NCBI RefSeq assembly: GCF_022201045.2
Contig: NC_068563.1
Location: 5,580,001-5,644,000, forward strand
Length of the DNA: 64,000 bases
DNA from: Citrus sinensis
Lineage: Eukaryota; Streptophyta; Magnoliopsida; Sapindales; Rutaceae
Direction: 5' to 3'
Shown: piece by piece, positions 1-64,000 of the stretch
Layout of the letters: the number at the start of each line of letters is the position of its first letter
How positions within the stretch are numbered: position 1 is the first letter of the stretch
Notes under the pieces: generated by a model
Told to the model about the DNA's origin: nothing
The model's input: only the letters and a program-made list of their open reading frames with translations
Databases searched by the model: none
Translations under genes and position numbers: made by a program

Positions 1-600
1 AAATTGTGGTGGGTCACATGATTCCGATTTATATTCCCAACTCTATTTTACGAAATAAACGTTGTCAATAATTCTGATTTTGGATTCCGATCCCTTAATT
101 CGAGAAGTAAACACAACATTATAGGTACAGCTCTGACGTACAAACCATCATTGATGATAAACAATCTACTGATTCATTTGCTCTCTTTGTAAATGTACAA
201 AGTGTGAAAATTTTCTTAGATGAGAATCACTTCTCACAGTTTAATAATCAATTTTAACCAATATCTTAAGTTGTGTTTGATGTGGTTTATTAATTCTTTT
301 TATTAACCAATTTGCTTCATTTCTCCCTAACCAATTTATACCGTGGCTTTAAAAGTAAATAAGTTGAAATGAAGGTTCACAAAATTAATGCCTGAAAACT
401 TGCTCAAGAAGCAGGGTTCACAAAATTAATGCCTGAAAACTTGCTCAAAAAGGACTGTTTACTTGGAAACTTGCTCAAGAAGGACCACTAATTTTTGTTT
501 TCTAGCTAAATTTTAAAGAAAGCGGAATCTATGTACTTTTTTTCTTAAACATTTTCAACCTTTGAAGTTATTTCAGGACACCTTATTTGAGAAGGAAACA
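1..600. other. Intergenic, upstream of A1; repeat-derived edge and tandem repeat
   Basis: No gene is seen. From about 115 onward the sequence is a diverged copy of 14725-15150, so it belongs to the duplicated upstream region of the A-type AAA genes. A 41-bp unit is repeated head to tail at 374-414 and 415-455, and a third partial copy follows to about 485; the matching regions before A3 (about 7850) and A5 (about 14990) carry only one copy. The first 110 bases resemble a MITE end (repeated gattccgat words and an aagtaaacac motif) but no boundary can be set. Confidence 0.5.
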
Positions 601-639
601 TTTTTTTAATGGAACCAAGTTGAAATGAAAGTCTAAAGT

Positions 640-904
640 AGTGTTTCCCACGTGATAGTCAACTGAGGTCTCTTGGTCACAAAGAAAAGCAACAACGAAA
701 AGATCAAATGAACGGAAGCCTACAAAACCAGGCAAAACAAACACATTCTCACACTCACACTCACTCCAACATTGTTAAAAACTCACCACTGTCTTTCATT
801 TTCCTCACAAACTAAACAGCCCCAGTTACCTGCATCATCTAACCTCAAAAATCCATAATTTTCTCTCAAACCAAACATCCCCAATCCTCCCCCCCCCCCC
901 CCCC
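640..904 (+). promoter_or_regulatory. Promoter and 5' leader of A1
   Basis: Holds a palindromic G-box CACGTG at 649-654 followed at once by AGTCAA (W-box core TTGACT on the other strand, about 656-661). The equivalent stretch before A3 (about 8055-8075) and A5 (15737-15753) keeps the W-box core as GGTCAA but has lost the G-box. W-boxes bind WRKY factors, and several genes of this AAA clade are known to respond to salicylate or pathogens; that this one does is inference. A run of 16 C (889-904) ends 18 nt before the start codon. Confidence 0.4.
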
Positions 905-922
905 ACTCACAACAAAAAAAAA

Positions 923-2810
923 ATGATTTTTAACACTACCCAAATGCCATCAACTAGGACCATTGTATCCGCAGCTGCCTCTACAACAGCTACATTTATG
1001 GTCATTCGATCCATTGCTCGCGATTACTTGCCTCGTGAGGTTCAATCTTACTTTGCTCTGAAGCTCAGAGATTTTATTTCAAGGTTTTCTAACGAGTTAA
1101 CGCTTGTCATTGATGAATATGATGGTGGCCTCAACCAAAACAAGCTCTTTAAAGCTGCAAAGCTTTATCTTGAACCCAAAATCCCTCCCAATGTGAAGAG
1201 AATCAAAATCAATTTGCCAAAGAAAGAAACTAATATTTCACTTTCTGTTGAGAAAAATGAAGAGATTGTTGATGTCTTTAATGGGGTTCACTTAAAATGG
1301 AAGTTTGAGTCAAAATCAACTCCATCTGAGGTTATCAACAATAGGCCATTTAATGGTTATAGGGTTAAAACTGATGCTGCATACTTTGAGCTGAGCTTTC
1401 ACAAGAAAAATAAAGACTTTGTTTTACGTACTTACATACCTCATGTCTTGAAGAAGTCTAAAGAAATAAGCCAGAAAAAGAAAACTTTGAAGCTTTTTAC
1501 TTTGGGGTCTCAAAGAGGACTGATTGGTGATAAATCAATATGGCAATCAGTGAATCTTGATCATCCGGCGACTTTTGATACATTGGCTATGGATTTTGAT
1601 ATGAAGAAGATGATAATGGATGATCTTGAGAGGTTTCTGCAGAGGAAGGAGTTTTATCGAAGAGTAGGCAAGGCATGGAAACGTGGGTATTTACTGTATG
1701 GTCCACCAGGGACTGGCAAATCAAGCTTAATCGCGGCCATGGCTAATTATCTCAAATTTGATGTCTATGACTTGGAGTTGTCTAATCTTCTGGGAAATAA
1801 TGATTTAAGGCATATTTTGATTGCCACAGAGAACAAGTCCATTCTGGTTGTGGAGGACATTGATTGCTGCATTGAGTTGCAGGACAGGCTTTCGCGGGCA
1901 AGGGCTGCAAATCCTGATTTTCTCATAGCAGGATATGAACAACAAAAACAGGTAATCTTATCATCCTACATTTCTTTATTTTAACTTAATAATTCTTAAT
2001 ACTGTAAAATGATCAGTACCGTACATGTTGTATAGCTAAGCTAAGCCATTCCAGGTTTAACACCAGGATATAAGTTTGCAAATCAGAGAATTTGTTGTCA
2101 GTTATTTTTTGTAGTCATTTACATGATTTTTATTGAGAAGTTTCTGGCGATTTTAATTTCCTAGTTCTAGGATAGCAAAGATATGCACATGAGAAACTGT
2201 AGAATGTTGCCTGTATGTAGACAAAGTTCACCCATCTAAAAACGGGTGTTCTGCTATGCTTCACCAGGTAATGGTTTGGACCTGTAAAATGGCTAAGGCT
2301 GTTCTTATCAACAAAACATATAAATATATATCCCTGACTTGGCCACATTTTTTTTTTCCTCCCTTTTTTCAGTATCATATAACCTTATCAGGATTGTTAA
2401 ACTTCATCGATGGATTGTGGTCAAGCTGTGGAGATGAGCGAATCATAATATTCACAACAAATCATAAAGAAAGGCTAGACCCTGCTTTGTTGCGCCCCGG
2501 TCGCATGGACATGCACATTAACATGTCCCACTGCACTCCAAGTGGGTTCAAAATGCTGGCCTCCAACTACCTTGGGATCGCAGAGCATCCACTTTTCGTG
2601 GAGATTGAAAAGCTGATAGCGACAGCAAAGGTGACTCCTGCGGATGTAGCTGAGCAGCTGATGAGGAATGAGGCGCCTGAATTTGCACTAAGTGGCCTGA
2701 TTGAGTTTCTTGAGTCTAAGAAGAGAGCTAATGATGGTAGTGAAGCCAAAGAAGCAGAGGAGAGAGCTGTGCAGGCTGAGAAGAAAGTTCTCGAAATCTC
2801 GGAGGAATAA
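923..2810 (+). CDS. AAA-ATPase A1, BCS1/OM66-like (intact)
   Basis: Predicted 488-residue AAA-ATPase of the plant BCS1-like (ASD) clade, whose members sit in mitochondrial or ER membranes by an N-terminal helix. Exon 1 is 923-1951 and exon 2 is 2373-2810, both phase 0, with a GT-AG intron of 421 bp. Residues about 10-30 are hydrophobic (membrane anchor), followed by the AAA-associated N domain to about 230. Walker A GPPGTGKSS starts at residue 260, Walker B ILVVEDIDCC at 307; exon 2 carries the sensor-1 TTNH and the RPGRMD arginine-finger region. The C-terminus is rich in Glu and Lys. The start MIFNTTQ is shared with A5 and resembles D8. No break is seen. Substrate unknown. The intron keeps about 100 bp that A3 and A5 lack. 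Confidence 0.9.
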
Positions 2811-3694
2811 ATGAGACAAGCTAATTAAAGATTCAGTAAATAATTTTATAGAGGCTTGCAAGAAGCAATAGTTTGTGGAGTTTGTAGACTTTTATCTATA
2901 ACACACATACTGGGGCAGTTTAATTTCCTTGAAAACTCCCTTATTGTGACAGGGTTAGCTTGGAATCTTGCTATCATTTCATGCATGAAAATGATATTAT
3001 CTATGACTTTATATCAATGAAAAGTTAGGTTGGTGTGTCATTATGTATAAATTCTATATTTGTTCTCACAACATTATTATTATTATGGGCACGGCTTTGG
3101 GAGCCATCGTTGATTGAGATGATAATTTAAAAAAAAAAAAATTTGATAGTACTCATGCGGAAAAACAGGATAAATATGTCAAAGGAATTAATAAAGAATA
3201 TAATTAAAAATTAGATTGACAAATTTCATAATTAACCACTTAGTTATGATAAATAAGCAGAAGTAGGATCAAATCTTAACTTCCCAACTAACTATTTACC
3301 AGTAATTCAACGTGATCTATTTTGTAACTAACAATTTCTCCCAATTACATGCTTTTCACCAATTACTCAACTAACCCATCTTTCATCCTCTAGATTAAAT
3401 AAATCAAAAGTAAGGAGCAGATTATGATCAACTTATAGAAACTCTATCTTATAGCTTAATCACCGTTAGATAATTAAAAAGTCAACAATATTAATAAAAT
3501 CGATCATTCATCGGTGATTAAACTGTAAGGTACTGTGCTACAAAGTACTGTAGTCACCCGCCAGAAACCAAGATATCGATATTAATTAAAAAAAGAAAAT
3601 GAAGAGCGACCAAAACCATAAATCAAAAGCCCTACTTGATATCATTTTGTTTTACATTTTTTCTTGGAAACCAAACAAACCCCAGCAGGCAAAA
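2811..3694. other. A1-B2 intergenic, duplicated in A3-B4
   Basis: 3' flank of A1 and upstream region of B2. No gene. It is recognisably the same as 11891-12680 (between A3 and B4), and its two ends match 17753-18118 (between A5 and B6), where the middle ~470 bp are deleted. This shared spacer is the main evidence that A and B genes were duplicated together. Confidence 0.6.
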
Positions 3695-4798
3695 ATGCAC
3701 GACAAGAAGAAGTTTTTAGCGCAACCCAAAAGCCATCCACGAGACCGTGGTCTCTGCAGCGGCTTCTGCAGCTGCCGCGGCTATGGTACTTCGAGAAAAC
3801 TCCTTTGTTCTTAAACTGAAAGATTTCTTTTCAAGATTCTCAAATGAGTTAACCTTAGTCATTGAACAATTTGATGATAGCAGCATTAATCAAACCGAGC
3901 TCTTTAAAGCTGCAAAGCTTTATCTTGAACCCGGAATCCCACCCTATGTTAAAAGAATCAAAATCAATTTGCCAAACAAGGAGACCAAGATTTTATCCTC
4001 CGTTGAAAAAAAAATAAAGAAATTGTTGATATCTTTAATGGGGTTCAATTAAAATGGAAGCTTGGTTCAAAACAAGCCCAAGAACAGGTGTTTTGAGTAA
4101 AGGAATAAGCAAGCAAAAGAAGACTTTGAAGCTTTTTACTTTAAAGGACAGGATGTACGGAGGGAGAGACTTATGGCAATCTGTGAATCTTTGATCATCC
4201 AGCCACTTTCGATACACTGGCAATGGATTCTAATATGAAGCACATGAAAATGGATGATCTTGAGAGGTTTGTGAAGAGGAAAGAGTTTTATAGAAATGTA
4301 GGCAGAGCATGGAAACGCGGGTATTTGTTATACAGTCCTCCAAGAACAGGGAAGTCCAGCTTGACTGCAGCCATGGCTAATTATCTCAATTTTGATGTCT
4401 GTGACCTGGAGTTGACTACTCTCAGAGATAATACGAAGTTAAGGAATGTGTTGATTGCCACAGAGAATAAGTCCATTCTTGCTGTGGAGGACATTGATTG
4501 TTCTATTAATTTGCAAGGCAGGCATTCACAGGCAAAGACTTTGAATCCTGTGAACTCTAATGCAATCAAACCAGTAACAAATGTCAATCAAGAACCAAAA
4601 GTGACCTTATCAGGATTGCTAAACTTCATAGATGGAGTCTGTCGAGCTGTGGAGATGAGAGGATCACAATATTCACAACTAATCATAAAGACAGACTTGA
4701 CCCTCAATTTATTGTTGCGACCGGGTTGCATGGACATGCACATTCATATGTCCTATTGCACTCCATGTGGGTTGAAAATGCTGGCCTCAAACTACTTT
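3695..4798 (+). pseudogene. AAA-ATPase pseudogene B2 (chimeric, intronless, truncated)
   Basis: Broken member of the AAA cluster. The 5' part (to about 4092) is B-type like 18119-18560. After the caggtgttt motif the sequence switches to C-type like 22430-23110, with the middle of the N domain missing, so it is a recombinant. Frame is lost near 3760 and again around 4010 and 4190. Walker A is degraded to SPPRTGKSS (Gly to Ser, Gly to Arg), which should abolish ATP binding; Walker B reads ILAVEDIDCS. No intron interrupts the coding sequence at about 4600, unlike A1, A5, B6 and D8. The gene stops where a TGTAACGCC sequence begins at 4799, so the C-terminal ~90 residues are absent. Confidence 0.85.
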
Positions 4799-5060
4799 TG
4801 TAACGCCTAATTCCATCATTTTAGATTATGGAAATTCGGTTTTTATTAGAAAACATATACGGCATAACACTTATTAATAAGTATATTAAAATTATAAGTA
4901 GGGTTATTCGTGGGATAAATTTTGGAAAAAAGTTTATTTTTCTAAATTTAATAGCGCTTTTTAAGACTCCATATAAATTACGCTATTACTCATACCATGA
5001 ATTCAAACTTTTGTTTAGGAGAGAATCATAATGGTTGATAAGTTTACTCTTCTTATTTTC
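4799..5060. mobile_element. LTR-like fossil fragment (possibly Ty3/Gypsy)
   Basis: B2 is cut at 4799 by sequence starting TGTAACGCC, a start often seen in plant Ty3/Gypsy LTRs. The far end cannot be defined; the right limit given is only a guess. No protein domain is visible. Old and broken. Identity is inference from the terminal motif. Confidence 0.3.
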
Positions 5061-7800
5061 CACATGTTTTCCTATCACTTTATTTAGGATTTTAATTTGC
5101 ATGATTTTAAATTGCTACATATCATAATACATGATTTAGGATGTATTTAAGTTCTGTTTAGGGCTCTGATTTTTTGTTGAGTCTTATTAACCAATCTTTG
5201 ATGCATTGACGAGAGTGAACAAAAAGAAACGGAGCAAAGAGCACTGGCAATAGAAAGTAGTACTGAAAAATATGATTAGGAAACCGATTATGAAGAATCT
5301 GACAACGAGGAGTAAATTTTAGTTAAAATTGAGGACTCATCTTAGTCATCTGTACCATCCACATAACTGGCTAGTTACTTTTAATTGGAATTATCTATGA
5401 CTTGGTATTTATGAAAATTATATTTTTGCGGCAATTTGTTATGACTTATGATCATGCATAACAAGAGGTAAATTTTTGTGGTACATTTTTGTAGATCGTA
5501 AGCTATAGTTGTTCAACTCCAATTGAAAACATAGCTTCATATATGAAAATTAGGCACATCCTATTCCTACGAATATCCTCAGCCAGCACATAGAAACGTT
5601 GTAAATGTGCACTCAAAATGCCGTCATATCGAAATTTTGAAGAGTTCAATAATTCTTTTTAAAATTTTAGTCTATGTCGACATTACAAGATGAGAAAATA
5701 AAACGGCATCTTAGGTGAAAACTTTTGTTGTTCAATAAATAAAAACGAAAGTAGATATAAGGAATATAAGAAAATAGAATTTCATTAAAGTGAAAGTGAA
5801 ACTGTTAAAGCATATTTGAAAAAAATGAGGTGATGAGATCCTCACCATTGGACCAATGAGTGGTCCGTTAATTTATTTTGAGTTGAATTATAATTTCTCA
5901 AAACAATCCAATCCTAAACTTTTTATTCCTCAATCTAACACACCGTTAGACATAATTTGCATTTTTCTTTTGAAATATATCCCTAACATAGTAACATTAT
6001 GCAATGTTAACTTGCACGATATTGTTGTTATTGTTATCATCATTATTTTACTTATGCTAAAAGAAAATTGCATTATTTTTAAGAAAAATTATAATAAGAC
6101 ATATTTCATGTCACATAATATTAGAATAAATTTGCTCATCAAATTACTTATATAAGAAAAACCAAATTCATAAACTGGAGTTCTCTCAAAAAATACAAAA
6201 AGCTTGCAAAAAAATACCTTAAATACAGTAAATAGACTCTTCTCGATCCCTATCTGAAAGGTATAGTATAACCTTTATAAATTAATGTTCGACAAAGTAA
6301 TAACCTCTGTTATGTAATAATTTTTTTTTTGTCCCAACTTGGGCTAATAGCTAGGCTATATTAATAAGTTTTTTATAAAAAAAAAATTCTTATGATATAA
6401 CTCTGTTGATGGTCTCATTCATGTCATAAAATAATAATTTGATAAAAATAGAAATATAATTGACTATGGTATTTAAAAAATATAACCTCATAATAATAAT
6501 AATATTATTATTATTAATTGAAATATAAATTTATATTAGATCTATCTCTAATTTTTATTATTCATCTATAAGTTATAGGGTTAACTTGTACAATCGCAAT
6601 AAAAAATTACAAAGTATTATTGATACTTTGAGTGCTTACTTGTACGTAATATGTTCTAAAGTTATTGTATTATCCTTAGATTGGTAACATACAATAAATT
6701 TTTAGTTGAATAAATATATGTTCATTGAATAGTAAATGTACTTTACAAATAATAAATTTTTTTATGATTATAACACTATTAATTTATAAAGATTATACTA
6801 ATGTTAATTACATTCAATATTCTCTCTCTGCTTCTCTCCCTCCCTATATATATATAACAATTTTTTTATCCAGGATCATAAAGTACAGGAAACACTCAGA
6901 AAAACTTTAAGACCGCGGGATTTTAAAGACTTAAAGCACTTAAACTGTACGGTTTATGCGTTTTTCTAACTGTTCCCACACTTTAAAAATCCAGATTGGA
7001 TATCCCGAGTTTAAGAATTTGTGGCATATGTTATTTTTACGAAGACAAATTAATAATGCGATTTTAATAGAAATTTGAGTCAAATAAAGGTATAAGAAGA
7101 ACTTGATTAATTCAAAATCTAAAGGGTAGTGTTATACCTAACCATACTTTATCTAATGAAAATATACTTTAGCATGAAAGCTATCACGGGAGAAAACCAC
7201 GTAGATGTAAAACTTTTAGACTCGTACACTCTGACATAATTAGACAATGATCATATAATATAGATAGATAAATATTTAGCTGGTCACTCTTATTCTAATT
7301 TTTGGGAAGGAGAGAATTATAAAATTGATTTGAACTTGTCCATCAGATCAACTTTTAAAAAACATAAATTAAAATATAAAGATTATTTTAGGCCAGTTTA
7401 TTCATGTAATTTCCTATTTAGTTTAGGATTACTTGTTTAGCTGGCATTTGTTTCCCTTATCTATTTAGGTCATAGAGCCTATATAAATATGCATAAAATT
7501 TCTCAAGTCATAAAACTTTAGATAGTATTTGTTTCCCTAACACTGTCCGATTCATCAAAGACAGGAGGAAGAAGATTACGAAGAGAGGCGAATCAAGCAA
7601 TGCTGAATCGGGAGTATAGGCTGTAGTGAGTGCCATAATAGTAATACTAAGCCAGCTTCAAGGATCATATAATTGCATATCGTCTGCAATTTTCTTTCTT
7701 GACAGTGAAGAAACAAAGAGAACAACCAAAACCTCCTTTACCTTTTCATCCCCTTCAAATACTGTGCTTTTTCCCACAAACCAAACAGTCCCACACCCAC
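5061..7800. other. AT-rich intergenic, no gene seen
   Basis: About 2.7 kb with no convincing gene. Short open frames are low-complexity AT-rich translations without recognisable domains. Near 7690-7815 lies sequence that looks like an AAA-gene leader (a C- and A-rich stretch ending in aaaaaaaatg), apparently a detached 5' leader of another family member fused to the A3 promoter copy. Confidence 0.5.
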
Positions 7801-7819
7801 AAACAAGAGAAAAAAAATG

Positions 7820-8330
7820 TTTATGTTTTAAAGTAAATAAGTTGAAATGAAGGTTCACAAAATTAATGCTTGAAAACTTGCTCAAGAAGGACCATTTATT
7901 GTTTTGTTTTCTAGCTAAATTTTAGAGAAAGCGGAATCTATGTACTTTTTTTCTTTACATTTTCAACCTTTCAAGTTATTTCAGGACACCTTAATTGAGA
8001 AGGAAACACTTTTTAGTGGAGTCAAGATGAAATGAACGTCTGAAGCAGTGCTTCCCACGTTACGGACCTTACGGTCAACTGAGGTCTCTTGGTGACAAAG
8101 AAAAGCAATGAAGAAAAGATGAAATGGACAGTAACCTATAATGGAAAGCAAAACAAACACATTCTCACAATCAGTCACTCCAAGTCTCCAACATTGTTAG
8201 AAACTCACCACTGTCTTTCATTTTCCTCACAAACTAAACAGCCCCAGTTACCTGCATCATCTACCTTAAAAATCCATAATTTTCTCTCAAACCAAACATC
8301 CCCAGTTCCCCAAAAAAAAAAAAAATTATT
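7820..8330 (+). promoter_or_regulatory. Duplicated A-type promoter (before A3)
   Basis: Diverged copy of the A1 upstream region (about 350-920) and of the A5 upstream region. It keeps the GGTCAA W-box core near 8070 and the C-rich, A-rich leader, but the start codon position of A3 reads att where A1 and A5 have atg. Confidence 0.45.
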
Positions 8331-9554
8331 TTTAACACTACCCAAATGCCATCAACTAGGACCATTGTATCCGCAGCTGCCTCTACAACAGCTATATTTA
8401 TGGTCATTCGATCCATTGCTCGCGATTACTTGCCTCGTGAGGTTCAATCTTACTTTGCTTTGAAGCTCAGAGATTTTATTTCAAGTTTTTCTAACGAGTT
8501 AACCTTTGTCATTGATGAATACGATGATGGCCTCAACCAAAACAGGCTCTTTAAAGCTGCAAAGATTTATCTTGAACCCAAAATCCCTCCCAATGTAAAG
8601 AGAATCAAAATCAATTTGCCAAAGAAAGAAACTAATACTTCACTTTCTGTTGAGAAAAATGAAGAGATTGTTGATGTCTTTAATGGGGTTCACTTAAAAC
8701 GGAAGTTGAGTCAAAACCAACCCCACGTGAGGCTATCAACAAAAGGCCAATTACTACAGGTTATAGGGTTAAAGCTCATGCTGCATGCTTTGAGCTGAGT
8801 TTTCACAAGAAAAACAAAGACTTTGTTTTACGTAATTACATACCACATGTCTTGAAGAAGTCTAAAGAAATAAGCCAGAAAAAGAAAACTTCGAAACTTC
8901 TTACTTTGGGGTCTCATAGAGGAGTATGGCAATCAGTGAATCTTGATCATCCGGCGACTTTTGATACATTGGCTATGGATTTTGATATGAAGAAGACGAT
9001 AATGGATGATCTAGAGAGGTTTCTGCAGAGGAAGGAATTTTATCGAAGAGTAGGCAAGGCATGGAAACGTGGGTATTTACTGTATGGTCCTCCAGGGACT
9101 GGCAAGTCAAGCTTGATTTGCGGCCATGGCTAATTATCTCAATTTCTATATCTATGACTTGGAGTTGTCTAATCTTCGGTGGCGTAATGGTGTGCGTTGA
9201 TGGTGGGGTGGCTAATTGGTAGAAAACAGTGATTGGAGTGCCCGTGTGGATACTTGATGGATGGACCGAAGTTACTTGGCTATTCGTTGCTTTTGTTAAA
9301 GGTCATAGGCCCGTGTGTTGTCGGCCTTCTTTTGAAAGGAAGGCATTGTAATTGGTTAGTCGGTTTGCACTTTAAAGTAGGTGAGTCGGTGGTTTAATTT
9401 AAACAATTTGTTTTGATTATGGTTTGGTTTACGTAGTTTTGTGTTTGTCAATCCTTGTAGTTTGTTGTGATTGGTGGATTTCAATTAGTTATCAAATTTA
9501 GTTTATTGGAAGGAATTTGAAGAAGTTGAATTAATATTCGGTTTCCCGCTCAGT

Positions 9555-9575
9555 GTTTGGCTATAAATATGTGTT
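9555..9575 (+). promoter_or_regulatory. TATA-like box before the 173-codon frame
   Basis: The motif GGCTATAAATATG lies about 70 nt before the start codon at 9629, followed by a purine-rich leader (gagcagg, gagagag). The spacing fits a plant RNA polymerase II core promoter, so the frame may have been an expressed gene of the inserted element. No transcript evidence. Confidence 0.4.
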
Positions 9576-9628
9576 GATCGGCTTCATTTTGGGAGCAGGA
9601 GAGCAGGATCGTAGAGGTTAGAGAGAGA

Positions 9629-10150
9629 ATGGAGAGGAAAGGTATGTGTGGTTCTCATTTGAGTTTCAGTAAGGGGTGGATGCATAGTATAGTTTCTGAA
9701 ATATGTGAGCATGATTTTGTGTTTGTATTAATCCCTTTTAATATGGAGAGGATGGAGTTAGTTGAGTTTTTCCGTAGACGTGGGTATTTGATATCGAATG
9801 GCCGTTCTCTTCCCTATGCTCATGGCCGTTCTCTTCCCTATGCTCATGGCGTTGATTATGGGATGGTGGATAGTGATGATGAAGACGCTGAGTGTGGGTT
9901 TGATTTTAGTAATTGGTCTGTTGAGAAGAACCGTAACACTGTAATATCATTGAGTGATTGGTGTGATGATAATGGCAACATGGAGGTTGTGGATGTTAAT
10001 TTAGATGGAAACTATGGGGTAATTAATATTGATATGGATCGGTTTTTCATGAAGTTTGATAAGCATTTAGTTGTATTCATTAATGATTATGATGTTGAAT
10101 TAGCTAAATGTAAAGCTTATGTAATCGATTGTAATAAGTTTTATAATTAA
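9629..10150 (+). CDS. Unknown 173-residue protein in the CRESS-like insert
   Basis: I do not recognise this protein. It begins MERKGMCGSHLSF, is acidic in the middle (DSDDEDAE) and holds an 8-residue direct repeat (GRSLPYAH twice, from a 24-bp tandem duplication at about 9800-9847). The C-terminal half is rich in Asp, Asn and Val (for example NIDMDRFFMKFDKHLVVFIND). No signal peptide, membrane span or catalytic motif is evident. It has a TATA-like box in front, and it lies on the strand opposite to the Rep-like segment, the place a second gene would occupy in an ambisense CRESS genome. It does not look like a typical basic jelly-roll capsid start. It may instead be a movement, silencing or accessory protein, or host DNA carried along; all are guesses. 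Confidence 0.45.
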   Translation: MERKGMCGSHLSFSKGWMHSIVSEICEHDFVFVLIPFNMERMELVEFFRRRGYLISNGRSLPYAHGRSLPYAHGVDYGMVDSDDEDAECGFDFSNWSVEKNRNTVISLSDWCDDNGNMEVVDVNLDGNYGVINIDMDRFFMKFDKHLVVFINDYDVELAKCKAYVIDCNKFYN

Positions 10151-10421
10151 TGAAAGTTAATAATATTAATGATATTATTAGAGATTATTATAAGTGTGAT
10201 GTAAATGGGGGCATAAGTGTGCCCGTATTCAGTTTTGTAAAGAATGTTGTAAGGTTATTGGTGGTGTTCCAGATGGATGTAATGTCGAAATTTGTAAGGA
10301 ATGAATGTTTGTTGAACAATGTGTGAACGTTATGGATTGTTTGTATATCATTTGGTTTATGTTAGCAATTTAACGAAATGTTCAAGAATGAAAAAAAAAA
10401 AACGTATCAAATAACACTTAG

Positions 10422-10574
10422 CTTACATTCGAAGAGTTGAGGGCTTTGTCCCGTACTCGAGTCCAGGAATGGAGTGGAAACAAACGAAGAGTGACCATAA
10501 CACATGACCTCCAGGGCATGTATGCAAGGGTGGTCCATTCGTTTATGCCTCCTAATGCTTCTATTGTTAGTGTT
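10422..10574 (+). other. Short coding-like stretch converging on Rep
   Basis: An open plus-strand stretch that includes the peptide words RVTITHDLQGMYARV and NASIVSVCFFGKE and ends just before the tail of the Rep-like segment. Composition is protein-like (few AT-biased residues), in contrast to the flanks. Its position, tail to tail with Rep, is that of the coat-protein C-terminus in geminiviruses and circoviruses, but I cannot assign it to a family. Part of the fossil. Confidence 0.3.
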
Positions 10575-10619
10575 TGCTTCTTTGGGAAAGAATGAATGAT
10601 TTGAAAGAAAAAGGAAACA

Positions 10620-11002
10620 ATTAAATTAATATAATACATTCTGTCTGGTGATAATACGGTTTTTCTTGTGAGTCTGCCGTTATTATCGTATTCATTTGAT
10701 GTACATGGTTTGAAATTAGCAAATACAATTATATGTGGTATTTTTATCCAAGCACTACGACTGAAATATTTTATTTTGCTTATGATGCCTTGTTTGAGAC
10801 ATTTAAGAAATCTGTAGCTGATTGAGTCTTCTGTTGATCTGGCACAGTCGAATATGGCTATGTCTGGTTGTTCGTCATATGCTTGAGCTAAGTCTTTGTA
10901 CGCACCTCCTGTTGTATACCATGCGTTGTAATTTAGTGCGATCCACTTGGCAAATGCTGATTTGCCTGTATTTCCTTGTTCGATCGTCTGGTTCTTGGTA
11001 TG
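10620..11002 (-). pseudogene. Rep (SF3 helicase half), CRESS-DNA type, fossil
   Basis: Minus-strand segment showing the ordered superfamily-3 helicase motifs of CRESS-virus replication proteins: Walker A EQGNTGKSAFAKW, Walker B QPDIAIFDCAR, motif C IIVFANFKP, and then the LSPDRM box that follows it in nanovirus, alphasatellite and smacovirus Reps. Family members nick and unwind the origin to start rolling-circle replication in the nucleus. The HUH endonuclease half is not recognisable in the block. Geminivirus-type Walker A (with SRTGKT) does not match. The start of the reading frame on this strand lies in host AAA-gene antisense and is not part of Rep. It is a relic, not a working gene. Confidence 0.8.
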
Positions 11003-11890
11003 TACTGATTGCCACAGAGAACAAGTCCATTCCGGTTGTGGAGGACATTGATTGTTGCATTGACCGGCAGGACAGGCTTTCACGGGCAAGGGCTACAAAT
11101 CCTGATGTTCTCATACCAGGATATGAACAACAACAAAATGAGGTAATATTATCATCCAACATCTCCTTATTTTAACTTAATAATTCTTAATACTGTAAAA
11201 TGATCAGTACCGTACGTGTTTCTAATTGTCCATAGTGAAACTGATTCCCCTGGTATAGCTAAGATGAGCCGGTCCATGTTTAACACCAGGATATAAGTTT
11301 GCAAATCAGGAAATTTGTTGTCAGTTATTTTTTGTATTCATTTACATGGTTTTTATTGAGAGGGTTGGATCTGTAAAATGGCTATGGCTATTCTTATCAA
11401 CAGCAAATCATATGTATATAATCCCTGACTTGGCCACATTTTTTTCCCTCCCTTTTTTCAGTATGTTATAACCTTATCAGGATTGTTAAACTTCATTGAT
11501 GGATTGTGGTCAAGCTGTGGAGACGAGCGGATCATAATATTCACAACCAATCATAAAGACAGGCTTGACCCTGCTTTGTTGCGCCCCGGTCGTATGGATA
11601 TGCATATCCACATGTCATACTGCACTCCACGTGGGTTCAAAATGCTGGCCTCCAACTACCTTGGGATCACAGAGCATCCACTTTTCGTGGAGATTGAAAA
11701 GCTGATAGAGACAGCAAAGGTGACGCCTGCGGATGTAGCTGAGCAGCTGCTGAGGAATGAGGCGCCTGAACTTGCACTAAGTGGTCTGACTGAGTTTCTT
11801 GAGACTAAGAAGAGAGCTAATGATGATGGTGAAGCCAAAGAAACAGAGGATTGGGCTAGGCAGAAACTTCTCGAACGCTTTAAAATGTAA

Positions 11891-12680
11891 TCAATGAGAC
11901 AAGCTAGAGATTCAGTAGATTTTATGAGACTTGCTAGAAGCAGTAGTTTATGGAGTTTGCAGTACTTTTACCTATAACATACGTACCGGGGCAGTTTAAA
12001 TTCCTTAAAAACTCACTTATGGTGGCAGGGTTTTGCTTGGAATCCTGCTATATCATTCCATGGATGAAAATGATATTATCTATGACTTTATATATCAATG
12101 AAAAGTTTGGTTGGTGCATCATTATGTATGAATATGTCATAAGGAATTAATGAAGAATATAATTGAAAATTTGATTTACAAAAGTTCATAATTAACCATT
12201 TAATTATGACAATTAAGCAGAACTGCAGAAGAGGGTTAAATCTTAACTTCCCAACTAACTATTTGCCACTAATTCAACGTGATCTATTTTGTTAACTACC
12301 AATTTCTCCCAATTACATGCTCTTCACCAACTACACAACAAACTCATCTTTCATCCTTTAGATCAAATAAATCAAAAGTAAGTAACAGATTGTGATAAGT
12401 CATAAGATCACCGTTAGATAATTAAAGAAGTCAACACTATTAATGAAATCTAATCATTTAACGGTGATTAAACTGTAAGCTACTGTACTACAAAGTATAC
12501 TTTGAGTCGCCCGCCAAAAACCAAGAAGTCGGTATTAATAAAAATAATAATAATAATTAAAAAAAAAAAGGAAGAAGAAGAGGAGGAGCGACCAAAGCCC
12601 ATAAATTAAAAGCCCTACTTGGTATCATTTTCTTTACCGCCTTAAAACCCCATCTTTGTTTTACATTTTTTCAGGCAAAA
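11891..12680. other. A3-B4 intergenic (copy of A1-B2 spacer)
   Basis: 3' flank of A3 and upstream region of B4; a diverged copy of 2811-3694. Contains a short run of aat repeats and A-rich sequence near 12535-12580 that is also found before B6 (17975-18010). No gene. Confidence 0.55.
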
Positions 12681-13101
12681 ATGCGCGACCAGAAGAAGTT
12701 TTTTTAGCGAAACCCGAGTGCCATCCACGACGACCACGGTATCTGCAGCAGCTTCTGCAGCAGGCACGGTATGGTAAACAGACTTGACCCTGCATATATT
12801 GTTGCGATCGAGTTGTATGGACATGCACATTCATATGTCTTATTGCACTCCATTTCGGTTCAAAATGCTGGCCTCAAACTACTTTGGGATCACAGAGTAT
12901 CCACTCCTCACAGAGATTGAAGAGTTGAAAGAGAAAGCAAATGTGACTCCAGCAGATGTAGTTGAGCAGCTAATGAGGAATAAAGTACCCGAAATTGCAC
13001 TTAGAGGCCTAACTGATGTCCTTGAGATTAAGCAGACGGAAAATGATGAAAGTAAAGCCAAAGAAGCAAAAGAAGAGAGAGCGGATGACGCACCAAATTG
13101 A
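12681..13101 (+). pseudogene. AAA-ATPase pseudogene B4 (5' end fused to C-terminus)
   Basis: A drastic deletion chimera. Positions 12681-12777 match the first ~100 bp of B6 (18119-18215), including its lost start region. The sequence then jumps to the C-terminal part, matching C7 from about 23007: sensor-1 to arginine-finger region (here SSCMDMHIHMSYCTP, with RPGR lost) and the Glu/Lys-rich tail ending at 13101. The whole N domain, Walker A and Walker B are gone. The 3' end is closest to C7, including the LTR that follows both, so the 3' half probably came by unequal recombination with a C-type copy. Confidence 0.85.
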
Positions 13102-13120
13102 AAGGAAAGCCAATGTCATA

Positions 13121-13840
13121 TGTTGGGAAAGTGACTACCACAACTAGTTGCAAATTAAGCGGAAACAAAACTCTTTCTCTCTTTATGTGATTAAAATAGG
13201 ATACGTATCATAAATAAATAAATAGAAAATAAATCGATATAATCCAAAGTAAAAAAAAAAACCAACCACAGAGACGTACATTTTTACGTGGAAAACCCAA
13301 AACAAGAAAAACCACAGAATTATAGTCCGATATAATCTTCCACTATATTAATGAGATTACAACATAAATTATTCTCTAAATAATACTAGAGGCTGCCAAC
13401 ATCAATAAATCTCAATATTCTTCACTTACAGTAATAATCTAATATCTATTTTTTTAATAAGTGGGCATCTCAAATAATAGCCAACGAGACGATAAAATAA
13501 AAATCAAGACCAGTAAAATTATAAAGGATAATACTAAGAACTTACCCTCAAAATTAAAAAAAAAACAAAGTTAATTTCACCTTCCGACCGTCCAATTAAA
13601 GATTGAAACTGAAACCCTCAAATTTAATATTGTGTCATTGTTCACTCTTCTCTCTTTCTTTCACTCTCTCTCTCTCTCGTCTTTTTCTTCTCCACAAAAG
13701 TTGATGCGGCCTCCATTTATTCTTCTTTAAACAGCCACGTTTTCAAAACCTAATGCGTGGCAAATTTCATCTAAGTCCAAAGCTTAGTAATAATTGCAAA
13801 TCAAGCAAACCTATTTGGGTGTGATGGTACCCAGAGAGTA
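13121..13840 (-). mobile_element. Copia-type LTR fossil (family 1), downstream of B4
   Basis: Begins with tgttgggaaag at 13121 and is colinear for about 700 bp with 23299-24043 and, in the opposite direction, with the solo LTR 21381-22084. It contains the same ttttacgtgg block and a CT-rich tract. The far end is unclear (about 13840). It sits at the same place relative to the AAA gene end as the copy after C7, so it arose by duplication of an already-inserted LTR, not by a new insertion. Broken fossil. Confidence 0.65.
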
Positions 13841-15170
13841 CGTCATTGCCCGTCCATTGAGATCCGAATACGATGAGATTATTTCCCTGAGTACTTGTTT
13901 AGTGATGATTTTCATTTTTGTATATTCTATATGATATTGTGATATGATTTCCATGATTATTATGTATGATCGTTATATATGTTTTTCATGGTTAGTAATC
14001 TGATTTAAATGTTAAATGATTTATTACTGGTTTCTCGCATATGGTTTGATGAAATCGTGTTTGGAATAATATGATTATTTTTTTTAAAGTAAGAATTAAT
14101 TTTCAAAAACTACTATCCACTCACTGATCTCACTGAGTTTTATACTCATCCCGTTTTTATTATATTTTCCCCCTATCAAGAGGTTGCAAGTACACCAGAT
14201 CGACCCAGCGACTATAATTATATTTTGAATTTTAGCCAAGTGATGGTGTTAGAAGATATAGATGTTTTTGTTAGAACATCTTGGTTATCTCGTTATTTTG
14301 GGATTGTATAATTTTTTTATATTATTCTTTTGAGATTAAGAATAAACTGAGATATTAAAATTAGTTATAATATTATCTTTTGAGACTCTGGAGATATAAA
14401 ACTCAGCATTTTGGTTGAGGATGTTGTTCACTGAAGTTTGTTGTATATTGAATTATATTGGGAGTACTTGTCTTATATATTTGTAGATTGAGAGTATTAT
14501 ATATATAAAGAAAACTCTGCCGAATTTTCAGCAGAATCCTTACTAATTAGATTATTATCAAGTTTGTTTTGATGAGATTAGATTGACTCACCCAGGGGGG
14601 TTCGAGGCAGGTCGTTTCACCTATGGTGTGTTTTTAATTTATTCTAAGTCTTTGTATTTTGCTTAATAATGCCGAATTAATATTATTGCTTCCTATGTCA
14701 ATTATGAATCCTAGTTGTTTTGCAACGTTATAGGTATAGCTCTGAGAGACCTCTATATTCAAACCATCATTGACAATAGATAATCTACTGAATAGTTTGC
14801 TCTTTTTGTAAATGTATAAAGCGTGGAAAATTTCTTAGATGGGAATCACTTCTCATAGTTTAATAATCCATTTTAACCAATATGTTGAGTTATGTTTGAT
14901 GTAGCTTATTAATTCTTTTTATCAACCAATTTGCTTTATTTCTCCCTAACCAATTTATATTGTGGCTTTTAAAGTAAATAAGTTGAAATGAAGGTTCAAA
15001 AAATTAATGCTTGAAAACTTGCTCAAGAAGGACCATTTATTGTTTTCTTTTCTAGCTAAATTTTAGAGAAAGTGGACTTTTCATCTTTACATTTTCAACC
15101 TTTCAAGTTATTTTAGGACACATTAGTTGAGAAGCAAACACTTTTTAGTGGAGTCGAGATGAAATGAACG
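13841..15170. other. Intergenic with possible Gypsy-type LTR debris; A-type upstream copy
   Basis: No gene. Around 14115-14180 (ctcactgagttttatactcatcccg) and 14580-14626 (gactcacccaggggggttcg) are words common in plant Ty3/Gypsy LTRs; I can set no boundaries. From about 14725 the sequence is a copy of the A1 upstream region (about 115 onward) and leads into the split A5 promoter. Confidence 0.4.
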
Positions 15171-15179
15171 TCTAAATCA

Positions 15180-15725
15180 TGTTGTGGGCGGAATGCGGAA
15201 TCAAGCGCACCAAATAATTATAGAAAAATAAAAGACACAAGAATTATGTGGTTTGGTAATTAAACCTACATCCACGGAGGCTATAAAGAATAATTGTTTA
15301 TTTAACAATTAATAGAGTACAATATTTGAGTAACGAATCTCACTTCCCAGAAACCCAAATATACCCAGTACTCTCACACTCTACAGGAAATATAAATTCT
15401 CCAGACACACTTCTCTTACTCCTCTCAAAAGCTTAGAAACTTATAAACTTAACAATTTTGGATGATTTCAAATAAATGAAATACTTAGCTATTTATAGGA
15501 GAAATGAATTACTATGCAAAGAATAAAATAATTAAAAATATAATTTTTAATTATTATTAATTTTCAAATTCATCCCCTTTGTCAATTCTTTCTTTTCAGC
15601 TACAAAAACAATTTTGATTTTACTTCTCTACAATTATTGGTGCAACCAACAATTTGTTGACTTCAACAAATCGTGCCACCAACCTTGCCTTTCGAAATTG
15701 CAAGCCATTCTTTCACTTTTCAACA
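15180..15725 (-). mobile_element. Solo Copia-type LTR in the A5 promoter
   Basis: A 546-bp insertion with TGTTG...CAACA ends, flanked by a 5-bp target duplication (aatca at 15175-15179, aagca at 15726-15730, one mismatch). The uninterrupted site is visible before A3 (about 8042-8055). On the minus strand it has a TATA box (TATAAATAG, about 15489-15498) and then the stretch encoding the usual Copia LTR tail (cctccgtggatgtagg, rc of about 15265-15285), so it reads leftward, away from A5. No internal part remains. Moderately young, since the target duplication is almost perfect. Confidence 0.8.
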
Positions 15726-15993
15726 AAGCAGTGCTTCCCACGTCACGGTCAACTGAGGTCTCTTGGTGACAAAGAAAAGCAATGACGAAAAGATGAAATG
15801 GACGGTAACCAATAATGCAAAGCAAAACAAACACATTCTCATAATCACAGTCACTCCAAGTCTCAAACATTGCAAAAACTCACCACTGTCTTTCATTTTC
15901 CTCACAAACTAAACAGCCCCAGTTACCTGCATCTTCTAGCTCAAAGATCCATAATTTTCTCTCAAACCAAACATCCCCAGTTCCCCAAAAAAA
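15726..15993 (+). promoter_or_regulatory. Proximal promoter and leader of A5
   Basis: The 268 bp left between the solo LTR and the start codon. It holds cccacgtcacggtcaac (15738-15754), combining a TGACGT-type half site (as-1-like, minus strand) with the W-box core GGTCAA at 15747-15752. The G-box of A1 is lost by substitution. Everything further upstream is now 546 bp more distant because of the LTR. Confidence 0.4.
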
Positions 15994-17752
15994 ATGATTT
16001 TTAACACTACCCAAATGCCATCAACTAGGACCATTGTATCTGCTGTGGCCTCTACAACAGCTACATTTATGGTCATTCGATCCATTGCTCGCGATTACTT
16101 GCCTCGTGAGGTTCAATCTTACTTTGCTTTGAAGCTCAAAGATTTTATTTCAAGTTTTTCTAACGAGTTAACCTTTGTCATTGATGAATATGATGATGGT
16201 CTCAACCAAAACAAGCTCTTTAAAGCTGCAAAGATTTATCTTGAACCCAAAATCCCTCCCAATGTGAAGAGAATCAAAATCAATTTGCCAAGGAAAGAAA
16301 CTAATATTTCACTTTCTGTTGAGAAAAATGAAGAGATTGTTGATGTCTTTAATGGAGTTCACTTAAAATGGAAGTTTGAGTCAAAACCAACCCCATCTGA
16401 GGCCATCAACAAAAGGTCAATTACTAAAGGTTATACGGTGAAAGATCATGCTGCATGCTTTGAGCTGAGCTTTCACAAGAAAAACAAAGACTTTGTTTTA
16501 GGTACTTACATACCTCATGTCTTGAAGAAGTCTAAAGAAATAAGCCAGAAAAAGAAAACTTTGAAGCTTTTTACTTTGGGGTCTCACAGAGGAATGATTG
16601 GTGATAAATCAATATGGCAATCAGTGAATCTTGATCATCCGGCAAATTTTGATACATTGGCTATGGATTTTGATATGAAGAAGACGATAATGGATGATCT
16701 AGAGAGGTTTCTGCAGAGGAAGGAATTTTATCGAAGAGTAGGCAAGGCATGGAAACGAGGGTATTTACTGTTTGGTCCTCCAGGGACTGGCAAGTCAAGC
16801 TTGATCGCGGCCATGGCTAATTATCTCAAATTTGATATCTATGACTTGGAGTTATCTAATCTTCGGGGAAATAATGATTTAAGGCATATACTGATTGCCA
16901 CAGAGAACAAGTCCATTCTGGTTGTGGAGGACATTGATTGTTGCATTGACCGGCAGGACAGGCTTTCGCGGGCAAGGGCTACAAATCCTGGTGTTCTCAT
17001 ACCAGGATCTGAACAACAACAAAATCAGGTAATATTATCATCCAACATCTCTTTATTTTAACTTAATAATTCTTAATACTGTAAAATGATCAGTACCGTA
17101 CGCGTTTCGAATTGTTCATAGTGAACCGGATTCCCCTGTTATAGCTAAGATAAGCCAGTCCATGGTTAACACCAGGATATAAGTTTGCAAATCAGGAAAT
17201 TTGTTGTCAGTTCATTTTTGTATTAATTTACATGGTTTTTATTGAGAGGGTTGGATCTGTAAAATGGCTATGGCTGTTCTTATCAACAGCAAATCATATG
17301 TATATAATCCCTGACTTGGCCACATTTTTTTCCCTCCCTTTTTTCAGTATGTTATAACCTTATCAGGATTGTTAAACTTCATTGATGGATTGTGGTCAAG
17401 CTGTGGAGATGAGCGGATCATAATATTCACAACCAATCATAAAGACAGGCTTGACCCTGCTTTGTTGCGCCCCGGTCGTATGGATGTGCATATCCACATG
17501 TCATACTGCACTCCATGTGGGTTCAAAATGCTGGCCTCCAACTACCTTGGGATCACAGAGCATCCACTTTTCGTGGAGATTGAAAAGCTGATAGAGACAG
17601 CAAAGGCGACGCCTGCGGATGTAGCTGAGCAGCTGCTGAGGAATGAGGTGCCTGAACTTGCACTAAGTGGCCTGATTGAGTTTCTTGAGACTAAGAAGAG
17701 AGCTAATGATGATAGTGAAGCCAAAGCAGCAGAGGAGAGAGGAGAGAGCTAG
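15994..17752 (+). CDS. AAA-ATPase A5, BCS1/OM66-like (intact)
   Basis: Predicted 479-residue AAA-ATPase, close paralogue of A1. Exon 1 is 15994-17028, exon 2 is 17348-17752; both phase 0; GT-AG intron of 319 bp. N-terminal hydrophobic anchor (about residues 10-30), AAA-associated domain, Walker A GPPGTGKSS from residue 261, Walker B ILVVEDIDCC from 308, then sensor-1 TTNH and RPGRMD in exon 2. The tail is about ten residues shorter than in A1 because the stop comes earlier in the Glu-rich segment. Same start MIFNTTQ as A1. A solo LTR lies 268 bp upstream. No break seen; probably membrane-bound in mitochondria by family analogy. Confidence 0.9.
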
Positions 17753-18118
17753 GCAAAAACTACTCGAACGCTTTAAAATGTAATAAATGAGACAGGCTAG
17801 AGATTCAGTAGATTTTATGAGGCTTGCTAGAAGCAGTAGTTTATGGAGTTTGCAGTACTTTTATCTATAACATACATACCGGGGCAGTTTAATTTCCTTG
17901 AAAACTCACTTTTGTAAGCTACTGTACTACAAAGTATACTTTGAATCGCCCGCCAAAAACCAAGAAATCGGTATTAATAAAAATAATAATAATAAAAAAA
18001 AAAAAAAGGAAGAAGAAGAGGAGGAGCGACCAAAGCCCATAAATTGAAAGCCCTACTTGGTATCATTTTCTTTACCGCCTTAAAACCCCATCTTTGTTTT
18101 ACATTTTTTCAGGCAAAA

Positions 18119-20541
18119 ATGCGCGACCAAAAGAAGTTTTTTTAGCGAAACCCGAGTGCCATCCACGACGACCACGGTATCTGCAGCAGCTTCTGCAGCA
18201 GGCACGGTATGGTACTTCGATCCATTGCTCAAACTCTGCTGCCTTATGAGGTGAGAGCCTTCTTTGTTCTTAAACTGAAAGATTTCTTTTCAAGGTTCTC
18301 AAATGAGTTAACCTTATTCATTGAAGTATTTGATGGTAGCAGCATTAACCAAAACGAAACGAGCTCTTTAAAGCTGCAAAGCTTAATCTTAAACCCAAAA
18401 TCCCATCCTATGTTTAAAGAATCTAAATCAATTTGCCAAAAAAGGAGACCAAGATTTCATCTTCTGTTGAAAAAAATGTAGAGATTGTTGATATTTTTAA
18501 TGGGGTTCAATTAAAATGGAAGCTCGGTTCAAAACAAGTCCAAGAACAGGTGTTTGAGTCCGTGTTTCGTTTTGCACGCATTCAGGGCAAACCTGTTGGT
18601 AAATCAGAAGTTAGATTCTTTGACCTGGGTTCTCACAAGAAGTATAAACAAATAGTCTTGGATAGTTACATACCTCATGTGTCGAAGAAATCTGAAGAAA
18701 TAAGTGAGGAAAAGAAAACTTCGAAGCTTTTTGCATTGAAGGATAGAAATTCGCTGAGAGGATATGTATGGCAGTCCGTGAATCTTGGTCTTCCAGCCAC
18801 GTTTGATACAATGGCTGTGGATTTTGATGTGAAGAAGATGATAATGGATGATCTTGAGATGTTTCTGAAGAGGAAAGACTTTCATCGACGAGTAGGTAAG
18901 GCATGGAAATGCGGGTATTTGTTGTTTGGGCCTCCAGGAAGGGGGAAGTCAAGCTTGATTGCTGGCATGGCTAATTTCCTCAATTTTGATGTCTATGACT
19001 TGGAGTTGTCTGCTCTTCTTAGGGGGAATATGGAGTTGAGGAATTTGTTGATTGCCACAGAGAACAAGTCCCTTCTTGTTGTGGAGGACATTGATTGTTC
19101 CATTGAGTTGCAGAATAGGCATGCACAGGCACTAGCTGTGAATCCTATGGTTTCTAACATGAATTATACGGCAAGACCAGGAATTAATCAAGGCCCTCAG
19201 GTAATTATTTCTTTCTTTAGCTGGATGATTCTGATTACTCTTGGTTGATTTGATCTGGTAAGAAACTTAATTCTATATTAGTGTTCACTATCATGTTTTT
19301 AATTGTCAAAAATAATTCGAGTCAAGTCTCTTGATAGCTCACCTAGTCTATGTTTAAACCGTGATACAAGTTGCGAACCAAGAATTTGTTGTAGTATTTC
19401 TGTGTCAGGTTACATGATCTTCATTGAAAGTTTTTTTAGTGATTTGTTACTGGCCAGACTCAGAGAGGTTCTAAACCCTGTGGCTGGACACCAGCAGCAA
19501 TAAAAACATCCTTGTTCAAGGATTAGCAAACGTTTGCACCGCTGGCAACTAGCTTGAATGGACAATATGATGAAGAGCTGTAAAGCACCATAGTTTTAGA
19601 TCTCTAATTCTTAGAGATGACATGCCAGGGAAAAAAAAGAGAGGCAAAAGGTCCCACTATGATTTTTTATGCTAGCCACATAGTCTCTATAGGTCTTCCT
19701 AAAACCCTCATGTTCGTAAGTCATATAAGGCAGTCCTGTGAGAAAGAATTCTCACTAATAGTAGTCTCTCAAATGCGATTCAAAAGCTTTCTTACATATT
19801 TTGCCTATTTTCCTTTCAATTTTTACAGGCATAGCATATAACATTGTTTGAGCACACATTTATGATTTATACATGTGGGATTTTGTTTGTGAGCAATAAT
19901 GCTCAGACAATCTACAAGATTGTTCACCAGTCAAAGTTGTTAAATTATGCTTCACGGGACAATGGTTGGACTTGTAAAATGGCTCCTGCAAATTTTCCTT
20001 TTTCAGTAGTACCTATAAATGTTGAACCAGATTACATGATTTTCAGTTTCAGGTGACACTATCAGGATTGTTAAACTTCATAGACGGATTATGGTCAAGT
20101 TGTGGAGATGAGCGGATCATGGTGTTCACAACCAATCAAAAAGAAAAGCTTGACCTGCTTTGTTGCATCCTGGTCTTATGGATGTGCATATTCACATGAC
20201 CTATTGTAATCCAGGTGGGTTCAAAATGCTGGGCTCCAACTACCTTGGAATCAGAGCATCCATTCTCCTTAGAGATTGAAGAGTTGACAGAGAAAGTAAT
20301 GGTGACTCCTGCTGATGTAGCTGAGCGACTGATGAGGAGTGAGGTACCTGAAGTTGCACTTAGAGACCTAATTGATTTTCTTAAGAACAAGAAGAGAGAA
20401 CAGGGTGAAAGTAAAGCCAAAGGAGTGAAAGAAGAGAGAGCAGGGGAAGCAGAAATTGAAGGGAAAGCCAGTGGCACATGTGGAGACATGCCAAAGATTC
20501 AGCAAATTGTAGGGAAGTCTTCAAGAAGCAATGATTTGTGA
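18119..20541 (+). pseudogene. AAA-ATPase pseudogene B6
   Basis: The most complete B-type copy, but broken. The normal start is lost (the atg at 18119 opens only eight codons before a stop). The coding frame runs from 18209, is shifted by extra bases near 18355 and continues in another frame from 18433 to the intron. Walker A reads GPPGRGKSS (Thr to Arg before the catalytic Lys); Walker B LLVVEDIDCS is intact. Exon 1 ends at 19200; the intron (19201-20052, 852 bp) is the longest in the cluster and contains a fragment resembling the SINE-like repeat near 19455-19500. Exon 2 starts at 20053 with a further frameshift near 20155 at the arginine-finger region; the tail is open to 20541. Confidence 0.85.
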
Positions 20542-21220
20542 TCAGAATAGGGTACATTTCATTTCAGTGGTCAAAGAAAGTCTTACATAGGAGGTTCAAA
20601 TAAAATTACATCAGAGTCAAAAATCAGGCTTGAATATGTTCTATTTTGCCAATGAATTCGAATCATCAGATGATTAATGACCACCATTTTCTTTTTCTTT
20701 TTTTCTTTTTTTGGTTTTGCAAGAGGTGTCCTTTTATATTTTCCTTAGATTAGATGACCTTTTGTATGTCCTAAATTTTCAGAAATTATTTTAGGATTCA
20801 TTGGTTGAATCGATTTGTATCCCCCAAGGTTAACATTATTATACTTAGTGCTTATTCGATATAACTTATCTAATGGACATTAGTGTTTATTTAATTTTAT
20901 AAGATCTTTTTAAAAAATTTAGTATTGTTTGGTTGCATTTTGAATAGACCATTTGAAAATTAAATAAGATATTTTGTTTTTAGTAGTAATAAACTCAAAT
21001 TTTGGACTTGTAAGAATAGAGGTTGTAGAACCTTTTTAAAAAGTTAAATTATCTTAATTTATTTAACAATCTTATTTCATTTCTTTCATAATATAATTTT
21101 AAAAAATAATCAATTAAAGTGGTTTCATAATTTTAAAAAAGAAGTTCTTGTCAATAACTAAAAAATTAAAAAAAAAATTAAGAAAATCTCTATTTCTAAA
21201 AGTCCTACAAATATAAGGCC
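20542..21220. other. B6-C7 intergenic, no gene
   Basis: AT-rich with homopolymer T and A runs (for example near 20690-20715 and 21165-21180). Nothing recognisable. Confidence 0.5.
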
Positions 21221-21221
21221 A

Positions 21222-23277
21222 TTTATCACAGTCATAGTATCTGCTGCAGCTTCTGCCGCGCCACAATTATGGTTGTTCCATCCATTACTCAAGAGTTCTT
21301 CCCTAATGAGGTTAGAGGCTACTTATGTGTACAACTTAAAGCTCTTATCGCAAGATATTCTAATGAGTGAACATTAGTCTTGTTGGGTCCATCTCGTTTG
21401 GAGGCCCAAAAGCCCAAAATTTCAAAAGATCTCAAAAACTTTACTTGATGTGTAATTAACATTAAGCTTTGGATTTGGATAAAATTTGCCATGAAATTTA
21501 GTATTAAAAAACAAGCAGCGGCCCTAGTTTCCTATTCACAAAAAGGCGAGTGGGAAAAGAGAGAAGTAGATAGTGACAGGCTATTATAATTTAGAGGTAA
21601 AATTTTTAATCTTTGATTGGACGATAGAAAGGCAAAAGTAATTCCGTTTTCTCTTAAATTTTGAGGATAAGTTCATGGCATCGCTCTCTACAATTTTAGT
21701 GGTCTTGATTATTATTTTATTCTTTCATTAGCTATTATTTAATGTACTCACTTGTTAGAAAGATAAATATTAAGTTGTTACTGTAAGTCAAAAATATTAA
21801 AATTCTTGATGTTATTAGCCTTTAGTATTATTTAGAGAAAAAATTATGTTGTAATCTCATTAATATAGTAGAAGTTATAACGGACTACGTCCTATAATTT
21901 TTTCCGCTTTGAGTTTCCACGTAAAAATTTATGTCCTTTGTGATTAATTTTATTGCTTTGAATTTATTAATTTATTTTTCTACCTATTTATTTATGATGC
22001 ATAACCTATTTAAATCACACAAAGAGAAAAAGAATTTTATTTCCGCTTAATTTGTAACTAGTTATGGTAGTCGCTTTCCCAACAAGTCTAATATGTTGAT
22101 GGTCTTGGCCAAAACAACCTTTTCAAAGCTGCAGAGATTTATCTTGAACGCAAAATCAAGCTCGACACAAAAAGGATCAAAGTCATCACGTCGAATATGG
22201 ACACCAAGATTTCATGCTCCGATAGATAAATGATGAGATCGTTGATATCTTTAATGGGGTTCAATTAAAACGGAAGTTTCTTTCGAGACCAGACCCACTG
22301 GAGGTGGTTCGTAATCCAGACCAATAAAAGGTTAAAGACAAGAACAAACTCTTTGAGTTGAGATCTCAGAATAAGCAAATGGTCTTGCATGCTTACATTC
22401 CTCATGTATTGAATGTACTTAAAGAAATAAGCAAGCAAAAAAAGACTTTGAAGCTTTTTACTTTAAAGGACAGGATGCACGAAGGGAGAGACGTATGGTA
22501 ATCGGTGAATCTTGAACATCCAGCCACTTTCGATACACTGGCAATGGATTCAAATATGAAGCAGATGATAATGGATGATCTTGAGAGATTTGTGAAGAGG
22601 AAAGAGTTTTATAGAAATGTTGGCAAAGCATGGAAACATAGCTACTTTTTATACGGTCCTCCAGGAACAGGGAAATCCAGCTTAATTGCAGCCATGACTA
22701 ATTATCTTAATTTTGATGTCTATGACTTGGAGTTGACTACTTTCAAAGAGAATATGGAGTTAAGGAATATGTTGATTGCCACAAAGAATAAGTCTATTCT
22801 TGTTGTGGGGGACATTGATTGTTCCATAAATTTGCAAGACAAGCATTCATAGGCAAAAGCTTTGAATCCTGTGAAATCTAATGCAATCAAATCGATAACT
22901 AATATCAATCAAGAAACAAAAGTGACCTTATCAGGATTGCTAAACTTCATAGATGGATTGTGGTCGAGTTGTGCATATGAGAGGATCATAATATTCACAA
23001 CTAATCATAAAAACAGACTTGACCCTGCATATATTGTTGCGATCAAGTTGTATGGACATGCACATTCATATGTCTTATTGCACTCCATTTCGGTTCAAAA
23101 TGCTGGCCTCAAGCTACTTTGGGATCACAGAGCATCCACTCCTCAGAGATTGACGAGTTGATAGAGAAAGCAAATGTGACACCAGCAAATGTAGTTGAGC
23201 AGCTAATGAAGAATAAAGTACCTAACTGATGCCCTTGAGATTAAGCAGAAGAGAGAGCAGATGACGCACCAAATTGA
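21222..23277 (+). pseudogene. AAA-ATPase pseudogene C7 (with solo LTR inside)
   Basis: Broken AAA copy of a third type. The N-terminal part (21222-21380) lacks a start codon and is interrupted by a solo LTR at 21381-22084; coding-like sequence resumes at 22085 with several frame breaks and an in-frame stop in place of Gln/Trp near 22500. From 22505 it is open through Walker A (GPPGTGKSS, about 22653-22679) and a Walker B altered to ILVVGDIDCS, ending at a stop near 22850. A second open piece from 22862 crosses the usual intron position (about 22920) without an intron and carries sensor-1 TTNH. The arginine-finger RPGR is lost and the tail is frameshifted. It donated, or shares ancestry with, the 3' halves of B2 and B4. 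Confidence 0.85.
21381..22084 (+). mobile_element. Solo Copia-type LTR (family 1) inside C7
   Basis: 704 bp with perfect TGTTGGG...CCCAACA ends and a perfect 5-bp target duplication agtct (21376-21380 and 22085-22089). No internal coding region remains, so it is a solo LTR left by LTR-LTR recombination. Orientation is set by the related copy 23299-24043, which still has polyprotein remains on its start side. It is diverged from the two other copies (13121, 23299). Confidence 0.85.
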
Positions 23278-23298
23278 AAGGAAAGCCAATGGCATATA

Positions 23299-23818
23299 TG
23301 ATGGGAAAGTGACTACCACAACTAGTTGCAAATTAAGCGGAAACAAAACTTTTTTCCTTTTTGTGTAATTAAAATAGGATATGTAGCACAAATAAATAAG
23401 TAGAAAAATAAACCAATATAATCCATAAGTAAAAAAAACCAACCACATGAGACTTACATTTTTACGTGGAAAACCCAAAACAAGAAAAACCCCAGAACCA
23501 TAGTTCAATATAATCTTCCATTATATTAATAGGATTACAGCATAAATTATTCTCTAGATAATACTACAGGCTACCAACATCAACAAATCTCAATATTATT
23601 CGCTTACAGTAACAGCCTAATACTTATTTTTCTAATAAATGGGTATCTCAAATAATAGCCAACAAGATAATAAAATAAAAATCAAGACTAATAAGATTAT
23701 AGAGGATGATACTAAGAACTTACCCTCAAAATTTAAGAAAAAATAAAATTAATTTCACCTTCTGACCGTCCAGCTAAAGATTGAAACTAAAGCCCTCAGA
23801 TTTAATATTGTGTCATTG

Positions 23819-23865
<47 letters not shown>

Positions 23866-24043
23866 TTTTCTTCTCCACAAAAGTTGCTGCCGCCTCCATT
23901 TATTCTTCTTTATACAGCCACGTTTTCAAAACCTAATTCATGGCAAATTTCATCTAAGTTCAAAGCTTGGTAATAATTGCAAATGAAGCAAACCTATCTG
24001 GACTTGAGCATTTTGGTCCACTAAAATGAAATGGACCCTACGA
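23299..24043 (-). mobile_element. Copia-type 3' LTR (family 1), after C7
   Basis: Minus-strand LTR colinear with 13121-13840. A (CT)19 tract lies at 23823-23860. Its minus-strand start (about 24043) is directly preceded by a purine-rich tract (gagggggagatt on the minus strand, 24044-24056) and by pol remains, which fixes family and orientation. Broken fossil. Confidence 0.7.
23823..23860. repeat. (CT)19 microsatellite
   Basis: Pure dinucleotide run inside the LTR; the sister LTR has a shorter, imperfect CT tract at about 13650-13678. Confidence 0.95.
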
Positions 24044-24150
24044 ATCTCCCCCTCCAACTCATTTAAGAGACACCACCAAGCCCGCTCTTTACATAAGCTT
24101 TTTAACTACTCCTTGGGCAATGTCTTTGTCATCATATCTAACAATATATA
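24044..24150 (-). mobile_element. Copia pol C-terminal remnant and polypurine tract
   Basis: On the minus strand the sequence at about 24104-24133 reads DMMTKTLPKE, the hallmark end of the Copia RNase H domain, followed by a short spacer, the polypurine tract and the LTR. This is all that is left of the internal region. Fossil; broken. Confidence 0.65.
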
Positions 24151-24410
24151 AATTAAGACATGCTAAATATTCAGTATATTGGGTTTGTTATAAAAAATTT
24201 TGGATACGTGGGTAATATATTCAATAACATATACGCGTGTGTGTGTGTATTTAATCCACTAATCTTGCTATCATGCATGAAATTAATTTCGATTATGAAT
24301 ACGTATATAAAAATTTTTATCTGGGTGCATCTGGTTTTCAAATAATATCATCCCATAATTTAGGAGCAGATTTGAATGGTTATAGTTACATAATATTTTT
24401 TTTTTAAAAA

Positions 24411-24560
24411 AAAAAAGGTATTTTCTAATACCTCTTTTTGTATCAACATTTCCCTTTTCTGTTTAATCCTTTGTTTCCAGTTCCCTCTACCAGGCCTTGA
24501 ACCATAGTGACTAAGATAACTTGAATGGTAATCCATCCGCAAAGGCCAAGGCATCCCGGT
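24411..24560 (-). mobile_element. SINE-like repeat with terminal hairpin, copy 1
   Basis: Minus-strand element: a Pol III B-box-like word GGTTCAAGGCC (rc near 24493-24503), then, about 60 nt on, the hairpin AGGTATT-loop-AATACCT (24416-24433) followed by a T run. Plain tRNA-derived SINE remnant by inference; the head is poorly preserved. Confidence 0.5.
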
Positions 24561-24693
24561 GGCCCATTTCTATAAAGCAAATTCTATATTAGAACATTGA
24601 GTCCTTATTTGTGCTCACATCCTTTACACTCTGTTGACGCTGTTCAACAATTGTGCAATGAAAAGATGAATTGATCAATGCACATTACCCAAT

Positions 24694-24850
24694 TAAAAAG
24701 GAAGGTATTTTTTAATACCTCTCTTTTGATTTGTTAGTTTCCTGCTTATGTTCAATGTTTCTTTTCTGTATCTGATTCTACCAGGTCTTGACCCCTGGCA
24801 GCAAACAAATGCCCAAACAGCATACTTGCCACCAAGGGCGCATGTAGACT
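24694..24850 (-). mobile_element. SINE-like repeat with terminal hairpin, copy 2
   Basis: Same family as 29415-29545: shared head (ccttggtggcaagtatgc on the minus strand, near 24818-24835), B-box-like GGGTCAAGACC, then hairpin AGGTATT-TTTT-AATACCT at 24703-24720. Minus orientation. Confidence 0.55.
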
Positions 24851-26463
24851 TGGTAACTAAACAACCCTCAAGGTGACCTTTTAACTTTGTGTAGCGAATA
24901 CAAGAAGGCCAGCCCAGCAGCCCTCATTTTCAAACGTCAAAATCTTAATTACTTTTTGAAAATTGAAGGCATCATTCAAATTGATTTGCTAACTTGTCCT
25001 CTAGGTTGGAATATATGACTCTATTATAGCTTGACCTCAGTTATTATTGGGACCTTGACTTGCATGGTTAGAACCCACAAAACCTAATAGCCACATATAC
25101 TCAAGTCTTCGGTCACATTAAATTAAAAGATTTTGGAGTAACTCTCATAAATGGAGGCCACCATTCGTAAGTCAATTCACAATTAAATTTTTGGGAGAAT
25201 TAAGCCTGCCAATTTTCACTTTCATATAATATTTCTTCATTTGAATACTTGTGTTTCTTCTTATCTTAATGTTAAGAGTACTTTCTACTTACATTCACAA
25301 CTTAATTAACTTTTTTATTTTGTTTTTAATTTCCATAAATCATTTTAGGATTCACAGGTTGAATATATTTATATAATAATGATGATAATAAAAGAGACGC
25401 CGGTCAATCCGAAAGTTCATATGAATACTGTGTGAAGGGTGAGACCGAGTGTTAGAAAATTTCCACTAAGAAATTAGTCCAAAATGCTTTTAAATTAAGT
25501 ACTATGAAGTTATCAAGAAGGTTCACTAATGTATTAAAAAAAAATATGACTCAGATTCATTTCATGCATTTCCTACGAAATATTAAAAGTCAAGGCGGCT
25601 TCATCACGCACGTTGAAAGATTTGACATAGAAACCCATTTTCCACTCAATGCTTTGCTACTGCCCACAAAGTCCCCATCAAAATAACCCACTTTGTACGA
25701 AGCTTTGGAAAAAATTATTCTTAATCACAAAAAATAAAAACTCCCCATATTTTTAGGGCATTTAACATAAAAAGCATAGTTTTTTCTATTAGTTAATTTC
25801 AACTTCATCCGATAAATTCTATTACAGGGAGCAAATTTAACTGTTAGTTCACGTTTATAGTGGGATACTACCAACCTCAACAGTTGGCTTATGGTCCTGT
25901 TCGGTATATAAATTAGGTAGTTATAGTTTAAATTTTATAGTATTAAAATATTTACTAAACACGAATTGTTGTGTCTCAAAAGTTAAGTTGATTTAATTTG
26001 TTATTTATATGATTAAAAAATTAAAAAAAAATTATTATTTTTATCAAAATTATTATTTAAAAGACATATTAATACACACTAGTTAATAATATTTCATAAT
26101 TATAATTTTTTTTTGGTATAGCACATTAATACGGACCAAGGGTCTCAATTGAGTAATTATTGCTAGGGTGGAAGTGAATGTATGTAGAAGTGTGGCGTAC
26201 CAGATTATTTTTGTAGTGAAGTGAATACTTTTGCAGAGCACCACGTGATCATAGGCATATTATCGAAAATGTTAATTTTTCGATAAAAATAAGTAATATA
26301 TTAGGGGTTCTCATTGTTATTACCACATTTTTATAAATTTGTCCGTCTTCCACACACACTCTTTCAGTTTTTCCACCATTATTATTTTAATTCCATATAT
26401 CTTTCTTCATGAACTAATAAGTACGTCAAAACTTGAAAACCGCCAGCATAAGAATTCAAGTAA

Positions 26464-26736
26464 GGATGTGTTTGGGATTGAGATTAAGAAGTTGTAGTTT
26501 TTAAGTTAAAGTACTAAAGTATTTGGTGAATACTAACTGCTGTAACTTGACAGTTATGTTACTACGATTTTTTACTTTTATGATAGAAAACCTATTATAT
26601 CTTTAATAATTTATCAAAATTATTATTTAAATTTTATATTTACTGCATATTAATAACGTTTTTTTCATAATTACAGTTTTTCTTTTCACAGCAGTTGCAT
26701 CTTAAAAGATACAGCACCTCAATTCCAAACATGACC
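26464..26736. mobile_element. PIF/Harbinger (Tourist-like) MITE
   Basis: 273-bp AT-rich element with imperfect terminal inverted repeats (GGATGTGTTTGGGATTGAG at the left; GGTCATGTTTGGAATTGAG as reverse complement at the right; 15-16 of 19 match) and a TAA target duplication on both sides (26461-26463, 26737-26739). No coding capacity. Confidence 0.65.
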
Positions 26737-27261
26737 TAATTTTCTTTCATTTTCCCACACTTCCTCTTCTCACACATTTTCTCCCTCAAAATTAATATCT
26801 TCTCCTTGTTTTTTTTTCTTCATTTATATTCTTGAGACCTTGACTTTTAAGAATTTAACGACATGTGGCACGCGTAATAATGAATGTCTAAATTGAAGTT
26901 TTCTATTATTAAACAACTCATGTCAACTACTAAACCTTTTGATTTAGTAGCTAAGTCTCAAACATTCAATTTTAAATCCTTAAAAATCAAGGGCACATAA
27001 AAGAAAAAAAGAAAAATAAAGTGAGAATTTGAATCTAGAAATTAGGTATAAAAAGAAGAGAGGAGAGTCAAGATTGAAATAAAAAAATTAAATGTTAAAA
27101 GGGAAAGTTTAAGAGTTAATATCATTCATATTTTATCTGCTTCACGTTTATTAGATCATTAAAAGTTATAAAATAGATTTAAAAAAAAAAAAAAAAAAAA
27201 ACCAATCAGAGAATCCAAATTCCAAATCCGCTTCCCGCGCCTTCCTTTCATTAATACCACT

Positions 27262-27275
27262 CCCACTATATATTT
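27262..27275 (+). promoter_or_regulatory. TATA box of D8
   Basis: ACTATATATTTC lies about 120 nt before the D8 start codon, at a normal distance for a plant core promoter with a leader of about 90 nt. Confidence 0.5.
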
Positions 27276-27390
27276 CTTCCACAAACTCATCATCTAAATG
27301 AAAAACAACCAAAAGAACCCATAAATCAAAAGCCCTCCTTTCACCTCAAAAACTTTTTTTTTCTCCCTCGCCACCAAAAAGGAGAAAAAG

Positions 27391-28968
27391 ATGTCTCTTA
27401 ACACTACCCAAATGCTATCAACCACCACCATAGTATCCGCTGCAGCTTCTGCAGCGGCCACAGCTATGGTTATTCGATCCATTACTCATGATTACTTGCC
27501 TTTTGAGGTTAGAGCCTACTTTGCTGTAAAACTCAAATCTCTTCTTGCAAGATTTTCTAGTGAGTTGACGTTAGTCATTAACGAATATGATGATGGCCTT
27601 AACCAAAACGTGCTCTTTAAAGCTGCAAAGCTTTATCTTGAACCCAGAATCCCACCCTACGTGAAGCGAATTAAGATCAACTTGCCAAACAAGGAAACCA
27701 AGATTTCATGCTCTGTTGAAAAAGATGAGGAGATTGTTGATGTCTTTAATGGAGTTCAACTGAAATGGAGGTTTTCTTCAAAACAAGTCCCTACAGAGAT
27801 GGTTCATCATCCGGACCATTACAACCCTGTGGTTAAATCCGAGGACAGATGCTTTGAGCTCAGTTTTCACAAGAAGTATAAGCAAGTGGTCATGGATAGT
27901 TACATTCCTCACGTATTGAAGCAATCTAAAGAAACAAGCACGCAAAAGAAAACCCTGAAGCTTTTTACCTTGAGGTATGATAGGATGCACGGGATGAGAG
28001 GAGATGTATGGCAATCAGTGAATCTTGATCATCCGGCCACTTTTGATACGCTGGCAATGGATTCTGATATGAAGCAGATGATAATGGATGATCTCGAGAG
28101 GTTTGTGAAGAGGAAGGAGTTTTACAGAAATGTGGGCAAGGCATGGAAACGCGGGTATTTGTTGTATGGTCCTCCAGGTACAGGGAAGTCAAGCTTGATT
28201 GCGGCCATGGCTAATTATCTGAATTTTGATGTTTATGACTTGGAGTTGACAAATCTCAGAGGGAATATGGAGTTAAGGAATTTGCTGATCGCCACAGAGA
28301 ATAAATCCATTCTCGTTGTGGAGGACATTGATTGTTCCATTGAGTTGCAGGATAGGTTTGCAAAGGCAAAAGCTACCAATGCTATGGACTTGAATGTGAT
28401 CCAACCCGTTATGAATCTTAATCAAGTACCTCAGGTAATCTTAGTATCTCAAGATTCTCAAGTCTTTTCTTTCTTTTTTTTCTTTTTTTTAAATAGAACT
28501 TATAATATGGTACATAATTTTATTTTTTTTCGATTTCAGGTGACTTTGTCTGGAATGCTAAACTTCATAGATGGACTATGGTCGAGCTGTGGGGATGAGC
28601 GGATCATAATATTCACAACCAATCATAAAGACAGGCTGGACCCTGCTTTCTTGCGCCCTGGTCGCATGGATGTGCACATTCACATGTCCTATTGCACTTC
28701 ATGTGGGTTCAAAATGCTGGCCTCAAGCTACCTTGGAATTACCGAGCATCCACTTTTCTTGGAGGTTGAAGGGTTGATAGAGAAAGCAAAGGTGACGCCT
28801 GCTGATGTAGCTGAGCAGCTGATGAGGAATGAGGTGCCCGAAATTGCACTTAGGGAGCTAATTCAGTTTCTTGAGATAAAGAGGAGGGAAAGTGATGAAA
28901 GCAAAGCTAAAGAAGTGAAAGAAGAGAGAGCAGAGGAAGCAGAAAGTGTTCGAGCAATTGAAGCTTAA
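27391..28968 (+). CDS. AAA-ATPase D8, BCS1/OM66-like (intact)
   Basis: Best preserved member of the cluster. Exon 1 is 27391-28434, exon 2 is 28540-28968, giving 490 residues. Hydrophobic N-terminal anchor (about residues 12-32), AAA-associated domain, Walker A GPPGTGKSS from residue 260, Walker B ILVVEDIDCS from 307, sensor-1 TTNH and RPGRMD in exon 2, Glu/Lys-rich tail. The 105-bp intron (GT at 28435, AG at 28539) is a multiple of three and free of stops, so retaining it would give a 525-residue protein with 35 extra residues (Phe-rich) just before the second half of the AAA core. The spliced form matches A1 and A5, so it is the likely main product. No close tandem partner; probably the least disturbed ancestor-like copy. 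Confidence 0.92.
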   Translation: MSLNTTQMLSTTTIVSAAASAAATAMVIRSITHDYLPFEVRAYFAVKLKSLLARFSSELTLVINEYDDGLNQNVLFKAAKLYLEPRIPPYVKRIKINLPNKETKISCSVEKDEEIVDVFNGVQLKWRFSSKQVPTEMVHHPDHYNPVVKSEDRCFELSFHKKYKQVVMDSYIPHVLKQSKETSTQKKTLKLFTLRYDRMHGMRGDVWQSVNLDHPATFDTLAMDSDMKQMIMDDLERFVKRKEFYRNVGKAWKRGYLLYGPPGTGKSSLIAAMANYLNFDVYDLELTNLRGNMELRNLLIATENKSILVVEDIDCSIELQDRFAKAKATNAMDLNVIQPVMNLNQVPQVILVSQDSQVFSFFFFFFLNRTYNMVHNFIFFRFQVTLSGMLNFIDGLWSSCGDERIIIFTTNHKDRLDPAFLRPGRMDVHIHMSYCTSCGFKMLASSYLGITEHPLFLEVEGLIEKAKVTPADVAEQLMRNEVPEIALRELIQFLEIKRRESDESKAKEVKEERAEEAESVRAIEA

Positions 28969-29096
28969 AATCTTGCTGCCATGCGCATTTGATGTAATCT
29001 ATGCTGTCCTAAAATTTTATTTGTAATAAACCATCAAATGATTTAGGAGCAAATTGTGATACGCTTACTTATAGCATTATTAAGAAAATAAAGAAT

Positions 29097-29230
29097 TACA
29101 AAAGAGAGGTATTTTAGAATACCTCTTTTTTATATCATTTTTTTTTTTTTCCTTCTTCTTGGTGTTTCTTCTTCTACCGTCTCTACCAGGTCTTGAACCT
29201 TGGTGGCTTGGATAGTTATGAAGATAGCAA
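29097..29230 (-). mobile_element. SINE-like repeat with terminal hairpin, copy 3
   Basis: Minus-strand copy: B-box-like GGTTCAAGACC (rc near 29189-29199) and the perfect hairpin GAGGTATT-TTAG-AATACCTC at 29107-29126, with flanking A/T runs. Head diverged. Confidence 0.55.
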
Positions 29231-29414
29231 TCCAGCCACTAGGGTAAGAGGGAGACAGTAGCCGTACTCTCAAAAGATATTTTTTAACTATGCCAAGGCA
29301 TTTAGCCCTTCTTGATTAATACGACATTTAAAAAATAAATAAAATAAAATAAAAGATTTATTCTATGCTTCTCTCTCTCTATGCTATACAAAATATTAAC
29401 ACAACATTTCTTTT

Positions 29415-29545
29415 TTAAAAAAAAGGGAGGTATTTTAGAATACCTCTTATTTGGTTTCTTCTATGCTTCTCTTTCTCTCTCTCTACCGGGTCTTGAACCC
29501 TGGCGGCACAGAAATCCTATCTGGCATACTTGCCACCAAGGGAAC
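29415..29545 (-). mobile_element. SINE-like repeat with terminal hairpin, copy 4
   Basis: Minus-strand copy with B-box-like GGTTCAAGACC (rc near 29488-29498), a CT-rich linker and the same perfect hairpin at 29427-29446; then a T run on the element strand that resembles a Pol III terminator. The head (cttggtggcaagtatgcc) is shared with copy 2. Confidence 0.6.
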
Positions 29546-30756
29546 AAAGAAACCCAGTGACAAATTTTCCCCAAAATAACTCTTGTCACAGTGATTTGCA
29601 TTCGGCATCATCACACACTGGCAGCAAATGCAACACTTCAAATAGTAGTGTGACTTTTCTGCAGCTATGACTTATGAACACCGCCCACATTCATGCAAGT
29701 GACATTAGAAAGACCTTAACGCATCAAAAGATCTTCCACAAAATTTTTGAGTAGAAGCAATTCTAATGAAGAATGACTAGTGAATGTGATTGGTGTATCA
29801 CATAAGGTTTCCAACCAGAAAAATCAAACCATGCTTCATCACATAAAAAAGCAATAAATGGGAAAAACGAAATAAATCCAAGTTTCCAAATCTCTTTCAA
29901 AAAGAGCATTCGAGACTTTGAGCAGAAGTACATACTGTGATAGTTTTCATGTAACAAGGGAAAATGAAAGTTGAAAAGCAAGAAAATACAAACATCCTAA
30001 ATCACCTTAGAACCACCGACTCTTGTGGACTAAAGGATTCCCGCTTACTACATAGGCACTATTTAAAAGTTTATCCAACAATCAGATTCTTATTGGCTAT
30101 TTGTATAAAACTCTGCGTCAATACATGCCTCCAGTAGCGGTGCCTGCAATATTATATAGAAAAACACAACACAGCATCAGTCTTCGGAATTAGTTTTTTT
30201 TATAAGCTCTAGACTACTTAAAACACACAAGGGGTAGCCAAGATCTTGGAAGCTCCTAAAATACAACACCAATTATGGTTCAAACTCAAGTTCACTTCAT
30301 ACTCAACATGAGACTTTATGAAAGATGCTATTAGGTTTTCACAAAACCCTGGAACTTTCCAACAAGACCTACACTGCACCCCATCTGAGGTCAAAAAAGG
30401 AAGTATATAGGGGTAAATCTCCAATAGTATACACTTTATGATTCAAGCTTCCAACAAGGACGCCAAGATTTTCCATTTTATGATGATATATATATATATA
30501 TATATATATATCCTACATAAAACAAGAAGAGAATCCACACCAAAAGTATGCAATAGAGTAACATGCAATGGATTTTGCACACACTATCAAACTTCGCCCA
30601 AATTGAAACTAATGAAACTTAGTGAATGTTAAGAGGATTCAAAGAGGAAAATAAATCAATGAACAGAAAAATTGAGTGTTATACTTGCCTCAAAACTTGG
30701 CAATTATTGCCTAGGAGGGACCAGAGTCTGTGAGTTACTGAACCTATAAGAGAGAT

Positions 30757-34283
<3,527 letters not shown>

Positions 34284-35330
34284 AATCGAACTCAGAGATC
34301 GACAGAAACTTGAAGATGATTGATCAAGATGAAAACCGCACAGCCAACTTCCCTGGAAGTGCGGTATAACCTGAAAAGTGACAGAAATATTAACTACAAC
34401 CAACTGCTGGTACATACAAATTTTTATGAGCGAAAAAAGCAGAAACATGCGAGTAAATTTACATATACATACAAATTTGCAACACGGTTACATGTCCACT
34501 TAGACGTATATAGACTTTCACATTTAAGAACCTTCCAAACTGCATGATATACTGATCACGCATCCCCATTTCGAAAACAAACAAAATCTAATTGCCAATT
34601 TAGCTATTGCAATTTGATATAACACGTAACTGCACAAAAGATTCAGCAGAAGCCGCACACTTTTGCCAACATAAAGAAGCAAGTAATGCAATCCTATCAT
34701 TTATTGCCAAATAATATATAGCCCAAGAATTCATTTCTGCTAATACACAAAAACTGATATATCCTTCTTGCATTAATAATTGTTGCATGTCAATTCACAC
34801 AAATTCCTCTTTTGCATTATGAATTCAATTTTCCCAGGAAAGCTGAAACTCACAATCCCACCCTAGAAAATTGATCAAAATTAAAAATAAAAATATTATA
34901 TAAATAAATAAATAAATAACAGCCGGAGCAAATCCTCAACGTTTGCTGCAAAAAAATAAAAATAAAATAAAATATACAATGCATGATCACATTTATAGTC
35001 AAAGAGGAAAATATACACAAATGCAAATTATTTACAACACCAAAATGAAAGAAAGTAGAATCATCTTCGCAAAAAGAATAATAATAATAAATAAACAAAT
35101 AAAACAACAGCATCTCCGTCAATTAAAATAAAAATTCTCAAAAATTAAAAAAAAAATGAAAGAAAGTTACCGACCGATCTGCAAGCGAGCCGCAAAATCT
35201 TGATCTCTCACGCGAAAAAAAAAAGAAAAAAAAAAGAACCTACCAAAATAAATGAAAAATGGCGAAGAATTAGGGTTTCGATTACAAAAATATAAATAAA
35301 AATGCGAGTATATTTTAGTTTCAGAAATGT
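34284..35330 (-). promoter_or_regulatory. 5' leader, leader intron and promoter of DHFR-TS
   Basis: A splice acceptor (tttcag) at 34372 and a donor (cg then gtaact) at about 35172 frame an 800-bp intron in the 5' leader. The presumed first exon is about 35173-35270. A telo-box AAACCCTAA lies on the minus strand at 35270-35278, a motif known from promoters of genes active in dividing cells, which fits a dTMP-synthesis gene. No clear TATA box. Confidence 0.5.
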
Positions 35331-37739
35331 GAGTAATTTTCACGAAAATGAACTAAAATGAGTGCGAAAGCTGTGAGCCAAGGAAGCTAAATTCACTTTT
35401 TCTTCACTGACAAATTTCCTTTTCTTTTATTTTTCTGTTTTTTTTTTTTTTTTTTTTTTTAATATGAAGTTTCAGATAAAAAGCAGAGGAAAAGGGGAAC
35501 ACACTGAAATAAGTTTGAAACGACACAAAATCCAAAAGCACGTTTGACGCGGAGTGCCGCCAAGGCTAGTACATGGTTTGGTAAGGGTTATTTTATTTAT
35601 TTATAAGCACTCCTATTACTTTTTTGCCCCTATTTGCCGAATGTATTTACATATTATATCCTTTCACTATTCATGTACCTACCCGTGATACTGATATTTT
35701 GTTCATTTGTTGCCATTGGGCAAACAGCATTAAAAAGTGAAAAAAATTTTAAAAAAAAAAAGGTTTGAATTTCGTTAATATCCTGAGTTGTACTAATATA
35801 TATATATATATATATATTAAACTCTTTTATAAGAATAATATTGTAATACAATTAAGAATGGATAAGAAATTAAGAACGGATTATTATTGTAATACAATTA
35901 CAAATTTAGAATACAAAATTAAATGCCCTATATAAGTCATTCTTGTACAGATCACTGTGAGTAAAAACAATAAATAGGAAGTAATTTTTTACATGCGATA
36001 ATTTATTATAATGTCAAATCATATGTCATATCACTTAAGACATGTATATTGTGCATTTAAATTTTGTGAGCATAATTGATCTCTCTAAGTTAAATAAATT
36101 GTGAAACATGAATTATGTAATTTATGACAAAAAAATAATGATATTAAAAAAAATTGAGGATATGCAAAGCCAATTTGCCAAGTTTTTTTAGCCCAAATAA
36201 TACTGATATTGTTATAACCTTATCATGTCAATTAATTTTGGTCTTATCTTATAATGTATGTTGTAATGATGTGGTCATAGTTAGGGATGGATTATTATTC
36301 TAATGGATAATGTCATTGATGTCCCTTTTAACATTTAGTTTAATTTACGTATCTACACTTTCCATCTCGAATGAGTAAGTTTTTAATTGGAATAATTTTT
36401 CTTTTTTTTCCCCCTTTTGAGGTTGAGGGTTGGGTTGAGTAATATATAAATTAAAATTTTAGTCCATATCTCTTTCAGAATTTGAACTCGAATAGTTAAA
36501 AAAAATGTTTGGAAATAATTTGATTAAACTCTTGGGAGATTTTAAAAGAATTTTTAAGTATTTTAAAACCAGCAAAATTTGACTTATCAACAACTCTTTA
36601 GTTGAGTTAGTCGGCACCTTCCTCCTTATATTTAAAGTGGATGTTCAAGTTAGGTCTTTTCATATGATCATGAGTCTTCTTTTCATGTGATTATTATCAA
36701 TTACCATTAAACTTATACACCTCTTTATATTATATAAAACAATTTTTTTTTCATAAATCTATGAGTAAATGAATTTTTTTCGTTGTTTATGATAGGAGGT
36801 GAGACTAAGCATGCTTCATCCTGTTAGTGTTTATTTTATATTGAGGTTTTGAAATAAGTTCAAAATGCTATATTGTTATGATTTGGTCTAATATGAATGA
36901 GGTATATTTGTCCTCATCTCTTTTTTCCTTTTTTTTTATAATTGGTGTTTGTTCTTATCTTAATATTAAAGAAAATAACTTGTTTTAAATTTATGATGAA
37001 GTTTATGGATTTATCTCCAAAATAATGATTCTATGAAAATAAAAACAAAAATAATTATATATTGTCCAAGGAGTTCCTCCTAAATGCAAAACTTTATCAA
37101 TAATTGAAAAAAAAAAAAAGGCAAGTAGGTTCTCCAAATCTAATAATTTCATTATTAAATTTTTATATATTATTTTCTTTTTTATGGATGCTAGTGTTGT
37201 CAAGAAAGTAGAAGAAAGAACAATTGACATTGTGAGAGCAAGTATTCAAGCCCCCATAAAAATATAATAGAAATTAGTTTCAGCCATTCCTCAATTATTT
37301 CATAATTGAGTGGAAACAATATTTTTTTTTACAAAATATGAGTGAAATGGAATCTAAATAGTATTTCAGTAGAGTCTGATTGTAAATACTAATTGTAATA
37401 TGATGTAATAACAATAATAAGTGAGTGGAATAGAATCTAGGTAGTACTTCAATGGAGTCTGATTATAAATACTTGTTATAATTTGATGTAATACCAATAA
37501 TAGTCCTCCGTATCAGTTTTCAAAAGAAAAAAAAAAGTGGAAGTAAAATTTCATATTAGTCACTAGAGTATATCGAAGATATTAGACACAAATCGCAGTG
37601 GCATTTTCGTCATTAAACTTAATTGAAAGAAAAAAAAAGTTGGTTTTATTTTTATTTTTTTTATTTCAATAGCGAAAAACAGCTAGCCCAAAAGAGTATA
37701 GTCCAAAAGCACAAAATAAGGCCGAAAACCGTGCCGCTT

Positions 37740-38110
37740 CGCCTGCAAAGGCGGGAAATTAGCATGCAACCAATAAATTCACGACAGCTGTCAATAAAAA
37801 GCGATGTACCAACCGTGAGATCTTAACCGTCCACTCGTCATACATCCAAGGGTCAAAGTCACTGTCAATTTTTTGTTTTTTATTACCATTGTCATTTACT
37901 CAGTTAGCTTTTGGTTGGTTAATCAAAAGATAGAGCATTACTTAGACGTCTTAATTACTCCAACACCTACAATGTTATCGTGAGATTAATCTGATTTATC
38001 AAATTTTCGTAAGGCAGTCAGCATATCAGGAGAAATTGACGATGTTTTTGCCTGACGTTGACGTGGCAAGCGGTGATTGGCCACGAAGCACAATCGTCAA
38101 CAAGAAGTCT
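37740..38110. promoter_or_regulatory. Orphan promoter-like segment with E2F-type site
   Basis: A GC-richer island in AT-rich DNA. It contains GGCGGGAAAT at 37750-37759 (rc ATTTCCCGCC, a perfect E2F-type site), CCAAT at 37770-37774, and GACGTTGACGTGGC with a reverse CCAAT (GATTGG) near 38052-38080. Such combinations mark S-phase promoters such as histone genes, but no gene follows on either side within 1 kb. Could be a promoter whose gene was lost, or coincidence. Confidence 0.3.
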
Positions 38111-40055
38111 CCATCCAAAACACAACGGATTGATATGTGTTTCATTTGCGGGAAACCAATGTCTTAGCTCAAAGACAAGACAATGTTGGGTTGGTGAGAT
38201 AGAGATTAATTTCTAATTATTTATGTGAAACTAAGATAATATAGAGTCATTAGTATTTAGCCTAGTGTTTAGAACTCAAGGTTTACAATTGAGCCCCGTA
38301 ATATATTGTGATGGTTAATTTTCTTTCTTAATTTGAGTAAAAACAATTATCTTCCTTTTGAAATGTGAGTGGAGTAGACGTCCCTCGAATATTAAAAATG
38401 ATTAAAATCTGAGTTGTATTATATAAGATTTGTAAATCTAAGTATTAGTCTCATATAATTTTTTTTTTAAAAAAGATAATATATAAAAGTTTTGGCGTAA
38501 ATATTAAATTTACTAAGAGAATATAGAAAAGTTTTGATGTCAAATACCATATATACCTTGATCGTTTTAAAATTCACAACGATATTGTAATATAAAAAAA
38601 AAAAAAAAAACGGCAATGTCAAATTAGTACAAAACATTGTTTTACATAAAATATGATCTTACAAAATTATTAGAATTTGAGGCGCAGAAACAACTATTGG
38701 GCAGTATTTTATAGATTATTGATTTTACATTTTAGTCACATAAGTGTAAAAGCGTAACAGTAGCCATCATAATCAAAGCATATTACAAGCATTTTAACTC
38801 ACTAGCTACAATATTCATCATCACCAATCAATAAAGTACAAAGAACTAATTCCAATTAAAGGGATTCTGGTATCAGTCATGATCATAGTAGATAATCTAG
38901 GACCACAAAGAAACTTTTCTTTTTTGCTTAATATTTGTTAAAAGTGCTTTTTTTTTTTTTTCTTTGGGGTGAAAAAGAAAATCAATAGTGCTTTCCCATT
39001 GCTACTAATCTTATTGGCTGGAACCAACTCACCAAGACCAAATCTTTAGAGCATTTTTAGAGATTTTACATGCATGAGTTATGACACCACCAAGCATGCC
39101 TTTTTCTCCTTTTGTTTGCTTGTTAACGCTTAAACAAGGTTTCTTTTGGTATCAGATAACTCCAGATGCTTGTCTGATCTGCTTGCAGCCTGGGTGATAA
39201 TTGTACATGGACAAATTTGCGATGGGCATATTTTATTTGATTGATCCTTTTAAGACTTTGTTTGATAATATGGTGTTGTAAAATGAAAGCTCCAACTACT
39301 TAGAGAAAGTCGATGGGTATTTAATTTAATGAATATCACTGATCATCGAGTTTGGATTGCAAGTATCTCGACAACTAACAACATCACCAACAAAATGAGA
39401 CTTCATTATTTATTTGAAGAGCCCATCAATAAAATAGAGTATTTTTATATTCTTCAAATGAAAATTTTCAAATAAAATTAGTACGGTTTTCTTTTGAAAA
39501 TTTTTATTTGGAGAGCCTATTGAGTCTTTAGTTCAATATTATATTATTTTTTAATCTCATTATTTTCGAAGAGAAAAAAATATCATAATTACTACTATAT
39601 TGGTAGAAGAAAAAATTAATTAAAATAATATAAATTTATTTTTATTCGAAGAGTCTTTTGAGAAATTGTTTTAAGAACATTATAACATATAATATCATAT
39701 TTGTAATGCGTTGAACAGTGTCGATATGATGTTTCATTGTTACAAACTAGTTAATAATTGAAAGCTAATTTTGTGAATTGAATTGACTAACGAACTAATT
39801 AATAATTAATTGTGTGATGTAATGTCATAGTCTACAAGAAAGCACCCATTACACAAAGTAACGTGGATTCGAGTGTTATCAATCCCACCGAGTTGAGGAA
39901 AAAAATTTTGGATCATTATCAATGGCTTTATTTCACCTATCGTACACGTTCAGTCCAAGCAAGATCGGTTTCATTTCTTTTTCTTTTTCTTTTTCCTGGT
40001 AAATACAAAGTACACGTTGATGTCTCGTCAAACTTTCATTAATCACTCTAAGTAA

Positions 40056-40759
40056 TAGAGCTGACAAAATTTGACACAATCTGATTACTCGACACGAACA
40101 CGACACCAATAAATGAGTATGAGTCGTCGAATTTAACACGATTATTAAATGAGTCGGGTCCGGGTCAACACGATTTTTTTCCGTGTCGGGTTAGGATTAA
40201 AAGTCTTGACCCATTTACCCGATCAATAACCTGATTATATTTTCTATTTTAAAATAATTTACAGGTTCTTGTCATCAAAACTCAAATATTATGATGATTT
40301 TTTTTTATTCTTTAAAAGGATGAATATAGACACAATATTTTATTTATAAAATTTTAAAGACATTTAGAGCTTTAATAGTATAAATGTATAAAATATTAGT
40401 AGACATATATATTTTATAATATTGATATATAATATTATTTACATATATATAATTAAAACCTCAATAGTGTGTAATATTTTAGTAGATATGTATATTTTAT
40501 AATATTGATAAATTATGTATGTATGTATAGATATATGTATGTATGTGCATACATATGTATGACAAAGTGTAAATATTTGATGTAACTTTTGTTTAATATA
40601 TAGATATTAAGCGAGTTATTGGATAACCCGATTATTTTTCTATGTCGGGTTTGGGTCTCAATATTTTGACATGATTATTAAATGGGTCGAATTTGGATCG
40701 ACCTAAATTTGACACGACACGACACGAACACGACCCGATGACCCGTTTTGCCAGCTCTA
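40056..40759. mobile_element. hAT-type non-autonomous element
   Basis: 704 bp with terminal inverted repeats TAGAGCTGACAAAA (left) and TAGAGCTGGCAAAA (right, reverse complement), and an 8-bp target duplication with one mismatch: ctaagtaa at 40048-40055 and ccaagtaa at 40760-40767. TAG start, 8-bp duplication and subterminal repeats (cacgacacgaacacgac words near both ends) fit the hAT superfamily. No transposase is encoded. Confidence 0.75.
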
Positions 40760-41066
40760 CCAAGTAACATACCAATTTTTTTTTCCTTTTTTTTCTTTTT
40801 TTGGGGGATATTTATAGGCAAAACGTAACACTATTAAAGTGTATTTCACAATTATATTCCTACCAAGTAACATACCAATTTTTTTTTCCTTTTTTTTCTT
40901 TTTTTGGGGGATATTTATAGGCAAAACGTAACACTATTAAAGTGTATTTCACAATTATATTCCTACCAAGTAACATACCAATTTTTTTTTCCTTTTTTTT
41001 CTTTTTTTGGGGGATATTTATAGGCAAAACGTAACACTATTAAAGTGTATTTCACAATGATATTCC
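40758..41066. repeat. Three tandem 103-bp units
   Basis: Units start at 40758, 40861 and 40964 with taccaagtaacatacc, run through T-rich and ggggg-containing sequence and end in cacaattatattcc. They are almost identical (one clear mismatch in the last), so the expansion is recent. The first unit begins at the last two bases of the hAT element and includes its right target duplication. Confidence 0.95.
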
Positions 41067-41852
41067 TATTGGATGCGGAGTAAATTGTCACATCAATTTT
41101 TATCCTAACTTTGTATGCGTGGAATTATTCTTGAGAGTTATTACTTATAGCCTACGAAAACCCTTTTTGCCAACAATTGATTATATGTCCCGGGCCTCCA
41201 CGAGCATTAGCAGCAGTGAAAAGAGAGAATCCTATTGAAGTTTTCAATTCAATGATGCATTTTGTAGGCCATTAGTTAGACAAATCACCAAAAGTTGCTT
41301 TCTATGCTTCGAAAAAACTTTCACCTCCTTAAAAGAATGAGATTCCCATATTTTATTTCAAAATTTGCTAAACATTGTCCTATCACCGGATCATATCTGC
41401 TACGACTTTTAATCCCTCGCAATGATTGTGAACAAAATCACTAACTGTTGAAGTACAATACACAAACACTTGAGCTGTTATGGCTTCAACTTTGAGTAAA
41501 AGCACGATATGAGTTCCATGGCATCAGGCATAAGTAAATTAAATTGGGTAACCTACGGATCACTGTGATGCACTGAACATACATCCTCAATACAACTTAA
41601 ATTACAGTATAATCATTGTAACAACTCCATCAGACAAAAATTTCGAATGCTTAGTGATATCCAGGTAGGAGAGTCTGAATTGTTGAGATTCATTTTTTGC
41701 AGTTGTAGTCAAGAATCCAATGGGATGTCAAACAAAGCTGAAATATAACATTCAGCAGCTAATAGAAAATCAGTAGCTAATAGAATTTGACACGTGATCG
41801 TTTCATGTAAAAGCAAATCATAAAGTTAAGTGTGCCTTACACGTATCTGCAT

Positions 41853-46099
<4,247 letters not shown>

Positions 46100-46103
46100 T
46101 CAC

Positions 46104-46116
46104 TTGATTTATAGTT
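46104..46116 (-). promoter_or_regulatory. TATA box of LYSA
   Basis: On the minus strand the sequence reads AACTATAAATCAAG, about 60 nt before the LYSA start codon, implying a leader of only about 30 nt. Confidence 0.5.
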
Positions 46117-47349
46117 GGAAATGGAGTCAATATTTTTCCAAGGGGATAATAACATATTAATCCCTATAATTTGGCTTAATCCCCAATAAGGACATAATTT
46201 TTATTTTCTTTACACAGATCTCTATTATCAATTTATTATTCCCAAATATTTTACGTGAATGAAATCAATAATTTAATTATTATATTCTTAATCTTAAATC
46301 AGATCATCAACGTCTTTTAACTAATAGGTAAGAGGATCAGCCTAAACAATTTTTTAAGCACGCTCTTGGTGAAAAAAATTGGTGGACTATTATTTTTTTT
46401 TTATTAACCAAAAAAAAAAAGTTATGCATAAAGTGGCATGATAATAGAGTCAATATTTTATCCTTCCCTAGGCATGACTTGTGCCGCTTACTTTTACCAA
46501 AGTAGTATTAAATCATTTTAATTTTAAAAGTTTATGATAAAACTCATAGATTATTATACACCATTATCTTCAATTACAAATCTACTTTTTTTTTTAGTTA
46601 TAAGTCTAAAAAAAACTTTTAAATCAACTAAGTGATGACATATATTAAGCATTTAAGTTCATATAATTTTATGAAGTCTATTTGATATACAAAACCCACC
46701 TTTTTATTATTATCTAATGAAACATTCTAGATTAATTATTTGATGGCATATCCTTAATATATATATATATATAAGAAAATCAAATTATTAAAACTACTAC
46801 CAAAGAAGAGAAAAGGGTTTTTGGTGGCAAGGGTGTTCAAAGAAAGCTGCGAAAGTTGCCTCGTCAAAATTGCCTTTCAAAATTTATTAAAACTGGCTTT
46901 GAAAACTTGTTTGTCAAAACACTTTAAAACTCGTGACTCACGTCCAAAACACCTTTTCAACAACACAATAATCGCTAAATCAGGCCAATGGAAATCATGT
47001 TTTAAAATAAATTTTCAGAAATCCAACGGAAACTTTTACTGAGTTCTTAATATTTTTGTCAAAATAAAAGCGCATTTTTCCAAACTCTTTTCTCTTAAAT
47101 AATAACAAGGAACAACCTTCTATTAATGCTTTAAATATAAATCATACTTTCATTAACTAGGCAAGACTTCTAAACCCAAAAAAAAAAAAAATGAAAGGAA
47201 CCAAAGTAACTTACTTGTTAATCGATGTCTAAGCTTTCAAAAGATGAAAAGAAATGTGTAAAGTGAATAAAGAGGTTTTTTATTGCTTTAGTATGTGAAT
47301 ACAAGGGCTTGCTTTCGTGCTCTCTCTATAGGTCCATACCTAGATAAAT

Positions 47350-48060
47350 TTATACATGTTGAGGGTATACTATAAACAAGATGATATTTACATGCAAATC
47401 TTTTTAAAGAGATTGATATATAAAGCGGGTCTTCTTTTGGGCAATTTATATTTTTGGTTTCATATTGGGATATCCCATATAATGCCTAATCCATTAATAA
47501 CTAAATCTAACATAGCTAGGTCATTTAAAAATTGCATAATATATTCTTGTTTTTCTAATACTATATTTGCAGCTTTTTGTCTAATTTTTAAAATTAAATA
47601 TATCGAAGTGGATATTCTCTCTTTGGAAAAAGAGAAAATTCTCATTTCTCAAGCTCATCCCATTTTGTTCCTATTATTGATTTTTGTTTATTCTGGCTAT
47701 TATGATTTTGATTGTCTAGTGCATTATCAAGCTCATCCCATTCTTTCTATATAATTCTACATAAATAGTTTCTAATGCAAATATTTTTTGTCTACATGCT
47801 TCCACTTCATTGTTTAAATAATACCTAATATCATTAAACTTTCTAATTGTGCATGTCATGACCTCACAATGGTTACAAAATTGTATGGTTGATTATGATG
47901 ATTATCTGTCTAAATTATTTAACTGGTTGATGATGTTGATGCACTATTTAAAGGATTAATTGAATGGCTAACATGATAATTTAGTCATATTTATTGTCTA
48001 GTAAAATCTATTGCTTCATGAAATGCATAAGAACCTCTATAGTATGGATCAAGATAATTG
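47350..48060 (-). other. Decayed coding-like relic, unknown
   Basis: Minus-strand sequence gives protein-like peptides such as LEKQEYIMQFLNDLAM and FCNHCEVMTCTIRKF, and contains a repeated gatgagcttga word. The Cys-His spacing hints at a zinc knuckle, and a retroelement or pararetrovirus fossil is possible, but I cannot name a family. Broken and old. Confidence 0.25.
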
Positions 48061-51000
48061 ATTGTTAGATTAATTATCTCTCTCCACTAACTATAAATGT
48101 CTACGAAAAATGTAAATGATTACTTTCTATATGTTCATTGATCTGTCTAAAGTAATGCACGAGTGCATTGACTATTTTTAATTTATCTTGTGGGTTATTA
48201 CAACTCCACAAATTGTCTAAGATGCATTGCTGACTGTTTAATAATCGATCTTTACTTTTAAATTCTTGAAGGAAACTACATAATTTTTATTGGACTGAAA
48301 TTCATATATTGCTCCATTCTTGTAAAATAATTATTAAATGATTAGTCTCGAAAGAATATGTTCAAATTTTGCTTTGTATATCTTTACCTACTCTCAAATT
48401 TTACTTTGTATCTTTTACCTTTTATTACTTCTAAAAAATATATCTATTGTTTACTAATAAACAAAATTTTCTTTTTTGTACTTTTTATAACATTATATAA
48501 TATTATTACAGCCTATTCTTATTGTTATTTCATACACACTCTTATTTTCTTCAAAACTTTAGATATATAGCACTCGAATAATTGGTTACCGTTAACAACT
48601 CTTTAATAGAATTTGACTACAATGAGCTGCATTCAAAGTACCATCATTACTTGTGATTTGTTTAGAATTTAGGGATCCATACGTTATTAACTGAAATATT
48701 GTTTTAGTCACGTGCTCCCTTTTTTGGGTTTTTGGGTTGTTCTATGGGCCTCTAAAGGCTCTTCCAAAAGTAGAGCTTCAAGCACCGCTGTTGGGTTCAT
48801 TAATTTGTAGTTGAGTTTTGAGTATTTTAATAGATTCAAATAGACTAATTTTTTTTTTAATAAATTTTGAATTTTTTTAGTTATAGTTATTTTAATACTA
48901 AAAATATCCTTTTCACATAATCATGATTTAAAATAGAATTAGCATTGAGATTCCCAGACAAACAAAATAAACAGATGGCTTGTTTGTTTTATTTAAAGCG
49001 TTTTTAGATAAAACCAAGCGATATATATTAAAGTGTTTAAAGAGAGAAAAATGGGTGGGGATATTTAAACTCATAATTCTTTTCTCTATACCCATTTACT
49101 TAACAAATCTATCATATAGATTTTAAAAATGTAGTTTTACTTTATACACCCTTCAAAAATCCAAAAATATCCCTTCTTTCATTTGCAACCTAATTAACTA
49201 TCATTCTACTATTATAATCTTTCTTCTAATTTTTTTCCCCTCAGATTTTGAATTTTTTTTCTTTGCTCATCAATCGCCCTTCTTGGACAACAACGAATTA
49301 TAGAGAATAATGATGGACTAAAATACATAATGTAAGATATCTCTGTTTATTAACTATGATGATGGACAAATCAATGAAAAATTCCCAAAAGTATGCCCAA
49401 AGGTTCCTTTTTTAATTCAATCTTCAGCATACATTATGAGTAGGCCTTTTGACACTCCTTTAAATTCCTCATAAAACCCCTCTTTAATTGAAACTATCTT
49501 AATTCTTTTTTTTCTGTTTTTTTTAAAATCAATTAAAACACTTAAGTAAATTATTCTTTCAATAATATTTTACACCTATTCCATTTCATAATTTATATTT
49601 ATATTTTAAATTTTAATTGAAAATATTTTTGTGACAAACTTTTAAGAATTAAAAATTATGGAGATAAAAATTATGTACAAGAAGAAAATAATATAAAATT
49701 TTAGGATATGTACGTTTTTATAACTAAAAACTTTTTAAAAAAAACAAATGCTCTCATTACGGTGAAATCTAATCTCTTTATGCTGAAATTTAACTAAAAG
49801 ACAATTAATTTTAATTTATGAGTTATTATTTTATAAATTAAGCTGGAGATATTTGAGATAATAAAATTTAAAGGAGGTGTTAAAGGGATTTTCATTTAGA
49901 GGTGTTAATAGCTCCACTGTTCTTTGAAAATTTTCCCAAAGGTTCCCTTTTTAATTTAATTTTTAATTTGGCTTAGGCAGATAAAAAAATTTTGTTTAAT
50001 GAAATAATACTCTGAATTTTATATCAGATATTATCAAAATTTTTTTACACATAAGAATTGTCATTAGCTCTACGAGATTAGATTGGAAGAAAATTGTAAT
50101 TTGTTTCTCAGTCTCAAAAGAAATTAGTTAAAACAAAAAGGCAAGTTTTTGTTTGCTGGAAAATAACATGATTTTGATTGTTCAAATTAATGTTCTAATT
50201 ATCAATTTAAATGTCATTGAAATATAAATTAGAAAAACATCATGACGAAATCAAAATTAGTAATGGCAAGTTTTTCAGTCAAAACAAATAAATAAATAAA
50301 TAAACAAACAAAATTGATGTTGTCATATTGATGATGGGGGTAGCTCTAACATCTCTCTTTACACCAACCAAAATTTAACATGAATCCCTCATTTTTTTTA
50401 AATAAAAAAAAAATAATTATGGCTAATATTTGAATGAAGATTGTAGTTGACATGATCTATTTTGAAGTTGAGCGCAACAAAACCATCAAATAAATGCACT
50501 TATGCTGCGTTTACTTTTTGGATTGGAGTGAGAATCCTTGGATTAGGAGTGTGGAGTGAGAGTGGGAGTATGGTGTTTACTTAGACTAAATGAAAGTATG
50601 TATTGTCAATCAAAATCCCAATTATTTGTTTACTTTGTCTTGGATTGGGAGTAAATTATTTTAAATTACAATTTTATCCTTATGTACAGAATTATAATTT
50701 GTAATTAAAAAATTAATAAAAAATATATTTGGAAAATAAAATAAATATTTTATTATATTTATAAATTAATAATAATTACTAATATTCTTAATTATGTAAA
50801 TCATAATTTTTTATTAATTTTAATTTAAATTATGTGAATAAAAATTATTAATAATAGCAACACAAATGAAATATTATTATTGATAATATAGTACAAAATT
50901 AATATTTTTTTAGAATAAAATCTTTATTATTAATTAATTAAATAAATAATTAATATTTATTAAAATTAATGTTTAATATTATTAATTTAAATATAATATT

Positions 51001-51065
51001 TATTTTTATTTTATTAAATTTAATAAAATAAATATGATATAATTATTATTTTTAATAAATATGAT

Positions 51066-51160
51066 ATTATTTATTTTATTAAATATTATTTATTTATGTT
51101 ATTAAATATTATTTATTTATGTTATTAAATATTATTTATTTATGTTATTAAATATTATTT
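51066..51160. repeat. 23-bp tandem repeat in the MITE core
   Basis: attatttatttatgttattaaat repeated about four times head to tail within the AT-rich centre of the MITE. Confidence 0.8.
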
Positions 51161-51208
51161 ATTTATTTTAATTTTAATTATAAGGATAAAATGAGAAGAG
51201 GGAGGAGT

Positions 51209-51248
51209 GGATTCCCACTCCCATCTCCTCCCATGGGAGTGGGAATCC
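51209..51248. repeat. Perfect 16-bp hairpin in the MITE
   Basis: GGATTCCCACTCCCAT (51209-51224), an 8-nt loop, and its exact reverse complement (51233-51248). Confidence 0.9.
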
Positions 51249-52472
51249 CACTCCTCACTCTAAAATTGAGTGAGACCCACGAATTTCCACTCCCACTCTC
51301 CCCCTTTTTAAGGTAAGTAAACGCTGGAGTGGGAGGAATTCACACTCCACACTCCCACTCCAGCAAGTAAACACTACCTTAGTGGAGTGCTACAACAAAC
51401 AATAGGTAATTGAAACCGATGGAAATTTAGCCCCTACAACAATATGTACGGTTTATATTGATGGTTAATTTTAAGTACGAACATCCATATGTGAATTTGT
51501 ACATACCCTTCAATTATTTTAAGTTAAATCGCTATAATTAATTAGTGAAATACTAACATTCATTAATCGTGTACAAATTTAGATGATTTTTTTTTACTTA
51601 ATATAGCCAGAACAGTCTCATATAAGACTTTCTCTTACGGAGATGGAAAGGTGGGTTAGGAGATGGAAAAAATTAAGGAAAAAGATTAATTAAAAAAAAA
51701 GAAGAAGTAAAGATAGAGATTGAGACGTTGGATTTGTTTGAAAAACAGTTGAAGATTTAGATGGAAGAAGCGGCGTGCACATCGCCAATTCTCCCTCCCT
51801 TACATTCCCTCAACAACAGAATTTTAAAAACGCCTCCTTAGACCCCGTCCAACACAAAAAAAAAAAAAAAAAAAAAAACTTATTAATATCTTTCAAATAA
51901 AATCTTTTTTTGCCAATCTCAAAATCTGTCAAAATCATCCTGGCTGTAGATTTTAGCAGTCTCTTTAGATACCCCAACTCAGAAGAATCATTTGGTTTGA
52001 TATATAATCCTCTCTTTTTTTTGCCAGCTAACATTAGCATTCTTCGCAATAATAGGTAATCAAACATTCTCTTCTTTCGTTTTTGCTATCTGGTTTCTTG
52101 ATCTTCTTGATTTTTAATGACTGCCCTTTTTGATATTGAACACACATACAGGCTTAGATTCTTAATCCACATTCATTTGGGTGGTTTTATTTTTCATTTC
52201 TATCATAATGCATGATGATGATGATTCATGTTAGCTTTTACTGAGACGTTGGTTATTGAAATGTGAACTGGTTTCCTGTGTATTTTTATGTCATGATGAT
52301 GTCTAATGCTTTATGTGAAGGTTCAATATCAAAAACTGATGTGTAAAGATAGGATCATTTCTCTTTGAATGTCTTGATTTTTCTGACTTTTGGATAATGT
52401 TTGAAGGTATTGGCCTATTTGGTGAGGCATTAGTTTGGTATCCCGGAAATTTTTATCTTGAAAGCTTCAATT

Positions 52473-55400
52473 ATGGCTGACACCATGGCTGCACCTCTTG
52501 ACCGACACAACAAAGCAGGTCAGCATTTCAATCTTTTTCAATATTTCTGTCATTCGCATGTTCATTTAGATGTACACGAGCTCCAGATGTAATCCTGATT
52601 GTTTTTGTCAAAATGTAACAATCCATAGGAGTAATCTTTTTCTTACTTATACTACAAGAAACATAGGGCATGTAATTCAGAAAAAGCCTTTTGGGATTGA
52701 ATCTCTTTGATGGCTTCTCGCAAACTATATGAAAAGTATAAAGTACCTGCACATGCTTGTCAAATTTGTAAGTTCTTTTCAATCATCTACTTTTCAGGAC
52801 TTGAAAAGTCTGATCATGAAAACTCAGAGGATGAGAGGAAGACGAGGCTTGGGTCTCTGAAGAAGAAGGCAATTAATGCCTCAACCAAGTTTAGGCATTC
52901 TTTGACCAAGAGGGGTCGAAGGAACAGCAAGGTGATGTCTGTTTCAATCGAGGATTGCCTTAACGCTGAGGAAATGCAGGCGGTGGATGCATTTCGCCAA
53001 GCACTAGTCTTGGATGAACTACTACCCGCTAAACATGATGATCACCATATGATGTTGAGGTAATGTTTTAAGCCTTTAGTTGTAATGTCATTTTGAACCA
53101 TTCACATGAAAGGTATCAAAGGCTGAATTATAAATATTGATGCAGATTTTTGAAGGCCAGGAAATTTGACATAGAGAAAACAAAACAAATGTGGGGTGAT
53201 ATGCTCCAGTGGAGGAAGGAATTTGGTGCTGACACAATCATGGAGGTATTTGTACTGGCCATAATTTGAGTCCCCTTGATTATCTATCATGTATTGAACG
53301 TTCCGATTTGGTTGCTTTGTTCAGGATTTTGAATTCAAGGAAATTGATGAAGTACTAAAATACTACCCTCAAGGGCATCATGGAGTTGATAAGGATGGAC
53401 AACCTGTTTACATTGAATGGTTGGGACAAGTCGACTCTAACAAGTTGATGCAAGTCACCACAATGGATCGTTATCTGAAATACCATGTAAAAGAGTTTGA
53501 GAGAACCTTCATTTCCAAGTTTCCTGCCTGTTCCATTGCAGCAAAGAAGCACATTGATCAGAGCACAACTATTCTGGATGTGCAAGGAGTGGTATGTGAT
53601 CATCGTTAACCATAATGTCGTATTGAGCATATGTATTTTTGACGAATGAGTTCCTTTAAAGTAGATTTCACTAAGATCAATATGAATTGATGCATCAGGG
53701 ACTTAAGAACTTCAACAAAGCTGCACGAGACCTCGTTCAGCGCATCCAAAAGATTGATGGTGACAACTATCCTGAGGTACTCTTTAGATCCAGGTTAATG
53801 TCCACCTGATTGCTTTCCAATAATAACATGATGCTGATTGAATTTTTCATTTATCGCAGACCTTGAACCGCATGTTCATTGTTAATGCTGGTTCTGGATT
53901 CAGGCTCTTATGGAACACAGTTAAATCATTCCTTGATCCCAAGACCACTGCCAAAATCCATGTATGAACTTGGTTCTGTTTACCTTAAACTAGCTCTGAT
54001 TTGATATTATGATTCACTAAGTAAGTTGATCTTTTGCTTACTAGGTTCTGGGCAACAAGTACCAATCAAAGTTGCTTGAGATAATTGATGCCAAGTAAGT
54101 GAATGAAGCACTCAAAGCTTCCTGAATAATAGTTTAATTCTCGAGATTTTTCACGTGAACATTGAAATGGCGGCATGCAATTTTAACTTCTATCTATATG
54201 TTTGCCAGTGAGTTGCCAGAGTTTCTAGGCGGTACCTGTACTTGTGCTGATAAAGGCGGGTGTATGCGTTCTGATAAGGGCCCATGGAATGATCCAGAAA
54301 TAATGAAGGTGATTAAACATAATCAATAATATCTCTTAGAATGCATTTTCTTGTTTATTGGGCATTGATTAATATAACTTCGAAATTTGCTATTTAATTG
54401 TGGCAGATGGTTCAAAATGGTTATGCGAAATGCTCAAGGAGGACTCTGTCAGGCATTGAGGAGAAGACCATCTCCGAAGATGAGAATTCACTCTCAAAGG
54501 TACTCATCCGTTGGCATTGAGCCCCATTACTATTTAAAGTGTTGCTCGCCGTCTTTGAAACTACCCTTTTCATTGTCTTAACGATGATAGCTGATCTTTC
54601 CTTTTGTAATGTGTATTGCCATTACTTGAAGAGATATGATCCCTTCAACGCAGAAGCAACAGTAGCAAGGGATCATATGCATCCCACTTTCGCTCCTGTT
54701 CGAGTAAGTTTCCCAAACTTCCATCTCGTGTCCATTGATCGTATATCACAATTCTGCTTTTGCCTTTTTCTCACACTTTATCAGCTTCAATGTATGATTC
54801 CGGTTGTCTTCAAATTGCAGTCTTTTGCTAGTAAAAAGCTCAACAATGCTTACGAGTTTGGAAAGTCCATTCCAGTTGTTGACAAGACTGTTGATGAATC
54901 TTGGCTCAAATCTATGCCAAATAAAAAATTTGCCAATTCCAAAGGTACGTGATATGTTCACTTGATGTTTGAACCTTGTTTGTTCTTTCACCAAATCCAA
55001 TAGTTGCAACATTATTGGTTTGGCCACAGATTGTTTCACAGCACAACATCCATGCAAAAGTCCTGAAGGAATAAGCAACCATATATTTGGTGGGGTCTTG
55101 GCCTTTGTTATGGGAATTGTCACCATGGTTCGCATGACGACCAACATGCCACGAAGAATCACTGAAGCCGCCCTCTATGGCAGTCAAGTTTACTATACTG
55201 ACTCAATGATGAAAGGCCACCACAAGTTGACAGCACCCTCCATCTCCGGTGCTGACTACATGGCAATGGCAAAGCGCATGGCAGAACTAGAAGACAAGGT
55301 AAAGATGCTCACCGTGAAACCATCAACAATGCCACCAGAGAAGGAGGAAATGTTGAATACTGCAGTAAACCGAGTAAGCACCCTGGAGCAAGAACTATCA

Positions 55401-55701
55401 GCCACCAAGAAGGTACATAATTAATATATACTTGGTTTTTCATTTTCGAAATTGACCTCTTCTGTTTTGAGTTTACTGTTGCATAATTGTGTCCGATGTT
55501 TCTGTCGTGCAGGCACTTGAGAATTCACTTGCTAGGCAAGAAGAGCTCGTAGCTTACATTGAGAAGAAAAAGAAGAAGAAGAAGCTTGTAAGTTTAACAT
55601 ATCTCAGCATTGTGTTATGCAAATTAGTTTGGTTGGATCTGGTGAATGTTTTTTTCACATTTCAGTTCCTTTTCGGGTTTTAAATGCAGTTTTCCTGGTA
55701 G
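52473..55701 (+). CDS. SFH: Sec14-like phosphatidylinositol transfer protein 1 (SFH, nodulin type)
   Basis: Family members bind phosphatidylinositol and phosphatidylcholine, promote phosphoinositide synthesis and steer polarised membrane growth. Exons: 52473-52518, 52798-53059, 53146-53245, 53325-53591, 53699-53776, 53860-53961, 54045-54094, 54209-54308, 54407-54499, 54632-54703, 54821-54944, 55030-55412, 55513-55587, 55690-55701; 1764 nt, 587 residues. The N-terminus has the family box [16 protein letters not shown]. The CRAL-TRIO/Sec14 domain covers about residues 90-335. The C-terminal nodulin-like part has a hydrophobic segment ([17 protein letters not shown]), a coiled coil and a polybasic end of seven Lys before LFSW. 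The last coding exon is only four codons. Start [12 protein letters not shown] taken from the first ATG in phase; less typical than MSGPLDRFA in its neighbour. Confidence 0.88.
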
Positions 55702-56603
55702 GTGAAATCTTCTTGGTTCTGTGCATGCTTCTGAGAATTGTGGTGTTAATACGGGTGGCGATGGTGATTTAAATGCAGTTTTCCTGGTAGCCCAACACTT
55801 GCTATCTGAGTATCTGACCGGCGTTTGTTTTGTTTAATATTCAATTCCAAAGCCCTTTGTGTGGTCTACGGTTTGCATTTTCTTCAGAATTGTGTACATT
55901 ATCTTTCTATAATTATAAGGTCTCCTTTGCTCCTTCCAGCTCCAGAGTTCATGCAGTTACTAAAATATCTGCCAACAAATGAGAGAATAGAATGAACGTT
56001 CTTGACGTACATTGAGTGAATTATCCACTTAGCATTAATTGTTGAATCCCATGGGACTCTTCCCTGGGATTAAATTTATAAATTTTTAAGTTTAAATGCT
56101 CTTCGAATCATACCGCAAATGTCTGTACTCAGTCTCAACGAAACAAAATAACAGGTTTATTATGTCTTTTTATTCAAAAGGAAAAATTTCAATCGACTCA
56201 ATTTGCGGGTTCTATGTTTTGTGTTAATTTCAACTCAACTTTCAAGTTAAATTCAAATTTCGGTTAATTAAGTACCTAGAGAGTAGAGCCGGAGTTTTTT
56301 CTTCACAAGAGAAACTAGAAACTTCGTATTCCAAAAAGTTTAGGGGAGCCGCAAAATGTGAAATAAAACACAAGCGCTCGGACACTAGAAGCTCAATGGC
56401 TTCAAATCTTAAAATAGAAACAACTTACAAAACCATAATTACTCAGGAACAAATGGTTTTCAAAGGCTAAATTACTCTGTTCAAAGGCATACAGTCTTGG
56501 AAAGATAAACATAAACAAGGACCGATCTTGTGTTAAAAACACTTGGATAGGTACAGCGTGATTGAAAGAAAACAGCCAACCCCAGACTGTGGAGCAAAAC
56601 ATC
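55702..56603. other. Tail-to-tail spacer between the two SFH genes
   Basis: About 900 bp shared by the 3' ends of two convergent genes. A 23-bp copy of the last intron end plus terminal exon of SFH1 recurs at 55768-55790. No gene. Confidence 0.6.
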
Positions 56604-59600
56604 TTACCAGCAAAGCTTCTTTTTCTGATACAATATAATCAAATATCAGCAACAAATTATGAATTGGAAAAAAAAAAAAAATCTTATATTGTGTGCAAAA
56701 ATAAGAGAATGGTGTATCAATCAACCTACCCGGAATTTGGCTTCTTCTTGTCTGTCTATGTAGGCAAGGAGGTCCTCTTGCCTCATTAAAGCTTCATGAA
56801 GAGCCTGCACAAGACAACACAAAATCGTCATAATTGTCCCCAAAATACTGTTGTTTAAAGGATGAACAGTGATGCATGCTCAAAATATACATGTACACCC
56901 AAATCTATGAATACTGAACATACCACTACTGCCACAAGAACCAAAGAAAAACTGTTCCAATGTTATTATGGTCAATGTTTAAGCAATAATTTCAGGGATC
57001 TAAAGTTCAGCAATCATACCTTCTTAGTGGCAATCAGCTCTGCTTCAAGGGCGTCTACTCTACAAACGGCTGCATGCAGCAGTTCCTCTTTCTCATAAGG
57101 CATCTCAGAAGGCTTTGCTTGAAGCGTATCAACTTTCTCCTCAAGCTCACTTAATCTTTTCGTTACAGAGGAAAGGAGGTCTACCTCAGTCAAAGATGGG
57201 CTTGGAGATGGGGGCCGAAATTCCTCCTTTTCATTCGCATCAACAGCAACTTCAGAAATATTTAGATCATGACCAGTTGATGTCTCAGGAATCCTGTGGG
57301 TAACACGGTATGCAACTGAGCGGAATAAAGTTACAAACATCATGAAGAAGGCCATAACTGCTGCCCAAATCCGAGCACGAATCCCTTCTGGAGTCTTTGA
57401 AGTGGGAAGCTGGGGAAGACTTCCTGCATTAAAAGAAAATTAACTTTTTCTTTCAGAATATTTGAACCAATAACCAAATTAAGCGACAACAAAGGGCATA
57501 AATTGCAAATTTCTGCAAGTTTCCTGACTTTAGTAGCATCAATACGAATGACTATAAACATCAGAACAATAGCATAACTTCATAAGTCTCCCTATCAAAT
57601 ACTGAAACCTTCATATAGAGCTCACTTTTCTTCATTTTCTTTCTTCTCAACCAAGGAATCCCTCAGTATGCCCATTTAGTTATATTCTGGGAACTATTGC
57701 CAGAACCAGACCAGGAAACCTATAAAGTCAGAAACCTGTTTGGTTATAATATCCCAAGTTTGGGTTCCTTGAATTTTAATATTTTGACACCAACAGTCAT
57801 CATTTGAGCGACTCCCCCTTTTTTATACCAGAAATCCGTTGGGTTCCTTTGAGTTCTCTACCAGGGACCACTGACCACTTGATTAGAGTTATATGCAAGG
57901 AAATTATTTTTCTTTCCTATTTAGGAGGAGATTTTTATTTTCCTTGTATACTAGGATTAGTTTTGTTTCTATGGTAGTATGATTTTTACCATTTTGAGGA
58001 TGATGTAATCACTTAGAAAAAAGTGGGGAGACTATAAAAGAATTTAATAGAGAAACTAAAAATTTAGAGAAGAACCTTTCAAAAAAAAAAATTTAGAGAA
58101 GGGGTGAACTCAAAAGTAAAATGAAAAGAAAACAAATCATAAAAGAAAAATAAAGACTCCCACTAAAAAAGGGGAAAAAAACTTACCTTAGATGGGAAAG
58201 GAAAGTAATAATCTTCCTCTATAATAACAAAACTCTAAGCAAATGTTAAAACAAATGTCAAAACGATTTTAAATAAGGATAATACCTTGTTCTGCATCAA
58301 CCACACCCTACAAACTTGATAATAACAAAACTGGTAGGATTTAAATATCCCAAGTAGGTGTCATAAAGGGGTTCTGAACTCCTAATCTCTTGGTTGAGTA
58401 AAAGGTAATGTAACAACTCAATCCAACCCCTTGGGATTCATTTGAACCAATACTTAAAAAGAGTCCAATGTGACATAGCTGGACCAAGAGTACCCACAGA
58501 ACTCATGCTAGACTCGGGTGGAGATTTGTAATACACAGGCATGAAGGATATTCTATTTTTATACAGAGCATCCACATTGTTTTACAAGCATACAAAACCA
58601 AGAGAGAGATCAAACAGATTGTTAACTAAACAATAAATACAATAGCAGACTTGTAAACCTTTGGCAGCAGGACTTCTGAGAGATGGTTGCTTCTTCCAAC
58701 TAGAGTCAACAGCTTTATCAACCATGGGAACATATTCATCATACCCAGAGAAGCTTCCAGCATAGCTTGTTTTCCCAACAACCTTTGCCTGGAAATTCCC
58801 AAAAAGAATAAAAAAAAAATTTAACATCCACTGTTTGCAAACACAATTTGATAAATTTTATGAAACAAAATAAATTCCTTGTACCATCCTTAATTTATCT
58901 TCTTTTTTATTTTATATCACTGGATAGAAGATATACTAATATAATGTACCTGTTCAAGTTTGAATCACATAATGGAAAAAAGACAAACTAAAACATATCA
59001 GGACATTTCCACCTCTTCATAAATATTTTCTAAGAAAACTTATTTCTGTAATAAAACAATCTTTGATTCTTGTCGAAAAGAAAATAACTAAATCAAGAGC
59101 TAGATGCTAATGCAAGAAACATCTTAACTTTGGAAAAATGGATACTAAAATCGTAACTGTAATCACACAATAGAGTCCAAATACGCACTTCTTCACGGAC
59201 AGGAGTCAATCGAAGATGTGAATAACTCTTCATTGCCTTTGGGGAAGCAATATCTTCTGCTTCTGATCCAGACTCAGCAGTAGATGTATCACTACCTTTT
59301 AACTGCTTCAGAATAGTAGAAAAAGAGAAGTGAGAATTTAACTAAAAATACAAACAGTTAAATATTGCTATGCCCTCATGAACAGATAATAATTAAAATG
59401 GCTGTACCATTGGCGGCTTAGCATAAGCAATGACTTTCCCATCGCTGTTTAGAACTTTCACAATCTGCCTGGCTCGCGGTGCTCCTCCATTAAGCACCAT
59501 CTGTAACAAGTTTATATGCAGCATTGCAGCCAATATTTGAAATTAAAAAGGAATACCAATCATGATAAAAGCATAAAACATGTAGTAGACATCAAGCTGA

Positions 59601-61931
59601 GAAATAATAACCTTCAATATCTCTGGGTTTTGCCATGGCCCCTTATCAGACCGAAGACAACCTCCCTGATCTGCACAATTACAGGTACCTCCAAGAAACT
59701 CTGGCAACTCTCTGTAAATGCAGAAAAAAGGTTCAGTAAGATATAAAACCAGTTAACCATGTAATAAAAATGAATTAAGCAAAACAAAATAAAAAGAAAT
59801 AATCTATATTAGAGAGACACATAAGACACATCTATAACAGATCTTTTACCTGGCATCAATTATCTCAAGCAATTTGCTCTGGTACTTGTTTCCAAGAACC
59901 TACATTAGATGCAACCAACAACGAATATGTCTAAATAAATATATTACATGATATACCATCACTGAACCCTGACAAAATAGAAAAATCTTTATTAAAGAAT
60001 CATAACATACATGAATCTTGGAAGTTGTTTTAGGGTCTAGAAAACTTTTCACAGTGTTCCACAGCAGCCTAAATCCAGGACCAGCATTAATGATAAACAT
60101 TTGATGAAGAGTCTGCATCATTTAAGGGAGTGCAAGATTCAGGATAGATATAATAACTAATTTCAGTCCCCATATAATAGCCAAAAATTTGCAAGTACTG
60201 ACAACTTGTAGCGAAATAAGATTCCATACCTCAGGATAATTATCACCATCAATCTTCTGCAGCCGCAAAATGAGCTCACGAGCATTCTTGGAAAAATTCT
60301 TAAGGCCCTGAAGCATTGAGAAATCAGAAACAAATTAAGGATTAAACATTTTAATTGCAACTAAATACACAACATAACAAAAGCATTAGGAGATCACCAA
60401 CAACATACCACGCCTTGAACATCTAAAATTGAAGTGCTCGAATCAATGTGCCTCTTTGCAGCAATTGTACAAGCTGGAAACTTTACTGCAAAGGCTTTTT
60501 CAAATCCTTGAACATGATACCTTATATATCGATCCATAGTGGTAACTTGCATAAGTTTGTTAGAATCAACTTTTCCCAATCTTTCAATGTAAACAGGTCT
60601 TCCCTCCTTGTCCACACCATGGTAACCATGGGGGTAATAACTCAAAACTTCATTTATTTCTTTGAACTCGAAATCCTGATAACACAAGGAAAACACAATG
60701 AATAAGGGTATTTCTAAAATCCAATTTTAGGCCACTTGTCAACTGTGGTTACCTCCATAATAGTGTCAACACCGAATTCCTTCCTCCATTGAAGCATCTC
60801 GGCCCACATGTGCTTTGCTTTGTCAATATCAAACTTCCTAGCTTTTAAGAACCTGAGAGATGTCGCAACATTGAAACGTGGGTTAAAAAAAAAAATGAAA
60901 GCTTGCATTAGCAACATACAATCACACAACACAAACTAAAAATGCCAGTGAAAATGAAGCCAAGAAAGTCAAATAAAATGTCAATCAGGAAAGCGGCACT
61001 TAAGCAGAAAACAAAAAATTAATTACATAAATAAATGCTAAGAAACACAGAACAGAAAATTTTTAATCCATACTTGGATCCTTATGAAAGAAATAGAGAA
61101 TACATCATACAAAACACAATAGTTATTACAATGTACTTGTAAGGAACAATGAAGTTTTTAATCAATACTTCAAAGTATCTTGGTTAACATACAATAACTA
61201 AGAAAGAATGGCATAAGAGATTGAAAATGAAAGTAAAATATAGTTGCATACATAAAAGTATTATGCAACAAAAACGAGGATCTTAGCACCTTAACATCAT
61301 GTGATAATCATCATGTCGCTCAGGCAGCAATTCATCCATAATTAATGATTGTCTAAATGCATCAACAGCCTGAAGCTCCTCAACATCACGGACATCCTCA
61401 ATTGAAACAGAGCTGACCCGGCCATCACTTTTCCTTCTACTGCTCTTTTTCTTCAGAGAATGCTTGAACTTAGTGGATGCATTTAAGGCTTTCTTCTTCA
61501 GAGACCCAATCCTTGTCCGCCTTTCATCCTCAGAGTTCTCAAAATCAGATTTCCTTTCTCTCCTCTCATCACTTCCTGAGAATCCCTCAAAACCTGCGGC
61601 ACAGTCAACAATCAATATATTTGCAACCAGAAACAGGTGTAATTCCACATTTGTGAAGGCAAAGAAAGAAATATAATTGACTTATCCACAAGATTTAAGT
61701 GCCGACTGCCAACCCATTATTATGGATAAAAATTTTCTGCAGCATGGAATACAAACTAATCCATGAACAACAGAAAAGAAACCCAAAATTCCAGACACTA
61801 AATGTACATGTATTGTGTAACCTTTCTAAAGGGAAAAAAAATCAATAAAAACACCAATGAAATCTTTCATCATTCTATTTGTCGCTTAAATTAAATTTTG
61901 TTTTGGGTAGAAAGCTAATCACTGTCTCACC

Positions 61932-61962
<31 letters not shown>

Positions 61963-62457
61963 AGAAGAAGCTAATCACTGAAATAAAACTTCAAAATATA
62001 AACAAGATTTGAAATATTAACCAAGTTTCTATCAATCCCAGGGCACAAGTTCACAGCAGATCAGAATAATTTCAAATCTAACTCCTACATACGTGAACAC
62101 ATGACAAATTATTTTGCCAAAAAAAATTGATATTTATTTATTTAAGTTTAGCCTCATAATCTCTCAAGAACCAACTAAAACTAAACAAAACAGAAATGAA
62201 ATATTTCATTCATGTCATCTTAAGCTCATCCTACTGTCTTGATTCAATCAAGTTAGTTCTTCTCACTAAAGCCACAAAAAGAAATAATTAATTAAAATTA
62301 TCAAACAAAGGAAGAGTGCACAGTAAAACCCTAACAACGCAAAAAGAAAAAAATAAATCAAATTAAATAAAAGAAAATTTTTACAGAAATAGAAGCGACG
62401 GGGAGTGAGGAGATGATACTCACAAGGCCTAGCGAAGCGATCGAGAGGACCCGACAT
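56604..62457 (-). CDS. SFH: Sec14-like phosphatidylinositol transfer protein 2 (SFH, nodulin type)
   Basis: Paralogue of the gene at 52473-55701, same role in phosphoinositide-linked membrane traffic. Exons: 62457-62424, 61593-61290, 60852-60753, 60675-60409, 60307-60230, 60112-60011, 59899-59850, 59711-59612, 59500-59408, 59302-59189, 58788-58659, 57423-57020, 56804-56730, 56624-56604; 1872 nt, 623 residues. Start [18 protein letters not shown] is the classic family start; an upstream in-frame ATG is ignored for that reason. CRAL-TRIO/Sec14 domain about residues 100-345; C-terminal nodulin-like part with hydrophobic segment ([14 protein letters not shown]), coiled coil and ending KFRKKKLCW, so it lacks the poly-Lys of its partner. 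Exon 10 has a possible tandem acceptor (aagcag) adding or dropping one Gln. Introns are long; a (C)23 run lies in intron 1. Confidence 0.92.
61930..61952. repeat. Poly-C run in SFH2 intron 1
   Basis: 23 C followed by 9-10 A on the plus strand (poly-G on the transcript strand). Length may be affected by sequencing slippage. Confidence 0.85.
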
Positions 62458-63060
62458 CTCTCGGTGGCGCGTGAGAGGGAAACGCGGGACTGACACTCTG
62501 CGCTTTCAGCAATGAATGGATCGGTCAAACAATCGATCGATCGATCGATCAATCAATCAATGCACCAGCACACACTTTATCAAAACCCTTGTTCTTTAGT
62601 CAAAATAGAAGCAGAGAAAGCCAAATTAGAATAAAATTCAGATAACACAAATATGAAAATATAAAAATAAATAAAATAAAAGTAAAACCTTACATACCGA
62701 TATATCTGCTGCTATTTCAGCTTCGACAGGCGTCACGAAAATGATCCGACGGTCATAATTGTGTCAGATCTCAACAGAAAATAATTAGTAAATAATGTAA
62801 ATAAATATTCGAAACAATTATATAATTTTGCTGCTAAAATAAATAAAATAAATTAGTTAATTAAAAATCCGCCGAATAAAACGACGGCGAAGAAAAGAGA
62901 GAGAATGAAACAAAGAGACCGTAGAAAGAGAAAATGATGGACTTTATATAGAGAGGGGGGAAACCTGGGGCCCTGTGATCAGTGGATTGTTAAGAAATAC
63001 CACGTGGCGGATGATGGGAGCGGGTGTATGTTAAACGAGGGAATCCGCCGACAGTAATGA
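62458..63060 (-). promoter_or_regulatory. Leader, leader intron and promoter of SFH2
   Basis: A TATA box (TATATAAA on the minus strand) lies at 62943-62950. A likely leader intron runs from a donor at 62698 (tatatcg then gtatgt) to an acceptor near 62500 (aaagcgcag). A (GATC)n tract sits at 62535-62555 inside it. The region upstream (62980-63060) is GC-richer and contains CCACGTGGC at 62999-63007 (G-box). Confidence 0.55.
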
Positions 63061-64000
63061 GTGAAATTACGCTGTGTTTTGTACTGTACAATGATTTGGT
63101 CGTTTCTATCACGCTCTGCTTCTAAAAAAACAATTAATTAAAAATGTGATTTGTTTTGTTATTTTTCTTTTTGTCTTTTTTCTTTTGTGTACAATAACTT
63201 TTGGTCAACCGTCGGCGATGGGTTGATGGATATTATTTTATGGATTTTTATAAAAATTCCAAAGGAAATGCTCTTCTTTGACCCCTCCTTTTCTCTTTTT
63301 TTATTTTTCATCCACCGTCTCGTACTCTTCTTTTTATATTTTTATTCCAAAGATAGGCTCTTTTTATATATTTTTTTTCTCAAGTTTAATTTGTAAAATT
63401 CCTTTTTTTATTTTGAACATATGTGAATCTGATTGATGATCTGAAATGGGTTATTTTTTACTCTAAAATGTTTTGGTTTGCTTTATAAATTAAAAAAAAA
63501 ATGTAGCCATAGTTTTTATTTTTAAAGCAAAATATAGCCATATATTTTGACTTACCCAACATGGGTTGATTATGCTTGTATCCTTATGTTAAATAATAAA
63601 AATACCATTTGATTCCATAAATATAATAATGTAAAAAATATATATTTCCTCGAAAGAAGATTCTAATAACTCATTAACAACACATGTTCCATTTTGCTTA
63701 TACGGACTTCTTGATAGTGACAATTTTTTTTTTTTTTGAGGCTTTAAGGCTGAGGCAATCAAATTGGCAAATTTGACTTTTCTCGCGTGAAAGTGGAGGA
63801 AAATAATTTGACTGTTTCAGATCCCCTCATTTTCACAACATAAATGAGGGTCCGCCTGTAATAAAGCGCTGCATAAGATACAGCGGAAGTTTAATTTTTT
63901 ATTCTAAATTTATTGGCCGTTAGATTACTTTATAAGCAATCCAACGGCTTCGTAATTTTAGGCATAAAATAGGTCACCGAAACAGATGGTGGGACACTGG
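63061..64000. other. Intergenic, right end of window
   Basis: T-rich and AT-rich DNA without a gene. A short direct repeat (aatgtagccatagtttttattttt and aatatagccatatatttt) lies at 63500-63560. The last 180 bp are GC-richer and may be the edge of a promoter beyond the window. Confidence 0.4.

Follow-up and report, generated by a model that had tools for sequence, protein, structure and literature searches.

A probable relic of a CRESS-type Rep helicase in an interrupted AAA-ATPase gene copy of Citrus sinensis

Introduction

Could a helicase-like peptide encoded on the minus strand within a plant AAA gene be what is left of a viral replication protein, and if so, what kind of virus would it have come from? 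Endogenous Rep elements are already known as a kind, and a limited literature search indicates that, in plant chromosomes, the described elements of ssDNA viruses are geminivirus-like. The locus addressed here lies in a stretch of 64,000 nucleotides from Citrus sinensis (contig NC_068563.1, positions 5,580,001 to 5,644,000), which we refer to as the window and to which all positions below relate. The initial annotation of this DNA proposed a relic of a CRESS-type Rep helicase whose motifs are not those of geminiviruses. If the relic is indeed non-geminiviral, it would link a plant host to a lineage that is otherwise beyond the known plant ssDNA virus families.

The window also holds two minus-strand open frames with recognizable domains, one with a dihydrofolate reductase domain (33771-34487; PF00186, E=9.5e-28) and one matching the beginning of a pyridoxal-dependent decarboxylase domain (45557-46099; PF02784, E=2.9e-9), as well as a 103-bp unit present in three nearly identical tandem copies (40757-41068, 99% matches).

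Results

An insert in one copy of a tandem AAA-ATPase array

Positions 1000-29000 of the window are occupied by a tandem AAA-ATPase array, in which seven copies, the interrupted one included, span the site of interest and a further partial copy is found at 12778-13068. One array member (27325-28968) is a single open frame of 547 aa with AAA_assoc, AAA and lid domains. The interrupted host gene has an AAA domain and an At3g28540-type lid in a Pfam search, and its alignment to the paralogs breaks at 9179/10997. In an alignment within the window, 8401-9179 pairs with 16070-16866 of the nearest paralog and 10997-11999 pairs with 16883-17892, so that the 1817 bp at 9180-10996 (no strand assigned) are extra sequence in an exon of the gene copy and 16 bp present in the paralog are lost; the borders are precise to a few bases. 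The left part of the interrupted copy (8401-9179, plus strand) differs from two paralogs by an 18-bp deletion and two one-base frameshifts, and the right part (10997-11890, plus strand) carries the lid domain. The segment singled out in the initial annotation is just one end of this larger insert.

The site is uninterrupted in six out of six other copies in the window that span the insertion point, with the flanks 16-30 bp apart; the partial copy falls short of the site and was left out of this count. Inspection by eye found neither a target duplication nor terminal inverted repeats or matching ends at the insert ends, where the 16 bp of target are lost. No second copy of the insert was found by DNA or protein search of the 299.7-Mb, 11-contig genome: the DNA matches elsewhere end at the host border, and the protein search gave a single match elsewhere, at E=3.35. 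With host DNA on both sides and an empty site in all six paralogous copies, we class the insert as an endogenous viral element, its viral nature being argued from the helicase piece described below.

The four SF3 helicase motifs lie in one minus-strand frame

The helicase frame on the minus strand is open over 10418-11092 (224 codons); its initial part is antisense host sequence, and 192 of the open codons lie inside the insert. The 130 codons at 10607-10996 (minus strand) read as an SF3 helicase piece of a CRESS-type Rep, which extends from Walker A to the Arg finger and is truncated just before Walker A. The frame continues open for 62 codons at 10421-10606 (minus strand), a part without a known match and with a composition unlike the rest of the insert. 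In the 130-aa translation, Walker A (GNTGKS) starts at residue 8, Walker B (IFD) at residue 48, motif C or Sensor 1 (VFAN) at residue 91, and the Arg-finger box or sensor 2 (LSPDR) at residue 115. The four motifs share one frame and follow the expected order, and the Lys and Ser/Thr of Walker A, the Asp of Walker B, the Asn of motif C and the Arg finger are all present, which bears out the minus-strand motif set and the order first claimed for it. A strand normally precedes Walker A; it is absent from the piece, and the start of the profile match at position 8, given below, agrees with this. Three patterns for HUH nuclease motifs I-III gave no match in the six frames of the insert. As the helicase frame is cut at the junction, we file the piece as a Rep-derived relic and not as a Rep.

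In a search of 24736 Pfam models, the Rep helicase profile named in the initial annotation, PF00910 (RNA_helicase), is recovered as the sole match of the 130-aa piece (E=0.0073; profile positions 8-104, or 97 out of 105), but with a score under the curated cut-off (17.2 vs 21.5 bits). The whole 224-aa frame, in which the antisense host part is included, gave E=0.024 and 15.6 bits against the same profile, also below the 21.5-bit cut-off, and three sub-pieces of the helicase, each searched alone, had no match in Pfam. The PF00910 profile by itself is not decisive, because a search of the whole genome, in which 48 candidates were scored, returned 27 weak matches at E<=1, six of which pass the cut-off by themselves, and the helicase locus is absent from these 27. 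The 27 matches extend at most to profile position 74, and many of them cover the Walker A end only. We also composed, after the sequence was seen, a regular expression covering the four motifs from Walker A to the Arg finger; in a loose and a strict form alike, it had one match in the window and none in 193.5 Mb of random DNA from an order-2 Markov model. The initial proposal of a CRESS-type Rep helicase relic in a plant AAA gene is supported. Two predicted structures were of low confidence (mean pLDDT 49.7 and 29.9), and a fold search with the first of them gave 654 matches at E<=10 and none at E<=0.001.

Searches for relatives of the helicase piece gave 24 pattern stretches in a collection of viral contigs and 170 in prokaryote genome contigs, none of which was confirmed. 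Twelve plasmid records (best E about 1) and six phage records (best E about 3) were returned, and none covers 80% of the query. The PDB gave two matches up to E=10, with unrelated names and a best E of 0.43, the best E in PHROGs was 0.06, and NCBIfam had no match. The Walker A pattern occurs at 0 loci in the viral contigs, and for the pattern VFANFxPD, found there at 32 loci, a Walker A upstream in frame was seen in 0 of the 32. These contigs probably do not contain eukaryotic CRESS viruses, so the null result there carries little weight. In the genome, the profiles Viral_Rep, Gemini_AL1 and Gemini_AL1_M were without a match, and as the controls matched nowhere, the nulls for Gemini_AL1 and Gemini_AL1_M say little.

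A second open frame and a C-depleted strand

The insert also has an orphan frame on the plus strand (9629-10147), which encodes an acidic product of 173 aa (pI 4.78) and may be the relic of a second gene; measured from stop to stop it covers 9578-10150, or 190 codons. Neither Pfam nor NCBIfam contains a match to the product, a PDB search was negative at E<=1, and the best E against PHROGs was 0.072. About 60 bp ahead of the ATG there is a TATA-like box, identified by eye (9562-9569, plus strand). One frame of at least 190 codons was found in 13 out of 2000 dinucleotide shuffles, and two of them together, as in the insert (192 and 190 codons, stop to stop), in none of the 2000. Within the orphan frame lies a perfect 24-bp tandem repeat of 2.2 copies (9798-9850). 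Right after the frame comes a Cys-rich open stretch of 34 codons (10200-10301, plus strand), which is in a different frame, has no ATG and gave no Pfam match; possibly it continues the orphan frame.

The plus strand is depleted of C over 9180-10400 (9.1% C, 27.0% G, 37.3% T). The GC skew of this stretch is +0.497, whereas equally long overlapping windows from the rest of the 64 kb, 6034 in number, do not go beyond an absolute skew of 0.27. The skew drops to +0.126 at 10401-10606 and to +0.108 at 10607-10996, and the plus strand is richer in T than in A both at 9180-10400 and at 10607-10996. Such a C-poor, T-rich strand would be compatible with one that is kept single-stranded. The segment 10401-10606, with 18.4% C against 9.1% to its left, is without a genome match elsewhere and could mark a junction within the insert. 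Host filler was considered as its source and rejected, DNA and plus-frame protein searches having given one weak genome match only (E=3.35).

The origin nonanucleotide NANTATTAC is absent from the insert, and no hairpin fitting a replication origin was found there. When one mismatch is allowed, TAATATTAC has three matches in the insert (at about 9941, 10160 and 10161), all in AT-rich DNA and without a fitting hairpin; the whole 3570-base locus has 5 such matches, a number that is reached in 5 out of 200 shuffles.

Age of the insertion

The interrupted copy differs from the nearest paralog at 35 out of 779 and 42 out of 1004 aligned sites in the two flanks (95.5 and 95.8% identity), and the presence of such near-identical empty gene copies alongside makes the insertion datable. 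When three copies are compared, 18 and 20 changes in the two flanks are private to the interrupted copy, the left flank of which also has the two one-base frameshifts and the 18-bp deletion. Plant substitution rates are about 0.65-1.5% per million years, and at these rates the 38 private changes among roughly 1700-1780 sites suggest that the interrupted copy and its paralogs separated no more than 1-4 million years ago. The insert would have arrived after this separation; gene conversion could falsify the age estimate, and the open frames in the insert agree with a young insertion.

Discussion

We favor, with good confidence, the explanation that the insert is a fairly young endogenous viral element, which derives from a non-geminiviral CRESS-type replicon and was captured in a break in the AAA-ATPase array. 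An intact Rep in the donor would have made the nick at the origin and, by means of a ring-shaped SF3 motor, unwound the DNA for rolling-circle replication. We suggest that a break in one tandem AAA-ATPase member took up a linear strand and that end-joining sealed this break, with a loss of about 16 bp and no target duplication seen. What was captured would be, on the minus strand, the Rep helicase half, together with a second plus-strand gene and, probably, some of an intergenic region; the nuclease half of Rep and the origin would have been left uncaptured. The putative order of elements, namely intergenic region, plus-strand gene, tail-to-tail gap and then Rep from its end up to Walker A, where it is cut, is what could be expected for a linear virion strand that starts near the origin and is truncated at its far end. 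Lacking nuclease and origin, the fragment is not expected to replicate on its own, and in the plant the relic would be a fossil that disrupts a gene copy. If the missing half is added according to the usual size of Reps, the donor genome would have measured about 2.2 kb or more, a size that neither nanovirus components nor alphasatellites reach.

Alternatively, the insert could be a mosaic in which several pieces, be they from different components of one multipartite virus or a combination of viral DNA and filler, were ligated during repair, and this we take as a serious, though not the favored, possibility. A mosaic is made possible by the drop in skew after 10400, the values shifting along the insert from +0.497 to +0.126 and +0.108, and the usual coat proteins are not acidic, unlike the 173-aa product with its pI of 4.78. 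In a mosaic, nothing on the gene order of the donor could be read from Rep and the plus-strand frame lying on opposite strands. On the other hand, T exceeds A on the plus strand on both sides of the possible junction, in 9180-10400 as well as in 10607-10996, and the order of elements suits a linear ambisense genome; we take one ambisense donor genome to be the likelier source.

As to the lineage of the donor, a comparison of Reps (PMC8780604) gives Asn at the second Arg-finger position in Geminiviridae, Genomoviridae and pCRESS9, and describes CRESSV2-5, Nanoviridae, Smacoviridae and pCRESS2-4 as having retained the second Arg only. The LSPDR box of the relic reads Asp-Arg, so that it has Arg and not Asn at this position and keeps the second Arg alone, as do the Nanoviridae, and this disfavours a geminiviral donor. 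The original statement that the motifs are not geminivirus-like is thus supported, both by the Arg in the place where that comparison gives Asn and by Gemini_AL1_M not being among the Pfam matches. For helix 3 the same comparison gives Lys in CRESSV2, Geminiviridae, Genomoviridae and pCRESS9, and Glu in Nanoviridae, Smacoviridae and CRESSV4-5. The relic appears to have Lys here (LKCLK) in a column whose register is inferred, for which reason the reading is a lead only, one that may favor CRESSV2 over Nanoviridae. That the donor was a geminivirus or genomovirus could be argued from the same Lys, in its inferred register, and from geminiviral elements being the ssDNA kind described in plants (PMC7758297), but we consider such a donor improbable in view of the Arg at the Arg finger, where the rule in PMC8780604 calls for Asn, and of a helicase piece without a Gemini_AL1_M match.

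A fragment of a cellular P-loop ATPase or of a transposon is quite improbable as well. PF00910 does weakly match host AAA-type frames too, but in the insert motif C and the Arg-finger box follow Walker A and Walker B, no other genome copy or protein relative was found, and neither a target duplication nor matching ends were seen by eye. That the SF3 helicase came from a picorna-like RNA virus by copying into DNA would fit the name RNA_helicase that PF00910 bears and the relatedness of CRESS and picornavirus-like helicases noted in PMC6668415, but it is hardly credible beside a VFAN motif and a helicase layout like the CRESS motifs printed in PMC12360566, and no other RNA-virus gene was recognized in the insert, the second frame being an orphan. 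A chance open frame with look-alike motifs, for which the sub-threshold Pfam score and the post hoc regular expression could be cited, we discount almost entirely, since the expression found nothing in 193.5 Mb of random DNA and the match to PF00910, a family singled out ahead of any search, is near full-length.

Beyond the preferred reading of a non-geminiviral CRESS-type element, we put forward one proposal that we regard as tentative and rather doubtful: the insert could stem from a plant-infecting CRESS lineage that has gone unrecognised, close to CRESSV2 and part of neither Geminiviridae nor Nanoviridae, and be the first sign of it. Such a virus would have an ambisense genome no smaller than about 2.2 kb, would encode Rep on its complementary strand as well as an acidic orphan protein, and would have a virion strand depleted of C. 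The captured piece would start in the intergenic region and break off inside Rep, as though a break had trapped a linear virion strand. The 173-aa second frame could serve as a probe for this missing virus.

The relic can be compared with several known systems. An alphasatellite- or nanovirus-like lineage, as first proposed, is no more than a candidate: the relic shares the FD of Walker B and the VFAN of motif C with the alphasatellite-like Rep of CPAV as printed (CVFDL and VFAN; PMC12360566), whereas Walker A differs (GSVGAEGKT in that Rep, GNTGKS in the relic) and helix 3 appears to have Lys, not Glu, in the inferred register. The CPAV Rep is furthermore carried on a whole replicon, whereas the relic is a C-terminal fragment. 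A Walker A of the GNSGKT type, akin to that of the relic, is given for a smacovirus and an unclassified CRESS genome in PMC7098587. With the CRESSV2 Reps, as described in PMC8780604, the relic has in common the second Arg alone of the Arg-finger pair and, if the inferred register is right, the Lys of helix 3. The Reps of two phytoplasma records (L032 and L033) contain a PF00910 helicase too. When the three sequences are aligned in MAFFT, the two Reps are 26 and 28% identical to the relic, and Walker A and Walker B align but motif C and the Arg-finger region do not; BLASTP of the relic against the first of these Reps (L032) found nothing over noise.

Eukaryotic endogenous CRESS Rep sequences (PMC3198968) are likewise fragments related to the Rep of circular ssDNA viruses in a nuclear genome. 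According to that 2011 survey, no circovirus- or nanovirus-like sequences were detected in the plant genomes sequenced by then, and a literature search, conducted mostly outside subscription journals and on incomplete texts, turned up no publication since then on a CRESS element of non-geminiviral type in plant chromosomes. Unlike the plant result of the survey, the relic is borne by a plant and is without the geminiviral Asn at the Arg finger. The endogenous geminivirus-like elements of plants, as described in PMC7758297, are likewise Rep-derived DNA in a plant genome; compared to these, the relic has no match to Gemini_AL1_M, matches PF00910 in its place, and carries Arg, not Asn, at the Arg finger.
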